This document shows, in pieces, positions 1 through 64,000 of a DNA stretch of 64,000 nucleotides. The first letter of the stretch is position 1; every line of letters starts with the position of its first letter. Source of the DNA: Alopecurus myosuroides (taxonomy: Eukaryota > Streptophyta > Magnoliopsida > Poales > Poaceae); contig CM054063.1 of assembly GCA_028641055.1 (NCBI GenBank), positions 49,415,827 to 49,479,826 of the forward strand, read 5' to 3'. A program made the position numbers and the translations under genes. Below the pieces are notes generated by a model. That model did no database searches and was not told the DNA's origin. It saw nothing but the letters and a program-made list of their open reading frames with translations.

Positions 1-32
1 CTAGGGTTGTTTTTCATACTTGGGATGTTACA
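1..32 (-). mobile_element. Terminus of another TGTAACATCC-type LTR element
   Basis: The first 32 bases end in GGATGTTACA, the same terminus as the element at 3194-7725. From base 33 the sequence is the LTR that recurs at 14270 and 26200, where no such insertion is present. This is therefore the edge of a third member of that family, inserted in the Athila-like LTR and mostly outside the window. Only one end is visible, so the target duplication cannot be checked. Confidence 0.6.
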
Positions 33-953
33 CCTAATGGCAACAACCCATCCTCCATTCGTCATGTTTCTGTCACCCGAGCACAGATGTAAAGGAGGCA
101 TGAACCCACTATCGAGCATAAATACTCCCTCTTGGAGTTACTAGCATCTACTTGGCCAGAGTATCTACTAATAACGGAGATCAAGCAAGATCATAAATAA
201 CATATGCATGAAGATAACATGATGGATTCATAATCAGAAGACATAGCATTCAACATTCATCAGATCCTAGCAAACACAACATGTAGCATTACATAAAGAT
301 GATATTGATCATGTTAGGCAGCTCACAAGATCTAAACATGAGGTACAAAGTGGAGAAGACAACCATCTAGCTACTGCTATGGACCCGTAGTCCAGGGATG
401 AACTACTCACGCATCACTTCGGAGGAGGGCATGGTGGTGTAGACCCCTCCGGTGATGAATTCCCCTCCCGGCAAAGTGCCGGGGAGAGCTCCAGAACCCT
501 CCGATCTCGGGATGACGATGACGGCGGCCTCGGGTGTTTTCGGGACGAATTGAAATATATTTAGGGTTTACGCCTCAGAGGGTATAAATAGGCGAAAGAG
601 CAAAAGAGATGGAGGCCAGGGGGCCACACCACCCCATGGCGCGGCGAAGTGGGGGCGCCGCCCTACGGTGTGGGCCCCCTGAGGCCCCCCTCCGGGTCTC
701 TTCGGGACTCCGTGGAACCTTTGGGAATTCAAAGACTTCCGGGCTTCGAATTTTCCAATTCCGAGAATATTTCCAGAACAACTTTTCTGAAACTAAAAAC
801 AGCAGAAAACAGGGAACTAGCTCCGTGGCATCTTGTCAATAGGCTAGTCCGGAAAATCGATAAAAATAACATAAAGTGTATAGCAAACATGTGGAAAATA
901 ATAAGAAAACAACATGGAACATCAGGAATTAAGGATATGTTTATGACGTATCA
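33..953 (-). mobile_element. 3' LTR of Athila-like Gypsy, unit 1
   Basis: On the minus strand this block starts TGATACGTCATAAACATATC at 953 and is homologous to the LTRs at 14049-14902 and 25511-27098. The remaining part of the LTR is cut off by the insertion ending at base 32. Directly outside it, at 954-975, the minus strand reads AAGCTTGGGGATG, a polypurine tract typical of this group, so this is the 3' LTR of a minus-strand element. There is no coding content. Confidence 0.8.
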
Positions 954-3193
954 ACATCCCCAAGCTTAGTTCCTACTCGTCCTCGAGTAGGTAAATGATA
1001 AAAACACATAATTTCTGAGGTGACATGCTACCAACATAAACTTGATCATCAATAATGTAAAAGCATAAGTAAGCTGACATCATAGAACTTAAACACAAGC
1101 ATGATAAATAGAACTTTAATAATAAAGCATAGCAATCACCTTGCATCATGAGAAGTAACTCAAATAAAAGATCATGAATAACAATGCAACGAAAGATATA
1201 TGTTTGTTTCAAGTATAGAGAAAACATGTCAAAGTGATATTTCGCTAGTCCTTAAGAGTGGGGCAAAACATAAATTCCAGGACACCTTCAAAGTTCATGA
1301 GGAAGACTATAACAAATAATTAGAGAACAAGCAATAACACATCATGAATCAATTAATAATGTTTCTGGGACAAATGCACATAAAACTCTGAATGGTAACT
1401 ATGCTCTCTCAACTATGCATAAAGTTAGAAGATGGAGACTCAACATAAAAGTAAAAGAAAGGCCCCTCGCAGAGCGAAGCAGAGATCAACTCATGTGCTA
1501 GAGCTTTTATTTTATTAAACAGAGGTATAAAAACTTGACACTCCTCCCAATCATCTTACACAAACCATGGCTAACCGAATCCTCGGGTGTCTGCCAACAA
1601 TCACATACTGTGGAGGAGTGTCTATATTTTAAGAGAGGTGTATGCTTATGTCAACGAATGGTAAACAGGAAACATAGAACGTCACAAGCCAACTAGACTT
1701 CACAATAGCGGATCCCATAGAAGGATGCAACTGGGTAGAAGGTCATCCCTCTTTCTCTTTTGTTTACAGAATTATGTTTTGACTGATAAATCAGGGGTAA
1801 AAATAGTGAAGAGAATTTGTGTTATTAATTTGGGGTTGGGCACCCCGCTGCCATCTCTTCCATCATTGGATAAGCGGATAAAGCCACTAGTCCAGGGTGT
1901 GAAAGTCAAATCAACAAGTGGGATAAAGATTCTCTATTCACGTCCTCATGAGCTAAAACAGGAGCACAAAACAGGAGTAATTTTGAAAGTTTTAAAGGTA
2001 ACACATGAGCAATTTACTTTGGAGTGGTGGTTAATTACCACATGTAGGTAGGTATGGTGGAAAAAATGGGAAAACTTTGGTTTTTGGGAGTTGGATGCAC
2101 GATTAGAGCTCATACTCAGTACAGGTGGAGGCTAGCAAAAGACTGGGAGCGACAAATCAAGAGAACACAAGAGCCATAATCATGCATAGCGACATAAACA
2201 TCATTAATCAAAGCATAAGTGGTACCACAAGTTCAAAAAATAAATGATCATGGAGGCTATTAGTGACTGGTTCATAGTCATAAATATGGTGTGAGAATGC
2301 GCCAAGTCAACCAAATAAAACATTCAAAGGAGAACACCACAAATTTATGCTTCAATATGACAAGAACAAATCATGATTATTTCAATGGCACATTAAACAC
2401 TCTCAGCTATATGAGGCTAATCATTCTACTAAATAACCACAAGGCTTTAGAACTAAAATGAAATCTAGCATGATATGAAAAAGTCTAGCCACAGTCTATA
2501 CAAGCTTCTACTTGCACCCTTAAAAATTCTACCTCAAGGAGCAGTTTTTTACCAACAACCACCATACAAAACATGCTTTAGCAAGAAATCTCTAAATTCT
2601 ACACCAAGAAATCATGAGTGGAATCACATAACACTACTAAAACTAACATCTCTGAACAAGGGATGCAATTAAAACAAGAGCTAAACAGGAAATTTTGCAG
2701 CAGCTAGAAGAAAAACTAAGAATACTAGCATAGCAAGTATTCAAATGAAAAAGCGGAGCGTGTCTCTCTCCCAAACAAGGAATGCTAGGGTACAACTATA
2801 TTATTGCAGCAAGAAAAACAAAAGAAAACAAAATAGAAACAAACATACGCTCCAAGTAAACTTCATATGATGTGACCGAATAAAAATATAGTTTCATGAG
2901 AAGTGACGTGATAGATAGTTGATGAAAAAGGGGATGCCTTGGGCATCCGCAAGCTTAGATGCTTGAGTCTTCTAAAAATATGCTTGGATGAACCACGGGG
3001 GCATCCCCAAGCTTTGACCTTGCACTCTTCTTGATCACATATATCACCTCCTCGCTTGACTCTTGAAAACTTTCTTCACACCACACTCAACCGGTAATTC
3101 GCATTAGAGGGTTAGTGCAAGAATTAAAAAAATCCATTGGTAATGTATGGCACAAGTGCTATTGATACTTTTAAATATTAGCTACAGCCATTG
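954..3193 (-). mobile_element. Unit 1 internal region, 3' (PPT-side) part, non-coding
   Basis: This is A-rich non-coding internal sequence that begins with the polypurine tract. It is collinear with 14903-16586 and partly with 29990-30640, which are the same region of the two other Athila-like elements in the window. I see no frame longer than about 110 codons and no conserved domain. It ends at the CATTG target duplication (3189-3193) of the next insertion. Confidence 0.7.
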
Positions 3194-6100
3194 TGTAGCG
3201 TTTCCACATTTAAATAATGTAAGAACATATGTGTTATTGTGCTAGTCCCTCGATCAATTTATAGCACCACAATACAAGATGAAATATCATGCAAATGCAT
3301 CAAATTCTATTACATTGCATGATCCAGTCTTTAAAAAATAGTATTACAACTTGCATAGTCTTAGAAGACTAGCAGAAAATAAAGAAATACAGCGGAAAAC
3401 ATAGTACAACATTGAGCCCATCTTCTTCATGTGCCACAGGCAAAACATGTTGGCGATTGTCTCGAGATCCTAAACGAAATCCTCACTCGTCTTCAGAATC
3501 ATCTGCAGGATGGAATATGCATCCACAAGGGAGTCAATACAATCTAATGTATTGGCAAGTAACACTATGATGGATATAAATGGCAAGACTAATACTACAT
3601 GCTTATTTGGCTGAGTGAAGTTTTGGCTAAGTTTGCATAAAGCCAGTTTTCTCCTATCACTTTTGTAAAAAACAAACGTTTCTTTTCAAAGGGGTGACAT
3701 CATTGGACTGAAATCCAAGCACCACTACTACTGTTCACTTGGTCAAATTTTACTTATTGAAAATGATGATGTGATTCTTCCGTCCATCCTTGTCTAGCTG
3801 CTCAGAGTTGTCCATAACCGGGGAGACGGCTAAGATCTTAGTTTGTTGACTCTGCAGAGTTTGTGCACTTTCACCTTCAGACTCAAATCAGCCAAAACAT
3901 CCTATACACCCTGAGTGTATTAAGGAAAGGAGAAGATTGAGACGAGATCTTTAATAAGCAAGAATCCAACCCAATGGCAAGACCCGTTCCACCTATAATT
4001 ATACTACATCTGCTTGTCAAGCCCAGGCTGAACCTTCACAACTTAGTTGATCAAGACAGAGCCCATATGACTAAAGGCTACACTGTAAGCAATCTCAACT
4101 TGGGGAACATCATAGTCACTTTGTTCCTGGGTGGCATTCCTTCAAGTGACCTCCCCTCGTGGAGACACTCAACTATCAACAGCCCCGCATTACCAATCCA
4201 CCCAGGTGGTTCATTGAAGTTGTTACTTAGAATTTTTCCACAACATCAAGTAAAAAAAATTTTGTAGCAAGGCTAAGCATCAACTAAGTACCAAGTATTC
4301 AAAAGTAACCATGTATAAGGATGGCTACACACTACCAGGATATAGCATAGCATAATATAAATTAGTAAAATTTCCTATCATGCATACTACTCAAAACTCT
4401 AGTAATGCATAGGAAAATAATAGGTAGTTGATGGTGTGTTACTTGCCTTGTTTAAGTTGGTGAAGAATTCACACTCTCTTCACAAAAGATCGTTGCTCTC
4501 CGTACAATCTATACATTGAAAACACAAACAAAAAATAAACAAGCATCCTAGCAATCAGACACACAAGTGAAGAAAACAAACAGAGCAATTAACATAACAA
4601 GGGGTTGAACCAAGTTGGCTAGGACAAGGTCAATATTTGAGTTCAATACTTGTTAAGGGAATTCCAAGGGTTTACTTGGGATGGACTAGGTTGAGTTTGA
4701 TGTGATCTAACTTTACTATAAACATACTTATCGAGGTAGGTCTAGAATTAAATTAAGAAAACAAAGCAAAAGAAATGTTAAGATGAGGTCTTGGGTTTTC
4801 CATTTGGGTCAATGGTTATTCTTCAAGCTGTGTGAATGGCTCCAAGTCTTCACATGCTTGTCTTCTTGAAGATCATCTTCATGCTTCTATTGTAGTTTTG
4901 TTACTTGGATGGATTCTTCTCTTGGTCTTGATAGATTCTTCATGGCTTTCACTTCACTAATTGGTTTGGGTATGGGATGGGCACAAATACCACTAAGTAA
5001 AATAGAAAAGAAAGAAAATAAGAAGATAGAAAGAGAGAGGGAGATGTTTTCTTCTGAATTTCTTCACACCTGTACTTCCTTGAGTTGCTTCTGGTTGATG
5101 TGGAGTCTAAGTCCTTCCTTCAATTTCTTCAATGATATTCCTCATAGCTCTTCATGTTACCACCAAGTTGATAATGAAGTTTCCTTCTTGTGCTTGAGTC
5201 TTGATCTCCATTTTGCTGACTTGGTGAATTCTTGAAGCAAGAATGGGGGAGTGGAGAAGTATATAGAAAACTAAGGTTCACTACTTGGTACTATATGTGA
5301 CTGACACATTCTAAGGAATTGGCTTGGCTCCAAATAGACATAACATCAAAGAATAAATGATGGAAATAATTTCTAAGACATGGTGAAAATGGATGTATCA
5401 CTAAGTTGGGTTTTTGGTCAAAGACACATGGTCATATTCCAAGGTGTCCAAAATGGTTGGGCAAAGCTGTCTTTGGTTCAAGGCTACCAAAAGGATCAAA
5501 TTTGCAAAAGGAACTATATTGAAATTATTTATAGAAATAAATCTATATAAAAAACACTCAAAATAGACAACTTAATTCTAAATTGAATTTTATTTTGATC
5601 AAAAATTATTTTGGGACAGAGGGTGTGAAAGTACACATCTTAAGGTTTCTAAATATATTTTATTTGCAATTTTTGATTTGTAGAATTTGAATTATGCCAA
5701 AATTCATCAAACAAGCATATTTGAATTTGAACAAATTTTAAATTGTCAATTTTAAATTTTGCCATTGCCAAAAGTTTCTAAATATTGTTCTGATTTCAAA
5801 AAGTCCAAGATTGCTAGATTTGTCCTTATGGATAAAAAGGTATGATGGTTCAAAGTTATAGGGACTAAACTGCAAAATGGCCATTCTATTTTTATTTGGA
5901 AATAAAATCCAGAGACAGTTGGGCTCAGATTTGGCTATTTTCCGTGCAGGGCGACGGATAACAGTTGGGCTTGGTCTTATTACGCGCAGCGCTGGGCGAC
6001 GGATAGCAAAGTAATGTGCTGCTGACTGGGCTGACACGAGGCGCGTTTCTATTGGCCGATACCCCTTCAGTAAGTGATCTGTTTGGGCCCGCTCGATCAA

Positions 6101-7725
6101 GATCTAACGGTGCTGGGGGATAGGGTTACCTGGTCGCCGGAGTTGTGGCTGGAAAATGGTGCGCGGCGGCGCTATTGTCGGGTTTCGATGGAATCGAGGT
6201 TCCGGTGATCCTTGTGCTCAATGAAGACCACTGAGAGCCTCAGCGGAGCACGGCAATTCGAATAATGACGATGACGCCCACTGCGGTGGCTCCTGTCGAC
6301 GGTGCGGTGAAGAACCGAGGTGGAGCAACTCCGGCGAGCACGGAAGTGTACGACGCGGCGGAAATTCTGCGCCAAAAAATCGAACAACGGGTCAAGGAGG
6401 GGTGCAACAACACGGGGATTCGGACGAGACCAAAATAAGCGGCGCTAGCTCGCTTACCTCACCGGCATCAGAGATCTACGGCGGCGGAAAAATGTGGCTC
6501 CGGTGATCTTTTCCGGGGATGTGGAGGCATGGTTAAGAGGGGAAAATGAAAGGAAATGAAGAGGAGAAAATGGGCCATAAGAGGAGAGGCGTAGGGCTAT
6601 CAATCACACACTGAAACGGGAGAATTCAATCGAATTGAATTCGGTAAGAAACGGTATAAAAGTAAACAGCCCGAGCTTGATGACGAGGTGACGTCATCAT
6701 GGCGTCATCATTTCTTTTTTTCCTGTTTTCCTAATTCCTTAATAACTTTTATTTTCTCTATCCAAATTACCTCAATTAAATTTCTAAAATTTTGTAATTG
6801 AAATATCTATAAACTAATAACATTTTTGTTCAACTTTGAACACATTTCAAAATTTGAATTTTGAGAAATATAAATAATTTCTTAGTAGTGATTAGTGTGA
6901 TTTTTAATTTAGGAAATTATAAAATATAAATATTTGTCAAATAAAATTTCAGTAGCTTTATAAAGATCAAACACCATTTTCCAAAAACAATTCAAAGTGT
7001 TTTCATCTTTTATAATTTTTAAAATATGATGAAAACATGGACTGTTACTTAATAGAAAACGAGGGTTAATTATAGAAATATGATTTAAATGATTTTAGAA
7101 AATATTCCTATGGTTCAAATTATTGTTTTCTAGGCCCTTTCAAAATGTTTTGAACATATGAGTAATTCACTCATGGTATCTTATTAACATAATCAAAATA
7201 GACAATTTATTAATAAATTTTAAATTGAGGGTGAGTAAGAACAGAGAGATTTTCTCTAATGAAGATGTTCTTTTCCCAATTAAAAACATTATTTTTCCAA
7301 GGTACTTTACTTGTTTTCATAACTCAATAATATATATAACTACTTATTGTTTTGTTGATTGACATAATACTTGGAAGACAATTAACCATCTTTTATCCAT
7401 TTGAGGTTAATAATAATAGTGACATAATTTCTTGGAGACATGAAGAAAATATTAAACATAGTAACTCTCAGGTTTTCAATTATCATAATCATTTTCAAAA
7501 TGGTAGTTGAGTTGAAAACATGTTTGGTAAAGATGTTTGCTAAGATAATATTTCATTCACATGGGGGAACATATTTTATTTTAGAAATAGGCTTTAGGGT
7601 TTTTTGGAATTAAGGCAATTTGGATTCTTCCTTTTATTTGGTCTTTGGTGACTTGCTTTATCATGAAAACAAAAAGTTTCAAACTTTTGTGATTTTTGCA
7701 CTTCCAAAAAATCACGGATGTTACA
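3194..7725 (-). mobile_element. Long TG...CA element (solo LTR or LARD-like), copy 2
   Basis: A 4532-bp block starts TGTAGCG and ends GGATGTTACA. It is flanked by a perfect 5-bp duplication CATTG (3189-3193 and 7726-7730). The uninterrupted homologue at 16560-16600 shows the empty site, so the boundaries are secure. It is the reverse complement of the element at 9473-14048 over its whole length as far as the ends and several internal blocks show. It has no retroviral domain. TG...CA ends, a 5-bp duplication and the large non-coding body fit a solo LTR of a long-LTR element of the LARD/Sukkula kind. The family assignment is an inference. Confidence 0.75.
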
Positions 7726-7730
7726 CATTG

Positions 7731-8985
7731 ATGTTTCGTGAAGCAAAGAAATCCACTTGACATCGTAAAAGAGCAAATGCAAGAAAAATTACAGAATTTG
7801 TCAAAACCAGAACAGACTGTAAAGACGATTTTTTTCGAGGCACTTATTTTGCTCAGATCGAAAAACTTAAAGAACAAAGAAGTTGCGGAATTCACCGAGG
7901 AATAAGCACAAGAAATGTCAGGTCATTCTGAGTTTTCTGTGAAATATACGATTTTTTATGGTGGACAGAAGAAATATGTTTCCTACGCAGAAATCTTAAA
8001 ACCAACTCCAACTCTCGTCAGAAACCTTACTTGGCACTACTAAAACATGAAAACAAAGATACAAAGGAGTTGCTACAGAAGTATACAACCCCTTGACTCA
8101 AAGAAAATAGAGAAAAACAAAGCAAAAATTAAAACCATTGGTTACTCCCAAGAAGTGCTTTTCTTTCACGCCTTTTAGCTAGGCCCAGAAAAGTGGAATC
8201 AAGTATTTTCAAGTGAAGAAGCATTAAAATTAAGATTTGGCAATTCCTTAATAATACATTGTATTTTATCTAAGTGAGTCTCAGAGGCTCCTCTCTTAGA
8301 ACTTTTAGGCTTACTATTTTCATCAAATAGATTCTCAGGAACAATCCAATCAAAATTCTTTTCTCGGGCTTCATGTAGTGTTATCAATTAAAGGGGGATT
8401 GGTATGTTATCCTCCTTTTCATTATTAGATTCAGTTTTTTCTAGAGCACCAACAATATATACACATGAGCCAAGCATATTGAAACAATCAAAGACTTTTC
8501 TAGCTTCTATAGCAACATCTCCAAATTCTTTAAGCATGGTTTCTAAGATAAAATTCCTTTTCTCAATATCTTCAATGTTATTCAAGTTGAGGAACATATG
8601 CTGTAGTAAGGGATGGAGGTTAACAAACCTAGATTCTAACATGTGAATTAAAGAAGTTGCAACAGTCTCATAATTTAGGGCAAGTTCTACTATGGATTTT
8701 CCTCAAAATTATCATGCTTACTAACATGATCAAATAACTTTTAATGGTATCCTTTCCAAGTATAGAACCACTACCTACTGGCAGATCTTTCAATGTAAAC
8801 TTAGGGAACAACATGATGAAAAATAACAACAAGGTAACAAAAGTAACAACTAGAATAACAACTAGTTTTTTTTTGTGTTTTTAATAAAGAGAAGCTAACA
8901 AGACAAAATAAACTAAACTAAGCAAAAATAAAACAAAGTAAAGAGATTGGAAGTGAGAGACTCCCCTTGCAAAAGTTATCTTTCT
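7731..8985 (-). mobile_element. Unit 1 internal region, PBS-side part
   Basis: This continues the unit 1 internal region after the nested insertion. Its left part is homologous to 16586-17080. Its right part (8830-8985) is homologous to 25340-25487. The middle (8199-8642) encodes a different protein from the gag-protease found in unit 2. Unit 1 is therefore a shortened derivative with its own insert between shared flanks. Confidence 0.65.
8199..8642 (-). pseudogene. Gag-like reading frame of unit 1, one internal stop
   Basis: Two minus-strand frames, 8642-8388 and 8387-8199, are in the same phase and separated by a single TAA at 8388-8390. Together they give about 145 residues, helical and charged, including FILETMLKEFGDVAIEARKV. 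The segment lies between the primer-binding site and the non-coding 3' part, where gag would be. I recognise no retroviral core, zinc knuckle or protease motif. It does not resemble the gag of unit 2, which has the normal Gypsy gag core. It is probably a remnant of a non-autonomous subfamily's own frame, and its function is unknown. Confidence 0.4.
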
Positions 8986-9002
8986 CCCAGGCAACGGCGC
9001 CA
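8986..9002 (-). other. Primer-binding site, tRNA-Asp type
   Basis: The plus strand reads cccaggcaacggcgcca, so the minus strand begins TGGCGCCGTTGCC. This matches the 3' end of plant tRNA-Asp (one mismatch in 17), the primer typical of Athila-group Gypsy elements. It sits 11 bases from the LTR edge at 9014. Confidence 0.8.
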
Positions 9003-9472
9003 GAAAAATAGCTTGATGGTGCAGATCTTGCACTCGTTGGGAGACCCCAAGAGGAAGGTATGCTGAGCACAGCATCAGTTTTCCCTCCGTAAGAAACCAA
9101 GGCTTAATCGACCAGTAGGAGGAAGGAGTAACTTCGGAAGGTTGAAGCAGCTGAGATGGCAGGGCGCACTACCGGTTCAGAAGCAACATGGAACCTACAC
9201 AACACAATCAGATCACTTTGCCCCAACGAAGCACTAAGGTTGTCAATCTCATCGGTTTTGCTGAACACAAAGAGGTTAAACATATGGTGTTGAAAACAGT
9301 AGGAAACAGTACCAGCAGTATGGAAGCAGTAGTTGTTTTATCAGTATGAGGGAAAAAGGACCGGGGTCCACAGTTTACTAGTGGTGTCTCTCCGTAAAAG
9401 ATAAATAACATGTGTGGTGAACAAATTACAGTTGGGCAATTGACAGAAATGAAGGTTGCACCGTAGTGCATA

Positions 9473-12400
9473 TGTAACATCCCTGATTTTTTGGAAGTCC
9501 AAAAATCACTAAAAATTGAAACTTTTTGTTTTCATGTTATGCAAGTCACCAAAAACCAATGAGATGCAAGAAATAAAAGGAAACAATACATAACTCAATG
9601 AAAATTGAAATCCATTATACCTCTATTCCATAAACCCTAAAATGCTCTCAATATTTTTTTTTCATTAGATAAAGAAAACCATTTTATCTTTAGCAAACTT
9701 TATTACATAAAATGTTTTCAATTCAAATATTACTTTGAAAATATTTTATGAAAACAAAAATCAAAAGATTTATAACCCTTAATAAAGTTCTAAGACTCAA
9801 AATTATTTGATGACAATAAAATATTTTAATATTAACTTTTAGTTGTTTTTTTCAAGTTATAAACATAAAGGAGTGAATATAAAATGCATTGCTTTGAAAA
9901 TAACATAAAAGAGGACTTTGAAAACAATATTATGAGTTGTGGAATATTTCTAAGCCACTTTGATAATTATTCAAAAAAAATATTTTTAAAAATAGCATTA
10001 AGTTACTATTAATAAATCCTTCATATCCTAAAATTACAAAATATGAAAATGGTTTAAAAATGACTTAAAAAATAGTTTATGACATGTATAATGTCTCTAC
10101 AATTTTATTTAATCAAAAACATCAATTTATATTTTTTTCCAATTTTAAATAATATTAAGTACTATTAATGTTTTATTTATAAATTGCAAAATATGATTTT
10201 GAATTCTGTTGAAAGTTTTCAAAAAATGTTTCTGAGTGAAAGATATTATTTTTACAAAAAATTTGCAATTGGTTTGAGGTCATTTGGACTTGTATATTAA
10301 AAGATATTAAAAACAGAAAAATGAAAAAAAAAGGATGACGTCATGATGACGTCATCGTCGTCATCAACCCTACTCTTCCGTTTCTACCCGAGTGAAGGGA
10401 AATCAAATCCCTTGATTGCGGCCGTTTCAGCCAGTGTTGATTGCTCCCCCTGTACCCATTGAAAGCCCAGCTCCTCCTCTATAATTCCCCTCTCCTTTCC
10501 ATCCAAATCGCGTGGCCACGGTAAAGAAATTGCTCGCCGGAGCAGAGCACCGTCGCCGTCGTTTCTCGTCATTTTTGGCCAACAAAGGAGGTAGACGAGC
10601 CCGAGACCACCTCCATTAGCTTCCCCTCGACAACGCGCGCGTCTCTGACCTTTTGGTCGTGGTTTTGTGCAGAGATGAGGCCGCGCCATCCTCCCCCGAA
10701 GCTCGCCGGAGCCCGCACGCTCGCAGCTACTCCTCGCCGTCTCCACAGAGCCCGACGCACCTCCCCGAGGTCCCCATCAAGTCCACTTTGACGCGGCGCG
10801 GCTCCTGGACCCCTCCCCATGCCCTTAGAAGCACGGGAACGTCGCCGGCGTCCACCACCGTGCAGCGCGCCGCCGCGGAGCCATTTTCCGGCGAGATCCA
10901 CGCCGCCCTGTAAGTTTCCTCCGTCTCCGCCGTTAGATCGTAATCGTACGGCCACGATAGAATCACTTAGCGAACCGGTATAGACCAATAGGAGCACGCC
11001 ACGTGTGCGCCAAGTCAGCTGCGCGCATTGCTTATCTTTCGCTCGGTGCAACGCCTAACCGGCCCAAGCCCACCTCTTTTCCGTCGCACCGCGCGACAAA
11101 TAGACATTTTAGGCCCATCCCGTCTCTGGATTTATTTCCGAATAAAAATAGATTTTTAAATTTGCACAATAGTCCCCAGAACTTAGAAACATCATAACTT
11201 TTTAGCCATAAGCCCAAATTTAGCAAACTTGGACTTTTTGAAATCCCCTGGATCTGTAGAATCTTTTAGCATTGTTAAAATTCAAATTTGACAAACTTAA
11301 ATTGGTTCAAATTGAAATATGCGTGTTTGATGAATTTTGGCATAATTCAAATTCTACAAACCCAAAAATTGCAAATAAAATATATTTGGAAACCTTAGGA
11401 TGTGTACTTTAATACCCTCTGTCCCAAAATAATTTTTGACCAAATTAAAGTTGATTTTTGAATTAAGTTGTCTATTTGAGTATTTTTGGCATACATTTAA
11501 TTCTATAAATAATTAGAAAATGTTTTCTTAAGCAAAGTTGCTCCATTTGGTAACCTTGAACCAGAGAAATCAGTACCTAAACCTTTTAGACACCCTTGTA
11601 CTATGACCATGTGTTTTGACCAAAACCCCAACATAATGATTCATCCTTTTTACCATGTCTTAGAATTTTGTTTCCATTTCTTATGCCTTGTTGATGTGGC
11701 TATTTGGAGCCAAGCCAATTCCTTAGAATGTGTCAATCACATGTAGTACCAATTAGTGAACTTACTTTTCTATCTACTTCTCCACTCCCCTATTCTTGAT
11801 TCAAGAATTCATCAAGTTAGGAAAAAGGAAATCAAGACTCAAGCACAAGGAGGTACTTCATTTTCAACTTCGTGGAAACATGATGGAATATCATTGAAGA
11901 AGTTGAAGGAAGGACTTAGACTCCATAGCAACTAGAAGCAACTCCATGAAGTACAAGAGTGAAGAAATCCAGAAGAAAACATCTCCCTCTCTCTTTCTAT
12001 CTTTCTTCCTATTTCTTTCCAAATTGACTTAGTAGTAGTTGTGCCCATCTAACCTTGGACCAACTGGTGAGAAGGCCATGAAGAATTTATCAAGACCAAG
12101 AGAAGAATCCATCCAAGGAACAATTCTACAATAGAAGGATGAAGATGATCTTCAAGAAGACAAGCATGTGAAGACTAGGAGAAATCCACACAAGTTGAAG
12201 AATTTCAAGTTGTTGTTGTCCAACCCTTGCCCCAAATGGAAAATTCCAAGACTTTATCTGGTTATCTCTATTTGTTATGAAGTTAGATGAACCTAGACTC
12301 ACCTTAACCAAAATGGAAAGACTAAACTAGATCACTCAAATGTCTTGATGAAAATGACTAAGTGTTACACATGGTTATGTGTTACTTTAGTTGAAATAGT

Positions 12401-14048
12401 GAGATCATCTTGGTGAACTATTGGAAATTCTTAGATAAATATGTTTCGAATAAAGTTTGATCACTACAAACTCAACCTAGTCCATCTCAAGTAAACCCTT
12501 GGAACTTCCTTAACAAGTTTTGACCCAAGAGAGAATGAATCTTCCAACTCAAAATCTTGACCTTGTCCTAGCCAACTTGGTTAAACCCCTTTTACCATGA
12601 TTGTTGCTTTGTATGATTTCTTCACTTGTATGTTTGTTTGATGGCATGTTTGTTTATTTTGTTATTGTGTTTTCGATGAATAGATTATACGGAGAGCAAC
12701 GATCTTTTGTGAAGAGTGTGATTTCTTCACCAACTTAAACAAGGCAAGTAACACATCATCAACTACCCATTATTTTCTATATGCATTAGTTGATTTTTGA
12801 GTAGTATACATGATAGGAAATTTTACTAAGTTATATTATGTTATGCTATTATCCCAAGTAGTATGTAGCCATCCTTTTATATCCTGCTAGTATAGAAGAC
12901 ATTGAACTTATTAGAATTGCTATGATCTTCAAATGTTTATTTTGGATGTTAAGGATAAAACTACTAAGTTTAATGAAACACCTGGGTGGAAGTGGTAAGA
13001 TTGGATTATGTTGAGTGTTGCCTCAGGGCCCTTGTCTAAGGGTTATTCCACTTGAGGTTGTCACTTGCGGATGGCCACCCAGGAACAAAGGGATTACCAT
13101 GTCCCTCTAAGTTTAGTAGCTTACCATGCAGCCTTTAGTCATATGGGCTCTGTCTTGATCAACTAAGTTGAATGAACTCGCCAGTGCTTGACAAGCAGAT
13201 GTAGGGGGTGTAGGTTGGAACGGGTCAAGCCTGACGGTGGTGGAATTTCTTCTGAAAGATCTCGTCTCAATCTTCTCCTTTCCTTAATGCACTCAGGGTG
13301 TATAGGATGTTTGGGCTGATCTGAGTCTAAAGGTGAAAGTGCACAAACTCTGCAGAGTCAGCAAACTAAGATCTTAGCCGTGTCCCCGGTCATGGACAAT
13401 TTGAGCAGCTGGACAAGGAATGACGGAAGAATCTTATCATGCAAACTTCATAATAAAATTTTGATGGGTGAACATGGGTAGGAGTTTACCCTGATGTCTA
13501 TCAGTGGTACTCCTTAATTTTAGTTAAGGTTCATTGGTTTCTACCAGTGATACCTATTATAGATGAAATTGTTTTATGATAAAAGATAGGAGAAAACTGG
13601 CTTTATGCAAACTTAGCCAAAACTCCACTCAGCCAAATAAGCATATAGTATTAGTCTTGCCATTTATATCCACCATAATGTTACTTGCCAATACATTAAA
13701 TTGTATTGACTTCCTTGTGGCTGCATATTCCATATTGCAGATGATTCTCAAGACGAGTGAGGATTTCGTTTAGGATCTCGAGACTATCGCCAACATGTTT
13801 TGCCTGTGGCACATGAAGAAGATGGGCTCAATGTTGTTCAATGTTTTCCGCTGTATTTCTTTGTTTCTGCTAGTCTTCTAAGACTATGCACGTTGTAATA
13901 CTATTTTGTAAAGACTGGATAATGCGATGTAATAGAATTTGATGCATTTGCATGATATTTCATTTTGTACTGTGGTGCTAGCAATTGATCTGGGGACTAG
14001 CACAATAACACATGTGTCCTTACATTATTGAAATGTGGGAACGCTACA
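9473..14048 (+). mobile_element. Long TG...CA element (solo LTR or LARD-like), copy 1
   Basis: A 4576-bp block starts TGTAACATCCC and ends ACGCTACA. It is flanked by GCATA (9468-9472) and ACATA (14049-14053), a 5-bp target duplication with one mismatch. The LTR at 25980-26010 shows the empty site. It is an inverted copy of 3194-7725. There is no gag or pol. In plus orientation it has two adjacent TGACGTCA palindromes near 10335-10350, a TATA-like ctataatt near 10480, and a GC-rich leader-like stretch to about 10950. This suggests the plus strand is the LTR's transcribed strand. It is a solo LTR or LARD LTR by inference. Confidence 0.75.
10334..10352 (+). promoter_or_regulatory. Paired TGACGTCA palindromes in the long LTR
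   Basis: Two perfect TGACGTCA octamers follow each other within about 20 bases, ahead of a TATA-like ctataatt at about 10480 and a GC-rich stretch. TGACGTCA is the classical core bound by plant bZIP (TGA/as-1 type) factors. The inverted copy at about 6680 keeps one intact TGACGTCA and one altered copy (TGACGCCA). Promoter function is an inference. Confidence 0.45.
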
Positions 14049-14902
14049 ACATATGCAAGACATAAAGATTACTATGTGATTCATGCGGGCATTACAACAA
14101 AATACATAGATTTTCATCCACCTGCATCTATGTCTAATAATCCACCCTCCGAATATCATTCGAACAAACGTTCGGTATTAAGTTGCTAGCAACCGATTAT
14201 CGTGTTAAGTAAAGTGTGTAATGTAAACAATGTAAACTAGGTAAACACCGTTGTTTTCTCCCTAATGGCAACATCACATCCTCCGTCCGTCACGTTTCTG
14301 TCACTCGAGCACAGATGCAAAGGAGGCATGAACCCACTATCGAGCATAAATACTCCCTCTTGGAGTTACTAGCATTTACTTGGCCAGAGCATCTACTAAC
14401 AACGAAGAGCATACAAGATCATAAATAACATATGCATGAAGATAACATGATAGATTGATAATCAGAGGACATAGCATTCAACATTCATCAGATCCCAGCA
14501 AACACAACATGTAGCATTACATAAAGATGATCTTGATCATGTTAGGCAGCTCACAAGATCTAAACACTAGGTACAAAGTGGAGAAGACAACCATCTAGAT
14601 ACTTATATGGACCCGTAGTCCAGGGCTGAACTACTCACGCATCACTTCGGAGGAGGGCAATGGTGGTGTGGACCCCTCCGGTGATGAATTCCCCTCCTGG
14701 CAGGGTGCCGGAGCGAGCTCCAGAACCCTCCCGGTCTTGGGATGACGATGACGGCGGCCTCGGGTGTTTTCAGGATGAAGTGGAATATATTTAGGGTTTA
14801 CGCCTCGGGGGGTAGAAATAGGCGAACGAGCATAGGCGGTGGAGCCCGGGGGGCCCACACCACCCCATGGCGCGGCCAAGGGGGGCGCGCCACCCTATGG
14901 TG

Positions 14903-17054
14903 AGGGGTATAAAATGTTTGAAACTCCTCCCATCCATCTTACACAAACCATGGCTAACCGAATCCTCGGGTGCCTGCCAACAATCACATACCGTGGAGGA
15001 GTGTCTATTTTTTAGAGAGGTGTATTCTTATGTCAACGAATGGTAAACAGAATATACAGTACGTCACAAGACAATTAGACTTCACAAGAGAGGATCCCAT
15101 ATAAGGACGCATCTGGGTAGAAGGTCATCCCTCTTTATCTTCTTTTTACACAATTATGCTTTGACTGATAAATCAGGGGCAAAAATAGTGAAGAGAATTT
15201 GTTGTTATTAATTTGGGGCTGGGCACCCCGCTGCCAGCTCTTCTATCAATTGGATAAGCGGACGAAGCCACTAGTCTAGGGTGTGAAAGTACAATCAACA
15301 AGTGAGATAAAGATTCTCTATTTACGTCCTCATGAGCTAAAACAGGAGCACAAAACAGGAGTAATTTTGAAAGTTTTAAAGGTAACACATGAGCAATTTA
15401 CTTTTGAGTGGCGGTTAAATACCACATGTAGGTAGGTATGGTGGACATATTTGGAAAACTTTGGTTTTGGGGAGTTGGATGCACGAGTAGAGCTCATACT
15501 CAGTACAGGTGGAGGCTAACAAAAGACTGGGAGCGACAAATCAAGAGAGCATAAGAGCCATAATCATGCATAGCGACATAAACATCATTAATCAAAGCAT
15601 AAGTGGTACCACAAGTTCAAAAACTAAATGATCACAGAGGCTATAAGTGACTGGTTCATAGTCAAAAACATGGTGTGAGCATGCGCCAAGTCAACCAAAT
15701 AAAACATTCAAAGGAGAACACCACAAATTTAAGCTTCAATATGACAAGAACAACTCATGATTCTTTCAATGGCACATTAAACACTCTTAGGTATTTGAGA
15801 CTAATCATGATAATAAATAACCACTAGGATTTAGAATTCAAATAACATCTATCATGATATGAAAAAGTCTAGCCACAGTCTATACAAGCTTCTAATTGCA
15901 CAGTTATAAATTCTACTTCAAGCAGCAGTTTCTTTTCCCAACAAGCACCATACAAAGTATGTTTTAACAAAAAATCTATAAAGTATGCAGCAATAAAACA
16001 TGATATTACTCACATAACCCTACTAAAACTAACATATCTGAATAAGAGATGCAAAGAAAACAAGAGCTAAACAGGAATTTTGCAGCACCTAGAAGAAAAA
16101 CTAAGAATACGAGCATAACGAGTATTCAAACGAAAAAGAAGAGTGTGTATCTCTCCAAAACAATGAATGATAGGGTAGAGCTATATTATTGCAGCAAGGA
16201 AAACAAAAGAAAACAAGAAAAAACAAAAGAAAAACAAACAGACGCTCCAATAAACTTCATATGATGTGACCGAATAAAAATATAGTTTCACTAAACGTGA
16301 GCTGATAGATTGTTCATGAAGAAGAGCATGCCTTGGGGATCCCAAAGCTTAGATGATTGAGTCTTATTAGAATTTTATGGGATGAACCATGGGGGAATCC
16401 CCAATCTTTGACCTTGCACTCTTCTTGATCACATATATCACCCTCTTCTCTTGACCCTTGAAAACTTCCTTCACACCACACTCAAAGAGTAATTCGCATT
16501 AGAGGGTTAGTGCAACAATCAATAATCCATTGGTTATGTATGGGCACAAGTGCTATTGATACTTTTAAACATTAGCTACAACCACTGATGTTTCGTGAAG
16601 CAAAGAAATCCACTTGACATCGTAAAAGTGCAAATGCAAGAAAAATGGCAGAATGTGTCAAAACCAGAATAGTCTGTAAATACATATTTTTTTCGGGGCA
16701 CTTACGTTGCTCAGATCGAAAAACTTAAAGAACGAAAAAGTTGCATAATTAGCGGAGGAATAAGCACAAAAAATGCAGGTTATTATGAATTCCATGTGGA
16801 TTATATGATTTTTTACGGTGGACAGCAGAAATCTGTTTCCTGCGCAGAAATCCAAAACCAGCTCCAACTCTCGTCAGAAACTTTACTTGGCACAACTAAA
16901 ACATGAAAATAAAGATACAAAGGAGTTGCTACATAAGTATAAAACCCCTTGAATCAAAGAAAACAAAGAAAAACAAAGCAAAAATAAAACCCTGGGTTAT
17001 CTCCCAAGAAGTGCTTTTCTTTAACGCCTATTAGCTAGGCCCAGAAGAGTGGAA
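14903..17054 (-). mobile_element. Unit 2 internal region, 3' part, non-coding
   Basis: This is collinear with 1515-3190 and 7731-8200 of unit 1, with small indels. It is A-rich and carries no domain I can recognise. It contains the uninterrupted version (around 16586) of the site where the element at 3194-7725 inserted in unit 1. Confidence 0.65.
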
Positions 17055-19143
17055 TCAAGTGTTTTCAAGTGAAGAAGCATCCAAATTGTAATTTGTTCGA
17101 ATAATAGAATAAAAAGGAAAATTAATTCTCTTTATGGGAAAGTGTTCCATACCTTTGTTGAGTGGGAACTGAAATTTAATATTCCCCTTTTTCATATCAA
17201 TAACATCACCAACAGTTCTAAGAAAAGGTCTTCCCAAAACAATTGGACAAGAAGCATTGCAGTCAATATTCAAGAAAACAAAATCCACGGGACAAGATTA
17301 TTATTAACCATGATACAAACATCATCAACTCTTCCCAAAGGTTTCTTTCTAACATTATCAATAAGACGAGCATCCAAATAACCGGGTTCCAAAGGTGGTA
17401 AACCAAGAATATCATAAATTTTCTTAGGCATAACAGAGATACTAGCACCAAGATCACATAGAGAATTGCAATAAAAATTATTCACTTTCATTTTAATAAT
17501 TGGTTCCCAATCATCATCTAGTTTCCTAGGGATAGAAGCCTCACATCTTAATTCATCCTCTCTAATTTGCATGAGAGCATTTGTAATATGTTTTGTGAAA
17601 GCCATATTCATAGTACTAGCATTAGGAAATCTAGCAAGCTTTTGTAGGAACTTAATCACTTCAGTTATGTTGCAATAATCAAAGTAAAGATCATTTTTAT
17701 CAAAGGTAATGGCACTGTTGTGTCTCATGTTTCTAAAAATTTCAGCACTATTATCAGGAGCATTTTTAGCAGTTTCAGGCAATTTTGTATTTTTAATAGC
17801 AAAAGTGGGAGTATTTTTAACACCAATTACTTTACCATTGATAGTAGAAGGTTTAGTAGCATGAGAGGCTTCAGTTTTAATCGTGGTGGTAATGGTGCAA
17901 ACATTAGCTATATTATTCTTTCTAGCTATTTCATCTTCTCTTTCCCATCTATCATGCCATTCAGCTAACATCCTAACATTATCATCAATTCGAATTTGGA
18001 TAGCATTCAAAGTTTTGATTTCTTTAACATCGTGAGGCATAACCTTTAGTTTCAGAAAATCAACATCAAGAGCAAGGCTATCAACTTTAGAAGCAAGAAC
18101 ATCAATTTTGCCAAAATTTTCCACAACAGATTAATTGAAAGCAGTTTATGTACTAATAAAATTCTTAAGCATGTTCTCAAGATCAGAGGGTACACTTTTA
18201 TTGTTTTTGTAGGAATTACCATAAGAATTACCATAAGCATTGCTATTATTGGGAGGATATGGCCTATAATTGTTGCTACCAAAATTATTCCTATAAGCAT
18301 TGGTGTTGAAATTATTATTTTTAATGAAGTTCACATCAACATGCTCTTCTTGAGCAACCAAAGAGGCTAAAGGAACATTTTTTGGATGAATAGGAGCATG
18401 GCCATTCACAAGCATAAACATAATAACATCAAGTCTATCACTAAAAGAGGAGGTTTCTTCAACGGAATGTACCTTCTTACCAGTTGTAGCTCTCTTAGTG
18501 TGCCATTCAGAATAATTTACCATCATATCATCAAGAAGCTTTGTTGCTGCCCCCAAGGTCATGGACGTAAAGGCTCCTCCAGCAACTGAATCTAGAATGT
18601 TTCTTGAAGAAAAATTCAGACATGCATAAAAGGTTTGGATGATCATCCAAGTATTCAGTCCATGAGTGGGACAATTCTTTACTAAAGATTTCATTCTTTC
18701 CCAAGCTTTAGCAACATGCTCATTATCAAGTTGCTTAAAATACATAATGATACTTCTTAAAGATATAATCTTAGTAGGAGGATAATATTTTCCAATGAAA
18801 GCATCTTTACACTTAGTCCAAGAATTAATACTATTTCTAGGCAAAGATAGCAACAATTATTTAGCTCTTCCTCTCAAAGGAAAGGAAACAATTTTAGTTT
18901 AATAATATCTGCATATACAGCTTTATATTTTTGCATCTCACATAGTTCAACAAAATTATTAAGATGGGTAGCACCATCATCAGTACTAACACCAAAAAAT
19001 TGCTCTCTCATAACAAGGTCTAACAGGGCAGGCTTTATCTCATAAAAATCAGCAGTAGGAGTAGGTGGAGCAATAGGTGTGCAAATGAAATAATTGTTGT
19101 TGGTGCTAGTAAAGTCACACAACTTAGTGTTCTCAGGAGTAGT
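17055..19143 (-). pseudogene. Athila-like Gypsy gag-protease, broken
   Basis: Reading down the minus strand, a Gypsy gag core lies at about 19050-18500. It includes motifs such as MREQFFGVSTDDGATHLNNF and AWERMKSLVKNCPTHG. A charged linker follows, then an aspartic protease with CDLGASISVMPKKIYDILGL (about 17470-17410) and the flap-side LGRPFLRTVGDVIDM. Gag builds the particle and protease matures it. No reverse transcriptase or integrase follows, so this unit is non-autonomous or internally deleted. The start codon ATG lies at 25319-25317, separated by the 6.2-kb insertion that falls right behind it. A frameshift and a stop near 18850-18880 and further shifts near 17270 break the frame. Confidence 0.7.
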
Positions 19144-22100
19144 TGTAAGGTCCCCAGAACCACTGTTCAAGGACACATCCGATATGTATACATTCACGAT
19201 CCCAGATCACACCAGTCGTGAACAACATATCAAGTTGGTACACAGATACAATATCCATTACACGATTACATAAACACTTACAAAGAGACATGGTCACATG
19301 AGCAAGTCTAACACAATTTCCACGCAGGGCAAACACACAACACACACAGCGGAAGACTAAACACACAAACGTGGTAGAGCCCAAGTCACGCCTTAACCTA
19401 CAGGCTGCTGACCGGGAGACGATCCTAGTTCGCAAAGGCATCAGCGCAGTACTCCTCCTCGTAGATATCCTCCTGAGACTCCTTCTCGAAGTCTGGCAAG
19501 TCAATACCAGGGACAAAACCAATATGAGTACATTTGAATGTACTCAGCAAGACACCCATCATGTAGCTTACCAAAATGCAAGTATGCTTATATAGTGGAG
19601 TAGGTAGGCTATACATAGGGTTCACTATCCATGATATATGAAAGACATATCATAGTTGATTTTGAAAAGTCTCTATATCTTTGTTGAAGAAGATAATTCA
19701 AAAGAAAATAATATAGTTTTATTTCTCTTGTAGATATTTCATATCCAAGAGGTTTTGTAAACTTGTTTTATAAAAGAAATGTTTTTCTTTGTAAAACTTC
19801 TTGTAAAACAACTTATGGCTTTTCATCACCGGTACCTCCACGGTACAAGATTTCCTCCTTTCAGTACTTCATAAGACCAACTCCTTTTTGAAAACTCCTT
19901 TTTGAAAACATTGACACAATGCTAGCTACATGGCTATTCAACTGTCCATATCCGAGGACGCGGCTATTCCGAATAGTTTGACTCTGCAGAGGTGTACACA
20001 TCCACCAGATTCAGTACATCCGCCGTGAACAACCACGGACTTTAACAACAATATGTAAAAATCAGATAACCATTCCTAACCATCCACTATGTTCAAGCTA
20101 GAATATGCCTATCTCTTCAGTTGAGTGTAATCTCCCCGGTAACAGGTCTGACCTCGCCAAGACGGGAGACTCAGGGGCTGTTTGGTTCGTGCCCGTGCTA
20201 GCCCCGCCAAACCTGGGCTTGCCAATTATTTGGCGCGGCATTCGTCCGCCCACGGCTTGCCAATTTATTAGCGCATAATTGAACGGGAGAAGCGGAGGCA
20301 GGCTGGGCGCGCCAATTAATCGGTAACCATCCAAACGGCTGACGAAGGCTGGTCAACGACCGATTTTTTCGAAAGGCAGCACATGGCATCAATCCAAACA
20401 GCCCCTCAACTGCCGCACCCGGAGGAGAACTTAATCCTTCACTGTGTTTGTACCGTATTCCCCTCCTAGAGACATTTCGGTTCGAGGGAGTCCGTCCCCT
20501 TATAGCAAATTGAGATAGAACACACACTAACAAAAACAAACTTCAAGTTAAGCCTGTGCCCATATTGAGGTAGGGTGGCAGTACGGTAAAGGTTGTCCGG
20601 CGAAGACTAGGTTATGTGTCATTTTTGTAAAAACACCTTTTTCTCAAAAATGACCACTTCAACATTCCTCTGGTGGATAAAGCTCAGCCTTTCCACCGGG
20701 TTTTCCATAAAGCCTTTGTTTTGCAAAAACATATTTTTAGGGTGTCCGCTTAGGTACTTATACTTTTGGTGGTAATAAAATACCATATGGTGGCTATGGG
20801 CTTGGTAACACCAAGTATCAACTACTGGCATAGTAATACAATATAGTAGTAGTCACTCAAAAATAGTTTTTGGTAATCGAAGTTTTTTTTGTAAAACTTT
20901 CAGAGGTAAAACATGCATGATAGATAATGATAAGTGTAATAACAGCAAGCATCAGGATGGCTTGCCTTAAATCTCTTAGTGTCCCTGGCCTTGAAGTAGC
21001 TTGAACTTGACGCACAGCTCTACCACCTCTTCTTCTCCTTCGTTTTCTAACGTCGTAAAAGAAATAAAGAAACACACTCAGAACTAAAGGACAAAAAACT
21101 AAACAAAGCAATATATACAGCGAGCAAACTTATACTAGCGCAAACACTCAAAAAGTTATCGAGAAAACTCTCTCACAAACTCTCATGGTACAAAACTGTC
21201 GTCAAACAAATATATGGTTGAGAAACCATATCCCACATCTTACATACCATATATGGAGTGGGTGTACCACTCTCATAATAAGATATTCAAGAAGCTAAAA
21301 ATATAGCTTGTGGTCACAAAAGGTGAGGCTACTAAAATACTAACAATCAATCAGAGCAATACCCACGGCAGTGGGTATTAACAACACACAAGCAATCATC
21401 ACCAAACAAGTTCACGACTAAACTAATGCATAGATAAAAAGATACTACTAAGCACAACAACAACAATAGCACAAAAATAGCATAAGTACAATACTCATGC
21501 TAAGGTAATCACTCAGACAAATTCCAAACAACAAGCAAACACACCACAGATGAATATGCTAGTTACAGACTATGCTAATGTCTACTCAAGGTTATGGAAT
21601 CCATCAATCATGAAAATAAACAAACAAACCAGTAGCTCAACCAATGGTAACAAGTCATAAAACATAATCTAAAACACAATCACTTCAAGATATAACAAAG
21701 CTAGAAAAGAACACATCCACTGGAGTCCACTAATAGCATACTAGTATGAAAATTCTACACAAGCATGCTACAAGAAATAATTGCATTCTACAACTAATAG
21801 CAACAAGAAACTCCATAATTCATGTCATAATAACAGAAGTAATAACATCCTAAACATGCTAGAATAAAATCATACACTCACAAAATAAAAGGACAACAAT
21901 ACGAGAGCAACTCAAACAATCTAGTGGTGACACTAGTTCATCACTAGAGAAGCAAACATCACCACAAGGATGCATGATCCTAAACAAAAAAATACATGAG
22001 TATAACTACCTACTAACAGCACACACACCTTACACATGCTAGTAAGCAAATACACTAAAATAATCCTATGGAAACATCTACTTGGCAAGTATAAACCAAT

Positions 22101-25100
22101 TCTAATAAATCATGCTTTTCTATCAATAAATTAACAAGCAACCAAGGTTCAACTACACAACCAGTAGCTATGTACTCAATACAGTATCAACTAAACATTA
22201 TCAAAAATCCAAACACTCAATGAAATATATCCACATAGACTTTACCAAACACTAGGAAAATAATCTATTTGCAAACAACAATCAATTTAACAAAACAATA
22301 GTGAAACACTCCTTAACATGATACTCCTGAGGGAATATTATGTTAACAAATGAACCACACCTAAACATACTAGGGTTCACAAAGGAATACTAAACACTTC
22401 AATCAAACAAGCAAAACAAACAACCATTTTCCTTGGTGGAAAATACTAGACAAACATATAGTAATACATGCTATTAAACACAAGTGTATGGTAGGGGATT
22501 TGCATCCCTAACCAAAATGCAATGGGGCCAGTGGGTTATGGGCCCACTAATACCAAGGCATTAGAGGTAACAAAACCTCTGGTTACACTTGACAAAAATA
22601 ATCTAACAAAGCAAACAAGACATGGCTATTCATACTAGTGAAAACAATACTAGTGAAAATAAACAACAAATGCTACACAAGCTTTGCTAGAAAATAAAGT
22701 GCAAGCTAACGGAGATACTACCATCCTAATATCAGTACCAAAATGGTACTGGACTCAACTCAAACACATCAAAAACTTAGGTGCACAATCACACAAAGTT
22801 TTGCTCACACAACCTAGTCAAAATAAATACTAGAAAACAAACAAATGTTATTTCTATAACCAAATGATTTCCCATCATGCACACACTTCCTAAGGTAGAT
22901 GTATTGTAAGAAAACAACCTGATAACAAGTGTTAACACATCTATACATGCTGGGAAACAAGTTTCAAACAATCAAACATTTGTTTACAAACAATTACACA
23001 CATAACAAGGAAAACAGAAAAAAGTTGTTGTATCTAAAAAGGCTCACCAAAAATAATCTAGGGCTCTAAAAATTAAGCCAAGCTAGGATTACATAGATCT
23101 AAACATCTACAAACTCATCCAATTGTATTCACCTAAAAAATCATTTTTAAACTCCTTCTAAAAATTCTAGAAAAGTGTACTGGCCTTTTACCAAAATGGA
23201 TGGCATTTCCATTTGGTAACTCACCTTGATGTGAGGCCAAGTACTAATGACATATCTACTCACTAGCTACCCAAAACAATTTTATTTGCAAGTTTTGGAT
23301 ACATATCCAAAAAGTGATGTCAAAAACATTTTTACAGATACTCTGTGGCAAAACATTTATTACAACAAAAATAAAAGTGAAAACTTAGATCCATCAGCTC
23401 TATATGGTTAAGAAAACATAGATATACTGCCATGAACTTTTGTTGATTTTATTTTGCATGAAAACTATTTTTCACAGGGCCAAAGCAAACAAGCAATTTT
23501 CTGTTGATTTTTAAAAGAAAACAACACACAGTGGGCGGGCTGGATTCCTCACTGGCGCGGCCCACTAAGCGCATTGCGCGGGCCAGCGCATATCCGCGCG
23601 CGCGCATCGCGCAGGAACCGGCGCGTTCAAGCAGAGTCGTTGATTCGAAGATCAACGGTTGCTGGTCGTCTCCCTCCTCTCCTCTCCTCTCTCTCTCCAA
23701 CACACTATGGGAAACAGCGGGGGTGGCCGGGGGCTCACCGTGGGGGCTCACAGAGGGCAGGCGCGGGCTCGGGGGTGGTGCTGGGGCGTGTGGCAGTGGA
23801 AGGGCGGCGAGCTCGGGCACAGGCGCGACCTCAGGCGGCGGCGCACGGCAGGTGCCCGTGGCGACGGCGTACCTGCAAGAGGGAGGGCAAGGGGAGGGTC
23901 AGGGCGAGTCAGTGGGTCACGGGGACCTCAATGGTGGCGAGTACAAGGGTTGGGAGGGAGTGTAACATGGTGTACCACCTCGAGCTCGAGCCCGGTGGTC
24001 GGCGGCGATTTTTGGCTCGTGGAGCTCGTGGGAGGGGTCCTGGGCTCCTCTCTTTTGCTCGAGGGGGATGTGTGGGAGTGAGGGAGTGGGGTGGCGCAAG
24101 GGACACGCTCGGGAGGGACTTAAGCCACGGGTATGAGGGCAAAGACATGGGTAGGCTCGGGTGGATGTTAAGGGTTTGCATGGGGGGCCATGGGGGTGTT
24201 TTGGTCATAGCAAAGGCATGGAATGTTGTCAAGGGACAAGACAAGAAAAGGGGCAAGCAGAATGTGCCTTTTGGGAGCTAGGGAAGCCAAAGCCAAGACC
24301 AAAAAGGTCAAGGTATGGAGGCCCATACCTAGCCACATCATCTTGTCCCCCCTCTCTTTCTCACTTAAAATCTTTCTCCCTAAGCTTCTAGAAACAAAGA
24401 AAATGGATCCTAGGTCGAGTACACACTATGTTCAACACACTAGACAAAGTCTCACTACAAAAAATGCAAGAAAAGGCAAAGAACACACTTGCCAAACTTT
24501 GTACCTATCACTGTTCCAAAATTCAGAAAATTTAGTTAACACTTAGCAATTTTTCTAAGTGTTGGAAAACAGAAGAAATGAGCAAAAAGTTTGGAATGTT
24601 TTCAGAGAGTAAATGGATTCCAAAATTTGTTTTCCAAGTTGGAGTTTGTTAAACATGTTTTAATCTTTCAGAAACATCCTTTGAAAACAAATTTGAAATA
24701 TTTTAAGGCCATGAAAACAAAGTGGGAAAAGGTGTATTTTATGTTTTTCTCTGTTTTCTAAAAATGCCCTTTTCTGCCTTATTGTTCTCCCACAAAAACA
24801 ACAAGCAAAAGATCATTTTTATTAATCAAAAAATCAAACCAAGCTTATGGATTTGTAGTCCATATATCAAGGAACAAATAAAAGTCAAGAAAACATAAAA
24901 TAACATATTATAGCCTAGTGAAAACAAAGGTAAAAACAGGTACATGGCTATAATTTCAGGGAATAACTTCTATAGAAAACTTAGAAGAAACTTCCATAAA
25001 TCATTTTGAAATTTTGTTTTCTTGGATCCAACAAAGCTAAAAGTTTATTTTAAGGGGGAAACAATGATCCAAGTCTTGGAATAAAAATCCACTCAAATAC

Positions 25101-25311
25101 CATCAGGGAAAAACAATAGGGAAGAATTATAAAAGTGTTTTCAGAAAAATTTGGTAATGGCTCTAAAATGAAACAAGACTTGCATTGCATATATGATTAA
25201 GATCGTATACACATGTTGGTTCAAACAAACATGTTGTTATAAAAAAAATGTTGGCTCTAATTTTTGTGTCCTTGAACTACAGTACAAGGTTCCAAAAACT
25301 GGGGTGTGACA
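19144..25311 (-). mobile_element. 6.2-kb non-coding TG...CA element inserted in gag
   Basis: This 6168-bp block starts TGTAAGGTCC and ends GTGTGACA. It is flanked by a perfect GTAGT duplication (19139-19143 and 25312-25316). Removing it and one duplication restores the phase of the gag start. It holds no retroviral domain. A GC-rich stretch at 23530-24120 gives overlapping open frames on both strands, which I take as composition, not genes. It shares short blocks (for example around ctctgcagag) with the 4.5-kb elements. The strand is set from the TGTCACACCC start common to LTRs. Solo long LTR or LARD is the best guess. Confidence 0.65.
20174..20405. mobile_element. MITE with GGGGCTGTTTGG inverted repeats
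   Basis: The block begins GGGGCTGTTTGG and ends CCAAACAGCCCC, a perfect 12-bp terminal inverted repeat 232 bp apart. The trinucleotide TCA flanks both sides (20171-20173 and 20406-20408). Size, ends and 3-bp duplication fit a non-autonomous DNA transposon of the PIF/Harbinger (Tourist) kind. It lies inside the 6.2-kb element, which itself lies inside gag. Confidence 0.65.
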
Positions 25312-25487
25312 GTAGTCATTTCAACATGACTAAAAATAGGAATAAAACTACAGCTAGAATAAGAACTAATCTTTTTGTCTTTTTTATAAAGAGAAGCAAA
25401 CAAGATAAAATAAAATAAACTAAGCAAAACTAAAAAAAAGTAAAGAGATTGGAAGTGAGAGACTCCCCTTGTAGAAATTCTCTTCCT

Positions 25488-25504
25488 CCCCGGCAACGGA
25501 GCGA
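25488..25504 (-). other. Primer-binding site of unit 2, two mismatches
   Basis: The plus strand reads ccccggcaacggagcga. It matches the tRNA-Asp 3' end except at two positions, including one next to the terminal base pairing with CCA. It lies six bases from the LTR at 25511. The changes are probably decay after insertion. Confidence 0.7.
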
Positions 25505-25510
25505 GAAAAC

Positions 25511-27098
25511 TGGATGTGACCCTCGACGGAAGGCTGACGTTGGTAAACCCCAAGAAAAAGGTTGTGAAGAGTGCAGCGGAAAGTTTTCCCTAAGAAAAGA
25601 AAGCAAGGTTGAATCGACCAGTAGGAGGACAAGCAATATCTAAAGGTTGATGCAGCTGAGGTGGTAGAGCGCACTACCGGTTCAGCAGCAACGTGGAACC
25701 TACACAACACAATCAAATCACTTTGCCCCAATGAAGCATCGAGGTTGTCAATCTCACAGGTTTTGCTGAACACAGAGAGGTTCAACGTATGGTGTGGAAA
25801 AAAAATATGAGAACAATATGAAAGCAGTGGAAGCAGTGTGGAAACAGTAGAAGCAGTGTGTGTATTATCAGTATGAGAAAATGGACCGGGATCCACAGTT
25901 CACTAGTGGTGCCTCTCCGTGAAATATAAATAACATGTGTGGTGAACAAATTACAGCTGGGCAATTAACCGAAATGAAGGCTGCACCGTAGTGCGTATGC
26001 AAGACATAAAGATTACTATGGTATTCATGCAGGCATTACAACAAAATACATAGACCGTCATCCAACTGCATCTATGACTAATAATCCACCCTCTGAATAT
26101 CATCCGAACAAACGTTGGGTATTAACTTGCAAGCAACAGATTATCGTAGTAAGAAAAGTGTGTAATGTAAACAATGTAAACCAAGTAAACATCGTTGTTT
26201 TCTCCCTAATGGCAACAACACATCCTCCATCCGTCACGTTTCTGTCACTCGAGCAAAGATGCACAAGAGGCATGAACCCACAATCGAGCATAAATACTCC
26301 CTCTTGGAGTTACTAGCATCTACTTGGCTAGAGCATCTACTAATAACGGAGAGCATGCAAGATCATAAATAACATATGCATGAAGATAACATGATATATT
26401 GATAATCAGAAGACATAGCATTAAACATTCATCAGATCCCAACAAACACAACACGTAGCATTACATAAAGATGATCTCGATCATGTAGGGCAGCTCACGA
26501 GATCTAAACATGAGGTACAAAGTGGATAAGAGAACCATCTAGCTACTTATATGGACCCGTAGTCCATAGATGAACTACTCACGCATCACTTCGGAGGAGG
26601 GCATGGTGGTGTAGACTCCTCCGGTGATGAATTCCCCTCCCGGCAGGGTGCCGGGGAGAGCTCCAGAACCCTCACGATCTTGGATGACGATGACGGCAGC
26701 CTCGGGTGTTTCTCGGAAAAAAAGTGGTATATTTTTAGGGTTGATATGTCGGGGGATTATATAGGCGAAAGGGCGATGCACGCCCGACGTACCCACACCA
26801 CCCCTAGGCGCGGCCAGGGGCGCGCCGCCCTATGGTGTGGCCCCCCTCCGGGCCTCTTCGGGACTCCATGGAACCTTTGGGAATTCTAAGACTTCCGAGC
26901 TTCGAATTTTCCAATTCTGAGAATATTTCTAGAACAACTTTTCTCAAAATAAAAACAACAGAAAACAGGGAACTGGCTCTGTGGCATCTTGTCAATAGGT
27001 TAGTCCGGAAAATCGATAAAAATATCATAAAGTGTATAACAAACATGTAGGAAACAACATGGAACATTAGAAATTAACGATACGTTTATGACGTATCA
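25511..27098 (-). mobile_element. 5' LTR of Athila-like Gypsy, unit 2
   Basis: This 1588-bp LTR starts on the minus strand with TGATACGTCATAAACGTATC at 27098 and ends next to the primer-binding site. It is the only complete uninterrupted LTR of this family in the window and serves as the reference for the broken copies at 33-953 and 9014-14902. The outer flank at 27099 is ggcat. The matching duplication would lie beyond the left window edge. Confidence 0.8.
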
Positions 27099-27550
27099 GG
27101 CATAAGAGCAGAAACTCCTCCCAAGCAGATTCCCGAGTTTCTCTGTAGTCCCGTGAAAGGGTATAGCAAACTAGACATGTTGCTGTGAATAATTACGGGC
27201 AATTCCCACCCCCACCTTTCCCAGCACACCCGAACCGGTGTTAGACATGGGTATTTTTGCAAAGGGCCGTGTTGACCGACCTCGGGGGATAATTTCTCCC
27301 TGTCCCCCCGGTGGAGTTGTTGACACGTGTCAAAAGAAAAGCTATCCTTTCGTGCGACCACACAACTCGACCACACAAAAGAGGAAACCCACGGATAAAG
27401 TCCTCGTGTCTCATGTACGCTCGCGGCAAACACAACGGGTGACGCCGTCGGCGATGTCGTCAGAGCACCACTTACTCCTCATGGCAGCACGGCTGTACAT
27501 AGCTTTTAGCACCGGCGGCCGCTGTGATAGAAACATAGCTTGCCCTTTGT
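27099..27550. other. Unassigned host DNA between Gypsy LTR and minisatellite
   Basis: This is about 450 bases with no retroelement homology visible to me and no convincing reading frame. It leads into the 22-bp array. It is probably older host sequence, or a DNA transposon I cannot name. Confidence 0.3.
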
Positions 27551-27886
27551 AACATCGTAGTCTTCTTGCCGTAGCATCATCGTCTCCTTGTGGTAGCATC
27601 GTCGACCAGCTACAGTACTATCCCCGACCAGCTACAGTAGCATCGCCAAACAACTACGGTAGCACCATCGTGGATCGACGGTAGCATCGTCGAATAGCTA
27701 CGGTAGCACCACCGTGGATCGACAGTAGCATCTTTGAAGCTACGGTAGCACCGCCGTGGATCGACGGTAGCATCACCGAGAACCTACGGGAGCACCTCTG
27801 TGCACCGACGGCAGCATCATCGAAGACCTATGATAGCACCGTCGTGGATCAACTACAACATCATCGAGGACCTGCGGTAGCACCGC
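27551..27886 (+). repeat. 22-bp minisatellite, left half
   Basis: About fifteen units of 22 bp follow the pattern AGCAYC, then a variable middle, then GAYCGACGGT or AGCTACGGT. Two sub-types tend to alternate, giving a 44-bp higher order. One unit near 27730 is 20 bp. The array is cut at 27886 by the Copia insertion and resumes at 59266. The last five bases, ACCGC, are the target duplication. Confidence 0.75.
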
Positions 27887-28152
27887 TAAAAGATCATCTT
27901 CCGTTTTGATAATTGATGACAACATAATTAAAGGACTAATCTCTATTTTGAGCATGTGCAGGGTTTGTTTGATACTTATCAAAATTCCAAAATACTCCCA
28001 CTAATATTCTCAAAGGCATTACAATATTTATCCAAAAGGAATGAGCTCAAAAAGACAAGTTTGGGAAACTGTTTCTACAGGCAGCGGAGACTCAGGTGAA
28101 ACCACCGGTAGCTTCGCCCCGTGCTTTTTCTCAGCACATTCCCAGGTGGGGG

Positions 28153-29550
28153 TGATGACCCACAAGTATAGAGGACCGCAACAGTCTTTGAGGGAAGTAA
28201 AACCCAAATTTATTGATTCGACACAAGGGGAGCCAAAGAATATTTATAAGCCATAACAACTGAGTTGTCAATTCAGCTGCACCTGAAAGTAGACTTGCTC
28301 GCAAAAATTTATCAGTGGTAACAGTTTTATAGTGGGTGTAGTAGTAAAATAACAGTAGTAGTAAAATAGTAACAACAGTAGCAATCGCGGGAAACAGTAG
28401 GATGGGACTACCATAGGCACATAGGGAATGGATGAACGGGCGTTGCATGGATAACATAGGTCATGTAATAATCTAAACATGGGCATTGCAGATAATAATA
28501 ATAAAACATACAACATCTAGGAAAACCATAGGCATGTGTTCCAATATAGTCATACGTGCTCGCAATGAGAAACTTGCACAACATCTTTTGTCCTACCATC
28601 CCGTGGCAACGGGGCCTCTAGGGAAACTACTGGTAATAAAGGTGCTCCTTTTAATAAAGCACCGGAGCAAAGCATTAACACTCCATGAACACACGTGATC
28701 CTCACATCAAAACCATCCCCTCCGGTTGTCCCAATTTCTGTCACTTTGGGGCCTCGGGTTCCGGACAATGACATGTGTAAACAACTTGTAGATATGATCA
28801 AGCAACATAATTATACTCATGAAACAATAACATGTTCATATCTGAGATCATGGCACTCGGGCCCTAGTGATAAGAATTAAGCATAACAAGTTGCAACAAC
28901 GGTAGAAAGCACTAACAATGGATACTAGGCACTATGCCCTAAAAATCTGGCATTATTACATGATCAATCTCATCCAATCCCTTCCATTCCTCTCAGCCTA
29001 CAGCGGTGTTTACTCACACATGGACGGGGGAATCATGGATGGTTGATAAAGAAGAGGTGGCGGTGTTGATGGCGATGATCTCCTTTGAATCCCCGTCCCG
29101 GCAGGGCGCCTGAACAGGAACTTCTGATCCCCGAATTGAGTTTCGAGGTGGCGGCGACGCTCTATTGTGTTTCTGTGGAATATGACGAACCCCTTCGTGT
29201 TTTAGGTTTACGGGACATATGTAGTCGAAAGGGGAGCCCGAGGGGGTGCCTGGGGGCCCACACCACCTGGCAGCGTGGCCTAGAAGGGGGGCGCGCCCAG
29301 GGGTGGTCTGGCCCCTCCTAGCCCCCCTCCAGGTTTCCTTCTGGCTCCCGGGGTCTTCTGGTGATATAAGCTCAATGGGGTCTTTTCTGGGCAATTTCCC
29401 GAAAGTTGATTTTTCTGCACAAAAACGAGACACCAAGGTAATTCTATTGAAAACAATATTAGTCCGTATTAGTGGTATCCAAAACTCACAAGTTTAGAGG
29501 AAACCAATAAGAAAAGTGTTCGGAAAAGAAGATACGTTTTGGATGTATAA
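28153..29550 (-). mobile_element. 3' LTR of the nested Athila-like Gypsy
   Basis: This 1398-bp copy matches 36302-37695. It is followed at 29551 by actccccctgagctt, which on the minus strand is the polypurine tract AGGGGGAGT. Short GTA/GTAGT runs near 28330-28380 differ in length between the two LTRs. Confidence 0.8.
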
Positions 29551-31076
29551 ACTCCCCCTGAGCTTAGCTTATTGCTTGGCCTCAAGAAATTTAGTGACAA
29601 CTGAGTGCGATAAAATACTTATACAAACACATTTGTTTCATATGATGTAAATATACTCACTATATGATCAAGTGTTGAGGCAATTCATAATAAGATGAAT
29701 GCAAGATAAAAAAGTCACCTAGCAGTAGTGCAAACCATGAGGAGATGCCAACAAACTAATAATAAACAACATGAAGTAAATCAATCTGCAGGATTGCAAT
29801 GCTCATAATAGGGTATGATAAAGTGTACTCGCTTGCCCTTAATAATGGATAAAAACATAAATGTTAGGGCACCTCTAAATTTCAAATGAAGACTAGAAAT
29901 AAAGATATCAAAGATACAAGCATCAAAGTTATACCACAATCAACCCTGTTTTGGGACAATCACATTACACTAAGAATGACAGCCATGCTCTCAAGAAGGT
30001 GCATAAAGCTAGAGGGTGAAGACTCAACATAAAAAAATAAAAGAAAGGCCCTTCGCAGAGGGAAGCATGGATTAACTCATGTGCTAGAGCTTTTTATTTT
30101 ATTAAACAAAGGTATTGAAAACATTTTTAAGAGAGGTGTATGCTTATGTCAATGAATGGTAAACAGACAATATAGTACATCACAAGCCAACTAGACTTCA
30201 CAAGAGAGGCTCCCATAGAAGGATGAATCTGGGTAGAAGGTCATCCCTCTTTCTCTTTTGTTTACACAATTATGCTTTGACTGATAAATCAGGGGGAAAA
30301 TAGTGAAGATAATTTGTGGTATTACTTTGGGGCTGGCACCCCGCTGCTGGCTCTTCTATCATTTGGATAAGAGGATGAAGCCATTAGTCCAGGGTGCGAA
30401 ATCCAATCAACAAGTGAGATAAAGATTCTCTATTTACGTCCTCATGAGCTAAAACAGAGGCACAAACGGGAATATTTTTTCAAAGGTTTTAAAGGTAGCA
30501 CACGAGAAATTTACTTGGAGTGTCAGTTAAATACCACATGTAGGTAGGTATGGTGGACACATTTGGCAAAATTTGGTTTTTGGGAGTTGGATGCACGAGT
30601 AGAGATCATACTCAGTACAGGTGAAGGCTAGCAATAGACGGGGAGCGACAATCAAGAGAGCAACAACTGTCATAATCATGCTTGCGACAAAACAAAATTA
30701 ACAGGGATATAAAATATGATACAAATACTCTGAGGCAAAATCAATCATCGAGGCTTAATTGACTTTTTGTTTTCAGTCATAGCATGCGTGAGCATGTGCC
30801 AAGTCGATTCAAGCGAAACAATCAAAGGGAGATAACACAATGTCATACCCTTCTATGGATAAAACAATGCAAGCAAACATTCATACGACATGCTATCTTA
30901 TATTAATAAGTTGGAACTAAACACGTGAGAGCATGAACTACTATGTATCAATTAAATAACATACATCTTACATGAATGAACTAAGCATGTTCACATGGAT
31001 GAGTATATGTACAAAAATAAAACAAATAGAGTTCATACCAGCCTCTCACCACAACTTGGATTATTGTAAATCATCA
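29551..31076 (-). mobile_element. Non-coding 3' internal part of the nested Gypsy
   Basis: No gene is visible here. The part 29990-30640 is homologous to 1390-2120 and 15040-15500 of the Athila-like tandem. This shows that the three elements belong to one wider group and share this untranslated region. Confidence 0.6.
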
Positions 31077-31499
31077 TTATTGCTCTTCACTTGTGTGGAT
31101 CAAATAATATAGAATGATAATCAAGCTCCAACGGAGACACGGAAGTCCGGTGAACTCAGCAACAAACTTTACAAAACCAAATAAGAACAACAAATATTTT
31201 TGGATCTTTGAATTAAAACAAGAACAAAAAGAAACAAGCAAACAAAGCAAAATATTTTTGGATTTTTGAATACTAAACCAAAACGAGAAACAGAAGCAAA
31301 CCGGCAGAAGAAAATAAAGAAGCAAACAAAGAGAAACAACAGAAATATTTTTGGTCTTTTTGTGTTTTGGAAAATAAGAACAAAACGGTAAAAGCAAAAA
31401 AAGAAACGAAAGAAGCGAAAGAAAACAAAAACAAATGAAAGAAACGAAAACATGGATATACAAAGAACCGACCAAACATGATATATAAACGAGTGTGAT

Positions 31500-32501
31500 G
31501 TCGGTATACCTCCCCCCAAGCTTACGCTTTTGGCCTAAGTGGAGATCATCCCCAAGGGGACCATGAGGTGTCGCCCCCGTAGTATGTTGAGGAGGAGCCC
31601 TCCTCCTGATATGTGCTCGAGGACACGCCGGTGTACTGCGTGGTGTACTCCTCGGAAGGCGGGTCCCGCCTCGCCTTGCCTGCTGCCTGTGGAACTCCGT
31701 CACGCTCAGATGCTCCTCTATCTCCCCCTTGGAGCGCGACCATGGTGACATGTCAACTTTGAACAAAACAGGCTGCGGCAAAATAACTTCCCGCTCATCT
31801 TCGTTCATAAATAAAACTCTATATACTAAATGATCAGCAGTAGAGTTAGCAGTGATGAAGTGATGAGCCTTCATAGCAACAAGGTTGGGTCTATAAGGAG
31901 CAATTAATTCATCATCGGGAGCAATAGAAAATCTAGAGCAGTTGCTATACGTGTAGCAATAATGCCCCCCATAAATGGGCCCCTTAGCAGCAAGGCAGCG
32001 AGCAATGAGTGATCCAAGGTTATACTTCTTGCTACGGTTAAGCACATCATTAATAAAAGCAAGGTGATAGCTAGAAATGTTGCTAGATTTCTCCCTACCA
32101 AGGATACTAGTAGCAAGATAATAAGTGAAATATCTAAGGGAAGAAAGTTGGATGTTTCTTATCTTCCCACGTTGGGGTGAGCGACCATCATCATTGGTGA
32201 TTTCTCGATAGAGCGCAATGAGATCAGCGGGTCTCTCCCAAATCTTGCACGCTTTCCCAGAAGCGTTGATACATATAATGTTACAAAAAGTCTCCAAGGG
32301 CAAAGAAAAAGGACTACTATATAACTTAAAAGCAACAGTGGGACCAAATTGTTTGTTTTGAAATTTAAAGCTCTCAACAAAAGTTTTTGTGAGAGTAGCA
32401 TACTGAAAACTTTCATCCTCCATGTAGTTGGTTAAACCAACTCTTTCAACCAGCATCAAGAAGTCATCCAATAGACCTGCACTTCTTAAAATGTAACACA
32501 T
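31500..32501 (-). pseudogene. Downstream ORF of Athila-like Gypsy (ATHILA ORF1/env-like)
   Basis: A minus-strand frame starting near 32501 stays open for about 330 residues of normal composition. It then runs on to 31077 through low-complexity A-rich DNA that is unlikely to be coding. It lies downstream of protease in the sense direction, where Athila elements carry an extra, sometimes called env-like, frame. Motifs include AKGPIYGGHYCYTYSNCSRF and LVAMKAHHFITAN. I see no signal peptide or clear membrane span in the reliable part, so an envelope role is not supported. It resembles the ATHILA ORF1 group. The start is uncertain because the upstream frame may extend. Confidence 0.5.
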
Positions 32502-33615
32502 GGGAAGCTAGAAGGATTAGAAATTCCATCACCTCCCTCATCGGCGATGTTTGGTGCAATAAGGTCTTCGTTATAAGATGGCCTCACTAAGGTGGATGTA
32601 CGTGAGGGTCTTGTTCTTCTAGGAGCATCACTCCTAAATATTTCTCCAAAGTTATGGTTGTCCATCTCTGAATTTTTTTAACAATCATCACAAAAATTGA
32701 TTTCAAGCAACTATAAGGTGGAACCTACCATAGAGACTTATAGGAGAGCAAAACATGCATCAAAACTCAATTATTTCTACTCAAATCAAGCATGCAAACT
32801 CACATAAACTGTCACCTATAGTACTAAAATACTCAAGAAATACTCCACCAAACAAAATAATCGGAGGAGTCACATACCGGAGAGGAATGCACCAAATTTC
32901 AGCACAAATGGTGGGCTGAGCAAAAATATCGAAAAAACTCGAGGAATAACAGCAAGAACTCGGGTTCCAGAAAATGTTTTGAGTTTTTGGGGTGAGAGAA
33001 GAATCTTTGGCAAGGGAGAGAGTTAGTGGAGGGCCAGGGGTCCCACACCATGTGCTGGCGCCACTAGGGGTAGGTCGCGCCCCCCTATGGTGTGCCTGAC
33101 TGGTGGGTCCCCCGGGGTCTCCCAGGTGGGGCTCTACCTCATTTTTTACGTAAAAATTTATTATAATTTTTCTGCAATTTTTCGAGAAACTTTATTTTTG
33201 AGGTATTTCCTGAATTTAGTAATTAATAAAAAACCCAGAAAAACAAAAGTGAAAAGGTGGAAAACAAAACCAAAACCAGTACAACAGAGGTTCTATGACA
33301 CTCCAATGGAAAAAGAACTGAGGAAAACAAAAGTGGAAGTGGTGAAAACAAAATTATGGGTGGTGAAAACATGCATAACCACAATGATCAGGGTGAAAAC
33401 ATGATGAAACATGAATATGGATGATGTAAAACATGATTGTACTAAAGTAGAAACGTGATAAAAGAAGTAAGCATGGTGAAAACATAATGGAGAAGGTGAA
33501 AACATAGTGAAAACATTGTCCTCTTCATTCAAAATCATTTTGTTAACAAGGGTGTTCAAGTCTTGTTACCAGAACAATTTTCATATGAAGCAAAACTTTG
33601 CTAATCACTAAATAA

Positions 33616-34332
33616 TTAGGTTACCTCAACCCTGATAGACATAGTCCCAATCCTAATAATTTCATATTCTTTTGGTGGCATTGGAATGGGACAATAAAAT
33701 TCTCCAATCTTGATGGTCTCAATATTTTCAATTGAATTTATACCATATCTTCTATCAATCTTCTTGGGAAAATAAACAGTATGCTCTTTATCATTAACAT
33801 TAAAAGTTACTTTTCCTTGATTGCAATCAATAACAGCCCCTATAGTGTTAAGAAAAGATCTCCCCAGAATAATAGACATATTATCATCTTCAGGCATTTC
33901 CAACACAACAAAGTCAGTTAATATCAAATAATTAGTAGCAACTTGAACAAGGACATTATAACATATACCAACAGGAATAGCAATAGATTTATCAGCCATT
34001 TGCAAAGATATATCAGTATGTATCAAATTTTCAAGACAGAGTCTCTTATAAAGAGATAAAGGCATAACACAACAAGGGATAGTAGGAATACCAGGATCTC
34101 CAAGCTTCTTTGGATCCTTGCCATCGAAAAAGTAATTAGCAAGCATAGTGGAAAGTTCCTCATTAGGAATTTTCCTTTTGTTAGAGACAATATCTTTCAT
34201 ATATTTAGAACAAGGAGGCCGTTTAATAGCATCAGTCAAAAGGATTTGCAAAAACAGAGGTTTCATCCACTCACAAAACTTGGTATAATGTTCTTCTCCC
34301 TTTGATTTGTGTTTCTTATTAGGAAAAGGCAT
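33616..34332 (-). pseudogene. Aspartic protease of nested Gypsy, active-site segment missing
   Basis: This open stretch of 238 codons has a linker and a retropepsin C-terminal half, with VMPLSLYKRLCLENL and a flap-side MSIILGRSFLNTIGAVIDCN. In related elements the catalytic D-x-G-A stretch precedes VMPLSLY. Here IPTIPC runs straight into CVMPLSLY, so the catalytic aspartate seems to have been deleted without loss of frame. The protein could not be an active protease. It follows gag (34536-36213) on the same strand. Confidence 0.6.
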
Positions 34333-34535
34333 TGCTTTTTGTACCCAAGGCTCTCATTCATTACCATGTTTATTAGCAATGAAATCCTCCTTAGTACACT
34401 TCACAGTTTTATGTTGCTTTTCAGGTTCAGCTACAGTTTCTTCTTTATCAGAAGCATCACTTTTATCATTACCACTTTAAGTTTCATCATCAGAAATAGA
34501 TATACTATTAGGATCTTTAGCATGTTCAGGAGATT

Positions 34536-36213
34536 CTAAAAAAAAATATGTCTCTTCTTCTTTTTCTTAGAAGGAGAACCATTGTTTTTAGGTTGCTGAG
34601 AATCTTGTTCAATTCTTTTAGGATGTCCTTCAGGATACAAGGGACCCTGAATAGAAACACCACTTCTAGCAGTTATTTCACAAACATGTTTATCTCTAGA
34701 AGCATTAGCTAGCATATCTTTTTGCACTTTAGTAAGTTGATCAATTTGAGTTTGAACCATATGAAAAATTTTAACAAGCATTTTAACACCATTGGAGGTT
34801 CTCTCAATAATACCATGCAAATTATCAATAGCTCTAGAGTTTTCCATAATATGTTTTTGCACTCTCATATTAAAGTTATCTTGCTTAACAACATAATTAT
34901 AAAATTCATCTAATCATTGATCAAGTGGTTTAGAGAATGGAATATCTCTATTATCAAAGTATTGGAGAGAGTGTACCTCAACTGTTGATGGATGAGGAAT
35001 AGGCTTACATAATTCTTCTATAGGAGGTAAATTCTTCACATCTTAAGATTTAATACCCCTCTCTTTAAGAGTTTTCTTGGCTTCCTTCATCACTTCATCA
35101 ATTAATTCAATCATCCCTCTCTTCTTGGGTGTTGGTATTGGTGTTGGTTCTGATGTAGGTGTTGGCTTAGGTATATTCCAATCATCATTATTTTTGGCTA
35201 TTTTAGCCATTAATTCCTCAGCATCTTCTGGAGTTCATTTCCTAAAAACACAACCAGCACAACTATCTAGGTATGTCCTAGATTCAATAGTTAGTCCATT
35301 ATAAAATATATCTAGGAGCTCATTTTTAGGTAATGGATATCCGGGGCTAGCTCTTATTAAAGAACAAAACCTTGTCCAAGATTCAGGCAATTTTTCTCCT
35401 TCAATTTTCTCAAAGTTAAAGATATCCTGCACAGCAGCATGTTGGGCACTAGCAGGATTTTTTTTGAAAGAAAGCATTAACCAAGTCCATGGGATTAGTA
35501 ATAGATCCAGGTGACAGATTGTTAAACCAAGTTTTAGCTTCATCTTTCAATGAGAAAGGGAAGATCTTGGTAACAAATTAAGTACGCGGTTTAGTATTAT
35601 CAGAAAATAAACTACTCAAAGATGAAAGCTCATTCATATGTTTCATAGCACTTTTACCTTCAGTTCCACAAAAAGGTTCCTTCTCAACAATAGATATGTA
35701 AGATAAATCTAGAGAGAAATCATAATCCTTATCTCTAATGTGTATGGGAGATGTGGCAAACTTAGCATCAAGAGAAGATTTATATTTCACATCATGTCTT
35801 ACAAGAAGACTCTTAAGAGCACTTGCACCAGTAGTAGCCCGAGCTTCTTCAATAAAGTCATCATTAAGTTCAATATAGGTTTCATCAAGATCATCAATAG
35901 ACTGAGGTGAATTAACAAATGTACCAATATTTTCAACAAGAATTTCAGCATTTTCAATTTGTTTGGATTTAGCAATTGTAGCATCTAGGAAAGGTCCTAG
36001 AGAAATAGTATCATCAAGCATAGTAGAAGCATCATCAAAAGTATCAGAAACATTTTTAGACTCAGCAGAAGTAATAGTACGTGCAGCATGTGGTGGAGCA
36101 AGAAGCTTACTCATAACAAACGGTGAATCAAGAGCAACAGAGGTGTTCAGAGTTGTACCTCTCCTTGTAGTGGATGGTAATATAGGAACTTTTCCATAAC
36201 GATTCTTGCCCAT
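34536..36213 (-). pseudogene. Gag of nested Athila-like Gypsy, broken
   Basis: The likely start is the ATG at 36213, about 60 bases downstream of the primer-binding site in the sense direction. The first frame runs to 35578, followed by fragments 35543-35235 and 34868-34536. The fragment at 35543-35235 carries a typical gag core with LPESWTRFCSLIRASPGYPL. The frame changes several times and there are stops at the joints. No zinc knuckle is visible. This is a structural particle protein remnant. Confidence 0.55.
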
Positions 36214-36273
36214 GATGAATGGCTTGCAGCAAACAATATCACGATCAAGTGAGGAAATAAATAAAGATATGCT

Positions 36274-36290
36274 CCTCGGCAACAGCGCTA
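36274..36290 (-). other. Primer-binding site of nested Gypsy, tRNA-Asp type
   Basis: The plus strand reads cctcggcaacagcgcta, matching the tRNA-Asp 3' end at 14 of 17 bases. It lies 11 bases from the LTR start at 36302. Confidence 0.7.
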
Positions 36291-36301
36291 GAAAATAGTC
36301 T

Positions 36302-37695
36302 TGATGACCCACAAGTATAGGGGATCGCAACAGTCTTCGAGGGAAGTAAAACCCAAATTTATTGATTCGACACAAGGGGAGCCAAAGAATATTTATAAGC
36401 CTTAACAACTGAGTTGACAATTCAGCTGCACCTGAAAGTAGACTTGCTCGCAACAATTTATCAGTGGTAACAGTTTTATAGCGGCAGTAGTAGTAAAATA
36501 ATAGCAGTAGTAAAATAGTAACAACAGTAGCAATCACGGGAAACAACAGGATAGGAATACCGTAGGCATAGAGGGAATGGATGAACGGGCATTGCATGGA
36601 TAACATAGGTCATGTAATAATCTAAACATGGGCATTGTAGATAATAATAATTAAGCATCCAACTTCTAGGCAAACCATAGGCATGTGTTCCAATATAGTC
36701 ATACGTGCTCGCAATGAGAAACTTGCACAACATATTTTGTCCTACCAGCCCGTGGCAGCGGGGCCTCTAGGGAAACTACTGGTAATTAAGGTGCTCCTTT
36801 TAATAAAGCACCAGAGAAAAGCATTAACACTCCATGAACACACGTGATCCTCACATCACAACCATCCCCTCCGGTTGTCCCAATTTCTGTCACTTTGGGG
36901 CCTCGGGTTCCGGACAATGACATGTGTAAACAACCTGCAGATATGATCAAGAAACATAATTATACTCATGAAACAATAACAACTTCATATCTGAGATCAT
37001 GGCACTCAGCCCTCGTGACAAGCATTAAGCATAACAAGTTGCAACAACGGTAGAAAACACTAACAATGGATAGTAGGCACTATGCCCTAAAAATATGGCA
37101 TTATTACATGATTGATCTCATCCAATCCCTTCCACCCCCCTCAGCCTACAGCGGTGTTTAATCACACATGGATAGGGAATCATGGATGGTTGATGGAGAA
37201 GAGGTGGTGGTGTCGATGGCGATGATCTCCTTCGAATCCCCGTCCCGGCAGGGCGCCAGAACAGGAATTTCTGATCCCCGAATTGAGTTTTGAGGTGGCG
37301 GCGGCGGTCTGTTGTGTTTCTGTGAAATATGACGAACCCCTTCGGGTTTTAGGTTTACGAGACATTTGTAGTCGAAAGGGGAGACCGAGGGGGTGCCTAG
37401 GGGCCCCACACCACCTGGCGGTGTGGCCTAGGGGGGCCGCCCAAGGGTGGTCTGGGCCCCTCCTAGCCCCCCTCCAGGCTTCCTTCTGGCTCTCGGGGTC
37501 TTCTGGTGATATAAACTTAATGGGGTCTTTTCTGGGGAATTTTCCGAAAGTTGATTTTTCTGCACAAAAACGAGACACCAAGGTAATTCTGCTGAAAATA
37601 GCGTTAGTCTGTGTTAGTGGTTTCCAAAACTCACAAGTTTGGAGGAAAACAATAAGAAAAGTGTTCGGAAAAGGAGATATGTTTTGGACGTATCA
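36302..37695 (-). mobile_element. 5' LTR of the nested Athila-like Gypsy
   Basis: This 1394-bp LTR starts TGATACGTCCAAAACATATC at 37695 on the minus strand and ends GGGTCATCA. It is the partner of 28153-29550. The segment next to the Copia LTR carries the GGGCG duplication. Confidence 0.8.
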
Positions 37696-38813
37696 GGGCG
37701 TTCCGGTGGTGGTACCGGTGGTACATGCGCCAAAACCCCCTTCGGGTAGCTCACGGCGGAGCCCAGGGCGGAGGCCACCAGTGGTACCGGTGGAAGGAAC
37801 CTCATGTGTTCCCACCGGTACCTCCGCCTGTCCAACTGAGCTATAGGTGGGGTTTTCTACCGGTGGAGGATCCGCCAAAAGAACGATCGGGTGCATCACA
37901 ACGGAGGCCAGGGCAGAACCCACCGGTACTACCGGTGGGCGGAACCTCCGTCGGAACCACCGGTACCTCCGCCACAGAAGAATGAGCAAAGAAGAAAAGG
38001 AGTCGCGCGGGCTCCAAGTTATGAAGACCACCGGTGGTACCGGTGCAACGTGGGAGTGGCCAATGGCTAGATTTGGGGAAGGGGTATTTATAGCCCTTCC
38101 CCTACCTCGTAAATGCTAAGCTTTTGATACTCTCTCTCTCTCTCTCTTAGCCATTAATGCAAGCTTCAACCTCCTAGATCTCTCTCTCCAACCATCCAAT
38201 CACTCCATAACTTTGTGGAGAGCTAGAGGAGACCTAGATCCGTGATTCCACCAAAGGAATTACAAATCCATCCACCACATCCTAGTAGATCTAAAATCCT
38301 ACTTGAGGCCTAGAAACCTTAGTAGATCTTGTGCTTGTAGCTTCCACCTTGTTACAAAGAATCTTGGAATATTTTGATAGCCTCCATCCATCTTGTGGAG
38401 TGTCCTCAACCTCGTGTAAAGGTTTGATCAACGCCTTCAAGTCAACCTCATAGTGGAAACGAGAATCTCCCTCACCGAAGAAGCTCAAGGAGAACAAGGT
38501 GTGCACAATCGTGCTATTGAGGAGCTCCTAGGTGGCTCCCCACCTCTCCAACATAGACGTACTTCTCTTGAGAAGGAACTACATGAAACATATCCTTGTC
38601 TCCTTGTTTACACTTGTGGTTTATCTTGTTACATTTCTTTTTTACTTCTGTTGTGTATCATATCTTGTATCACATAGGTTGCTCACCTAGATGCACATCT
38701 AGAGAACCTTGTATTACTTGTTTAGCCCAAACTAAAAAGGAAAATAAGAAAAATTGGTAGTCAACCTATTCACCCCCCCCCCCTCCTCTAGTTGACCATA
38801 GTGCACTTACAAT

Positions 38814-38826
38814 TGGTATAAGAGCC
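38814..38826 (+). other. Copia primer-binding site (initiator-Met type)
   Basis: TGGTATAAGAGCC lies two bases after the 5' LTR. It differs at one base from the TGGTATCAGAGC site complementary to initiator tRNA-Met that is usual for Copia elements. Confidence 0.8.
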
Positions 38827-38863
38827 TTGGCTCTTACTAAGGGCTTAACCATTTAAGAGTATA

Positions 38864-41047
38864 ATGGTCAATGAAAATGAGCCCAACGCTTCTAATGCGG
38901 AAATCGCCAAAATGACCGACACTATAACTAACGTACCAGAAACGGTTGGAACTATCCAAGACGAATTGTCTAAGGTTAGTTCTAGTGTTGGCTCGTAGGT
39001 TTCTAGCATAAAGAAGATGTTGGAGGCCATGATGGGGAAAACCAAGGAACTTCCCTCCATCGCTGATGGTGTTAGCTCAGATGATGATTCCATTCCAGAC
39101 ATCGCCGAAATGGAAGCTAACATTGCTTTAGCCAAGGCAAAAGCCGATAAAAAGGCTAAAAACGGTGGGAGTTTCGAAGGCTCCAAGTCGCAAACGGCTA
39201 ATGGTTCGGGGTCTAACTCAAGAGTTCCACCACCTTCCAATTATGACTCTATTCATCCCATTGCTACTATGCCACACATTCTAAACGTTGGACTTCCTCC
39301 CATGCTTAACACTAATGAATTCTCTTCTTAGAAGTTCGATATGGAGTCTCATATTTCCGGATCTTGCACCGCCTTGTGGAGAATTGTTCTCCATGGATTC
39401 CACCCTCATGATGCAAGCAACTTGACTCCAAGAGAGGATATTGAATTTCAACTCAACAAGACCGCTCTTGTTACTATCCAAAAGGCTCTCCCAAGAGAAC
39501 ATCTTGAACACATCCGCGGTATCAAGACCTCCAAGGAGGCTTGGGATAAACTTGACACCTTATTCCAAGGAAATGCTAGAATCCAATCCTCCAAGTATGA
39601 TGTGGCACTTGACAAGTTCGAGAACTTCGTCATGCTTAAAGATGAAAGTCCCGAGGAGATATATAGAAGAGTTGTCACCCTTGGCAACCAATTGAGGGAC
39701 TTTGGAAAAGAGGAAATCTCCGATGAGTGGATCAAGAGGAAGTTTGTCAAGGCCATAACTCCTTTTGAGAAGAACCAATCCACTAGCATCCGAACAAGAT
39801 CGGACTACAACTCACTCAACTCCATTGGTTTTCTTAGCGAGTTCATAGCCATATCCCTATCTCAAAAGAGTGCGGATGATGCGAATTGGGAAGTCACCCA
39901 ACCTCGCCTTGAAGTCTAAGGCGATTGCTCGGATATAAGAAGTTGATGAGGATGAAGAGGACTATGAAGACACATACAAGGGTGCTCATAAGTGTATTGC
40001 TCTTTCCATGCACGGCTATTGGAAGATATAGAAGGCTCACAAGTCCGGTGATCCTAGACCCTCGAGAAACAAGGTCTACAAGAAGAAGGGGGAGCGGCCA
40101 AGAACGTGCTACAATTTTGGAAGTGCAAATCACTTCGTTAAAGAATGTTATTTTGATCAAAGAGAAGAGAATGAAGGCAAGTTTGTTCGCAAGGACAAAA
40201 ACAAAGCTCCACAAAACAAGAACCTTGCTAGAAGAGTCCCAAGGGCTCTATATGTTCAAGAAGGTCCCACATTGGAAACATACTACTCCTATGATGGAGG
40301 AGAAGATGAAGTCGTAGGTGTGGCTCATGTCTCCATAGCTACGTCTTCCTCTTCATCGGTCTCTCTATTTGAATCCCCCAATGAGAAGGCATTGATCCGA
40401 CCTACATGTCTTATGGCAAAAGACACCGCGGTAATATCTTCCACCTCCAAGCCTATTGCTACTAGTTCTCCCTCATTGTTGGATTGTGTTGAAAAAATTG
40501 TTGATGATGAGGAGGAGGCCAGGAATCTAGGCTCTTGGTTATGTAATCTTGAAGGTGAAACCAGAGAAATGTAAAGGCCCTTTTGAGGCAACTTGATGAT
40601 GCTAGCTATCTTATAGATGATAAGGAAGATATCATCATGACTTTGTAGAGTTATGGTGGTGGCCATGAGAACAATGACAAGGAGCTTTTAGAATCTCTTG
40701 AGAAAGAGAGATCCATGAGAGCCTCTATTGAAGAGAGACTATCTAGTCTAGAGGAGACATACGCCATTAGTGTTTCCAAACTTAGGAAGGATAATGAAAA
40801 ATCTCTTGCTCTACTTAAAACCTTTGAAAAAGAAGAGTTGAAGCTAGGAATGGCTCATGAGAAACTTTTTGAGCGTCATGAAAAACTAGAAAAGGAGTTC
40901 ACGTATCTTAAAGAAATTCATGACAAACTCACCACGTCTCGGAATAAGCTTCTAGCTCAACAATATAATAAGCAAGTGATACCTTCCTCTAATAGCATTG
41001 TTATCATGCCTACCTCTTTTACTACCACTAACATTGTAGGAAGATAG
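38864..41047 (+). pseudogene. Copia gag with coiled-coil tail, broken
   Basis: The start ATG at 38864 opens a frame that continues through an in-frame TAG near 38996 and another at 39329. The gag core (39341-39900) has motifs such as KEAWDKLDTLFQGNARIQSS and SPEEIYRRVVTLGNQLRDFG. It is followed by a frameshift and a TAA. A zinc knuckle follows at about 40107-40148, where the second Cys codon has become Phe (TTT, 40116-40118). The C-terminal part (40680-41047) is a long charged coiled coil, ending near HDKLTTSRNKLLAQQYNKQ. Sirevirus gag is known for such an extension. Gag packages the RNA. This copy cannot make a full protein. Confidence 0.75.
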
Positions 41048-41463
41048 AAAACTCTCAATGATGCCATAAGCTCTCAAGGAGCTAAGAAAGGGAAGGAAGG
41101 GCTTGGCTTTGTTGCCAAGTCAAAGAACAAAACCAAGAATGTCACCTCTTCCTCTCGTAATGTTGTCTTTGTAAAGAGGGAGAGGTGACCAAGGAGAAGG
41201 ATACCAACGCCGTGGTGGGTGGTGACATCTCTAGGGGAGCATCACTCACAATGACTTTGCCGGAAAATATAACCCCTCTTATGTTCTCATGAAATCTAGA
41301 GATGGTCATGTTTATGCTAAATACGTTGGTACTTCTTATGGTGATGATTATCATTGGACTATTTGGGTTCCTAAGACCCTTGTTACTAACAAAAGAGGAC
41401 CCATTGAAGCATGGGTACCTAAATCAAGAAATTGATCTCTTGTAGGGAAGTGCTTCCGGGTCG

Positions 41464-42775
41464 GGTAGATGGACGATGGATAGTGGTGCATCCCAACATA
41501 TGACCAGAAGCAATGACACAATGAGTAATCTTGAACCTCCATCACCTCATCTCAATTGCGTCACTATTGGTGAAAATTCCGAACTTAAGGTATTGGGACG
41601 AGGCAAGCTGGCTATCTCAAATGATTTATCAATTGAGAATATTCTCCTTGTTGAGTCCCTTGGTTATAACTTGATGTCCGTTCTCCAACTTGCAAATTGT
41701 GGTTTTACCTATTTCTTTAATAAATAGAATGTGATTCTCACTTGGGAAACAACTCTTAAAGTAGCCTTTGTTGAGTTTGTCGAGAATGGCATGTATGTAG
41801 TGGACTTCTCTAAAGGAGACACGTGTGTCGTGACATGCCTAATGGCTAAAGTTGATGTGGGTTGGCTTTGGCACCGCCGGTTAGCCCACACCAATATGAG
41901 GATGTTGTATGACCTTCAAAGTGGCAATCATGTTCTAGGACTAACCAAGGCTAAGTTTGATAAAGATCGTGTGTGTAGCTCTTGCGCCTTTGGGAAGCAA
42001 CATGGAGAACTCCACCCAACCAAGACCACTATCTCCACCACAAGAATTCTCGAGCTCATTCACTTGAATCTCTTTGGTCCACTATCCTATGATAGTCTCG
42101 GAGGAAAGAAGTATTGCTTGGTGATAGTGGATGACTAAGATATTGTTGGGTGTATTTCTTCAAGAGGAAAAGTGAGACTCAAAAGAGATTCATTGAGTTC
42201 ATCACTCTAGTTGAGCGCCAACACAATGCCTCCATATTGGCCATCCGAAGTGATAATGGCTTAGAATTCAAGAGCTACACCGTTGAGGGTTTTCTTAGTG
42301 AAGAAGGCATTTCTCATCAATATTCCACTCCCTATACCCCTCAACAAAATGGTGTAGCGGAAAGAAAGAACCGGACCTTGATGGATGTGGCTAGGACGAT
42401 GATTGCGGAGTTCTCTTCTCCTTAAATATATTTTGGGCCGAAGCCGTCTCCACCGCTTGTCGTGCTACCAACCGGTTATATCTTCGGAAGATCTTGAACA
42501 AGATTCCCTATGAGATTCTCACGGGCAAGAAACCGGATGTATCTTACTTCAAAATCTTTGGTTGCAAGTGCTTCATTCGCAAGAAAGGTAAACGTCTGTC
42601 CAGGTTCGAGACCAAATCTTATGAGGGTATCTTTGTTGGATATGCCAAAAATGCTCATGCCTATAGAGTCTACAACAATTCCACCGTACAAGTTGAAGAA
42701 GCTATAGACATGGTGTTTGATGAGCATAACGGCTCCCAAGGGGGGTGTATATATCATGGTGTTGTAGGAGATGCA
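41464..42775 (+). pseudogene. Copia protease and integrase, broken
   Basis: Protease is recognised by WTMDSGASQHMT at about 41468-41503. A pre-integrase zinc-binding stretch follows, with WHRRLAHTN and a CSSCAFGK pair (about 41870-42000). The integrase core then begins. The first catalytic Asp position, expected in the H-x-D-L-F-G-P context, is Asn here (AAT, 42067-42069). The second Asp is in RSDNG and the Glu in GVAERKN. Stops or shifts lie near 41725, 42136 and 42423. Integrase joins cDNA to the host chromosome. This copy lacks both continuity and a catalytic residue. Confidence 0.8.
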
Positions 42776-43155
42776 ATCCCTCCCGTCGTCATAAGAAGAA
42801 TGGGGATTGGTGAAATAATTCCCATTTCGGGTTACCGGATGACGGAGGGAGAAGGACTATGCCCCACTCAAGTGGAGCCATTGGCTACACCCATTGATAC
42901 TCAAGCTACCAAACAAGATGCACAAGCTCTCAAGCTAATGATCAAGGTCAAGCAAGTGATCAAGGCCAAGCTAATGACCAAGGTCAAACAAGTGATCAAG
43001 GCCAAGCTACTCATCAAAGTCATGATCAAAGTCCCATCATTATTTATAGAACTAAACCTAGTGGTGATCCTTCACCCATTGATGATCAAGGCCAAGATGA
43101 AGATGGACATGTCTCCGATGAAGAAGGTGATTCTCAAGCAATATCCAAGGAATCT
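42776..43155 (+). pseudogene. Integrase-RT linker with Gln/Asp-rich 36-bp repeats
   Basis: In the frame that joins on to RT the linker contains QANDQGQASDQG followed by QANDQGQTSDQG, then a partial third copy (about 42930-43025). This is a 36-bp in-frame tandem repeat. The rest is acidic and low-complexity, as is usual between Copia integrase and RT. One frameshift separates it from the integrase C-terminal frame. Confidence 0.55.
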
Positions 43156-44873
43156 TTGGAGGATATACTAGCTCGTAGAGAAAAGAGAAGGATAAAGAAT
43201 CTTGAACGAGCGGGTCACATGGAGGACAAGATACTTGGGAAAGTTCGTGGAAGGGTTGTCACTAGGAAGCAACTGGCGGATTTTAGCAAGGCTCATGCTT
43301 TTGTCTCTTTCATTGAGCCCAAGAAGGTCTATGAAGCTCTCGAAGATCAAGATTGGCTTGAAGCCATGCATGATGAACTCAACAACTTCGAGCGCAACAA
43401 GGTTTGGAAGTTAGTGCCAAAACCCAAGGATTGCAAGAATGTTATTGGCACCAAATGGGTGTTCAAGAACAAGCAAGACAAACATAGTATCGTCGTTCGC
43501 AACAAGTCAAGATTGGTGGCCCAAGGGTTTTCTCAAGTCGAAGGTGTTTATTTTGGTGAAATCTTTTCCCCCGTAGCTCGTCTTGAATCTATTCATATCT
43601 TACTTGCTTATGCATCTCATCATAATTTCAATCTACAAAAAATGGATGTTAAGAGTGCTTTCCTAAATGGCCCCATTAATGAGTTAGTATATGTCAAGCA
43701 AACTCCAGGTTTCGAGGATCCCAACCACCCCGATTATGTCTACAAACTCGATAAGACGCTCTATGGACTTAAACAAGCTCCACGTGCATGGTACGAGCAC
43801 CTTAAAAAGTTTCTAGTGGATCATGGGTTTAATGTTGGTTTAATCGATCCCACCCACTTTACCAAGACGGTAGGTGACTTGTTCATATGCCAACTCTATG
43901 TGGATGACATAATTTTTGGGTCTACTAACACTTTGTTCGATGAAGAGTTTTGCAAGCTTATGACCAATAGGTTTGAGATGTCTATGATGGGAGAATTGGA
44001 GTACTTCCTTGGCTTTTAAGTGAATCAATATCATGAAGGAACTTCCATCAAACAAGCCAAGTACACGCAAGACATGCTCAAGAGATTCAATATGCATGGT
44101 GCCAAGCCTATGAAGACTCCCATGTCCACAACCCTTTTGACTTGAAACCCGACCCTAATGGTAAAGGGGTAGATCAAAAGGTATACCGCTCCATGATTGG
44201 ATCTTTGCTTTACCTTTGTGCATCTAGACCGGTATCATGTATGGCGTAGGTAAATGTGCAAGGTTTCAAGCCTCTCCGAGGCAAAGTAATTTGGAAGCGG
44301 TCAAACGAATCTTTCAATATTTAGTTCATACCCCAAATTTTGGTCTTTGGTATACCAAGGGTTCAAGTTTTCATACCCCAAATTTTGGTCTTTGGTATAC
44401 CAAGGGTTCAAGTTTTCAGCTCATTGGGAGAGAAGACAGGTAGGAAGTCTACATCCGGGGGTTTCCAATTCCTTGGTCGCTCCTTGGTGTGTTGGTCTTC
44501 GAAGAAGCAAAACTGCATTGCCCTCTCCACCACCGAGGCCGAGTACATTTATGCGGCAAGTTGTTGTGCCCAATTGCTTTGGATGAGGAAAACCTTGAAG
44601 GATTATGGTATTCATTTTGACAAGGTGCCTCTTCTTTGTGACAATGAGAGTGCTATCAAGATCGCCTACAACCCCGTTCTTCACTCCAAGACGAAGCAAA
44701 TTGAGATCCGTCATCATTTTATTCGGGATCATGTTGAGAAGGGTGATATTGATCTCTCATATGTATCAACCAAGGATCAACTTGCGGATATCTTCACGAA
44801 GGCCCTTGATGAACTAAGATTTCAAGCTTTGAGGAATGAACTAAATGTCATAGATTCATCCAACTTCACTTGA
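43156..44873 (+). pseudogene. Copia reverse transcriptase and RNase H, broken
   Basis: RT runs at about 43370-44019, with WLEAMHDELNNFERNKVW at its start, then KMDVKSAFLNG, LYGLKQAPRAWYEHL and the catalytic YVDDIIFGSTN. A TAA at 44017-44019 interrupts it before QYHEGTSIKQAKY. RNase H resumes with RKSTSGGFQFLG and CIALSTTEAEYI, then LLCDNESAIKIAYNP and the C-terminal ADIFTKAL (to 44873). The region between has a 45-bp in-frame duplication. RT and RNase H copy genomic RNA into cDNA. Domain order after integrase defines Copia. Confidence 0.85.
44327..44416 (+). repeat. 45-bp tandem duplication inside pol
   Basis: Two identical 45-bp copies (44327-44371 and 44372-44416) duplicate the 15 residues HTPNFGLWYTKGSSF in frame. 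The two copies show no difference, so the event is recent compared with the many stops in the same gene. Confidence 0.85.
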
Positions 44874-45702
44874 GACCTTGCATAAGTACCATCACTATAA
44901 GTGTTATTAGGTTTGGATGTAGGCATGGACATAGGGGAGCGTCACTCAACTCATGAGTGTACCCTCCTCTTATTATGCGGAAATCAATTCTTCATTGCAT
45001 ATCTAGTCATTTTGTGACTTATTGTGCTTAATTGTGAGTAGTACTCTTGGACCCAAGACACATCTTCGCGGTGCAAAAGTACACACTCAAACATGGTGGC
45101 CACAGCCACAAACCTCCTACTCAAGGAGTTGACTTTATTTTAGTCTTTCACGCGCATACTACTTTCCCCCCATGGCAACTTATGCGAGTTCGGATTTTTT
45201 TTCTCTTTTGCATCTTGCAAACTCGCATCAAGTAATGCATCTCGTATGAGAGTTACAACTATCCAACCCAAGATTCCTTTCCCCAAAAGCTCATTTCCAC
45301 CTCCATGCTCTTGTTTTCCTGTTCTTGGCGCGCTGAAACTGGATCGAGCGGAACCTCCGGTGAAACCACCGGAGCCTCCGCCACGACTGTGCCACTAGTA
45401 CTACCGCTGGTGCGAAAATCTCGCCCACCGGTTCTGTATCGCATCGCACCGCGTGGGCAGGGAGCGGAACCTCCGGTGAAACCACCGGAGCCTCCACTCG
45501 CTGTGGTTCTGAGGGGATAACCCTAGGACGAGCGGGGGAAGAGAACTTAGATCTCATTTTCCACACTCGCCCCACCCCCATCCTCCTCACAACCGTCGCC
45601 GTCCCCCTCCTCTCCGCCACCGGGACAAGCCCTCCACCGCCGGGAGGCCTTCTCCTCGCCTTGGACTGCTCCGGGGATCTTCCTCCTCCTCCACCCTTCA
45701 CC
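44874..45702 (+). other. Spacer and leader-like DNA before the downstream gene
   Basis: From 44874 to about 45290 no coding is visible. At about 45348-45382 and 45463-45496 the motif CCGGTGAAACCACCGG recurs. It is also present in both Copia LTRs (near 28095 and 48107). From about 45540 to 45702 the plus strand is C/T-rich and leads to ATG at 45703, as in a plant 5' leader. No clear TATA box is seen, so a promoter here is an inference. Confidence 0.4.
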
Positions 45703-47451
45703 ATGGATGCGGGTATGTGGCTCCCTCTCTCTCCCATCTCGTTGACGGATGGAGAAGCACTAGGAGCAACCTATTCTTCGCATTTAGATGTATGAAGTAG
45801 GGTTATGGAGTAGGGATTCGCGAGTACAAACCCTAGAAATTTAGATTGTGACCACTAGGCATGAATTACTTCGATTACTAGGGTGGATTGTGTTCATATG
45901 CCCCTATCTCGTTGTTATTCCTCTCTAATGTTCCCCAATCTTGATTTCTTTGATTTTTGCGTTGTTTAAACTTGAGTATTCTCTCTTCATCGTGATTTTC
46001 CTTCTATATCTCTTGCATAGATGCATCCGGTTCAAAGGGAGTTTGTACCAAGAAGATGGGCGGTCGCAAGGCACCACGAGTGGATGAGATCGAAGAAACA
46101 TTGGATCCCTCTCAACCCAAGTGCAAGCCAAGGTTCCCGGCCCCAGAGAAGACTTTTCCATGGAAGGGGAAATCTGCCTCTCAAGTGTCCGAGAGTGTCT
46201 TCTTGGAAACTCGCCGTGAGAACCCGTACATCATTGATCGAGACCGCTTGATGCCACAGTTTCGGGGACGGGACACTTGATTTCATACAGTGTTCCAAGC
46301 ACAGATATACAATGAGATTCTTATGAGGAAGACCAAGGAAAATGTTGCTCTGCAACATGCTATTAATCTTGGTCATATGGAGAGGAAGCCCAACTACTTT
46401 GGTCAAGCTCTGGAAATTGTTGATGTCTTTGGTCTTCGCTCCATTATGCAAGTGAAACAAGACTTTGATGAGGGGCTTGTGTGTGAGTTCTTGGCCACTG
46501 TTCACCTTGCCAATGAAACTGAGCGTCACCTCATTTGGATGACAAAAGGGAAGAAGCTCACCATCAAGTGGTCTGAAGTGGGTGTTCTTCTCGGTGGCTA
46601 TCCGGATCATGGCCCTTTTGGTGGTGGCCCCGAGTATGAGAACGAGTGTTTTCGAGTTCACTTTGCCAAGGACTCTACCATCAACAAGGATCAACTCACT
46701 CCTCTCTATCATTGGAAGAAGTTTGTTGTTGGGTTCACCAAGGGCATCTACCCCACCTATGACATTATGCTTCGTATCTATCGCGAGACAATCAACCCTA
46801 AGGCGGGCAACATTGATGAAATCCAAGGTTACCTCAAGAATCTCTTGCTCCTTACTCATGAGAAGCGGCTCTCTGGTATGAATCAAAAACTTGATGTGCT
46901 TGACTATATATGGAATGAACTGTGGCATGTCATTGTGCAAAGGAAGAATGCTTTCTTTGGGCCATTCATCATGAAAATCATCTTGCACGTGTGGGATGAC
47001 AAGTTCTCGGAGGATCCCCTTGATGACACCAATTGGATCCTGCACACGGAGAAAAGGCTTCTTATTAAGGACCATACCGAACCGGTTGTGCATCCCACTC
47101 CCGCTCCTCGCAAGGGCAAGGCCAAGCCAAGAGTCATTATTGATGATGAAGAAGAAGAAGAGGCCAGGCCCTCCTCCTTCTGACAATGCTTTCAAATGGA
47201 TGGCTCGGGCTCTCAAGAAGGTGTTCCATTTGAACAAAAAGATCAAGCAGCATCAGTGGGAAGTTCACTATGACAAGGAACTCAAGCACCGCAAGGCAGC
47301 ACGGGCAGATAGGCAGCTTCATCGTGATGCAGGGGAGACCGTGGATTCTCCCGTTGAAGATAGCATTACTACTAGGGGAAAGTGGCAGACCAAGGACTCT
47401 AAGGGAAAAAAATCATTGAATGGTCTCATGAGGAACCTGGAGAATAAGTGA
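45703..47451 (+). pseudogene. Sirevirus downstream gene (env-like position) with one intron
   Basis: A small exon (45703-45712) joins exon 2 at 46021 across a 308-bp GT-AG intron (GTATGTGG to CTCTTGCATAG). The joined reading starts MDADASGSKGVCTKKMGGRK and stays in phase with a frame of about 480 codons. One TGA at 46278-46280 and one frameshift in a GAA run near 47145-47170 break it. The core has FLATVHLANETERHLIWMT and IKWSEVGVLLGG, reminiscent of the 'putative plant transposon protein'/ATHILA ORF1 groups. The tail is Lys-rich. It sits downstream of pol, where Sireviruses can carry an env-like gene. I see no signal peptide or membrane anchor, so envelope function is unsupported. Confidence 0.6.
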
Positions 47452-47552
47452 CTAGCTCTCGCCGTCGTGCCTGTCCTCCTAGCATGGACAACTCCTTCGA
47501 GTGAACCTTGGGGCGTTAGCATCGGTCTTTCTTACCTTTTGGTATCTTTATG

Positions 47553-47902
47553 CCAAAGGGGGAGACACATCTATTTAGGAGCGTTAGGCATTTGCATGGG
47601 TTTTTTTGTCTCTCTCAAGCCGTGCTTTCGTTTTTTTATTTCGTTTTGCTTGAGAGAGTTGGTTATTCGTGGACTTTGTATGTTTATTATTCGTATTATG
47701 TGAACCTCGTACCTTAATTCTATTGTACTTATGGGTCCCTTAATATTTGTGTTTAGCAAGTTTGCTCATTATCATCATATCTCTCTTGCTTAGTCCATTC
47801 AACATGAAGGGAGCATATCTCTAGGGGGAGCTCTGTCCATGTTGATTGTGACGTAGCGATGCAAATGGTTGTGTTGTCATCAATTACAAAAAAGGGGGAG
47901 AA
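47553..47902 (+). other. Multiple polypurine tracts before the 3' LTR
   Basis: Three tracts occur: CCAAAGGGGGAGAC (about 47553-47566), CTAGGGGGAGCT (about 47821-47832) and AAAAAAGGGGGAGAA (47888-47902), the last abutting the LTR. Repeated tracts of this type are a described hallmark of Sireviruses. The last is the normal plus-strand primer. The space between them is non-coding. Confidence 0.65.
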
Positions 47903-48448
47903 TGAAATATCATCTTCCATTTTGATAATTGATGACAACATAACTAAAGGACTAATCTCTATTTTGAGCATGTGCAGGGTTTGTTTGATACTTATCAAAA
48001 TGCCAAAATACTCCCAATAATATTCTCAATTGCATTACAATATTTATCCAAAAGGAATGAGCTCAAAAAGACAAGTTTGGGAAACTATTTCTACATGTAG
48101 CGGAGGCTCCGGTGAAACCACCGGTAGCTCCGCCCCCTGCTGTTTCTCAGCACATTCCCAGGTGGGGGGTTCCGGTGGTGGTACCGGTGGTACCTCCGCC
48201 AAAACCCCCTTCGGGTGGCTCACGGCGGAGCCCAGGGCAGAGGCCACCGGTGGTACCAGTGGGCGGAACCTCCGGTGTTCCCACCGGTACCTCCGCCGGT
48301 CCAACTGAGCTACAGGTGGGGGTTTTCTACCGGTGGAGCTACCGGTGGAGGATCCGCCAAAACCACGTTCGGGTGAATCACAATAGAGGCCAGGGCAGAA
48401 CCCACCGGTACTACCGGTGGGCGGAACCTCCGCCGGAACCACCGGAAC

Positions 48449-48926
48449 TGTCGTGGGATGATCACGGCAGATGTTACCAGGGGTAACTGATCTTGGGGCA
48501 AGTCGACACAGGCGTTTGGGAGAGGATTTAGCTCAGAGGAAAACATGATGGAATTTAATCTGGTAGCCGGCGATGAAGTCGCCGAGTCTCCGATCTCGCT
48601 TTATTAACTCGATCTCTTTGTGTACAATGGATACTCGATATTCGGTGATATGATTACTGCTTGGATCTCTGCAAAGCTAAGCATAGGGCCGGTTTATAAA
48701 GCATCCGTCCCCCTACCTGGCTTGCCCTCCAAGGCGCAGCTTGAGTCCTACCCGAACACCGCTTACAAACCCTAGCTTTCCTTACTGCAACCCACAATCC
48801 GGGTTACGAGGCCTATAAACCTTGGGCCTTCTAGAAGTTTCTTTATCCTTAGCCGGATCCTGCGCAGCGTCCTTTGGGCCGGGTTATACCTTGGAGTTGG
48901 CCTACCGGGTTATTATCCCCCCATCA
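48449..48926 (-). mobile_element. 3' LTR of the young Gypsy element
   Basis: This 478-bp LTR is identical over its left 240 bases to 57952 onward and has about five substitutions in the rest. The minus strand starts TGATGGGGGGATAATAACCC and contains a TATA box TTTATAAA (plus strand ggtttataaagc, about 48691-48702), so U3 is about 230 bp. Confidence 0.9.
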
Positions 48927-50120
48927 GTAGTCCCCAGAATAGCTTGGGCTTCAAAGATCCCTCCTTGAAGCGCTGGCTATTCCCTGCAAAAAATATCAAT
49001 CACACGAACGCGTGGAGACCGAGTTGAAGTACTTCATGAAATGACTAGGCCCAACTCCCTGGTGGCCACATAGTAACCCGACTTTCCTTCCAGATGCCTT
49101 GCTCAACTTCCCGGTCTAAGCCTTGATAAGAATAGCAAAACTTTATACTTCTCTCGATAATTTGTCTTGATACCGCGGAGAGGATCTGCTTCTATTTTTC
49201 GTTCGGAGACCTCGATCTACACTTAAGGCGTATCTCGCAGATTTCACACAAATAGCCGTTACCCCGTAATTTCCGGGTCCCACCCGTTGGGATGAGTTTT
49301 TCCACCCCGGCCGTTATAAATAAGTCCTTAGAGGTAACCCTAACCCCAACGGCTCACTTTCCCCCATTTCTCCTCCTTCCTTCTTTCAAGCTCGAGCTCA
49401 CAGAGCATCACCACGGAAGCCTCGCGCGCATCACCGGAGCCCATCCGTTGCCGGTTGCGCTCCGCCACAGCACGCTCCGCCCCGCCGCCCAGATCCGCCG
49501 CCAGACCCCCAACCTGTCCGCCAGGAATCGCGAAGGGGCACCAAGCTTGCGCCATTTGCCTCCGCAAAGCTTCACTTCAATCTCCTCCGGTAAGTCTCTC
49601 ACATTCTCTAATTTTCCCTCACAACTTCTTAACTCTCCCTCAGATTGGATCTGGATTGGGCCGCCCACGATTTCTCGGGTCACGCCGAATTAGGTCACTA
49701 GTATTCACTCTAGCCCACCCAATAGGTAGGATATACCCTTCAACTCACTCTCCTACCAACTGTAATCATTAATTTCACCAATAACCTAGAAATGGAATTC
49801 CCAAACTGGGCTCGAGCCGCCCAAATCTTCCGCCCCTGTTACTATCACCCGGAAAATCCTCCTTCTCCGGCTCATTTGCTCATAACAGATGTACGGACAC
49901 CCACTTATCATCCCCAAACGCTCATCCATGCATAAAATTCTACAACTTTTGTAATAATGCACGATACCCGGACAATTCATACCTTGCTTAGCAAAATAAT
50001 ACCCGGATCATATTTAACTTCCAGGCTAACTTGACACCACTCGTCAATACTCGGTCAACTGATAATTTCCGAGTTTCGTTTCTCACATCTTTTCTTCTGA
50101 CGCTTTTTCAGGTTAACCCC
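48927..50120 (+). promoter_or_regulatory. Promoter, 5' UTR and UTR intron of the antisense gene
   Basis: A TATA box, TATAAATA, lies at 49315-49322, outside the LTR. It is followed by a CT-rich leader. The leader appears to be spliced, with donor CTCCG|GTAAGT at 49590 and acceptor TTTTTCAG at 50111. That acceptor lies nine bases before the ATG at 50121, in a good plant start context (CCCCATGGC). Leader introns directly ahead of the start codon are common in plant genes. The part 48927-49260 is the polypurine tract and spacer of the element on the minus strand. Transcription is inferred, not observed. Confidence 0.55.
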
Positions 50121-53100
50121 ATGGCACCCAAGAAGCAGGGAAAGCTGCCGGTTAAAGCCAAAACCACAAACTCCATATCCGCCAACTGGGCGCGATCCTC
50201 CGTCACCAAGGCCAAACTGGAGGAACTGGTAGAGCTAGGGGTTCTTCCCTCTCAAGAAACTATCCACTGGAGGGTACCGGGTAACGAAACCCGGCCCACC
50301 CCAGCAGAAAATGAGGTAATTTGTTTTGTTGAACACGTGACCCGGGGCTTCCGGCCTCCGGGTCACCCTTTCTTCCGCGACGTTTTAAGCCATTATGGCC
50401 TTCGCATTTTCGACATAGGACCCAACTCTGTACTAAACATCTCCCATTTTATCGTTCTCTCCGAGTCTTACTTGTGCACTCCGCCAAGTTTGGCTCTCTT
50501 TGTCGAACTTTTCCAGTGCAAACCGTGCCGCGAAAGCGGCGACGGTGCACTTCTTACTTGCGGCGGGGTTTCTATCCAACGCCGCAAGAACTCTTTAATG
50601 CCTCCTCTCACCCTCAACTCCCACGTCAAGCACTGGCAGCTCTCGTACTTTTACTGCCGGGACACCTCCCCACTCGGCGAAAAGAAATTGCCGGGTTACT
50701 CGGAGGGTCAGCTTGACATTTCTGAAACCTTCAATGGGTTTGCCCCTGACTCGGAAAGGGAAGAAATTCTGCCTCTATTGGCTAAAATCTCCATCCTTTC
50801 TGCCCAAGGCCTCATCGGGCTTAACCTGGTGAAGACTTGGGTCGATTTCCGCATCCAACCCAACTCCATTCGCGCAAAATTGATGTGCGAATACTCGGGG
50901 CAAACCACGGACCCAATTCTATACTCTACCAACAGCTTCGCTCCTAGTGACACCAACAAGACAATCAAGGGCTTTCTGACAGAGAAGCTCGAGGTAATCC
51001 GGAACATAGCCGGATTAGAGCCCTTCACTCTCGAGAACCCGGCCCCCGCGGTAAGGACCTGGTTTTCTCGATTCCACCCTTATCTTCTTTACTTGATACA
51101 ACCATTAACCCTTGCTCTTATGCTTTTACTTCAGGCCGATGATGATTTCTGGAAGATGGACGCTTCTCCTAACTCCGGAAACCCGGAGGAAAAGGAGGAT
51201 GCCGCTAACTCGGACGAAGGTACATGCTCAGTTCCTTTGAGTTCGTCGCATCCCACTTTTCATTTTCCTATTGTAACCATGGTAATTTTCAGAACAAGAA
51301 GACCAAGACGAGGAAGAAGAAGCTGATGGCAAAGTGGAGTCCGCCAGCGATGAAGATGAACCAGAGCCGGCAATTAAGGCCGGATCTAAAAGAAAACCCC
51401 AAGGGGTCGTCTTCAAGGTTTTGCATCAATTTCTCACATCTAATTCACGTTCCTGTGATAATATTCCTGAGCTGACCATGGCATTACCCCCTTTTGCCAT
51501 ACCTGAAGGAGTCGCCTATGACCAAGCGCAGGGTAACTCGGAACCACCCGGGCGATGATGCCCTTAACCCGGGTATTTCATCACCTCCAACTCGGCATAC
51601 TGGTACTGACCATACCCTTATTTAAACATAAAGATCCTTCTAAAATACTCCCTCGCAAGGTAACCTCACACCTCGTTTGGTATTTTTCAGTTTCATCCGG
51701 TTCTAGCAGCGAATTCCCTGCAGACCTTATGGTGAATCCCGGGTAAAGTTCTTTTCCTAATGTTATACCATACTCTCGCCGTCTTTTTCACGGCTATGTG
51801 CTAACTGTGCCTTCATATTTTTCACAGGGCCACGGTCGTTATTAGTGACCAAGAAGACATGGAAACCGAGGACCCGGGCAAAGAGAAGCCAACTAATGAC
51901 GTGTTTGCCGCAGCTGGTGATGGACAAGCGTCACCGACAGACCCGGCTGGGCGAGAAGCCGGGTATCCGATAGCCTCGCACGCAAGCGAGAAAGAAGATA
52001 CTGCCACTTTGGGCGCGAGAGGAGGAGCAGACCCCGACATTCGAATGACCCGGGTGCCATCTCCTACTAAGAGGAAAACTTTTTCTCCAAGTTTCCGCGA
52101 CCCCGAGACTTCTAACTCGGGTAACGATAATTTTGACCAGCTGATGAGCTCTCTCCTCACCATGAAAGGTTCAGAGAACAACCTCCTAGAGCGTATGTCT
52201 GCAGCGCATCAGGTAATTGACACCGGATATCTCTTGGTACATACCTAGTCCCCAAGTTTCGGGCATAACTTACCGAAGTTGTGCTCGGTACTTCACGCAA
52301 TACCCGGTTTTCCATGATATCCGACTGACACTTTCGTTCCTTACAGGCGGAAGTGACCCGGTCCGATGAGGTGTTACTCAAGACCGAACAGCTCCTACTT
52401 GCTGAGGTAAAACGAAGAGAAGCCCTTGAGGCCAACATGGAAACTTTGAAAAAAGACGTTTCCAAATACAAAAAGAAGTACAACACTGCTCAATCCGTGC
52501 TGAAGAACTTATCGAACCAGATTGCGGATACTTATCGCATCTTGCTAAGTGAGCTTTTTGCCTTCGACTAACTTAATTGCCTCTACTTTATCGTTATGAC
52601 AATCGGGATAACTGGTATACTTTCCTTTTGTTTCAACTGCAGGTGCGAACCTCGCTGCTCCAGAGGACGATGCCATTGCCAAGGTAAAAACATTGAAGAC
52701 TGTGCTCCGGACCTTTTTTGCTGGCACAAAGCTTATATTGGACGCTGTGAAGTGGCCTTCCGAGGTATACCCGGGTGAAGAGAATCTTATGCAAGCCTGC
52801 TCGACGGTGCCTGGATGGATTGAGATATGGAAGCGCTCGTCCTGCCGGATCGGTATGACCCGGGCCTTGACACTGTCGAAGGCTTACTTTCCTAAGCTTG
52901 ACCCGGCAAAGGTAGTATCCGGGTTTCCAGAATTAAAGGCTGATGGCTCCAAGTTTACACCCAAGGACTTCAAGGCCATACAATCCGCAGTACGCCCCTC
53001 GGCCACCGCTTTGGCCGATAAGATGGACCTGGACACAATCATGAGCTCATACGATGCTGAAGGAAAAATCATATTGGTAGAGGCACCCCCTCCCTTTGAT

Positions 53101-53298
53101 ATGTTGGAAAAATGGGCGACTGATCTGGCCAGGAGAAAAGAAGAAGCTGCTAAGAGAGAGGCCGAGCTAGGATTACGGCCGTCTACCTCTACGCCAGCTG
53201 TCCCTCCACCTATCCGTCCTGACACGGAAAGTCCGGGTAATGCTGCTGGAAAGGCTAAGGAGCAGATCCAGGACCAAGACCCGGAAGACCGCTCTTAG
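50121..53298 (+). CDS. Eight-exon antisense gene, Transposase_28-type (putative gypsy type transposon) protein
   Basis: Exons are 50121-51050, 51135-51219, 51293-51417, 51472-51532, 51691-51742, 51828-52212, 52347-52548 and 52643-53298. All introns are GT-AG. The phases (0,1,0,1,2,0,1) join to about 831 codons with no stop. The third acceptor (CCTGAG) is the weakest. Exon 1 holds the plant 'putative gypsy type transposon' domain, roughly residues 60-210, with FVEHVTRGFRPPGHPFFRDV and HWQLSYFYCRD. Exons 2-3 are acidic and exon 6 is low-complexity. Exon 7 (about residues 547-613) is a coiled coil with LEANMETLKKDVSKYKKKY. Exon 8 is helical with a Pro-rich tail. The biochemical role of this family is unknown. 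The gene runs opposite to gag, so its introns survive copying of the sense RNA. Despite the family name I see no transposase catalytic motif. Confidence 0.75.
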
Positions 53299-54638
53299 GA
53301 TACCGAGTAGAGCGTTACCTGGTACTTTTGTGTTTTAAAACTAATATGATTTTTATGGTGCGTGTGTGCACCCTTGATATTGGTACCATCACTTGTAACG
53401 TACTTTTGGTTCGGAATATATTTGTGCCTCTCCCGGCTTTTGATAGTCTTGACACTTGTCTTATTCTTTAAACTTATTCTCGATACCCAACTATTTGTTG
53501 ATTCTCTTTGCGAGACTCGGTTTTCCGAGCATCACGGGTTTTGATAAGTGGACTTTTCTTTAAGTCCCCAAGACTCGGAAGCTAGGGTCTCTCGAGCTTC
53601 AATAGCTAAACAGTTTGTTTCTGTTTCGAAGTCCCCAGTCCCCATGACCCAAAGTACGAGCCAGGGGGGTGCGGCCTTTCTCAGAGGACAAATTGCTCTT
53701 TACCAAGCCGAAAACCAATAGCCGTTTGCGTAAATACTGAAGTCATGCTTAATACTCGTTGAGTTTCCGGCTATTAGCCTTGTACTCTGCATAGACTTGT
53801 GGTTTAGATGACCCTTTTGATTATCTTGTACTGTAAGCCGGCTTTCGCGTGGATACCATGCTGTTACATCTATACGAAAAACAGGGTCAAGCAAATCCCA
53901 TTGGGCTGCGTGGTTGATTGTAATCGTAAGCGAACAGATCATGCCACTTTAGTGCGAGTCACATCGAGCTTAAGTAAGAATAACCAAGAAATTTGGCTCC
54001 TTCGTCCGGTTATAAGATTGCAACCGTACTCGTCTTGCGAGTAATCGGCCCTCATAACTCATAGGCATCAAGGCCGGGTATTTGGGTTCGTGACTGCTAT
54101 TTAAGCAGCTCAGCCCCCAAAGACCTATGTATGTGCAATGTATTTTGATGATACTGATGTATTGATAATAACAAGTACCACTTACCTGTAATCGAAGCAA
54201 AGACCATGACAATACTTGAAAACCATCTCTTTTTATTGATACGATAAAGTTTGGGTCAGCAAGCCGCCTCATTAAAAACCTTCCAGTCCCCTTAGGTACC
54301 CTGGGTAGGAAAAGAGCGCGTCTGAAACCTGCTGCCCGTTACACTGTCTAGTTCTTTTCGACAATCGGTCCCGGGCTGGCGCGACCGATGCACATTCTCC
54401 ACTTGTTAGACCCTTTCATGACGAGTGCCGAGTTTGCTAGCCAATCCGGGTGTGTCGTTATCGCAGCGCTGCTAGCCGTAGACGACGATGTGATTTCCCC
54501 TTCTATGCCAGACAATTTGGAGGGATCTTTCCTGATGAAAGCCACCATCTTAGCATCTTGCTCTGCCCTGGGTTTTGCTTTTTCTTCCTCAGAGCTCGGC
54601 CTTTTTGAAGTTGCCCTTTCCTCCAGGTCCGCTTGAGA
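53299..54638. other. Convergent non-coding spacer of the young Gypsy
   Basis: About 1.3 kb lies between the stop of the antisense gene and the stop of gag-protease. It holds no frame or pol-like motif on the minus strand, where RT would be expected. It should contain the 3' end of the antisense transcript, though I see no unambiguous poly(A) signal. Confidence 0.5.
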
Positions 54639-57600
54639 TCAGTAATGCCTGAGTTCCTCTTTCCTACAGGCTTGCTCAGCCATTGCTGCATCTCCTTCAT
54701 CGCACTCAGCCGCTATATCTCGATTTCCATGTATGGTAATGGTCTTCTTAGGTCCCGGAATTTTCAGCTGTAGATACACATAGCACGGCCTTGCCATGAA
54801 TTTGGCATAAGCCGGTCTTCCAAACAATGCGTGATAAGGACTGCGCAACTTAACCACCTCAAAAGTAAGCCACTCAACTCGATAATTGTCCTTTGATTCC
54901 CCAAAAGCTACCTCCAACGCAATTTTTCCTTTAGGGCACGCTGAATGACCCGGCACTATCCCGTGAAAAACCGTTGTACTTTTTTGTAGCTGAGATTTCT
55001 TTAGACCCATGCGCAGGAAAGTTTCCCAGTACAGGATATTGATGCTGCTCCCTCCGTCCATCAAGACTTTTTTCAGCTCATACCCATTGACCTGTGGTGC
55101 CACTACCAATGCTAAGACTCCCGGGTGATCCACTCTATCCGGGTGATCCCTCCTGCTCCATGTTACCTCCTGTTCTGACCATCTCAAATACCTCGGAACA
55201 GCAGAAGAAACTGAGTTAACCGCCTGCTTTAGCATCTTTTTGTCCTTGTTAGAGCCTCCCGTAGTATGCACATGATACTGACCCAACTGTTTGGGGTTAG
55301 CCTGGAAACCTCCCGCTCCCCCTTGATTGTTGCCCGGATTTCCTGCTGCCGGGTTACCGGCTGGGGGTGGACCGTTGCCCAAATTTCCACCTGGACCCGG
55401 GCCTCCTCCCCGACCCGCACCTCGCATGGCTCTGTTTACTTCCTCGTTCTTCCATCTCTGTAAGTCGGCGCATTGCTCCAAGGAGTGATTAGCCGGCTTG
55501 CCGTTCCTGCTGTGCTTCGGGCACGCCATCCTGAATATATCCCAACTGTTGCCTGGCCTCGGAGGTCCCTGATAGTGTCCTCCATTATGATTTCCGGTAT
55601 TAAAATTCCCTTCAGATCTGGGTCTCGAAGACCCGGCTTCAGTATTAGCTACAAACTCGGAACCTCCTTCAAATGGGCGCTTGTTCTGACTATTTCCGTT
55701 ATTACTCGGTGCCGATCCATTGCCGGTTCTTCCACTATTACTGGTATTCACCTTCGCTTTCTTGTCATCAACTTCCTCCTCTGTAGTGTCTGTTGCGGCG
55801 TGTTTGTTGCACGCATCCATTAATTCTCCCATCGTAACCTCCGATGCATTCCTACTGGACTTCATGCGAGTTAACTTTTGTACTAAAGGAATATACTTGC
55901 ACGTTTTTGCCATAGCTTGTAGCGCATCTTTGGGCTGAATATCTGTGGATGAGTGAAGTATCTCCATAACCCGGCGTACCCAGCTGCGTGCTGATTCTCC
56001 CTTCTTCTGAACGCATCGCTCTAAATCATCAATAGTGAATAGCTTTCTGCACGTTCCATGAAAGTGCTTGACGAACACGGTCTTCAGTTCTTCCCAGGAC
56101 TTGATCGATCTTTCTGGCAGGTTGGTGAACCATAACTTTGCTGCTCCTTCTGACATCATCAAGTACATGAACTTGGCTTGAAGATTCTCGGACGCATTGC
56201 GGATTGACATTGCCATCTCATAACTACTCAACCATGTTTCCGGATCCATGGTCGGTTCATAATTCACTACTTTTCTCGGCTCTTTGAATTTTTCCGGGTA
56301 AGGTTCAGCTCTGATGTCATCCGAGAGACACTTGGGCCCTGCGAGGACGGTTGAGGCTGGCCTTACTCGGGAAGCGTGCGATCCAGCCGGGGGCGCAGCG
56401 GGGCGCGGTGCTGCAGGCAACCCATGTGCAGCAGACCCGGCCCCGGCTCTCCGAGCCCTGGAGCTATCCACAAACGCCTGCGCCACCGATGCTGCCGGAA
56501 CACGGGGAGGAGGCGGCATTTGCTGCTGCTCTTCCCTCCGCCGCGCCGAGTTTGCTTGAATATTCCCTTGTTGTTGACTGGCGTATGGCGTCCCATGCAT
56601 CCCGCTTCTGTGGTCCGGGTAATTGGCCTGCTGCGCCACTGCAGTGTGCAGTAGATCGATCGCTTGCCGGGTCTTTTCTGCATGGGGCGATTCTCCTACC
56701 GGGATCTGGTTCAATGCAAGCATTGCTGCATACACGTTGTCCATGGGATTGTTGTAGTGGCCTGCTGGTGTGCGAAACCGTGACGGTGGCTGTGGTGGCA
56801 ACTCGTTGCCGGTTGTGACTCTGGTTCGTGGTGGGGGTAACCCGGCCTGCACGTTTGCCGCGTGGGCTTCCGCTGTTGCCGGCTGAGGCGCAGTTCCCTG
56901 GTTTACCGTTGGGATCGGTTGGTCCTGAGGCGTAATAAACAAAGCTGCCGGGTTATTGACCCCACCCGTGGCCGGTAGTCTAGTTTGATGTCTCTGGTGT
57001 ACTCTAGATGTTTCCTCTCGGAGCCGGGTTTCCAATGCATCCAGCTCGCGTTGACGCGTAGCCATCCCTTGTTTCTCCGCTTCCACTTGCCTTCTTTGCT
57101 GTTCCAACGCGCGGCGGGCCACATCCAGGTCCCTGACACGTTCAGCTGCGTTTTCTGGAGTGATAACCGTAGCAAGGACCGTGGGGTATAGGATCAGATT
57201 ATTGTCGAACAAGGCCGGGTGGCGCGGGTTTGAAGGACCCGCCCCCGGTGTCCGGTTTCCCAGGAATCCGAACGTATTCGCGTGCAACTCCTCATCCGCC
57301 GCACGGCTAGTCACTGATGCCGACTCTCCGTCGACCCGGGCCGGGATCGGGTTTCCGTTAGCTGCGTCCTGCCGCTGCGCCAATGCCTGAGCCGCCCCGA
57401 CCGGAGTCGTGGTCACGTTTCCTTGATTAAGGTTGGCTGCGGGAGCCGTGTAGACCGCCGCTCGGCGTATTACGCTTGTTGTGAGTTCATGATGTTCTTC
57501 TCCGCTGTTATCTTCTCCGTACCGGTCTTCCAGCAGGTCCCGGATAGATTCAGTATCATCCTTTCCACCGTCCGGGTCACGCGGGGCCCATGCCGGCTCC

Positions 57601-57887
57601 TCCGGCTGTTCCCACTGCGCGATGGATTCTTCTATATGGTCTGTTGCTCCAACTGATTCTTCTCTATCTGATTGGGCGTAAGTAGCCTCCCCTGACACAG
57701 AATCAGATCCAACATCGTCAGGAGCCGAGCCAGAGGTACATACCATACCGATGAAGACGCTGATCCGGCCGATTGTCACGACAGATCCGGATTCGAGGCG
57801 ATCCGATTCTGGCCCCCGGCCGGAGTCGTCCACCACCTTCTCTCCTTTGTGGTCGTCATAGATCTCTCCGACGACGAGGTTCCTCAT
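54639..57887 (-). CDS. Intact gag-protease of the non-autonomous Gypsy
   Basis: The open frame has about 1082 codons from the ATG at 57887. An upstream ATG at 58049 lies in the LTR before the primer-binding site and cannot be the normal start. Order: acidic N-terminus, a coiled coil (VRDLDVARRALEQQRRQVEA, about 57140-57080), Pro/Ala-rich linker, and the gag core with DPETWLSSYEMAMSIRNASE and SWEELKTVFVKHFHG (about 56260-56060). A Cys/His cluster (CPKHSRNGKPANHSLEQC) in place of a standard knuckle and a Gly/Asn-rich stretch follow. An aspartic protease with active site DGGSS lies at about 55058-55044. The frame stops soon after the protease (QACRKEELRHY) with no RT. It has no internal stop, so it may still make particles. 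Confidence 0.8.
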   Translation of the reverse strand: MRNLVVGEIYDDHKGEKVVDDSGRGPESDRLESGSVVTIGRISVFIGMVCTSGSAPDDVGSDSVSGEATYAQSDREESVGATDHIEESIAQWEQPEEPAWAPRDPDGGKDDTESIRDLLEDRYGEDNSGEEHHELTTSVIRRAAVYTAPAANLNQGNVTTTPVGAAQALAQRQDAANGNPIPARVDGESASVTSRAADEELHANTFGFLGNRTPGAGPSNPRHPALFDNNLILYPTVLATVITPENAAERVRDLDVARRALEQQRRQVEAEKQGMATRQRELDALETRLREETSRVHQRHQTRLPATGGVNNPAALFITPQDQPIPTVNQGTAPQPATAEAHAANVQAGLPPPRTRVTTGNELPPQPPSRFRTPAGHYNNPMDNVYAAMLALNQIPVGESPHAEKTRQAIDLLHTAVAQQANYPDHRSGMHGTPYASQQQGNIQANSARRREEQQQMPPPPRVPAASVAQAFVDSSRARRAGAGSAAHGLPAAPRPAAPPAGSHASRVRPASTVLAGPKCLSDDIRAEPYPEKFKEPRKVVNYEPTMDPETWLSSYEMAMSIRNASENLQAKFMYLMMSEGAAKLWFTNLPERSIKSWEELKTVFVKHFHGTCRKLFTIDDLERCVQKKGESARSWVRRVMEILHSSTDIQPKDALQAMAKTCKYIPLVQKLTRMKSSRNASEVTMGELMDACNKHAATDTTEEEVDDKKAKVNTSNSGRTGNGSAPSNNGNSQNKRPFEGGSEFVANTEAGSSRPRSEGNFNTGNHNGGHYQGPPRPGNSWDIFRMACPKHSRNGKPANHSLEQCADLQRWKNEEVNRAMRGAGRGGGPGPGGNLGNGPPPAGNPAAGNPGNNQGGAGGFQANPKQLGQYHVHTTGGSNKDKKMLKQAVNSVSSAVPRYLRWSEQEVTWSRRDHPDRVDHPGVLALVVAPQVNGYELKKVLMDGGSSINILYWETFLRMGLKKSQLQKSTTVFHGIVPGHSACPKGKIALEVAFGESKDNYRVEWLTFEVVKLRSPYHALFGRPAYAKFMARPCYVYLQLKIPGPKKTITIHGNRDIAAECDEGDAAMAEQACRKEELRHY

Positions 57888-57930
57888 GCTTTTCCGAGCT
57901 TCTCCCGTGATGTAAACACCTTTGGACGCA

Positions 57931-57949
57931 GGCCCCACGGTGGGCGCCA
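57931..57949 (-). other. Primer-binding site, tRNA-Lys type
   Basis: The minus strand reads TGGCGCCCACCGTGGGGCC, the complement of the 3' end of plant tRNA-Lys. It lies two bases from the 5' LTR at 57952. It is intact, in contrast to the eroded sites of the older elements here. Confidence 0.85.
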
Positions 57950-57951
57950 AC

Positions 57952-58429
57952 TGTCGTGGGATGATCACGGCAGATGTTACCAGGGGTAACTGATCTTGGG
58001 GCAAGTCGACACAGGCGTTTGGGAGAGGATTTAGCTCAGAGGAAAACATGATGGAATTTAATCTGGTAGCCGGCGATGAAGTCGCCGAGTCTCCGATCTC
58101 GCTTTATTAACTCGATCTCTTTGTGTACAATGGATACTCGATATTCGGTGATATGATTACTGCTTGGATCTCTGCAAAGCTAAGCATAGGGCCGGTTTAT
58201 AAAGCACCCGTCCCCCTACCTAGCTTTCCCTCCAAGGCGCAGCTTGAGTCCTACCCGAACACCGCTTACAAACCCTAGCTTTCCTTACTGCAACCCACAA
58301 TCCGGGTTACGAGGCCTATAAACCTTGGGCCTTCTAGAGGTTTCTTTATCCTTAGCCGGATCCTGCGCAGCGTCCTTTGGGTCGGGTTATACCTTGGAGT
58401 TGGCCTACCGGGTTATTATCCCCCCATCA
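57952..58429 (-). mobile_element. 5' LTR of the young Gypsy element
   Basis: This is the partner of 48449-48926. It contains the LTR TATA box on the minus strand (plus strand tttata at about 58196-58201). It would drive the genomic RNA that covers gag-protease and, in antisense, the spliced gene. Confidence 0.9.
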
Positions 58430-59265
58430 GGAACCACAGGTACCTCCACCATAGAAGAATCGGCAAAGAAGAAAAGGAGTCGCGCGGGCTCCAGGTTATG
58501 AAGACCACCGGTGGTACCGATGGGAATGGCCAACGGCCATATTTGGGGAAGGGGTATTTATAGCCCTGTCCCTACCTCTTAAATGCTAAGCTTTTGATAC
58601 TCCCTTTCTTAGCCATTAATGCAAGATTCAACCTCCTAGATCTCCCTCTCCAACCACCCAATCACTCCATAACTTTGTGGAGAGATAGAGGAGACCTAGA
58701 TCCGTGATTCCACCAAAGGAATTACAAATCCATCCACCACATCCTAGTAGATCTAGAATCCTACTTAAGGCCTAGAAACCTTAGTAGATCTTGTGCTTGT
58801 AGCTTCCACCTTGTTGCAAAGAAGTTTCGGATTGTTTGAGAGCCTCCATCCATCTTCTAGAGTGTCCTCAACCTCATGTAAAGGTTTGGTCAACGCCTTC
58901 AAGTCGACCTCATAGTGGAAACGAGAATCTGCCTCGCCGGAGAAGACCAAGGAGAATAAGGTGTGCACAACCGTGTTATTGAGGAGCACCTAGGTGGCTC
59001 CCCACCTCTCCAACGTAGACGTACTTCTCTTGAGAAGGAACTACGGGAAACATATCCTTGTCTTCTTGTTTACACTTGTGGTTTATCTTGTTACTTTTTT
59101 TTTTTACTTCCGTTGTGTATCATATCTTGTATCAGATAGGTTGCTCACCTAGATGCACATCTAGAGAACCTTGTATTACTTGTTTAGCCCAAACTAAAAA
59201 GGAAAAGAAGAAAAAATGGTAGTCAACCTATTCACCCCCCTCTAGTTGACCATAGTGCAGTTTCA

Positions 59266-59375
59266 ACCGCCGTGGATCGACGACAGCATCACCGTCCACC
59301 GACGCCAACATCGTCGAGGACCTACGAGAGCATCTCCGTACACGGGCGGCAGCACGGGTAGCACCGCAGCCCGCT
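59266..59375 (+). repeat. 22-bp minisatellite, right half
   Basis: The array cut at 27886 resumes after the Copia element with the duplicated ACCGC. About four more degenerate units follow (AGCATCACCG..., AACATCGTCG..., AGCATCTCCG...) before the period fades near 59375. Confidence 0.65.
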
Positions 59376-60336
59376 GAAGGTAGCACTGGCGCTCCCATGG
59401 CCGCATGGTCGCTCTTCTCCGCAAGTACATCGCCTGTGTGCACCACCGATAGCAGCCATCACGTGGGTAGAGAGGAGGTCAAGGGGACACCACCGTTGAA
59501 CATGGGGAGGTGCAGGGCGGCAACTTCCGGTGAGTTTTATGCCATGGTTAGGGGCTCAGGGCACGGGAGGTGAGGATGCGGGAGAGATGGGAGGAAGGAA
59601 AAAAGCAGAGGGAGAGAGATGAGTGGAGGGGAGCATCAGCTAAAACGATAAGGGGAGATGGGTCCTACTCGTTTGTCTCCATGAGAGGGACGCGTTGCAG
59701 TCGTTCGAGGCGGAGGACTGATACGAAGCATTTCCCTTTTGCAAACCCTGATCATCGGATTGGACCGAGGTTTTCTATAATAATAATAACATTAACATTA
59801 GGCCATTTGACTTAACGATAATGTATGTTAGGACTAATAAAGGTTCTAGGCATGGTTAGGTTGCTCTGATAGCAATGTGGCATTATTTCCTGACAATTTA
59901 ACATGAACATGATCTAACCATGAGTAGAACACCTTGGCACATGCAAAAAGGGGAACTGACTAGAATCAGTAGAGGCCATTAGGGATAGCCTGTGGCTTCT
60001 TGGGGCGCGTTTGGTAGCCTGCAACCCCAAGCTGAGCGGGGCCTGGCCCGGCCAAAACGACCCCTCAGCCATGTTGTGCATGTTGTTAGGCACCCTGCAT
60101 GATATAATTTTTGTCCGGGACGAACTCAATGAACATGTTGTTTGGTTACATGCTTTGCACCCTCTAATGCAACTCTGTGTGTGTGTTTGGTTGCATATAA
60201 GTTGGCGCTACGCTTACCTCTTCTCTCCTTGGGTGAGATTATCCAATGACCATATAAGCAGACACACATTGCAATTAGGTAAAAGCATAGCATAGCATAT
60301 TGCGAATTGAGTTCATCACGACCATATTACCAGGAC
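59376..60336. other. Unassigned host DNA
   Basis: No convincing gene is seen. There is an AAT-rich run near 59775-59795 and a short GT run near 60178. Segments such as gcgcgtttggtagcctgcaa (about 60005) resemble grass MITE ends, but I could not pair them with a partner end. Confidence 0.3.
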
Positions 60337-60378
60337 TGATGCACCACGAGGGAACGAAGAACGCCTCGTGATGCATCA
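60337..60378. repeat. 15-bp inverted repeat (hairpin)
   Basis: TGATGCACCACGAGG (60337-60351) and CCTCGTGATGCATCA (60364-60378) are inverted with one mismatch around a 12-base loop. There is no T-run typical of a bacterial terminator and no sign of a longer microRNA-like foldback. It could be a transposon excision or end remnant. Confidence 0.5.
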
Positions 60379-60399
60379 AATAGTTCATCGGCGGAGGGG

Positions 60400-60645
60400 T
60401 TAATATATACCACCTCCCAAAATATATAGACCAGTCATAAATATAGTTCTACCAAATAGGAATTGGAGCACCCAGTGGTTAAGCAGATAGTTCTTCAGCC
60501 ACACCCTCCTCTCACCATTGTTCATCTTGGCATACCTGATGTTCTCATCTTTGTGGTCAGCAAGGAAGTTCATAGGCTGAATGAGGGAGACCGGAGCATA
60601 CAGATTAGGAGTTGCCACCTTCGTCGTCGTGTACATTGTTCTCAT
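60400..60645 (-). pseudogene. Unrecognised protein-like frame, possible gene fragment
   Basis: An 81-codon minus-strand frame has normal protein-like composition, for example APVSLIQPMNFLADHKDENI and NNGERRVWLKNYLLN. I do not recognise the family. Upstream on the same strand, around 60690, a short stretch reads MYPKDEKLINKPIVN before a stop, which may be part of the same relic. No splice sites or promoter could be fixed. It may be a captured or decayed gene piece. Confidence 0.3.
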
Positions 60646-61196
60646 TTGATCTAGTTGACTATAGGCTTGTTGATCAGCTTCTCGTCCTTAGGGTACATCT
60701 AAGATTGACATAACCGAGTGTTAGTGATATGAGTGATGAAAGAGCAAGAAGAAGGGAACATAGTATGTACTTGGACAACTAATCTTACCTGGAGGTGTGG
60801 AATGATGCCACTTCATCCATCATGATGGTACAACTATGTTCATGCCATATTGCTACTCTAGTCTCCTTAAGTTGGGTAACCCTAACCCACCTGGCTCTCC
60901 ACTTTTCAGATGGTTGTAAATCTGAGTGTTCTCACCTTTAGAGCCATGCTGCAGTCGAGTGCAGCTAAAATTCACTTTCAACCTTCGTTTGAAATGGGTT
61001 GAGTGGCCATGGTGATCGCACGGCGTACCTTGTGCTGCTTCATTTTTAAAGCTTCATAGAATAAATCTGAATCTAAATCTTGTAGCACTCGACTGTTTAT
61101 CTGATGTTTCCTCTGTGCCTTGTTGCTCCCAGTGTTTGTAGCCATGCAGTTGTACAAGAACCTAACATTAGCCATGCAGTTGTTCGTTCCAAGATA
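60646..61196. other. Unassigned DNA with a weak minus-strand frame
   Basis: A minus-strand frame at 60978-61211 (LQDLDSDLFYEALKMKQHKV) looks protein-like over about 45 residues, but it is short and overlaps the start of a MITE. Nothing else is recognisable. Confidence 0.25.
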
Positions 61197-61321
61197 CTCC
61201 CTCCGTTCCAAAATACTTAACTCCCTTTTGTCTAAACATGCACGTACGTAGACATATTTTAGTGTCTACATACATGCATATTTAGACAAAATGAAGTCAA
61301 AGTATTTTGGAAGGGAGGGAG
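61197..61321. mobile_element. Stowaway MITE
   Basis: This 125-bp element starts CTCCCTCCGTTCCAAAATA and ends with the inverted counterpart TATTTTGGAAGGGAGGGAG. It is flanked by the TA target duplication (61195-61196 and 61322-61323). These are the hallmark ends of Stowaway elements of the Mariner superfamily. It lies about 1 kb downstream of the host gene's last exon. Confidence 0.85.
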
Positions 61322-61555
61322 TAATACAGTATTGTTCAAAATGACCGAATTAAAGCCAGGAATGACTGGTGGGGAGAGCTGGGAGTGGTCGTTGTTAGTG
61401 GGCCTGGAGCATGATATCCAGACGGCCAAGACTGAATAGAGAGGGTCTTGCAGACAGATACATATCGCTGGAATAGAACAGCAAACGCTCTTTTGATCAT
61501 AGGATTCTGAAACCGAAGGAATGGGAAAAAATAGAGGGTTCAGGTGGTAGACATT

Positions 61556-61955
61556 GGCAATCCTATGGAATGCCAAATTACAGTTATGAAAACAGTAGAG
61601 CCTTTGGCTGCACCATAGGAATGGTAGAGGAATTCTACGTAATAAAACACTCTTATTTTACAGTTTGGGGTGTGCTTTGGAAGCAAGGAGTGAGAGTTTT
61701 GTGCTAAGCCACCAATCAGCACCGGTAGTTTTGGCGCGAGTGCCAGCTCAAGCCCTCGCTTTGTGCGCCAGGAAATTTTCCTAGAGGTCAGACCTAATGT
61801 GTAAAATCCCCTGGAATCAGCTCTTTTGGAACACATTCCTGAGGAATTTCAAGATCCCGATCCTTTAATCCAAACGTGTTCCTGAGGAAACAATCCTTAG
61901 GATTGAAATCCTGTGAAATCCTTTGAAATTCCTCCAATCCAAAGGAGGCCTTCAT
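61556..61955. mobile_element. MITE-like relics
   Basis: Repeated phrases such as ggaattcc, aggattgaaatcctgtg and ccaatccaaaggaggcc are typical of grass Tourist-type MITEs with ends like GGCCTCCTTTGG. The left end (gagcctttggctgc, about 61600) pairs only loosely with the right end (61955), so boundaries are uncertain and two overlapping elements are possible. Confidence 0.35.
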
Positions 61956-62345
61956 CTTCTGCCACTTAGCAAATACGATTTCCACACGAAAAATGTAGAG
62001 AAATGTTCCAGCGACTCTTAGCCTTAGGATAGCATATCATCCACTATATTTACAACTAGAAAACACCAGCCTACATAACTAAGATCTCTATTCTCGAAAA
62101 AAATAACTAAGATCTCATCGCCATAACCTGCCAAAATGGAGACCCACGATCGAGCACACGGTTTAATAGTTAGCTTTACCAGCGCAGCACCTTCCAACAT
62201 ACGGAGCAGTCCTGGCTATTACTACTAGTAGTAGGGTAGGTAGTAGCTGGTGCAAGGCCCATAAAGAGACGTGGGAGGAGACAGGCAGAGAGTTTTTCCT
62301 TCTTCCTTCTCTCTGAGCGAGACCAGACATCGTCAGTTGCTTATC
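61956..62345. other. Downstream region of the host gene
   Basis: No separate gene is visible. A direct repeat of taagatct occurs near 62080 and 62108. The 3' UTR and poly(A) site of the gene on the minus strand should lie here, but no single signal stands out. Confidence 0.3.
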
Positions 62346-64000
62346 TTACATGTGCCGTGTCTCCTCCGCGGCCTCCTTCTCAGCCTTCCTGCAATCATGC
62401 CGTAAAGATCAAAAGGCATCGAAACCACATCTCCACTGGCAGGATCGACCTAGAAGGGATTTCGATATACGTCCATCTCCCCCCAAGACAAGCAATGTCA
62501 TCGTTACCTCAGCGCTTCCTTAATCTCTTCACTCTTAGGGTCGAGCCGCAGCGCCTCCCGGAACGCGTCAGCAGCGCCCTCGTAGGCCTGCGCACAATGA
62601 GACGAAATCAATACCACGAGAGGGGGGGTATATACAAGTTGAGAGGATGAGTTACACTGTGAAGCTACAATCAATGCAAGTAGCTGTACCTTCATGAAAC
62701 TGAGGGCTGCGCCTTCACGGTACCAGGCCTTGGACCAACGGGGCCGCATAATTCTGCACTTGACCGCGTCTTCATGAGCTAAATCCCCATGTTTCATACG
62801 CAGCCAGCAGAGGCTCTGGTTGGAATACATGGCGGCATCAGACGGGTCTGTGTCAAGTACCTGCATTTACAATGAGCAAACATGCGCTCCGTTTAGATCA
62901 ACATGTTAGTGCAACAATGATGAATGGATCTACTAACAGGCTCATTGCAGCACATCGTTGCCTTTTCATTAGTTTTTTTTCCTCATAAAAGGAGGGACCC
63001 GAAGCAACAAAACCACGGATATAAGCTGTTGTATGACTTAAGCAAAGAAATGGCATCTCAAGATGAAGTGCTAATAAGTGTCGTTGTACGAGAGAAAAAC
63101 AGTCCAAGTGCCGCTATTTCATCATCTGGTGCAAGGAAGGAATGGCTCTACGGATATTGAGTTCATCATAAAACTAAAACACCACATTTTCAATCTTGAG
63201 CCTGATGTTCTGGAGTTATTTGTTGTGCAATATTTGTGATTGTTCCAAACAAGTACTAGATAGGGTCATGCACTTACCTTGCCATAGAAGGATATTGCTG
63301 CAAGGTAGTCCCCCTTTGCAAATGCATCCTTTCCTTGGGACTTCCAAAAAGAAATATTTTCTTCCGCAGAAACTGTGGCCTGTACACAATAGCATGTTCA
63401 ATTACAGGCATACCGGATGACAGTTGGACAGCACATTAACAATTTAAAGTTCGAAAATCAAAATCAAAATAATATACTGCTTGGTCCAAATTCCGTAATG
63501 ACTTGGGGCAGTACCCATACAACCATCATGACTGAAATCTGTTGGAAACTTTTCTAGCGAACAAAAGTCAACTCAAATTTGAATACAAACTCTACTTAGG
63601 TATAAGAATAGCATCTACCATCCCAATACATAAAGGGTGCATGTACTAACAGGGTGACTACAGTTACACAAATGCTATCATGCATAAGACTCGTCCTATT
63701 TCTTCCAAGGACATCAAAATGAAAATAATTGAAGGACCAACGAGATCAATGAGTATGTGTACTGCATGTTGGACACTTGGACTTTTAAATTTGTTAAGGA
63801 AAACGCAGCATAAGATATTTACAAGAGCACAACGAGTTATTGTGGCCTAAGTAGAAAATACGAAGCAATCGCGCATTACACTTCATGAGTATAACCTGGA
63901 ATGAAGTGATAAGAAATTATGTACGTGCCTGAAGAGGATCAGTATGCGGAGAATTCACGGTTCTCATTATTCCATCAACGCTCCAATCTGGAAGAGATGG
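62346..64000 (-). CDS. TPR-domain protein, ankyrin-TPR type (3' part, five exons)
   Basis: Exons on the minus strand are 64000-63929 (partial), 63379-63278, 62860-62690, 62587-62508 and 62388-62346 with TAA. All join in phase. The first visible exon has PSLPDWSVDGIMRTVNSPHT, a linker I associate with plant ankyrin-repeat proteins ending in TPRs. Exons 2-4 form the TPR region: FWKSQGKDAFAKGDYLAAIS, then YSNQSLCWLRM and RPRWSKAWYREGAALSFMK, then AYEGAADAFREALRLDPKSE. The last exon adds a charged tail KAEKEAAEETRHM. TPRs bind partner proteins such as chaperones. The ankyrin part would lie outside the window. The donor after the first exon is GC rather than GT. An alternative stop directly after exon 4 is possible, but the splice to the last exon fits better. 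Confidence 0.7.

Follow-up and report, generated by a model that had tools for sequence, protein, structure and literature searches.

Antisense TRP28 genes located before the 3' LTR have been described as a hallmark of the Retand lineage of plant LTR retrotransposons, including elements that miss part of pol (PMC11963269). The main text of that study (Vicient 2025) reports antisense TRP28 ORFs in 97% of the Retand clusters (all but two of 63) and predicts that TRP28 binds DNA; its Table 1 includes two blackgrass clusters, 2 and 3b, which have gag, protease and TRP28 and are without RH and INT, the text counting one such cluster (PMC11963269). That study used ORF Finder and presents TRP28 as ORFs (PMC11963269). 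Furthermore, PF04195 (Transposase_28) tops the shared-domain table (416) in blackgrass extrachromosomal circles (PMC10606437), a rank that fits mobile carriers. Accessory antisense genes are also described from other retroelements: RIRE2, a gypsy element of rice, has an antisense ORF between pol and its 3' LTR, and gene23 of the maize element Grande, an antisense gene before the 3' LTR, codes for a nuclear protein and has its own upstream promoter (PMC7264820). HBZ of HTLV-1 is likewise an antisense retroelement gene with a nuclear protein product (PMC11963269). Vicient and Casacuberta called at the end of their 2020 review for antisense and spliced transcripts to be sought (PMC7264820). Both PMC11963269 and PMC7264820 treat the antisense genes as ORFs, and the word 'intron' is absent from their main texts; the terms 'antisense', 'ORF' and 'intron' are absent from that of the Fatima paper (PMC3129301). 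Within these open-access main texts, antisense TRP28 genes are already known and their division by introns seems to have been overlooked.

The window analyzed here, a 64-kb stretch of Alopecurus myosuroides (blackgrass) DNA, contains a gene that agrees with the Retand TRP28 ORFs in its orientation, its place before the 3' LTR, its PF04195 domain and the size of its carrier, the 478-bp LTRs and the internal region of 9,025 bp (48927-57951) falling in the published ranges of 315-1,194 bp and 7,380-12,869 bp (PMC11963269). It differs from them in that the protein takes eight exons and the element is without a recognizable RT, Pfam searches having found no RT domain in it that could be clustered with Retand RTs. 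The two blackgrass clusters of the published table share with it gag, protease and TRP28 and the lack of RH and INT (PMC11963269). The likeness to gene23 and to the RIRE2 ORF is one of description, and the counterparts here of the upstream promoter and nuclear product of gene23 are predicted ones; with HBZ no sequence relation is claimed, and the HTLV antisense promoter lies inside the 3' LTR (PMC7264820), in contrast to the possible promoter at this locus, which lies outside it.

The gene resides in an LTR retrotransposon of 9,981 bp on the minus strand (48449-58429; Table 1). Its LTRs differ at 5 of 478 positions, bearing out an earlier sequence-only reading that had called them nearly identical, and with 1.3e-8 substitutions per site per year this divergence gives an insertion age of about 0.4 My. 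A Copia-type element (37696-59266) surrounds the retrotransposon, which is nested in its 3' LTR; the Copia-type element has a gag domain (PF14223, 39332-39916) and RVT_2 (42898-44016), with LTR copies at 37696-38812 and, split by the insertion, at 48165-48445 plus 58430-59266. Between the Copia pol and 3' LTR lies a 300-codon sense ORF (46281-47183) without a Pfam match, in the position of env-like extra ORFs.

Examination of the coding capacity of the retrotransposon in the sense direction reveals a long ORF with a Retrotrans_gag domain (PF03732, E 7.2e-10). We take its end to be an aspartic protease, named by eye from a DGGS motif; the protease is without a Pfam match in this ORF. Directly after it comes a 96-codon minus-strand ORF (54348-54638), likewise without a Pfam match, whose end (KWRMC) presumably resembles the beginning of a reverse transcriptase. 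It is around this ORF that pol seems to be truncated. The 24 ORFs of at least 40 codons that overlap the expected pol place on either strand are all short, and the three longest minus-strand ORFs inside it gave no Pfam matches. Among the components of an autonomous LTR retrotransposon (gag, protease, RT, RNase H and integrase), Pfam sees gag alone in the long ORF. Given that only short ORFs lie between gag and the antisense gene, the three longest sense ones being without Pfam matches, the element is very probably non-autonomous. The sequence-only reading had missed this, as it had the published status of antisense Transposase_28 genes as a Retand hallmark.

Table 1. Features of the retrotransposon and its antisense gene, in window coordinates.
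Feature	Position	Strand	Remarks
Target site duplication GGAAC, left copy	48444..48448	.	Sequence read at element ends
3' LTR	48449..48926	-	478 bp; window self-comparison; 5 differences from the other LTR
Possible TATA box	49315..49320	+	Only TATAAA/TATATA in 48928-50121; consensus only
Predicted untranslated leader exon without ATG	49345..49589	+	Transcription start assumed
Predicted leader intron, 522 nt, GTAAGT ... CTTTTTCAG	49590..50111	+	Consensus only
Coding exon 1	50121-51050	+	310 codons; Transposase_28 domain
Coding exon 2	51135-51219	+	Starts ADDDFW
Coding exon 3	51293-51417	+	Acidic stretch; basic KRK cluster near end
Coding exon 4	51509-51572	+	Intron 3 boundary uncertain
Coding exon 5	51691-51742	+	Frame not singled out among six by codon usage
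Coding exon 6	51828-52212	+	Joined frame, codon usage
Coding exon 7	52347-52548	+	Aligned stretch in relative P0041 shows coiled-coil-type Pfam matches, weak and below threshold
Coding exon 8	52643-53298	+	Conserved C-terminal part; includes stop
Expected pol place	53299..54638	-	RT, RNase H and integrase all unrecognized
Gag-protease ORF	54639..57887	-	Start is the first in-frame Met within the element
5' LTR	57952..58429	-	478 bp; window self-comparison
Target site duplication GGAAC, right copy	58430..58434	.	Sequence read at element ends

On the strand opposite to gag, the eight exons and seven in-phase GT-AG introns of the sequence-only reading join into one frame as claimed; this frame is free of stops, and its length, given there as about 831 codons, comes to 832 plus the stop. 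The introns measure 73-134 nt, all GT-AG, and stand out from the exons in base composition (36% T and 15% G versus 21% T and 25% G). Both splice sites of intron 3 are poor (donor GTTTTG, acceptor GAAG), which makes the boundary between exons 3 and 4 the least certain one. No second copy of the gene was found in the 64-kb window. That the locus holds a spliced gene, taken by itself, we regard as close to certain.

One way to arrive at such a frame would be for open stretches between GT and AG to be threaded together by chance, exon 1 alone being coding. The null came from dinucleotide shuffles of the 3,178-nt stretch, each threaded through GT-AG introns to its greatest length. Threading of shuffled sequence without site filters gave a mean of about 560 codons, and the longest were 728 codons in 100 shuffles and 717 in a further 200; none of 200 shuffles reached 832 codons at any of four site filters. 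The real stretch can itself be threaded to 909 codons, and the model that combines good sites with homology has 832. When no site was allowed to be poorer than the weakest of those claimed, the real stretch gave 879 codons and 200 shuffles at most 447; at the strictest filter (donor 3, acceptor 0.6) it gave 485, since some of the claimed splice sites are weak and drop out, and the shuffles at most 302. At a modest filter (donor 2, acceptor 0.4) the values were 905 codons for the real stretch, 616 for its reverse strand and 803 for the best of 32 other tiles of the window, none of which reached 832. As shuffles and other real tiles also thread far, a long threading is by itself moderate evidence.

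Codon usage, with the listed gag ORF (including 152 nt of LTR) as the reference, puts the claimed frame first among the three forward frames in every exon; among all six frames it does so in seven of the eight, exon 5 failing. Furthermore, exon 8 directly matches three wheat/Aegilops proteins (P0001-P0003) in tblastn searches, with E-values from 8.5e-22 to 1.3e-18, and the alignment of the joined protein with wheat models crosses junctions 1 and 7 without a break and reaches into exon 8. Chance threading is thereby largely refuted for exons 1, 2 and 8, with the exact bounds of exons 3-5 less certain, and as an account of the whole locus we consider it the least probable of all.

Protein searches recovered TRP28 proteins of wheats, Aegilops and Lolium, plus contig ORFs, a total of 248 homologs at E<=0.001, of which the best 120 were examined. 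The highest identity among the matches listed is that of P0101, 64% over exon 1. An alignment of 52 sequences over exon 1 has 11 invariant and 81 nearly invariant residues, the other 51 sequences being 28-64% identical to exon 1 and many of them related wheat-type copies. The same searches illuminate the introns, intron 1 providing the strongest test. Out of 121 proteins fetched, a script scored 52 NCBI wheat/Aegilops models and 49 contig ORFs at the place of intron 1: 51 of the 52 models were spliced and one had valine (P0073), and 47 of the 49 contig ORFs had valine, with one spliced (P0041) and one leucine (P0103). A recheck of the 20 unscored proteins added four spliced NCBI models, one NCBI model with alanine (P0060) and one valine ORF (P0100), so that the totals are 55/57 spliced among NCBI models, which are themselves partly predictions, and 48/50 with valine among contig ORFs. 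The spliced models read xPAPA-ADDxFW or similar at this junction, like the joined gene of the window. Valine in the contig ORFs is what reading through a GT donor would give; after it, 46 of 47 go on with S, R or N and one ends at V, a pattern that would fit GTRAG/GTRAA donors as read from the proteins, where codons are not visible. In three contig ORFs (P0059, P0064 and P0068) the read-through comprises 78 nt, a 26-codon intron in frame, before they rejoin at xxDxFW. Judged from these proteins, the frame and at least intron 1 are common to grass relatives.

Introns 2, 4 and 7 likely have counterparts in relatives too, their segments being present in some protein models and missing from others. 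The intron 2 segment is retained in three proteins, intron 7 is read into in 3 of 20, and the intron 4 segment is in frame (ending NYQ) in 15 of 27 scored wheat-type proteins and missing from the other 12, a retention that is possibly due to alternative splicing or annotation error. For intron 3 a counterpart is likely, clear on the acceptor side only, the wheat donor being ambiguous. P0041, an 845-codon ORF on a 4,258-nt contig, is without the intron segments and probably represents the assembled spliced antisense message of a relative, with a processed copy as the alternative.

As the sequence-only reading had recognized, the protein resembles Transposase_28: PF04195 matches residues 67-134 (E 6.2e-21; 74.8 bits against a curated cut-off of 26.2) over profile positions 1-68 of 69. 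The fold predicted for the exon 1 domain is confident (pLDDT 85.3, pTM 0.86) and has no match among solved and viral structures; as it matches nothing, it offers no structural support here for DNA binding. The predicted C-terminal model (pLDDT 52) is too poor for use in structure searches. Profile searches with A3 and A4 against PDB sequences returned only weak matches (best E 0.21, 0.02), which were discarded. The protein has basic clusters, KRK and KRR, and its likely domain order is an N-terminal domain of about 310 residues, an acidic/basic linker, a probable coiled coil and the C-terminal part. Searches of viral and prokaryote collections for related loci with exon 1, A1 and A3 yielded no relatives, as expected for a plant element.

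With its introns, to which a leader intron and a TATA box may be added, the locus looks like a normal plant gene, such as might come from a host gene captured by transduction rather than from an ancestral gene of the element. This origin is hard to reconcile with the presence of PF04195 in 118 of the 120 best homologs (it is absent in P0074 and P0107), with the names of the homologs, which are hypothetical, uncharacterized, unnamed or 'gypsy type' proteins, and with the main-text report that nothing similar to TRP28 was found outside transposable elements (PMC11963269), and we deem it very unlikely. As for the upstream elements, the region between the 3' LTR and the ATG suggests, by consensus, a leader exon and a 522-nt leader intron upstream of the coding exons: its GTAAGT is the sole one in 48928-50121, and a pyrimidine-rich acceptor ends nine bases before the ATG. 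Freedom of the leader from ATG was dropped as evidence, since it was not significant in a control (P 0.06-0.42).

Given that the RNA which is reverse-transcribed is the opposite strand and cannot be spliced at these introns, where it has CT...AC, antisense introns can persist through the RNA cycle, and the argument of the sequence-only reading to this effect is sound. Its further claim, that the gene is maintained by selection, stands in part: conservation of the protein among relatives argues for it, but the intact frame beside near-identical LTRs is insufficient, as all that follows from it is an intact source copy about 0.4 My ago. Selection may be argued here from protein conservation only. 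The gene might be a passenger, real and once functional in the family and here kept only through the young insertion of an RT-less element. Few mutations are expected with LTRs that differ at 5 of 478 sites, and no pol domain was recognized; against this, blackgrass clusters 2 and 3b have amplified and keep TRP28 (PMC11963269), suggesting retention in non-autonomous lineages. We regard this as a possible but rather doubtful account.

We favour, with some reserve, the proposal that a Retand-type Ty3/gypsy element here carries an accessory gene, rich in introns and complete-looking, whose spliced antisense message would give rise to a nuclear protein serving the element. The gene would have its own promoter, with the TATA box at 49315, and a leader intron; the host would splice the mRNA, and the protein might then go back to the nucleus, where the DNA, chromatin or RNA of the element itself would be its target, perhaps as a transcription regulator or anti-silencing factor. 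Taken strictly, the nuclear accessory role is slightly more doubtful than an even chance. Pol could be supplied by other elements, and the antisense product would probably benefit mainly the carrier copy or family; this could be why the antisense gene is kept in a pol-less element, and the loss of pol with the antisense gene retained hints at a benefit in cis. In a fuller version, which is less likely than not, grass Retand elements would carry an ancestral intron-rich polymerase II gene, with seven coding introns, a probable leader intron and its own promoter, that is antisense while the element passes through its RNA stage; the nuclear product of the spliced message would have a new fold and work in cis on the silencing or transcription of the element itself, hence its retention by pol-less elements.

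It could also be the antisense RNA itself that is the working product, with coding secondary: it would pair with genomic RNA, give siRNAs and limit copy number, or merely mark the element. Antisense transcription over a retroelement can yield double-stranded RNA, a possibility that has been raised (PMC7264820). Residue conservation at 28-64% identity, a conserved frame and a conserved place of intron 1 are unexpected for a noncoding RNA, and we consider such a role improbable beside that of an accessory protein.

The lineage that antisense TRP28 genes mark is an abundant one among plant retrotransposons. If these genes are spliced, surveys of uninterrupted ORFs would catch mainly exon 1 (310 of 832 codons here); over half of the protein, with the conserved C-terminal part in it, would escape them. 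The conserved introns furnish a simple test of expression, as reads spliced at them stem solely from the antisense message, and spliced antisense transcripts are what the 2020 review wanted looked for (PMC7264820).
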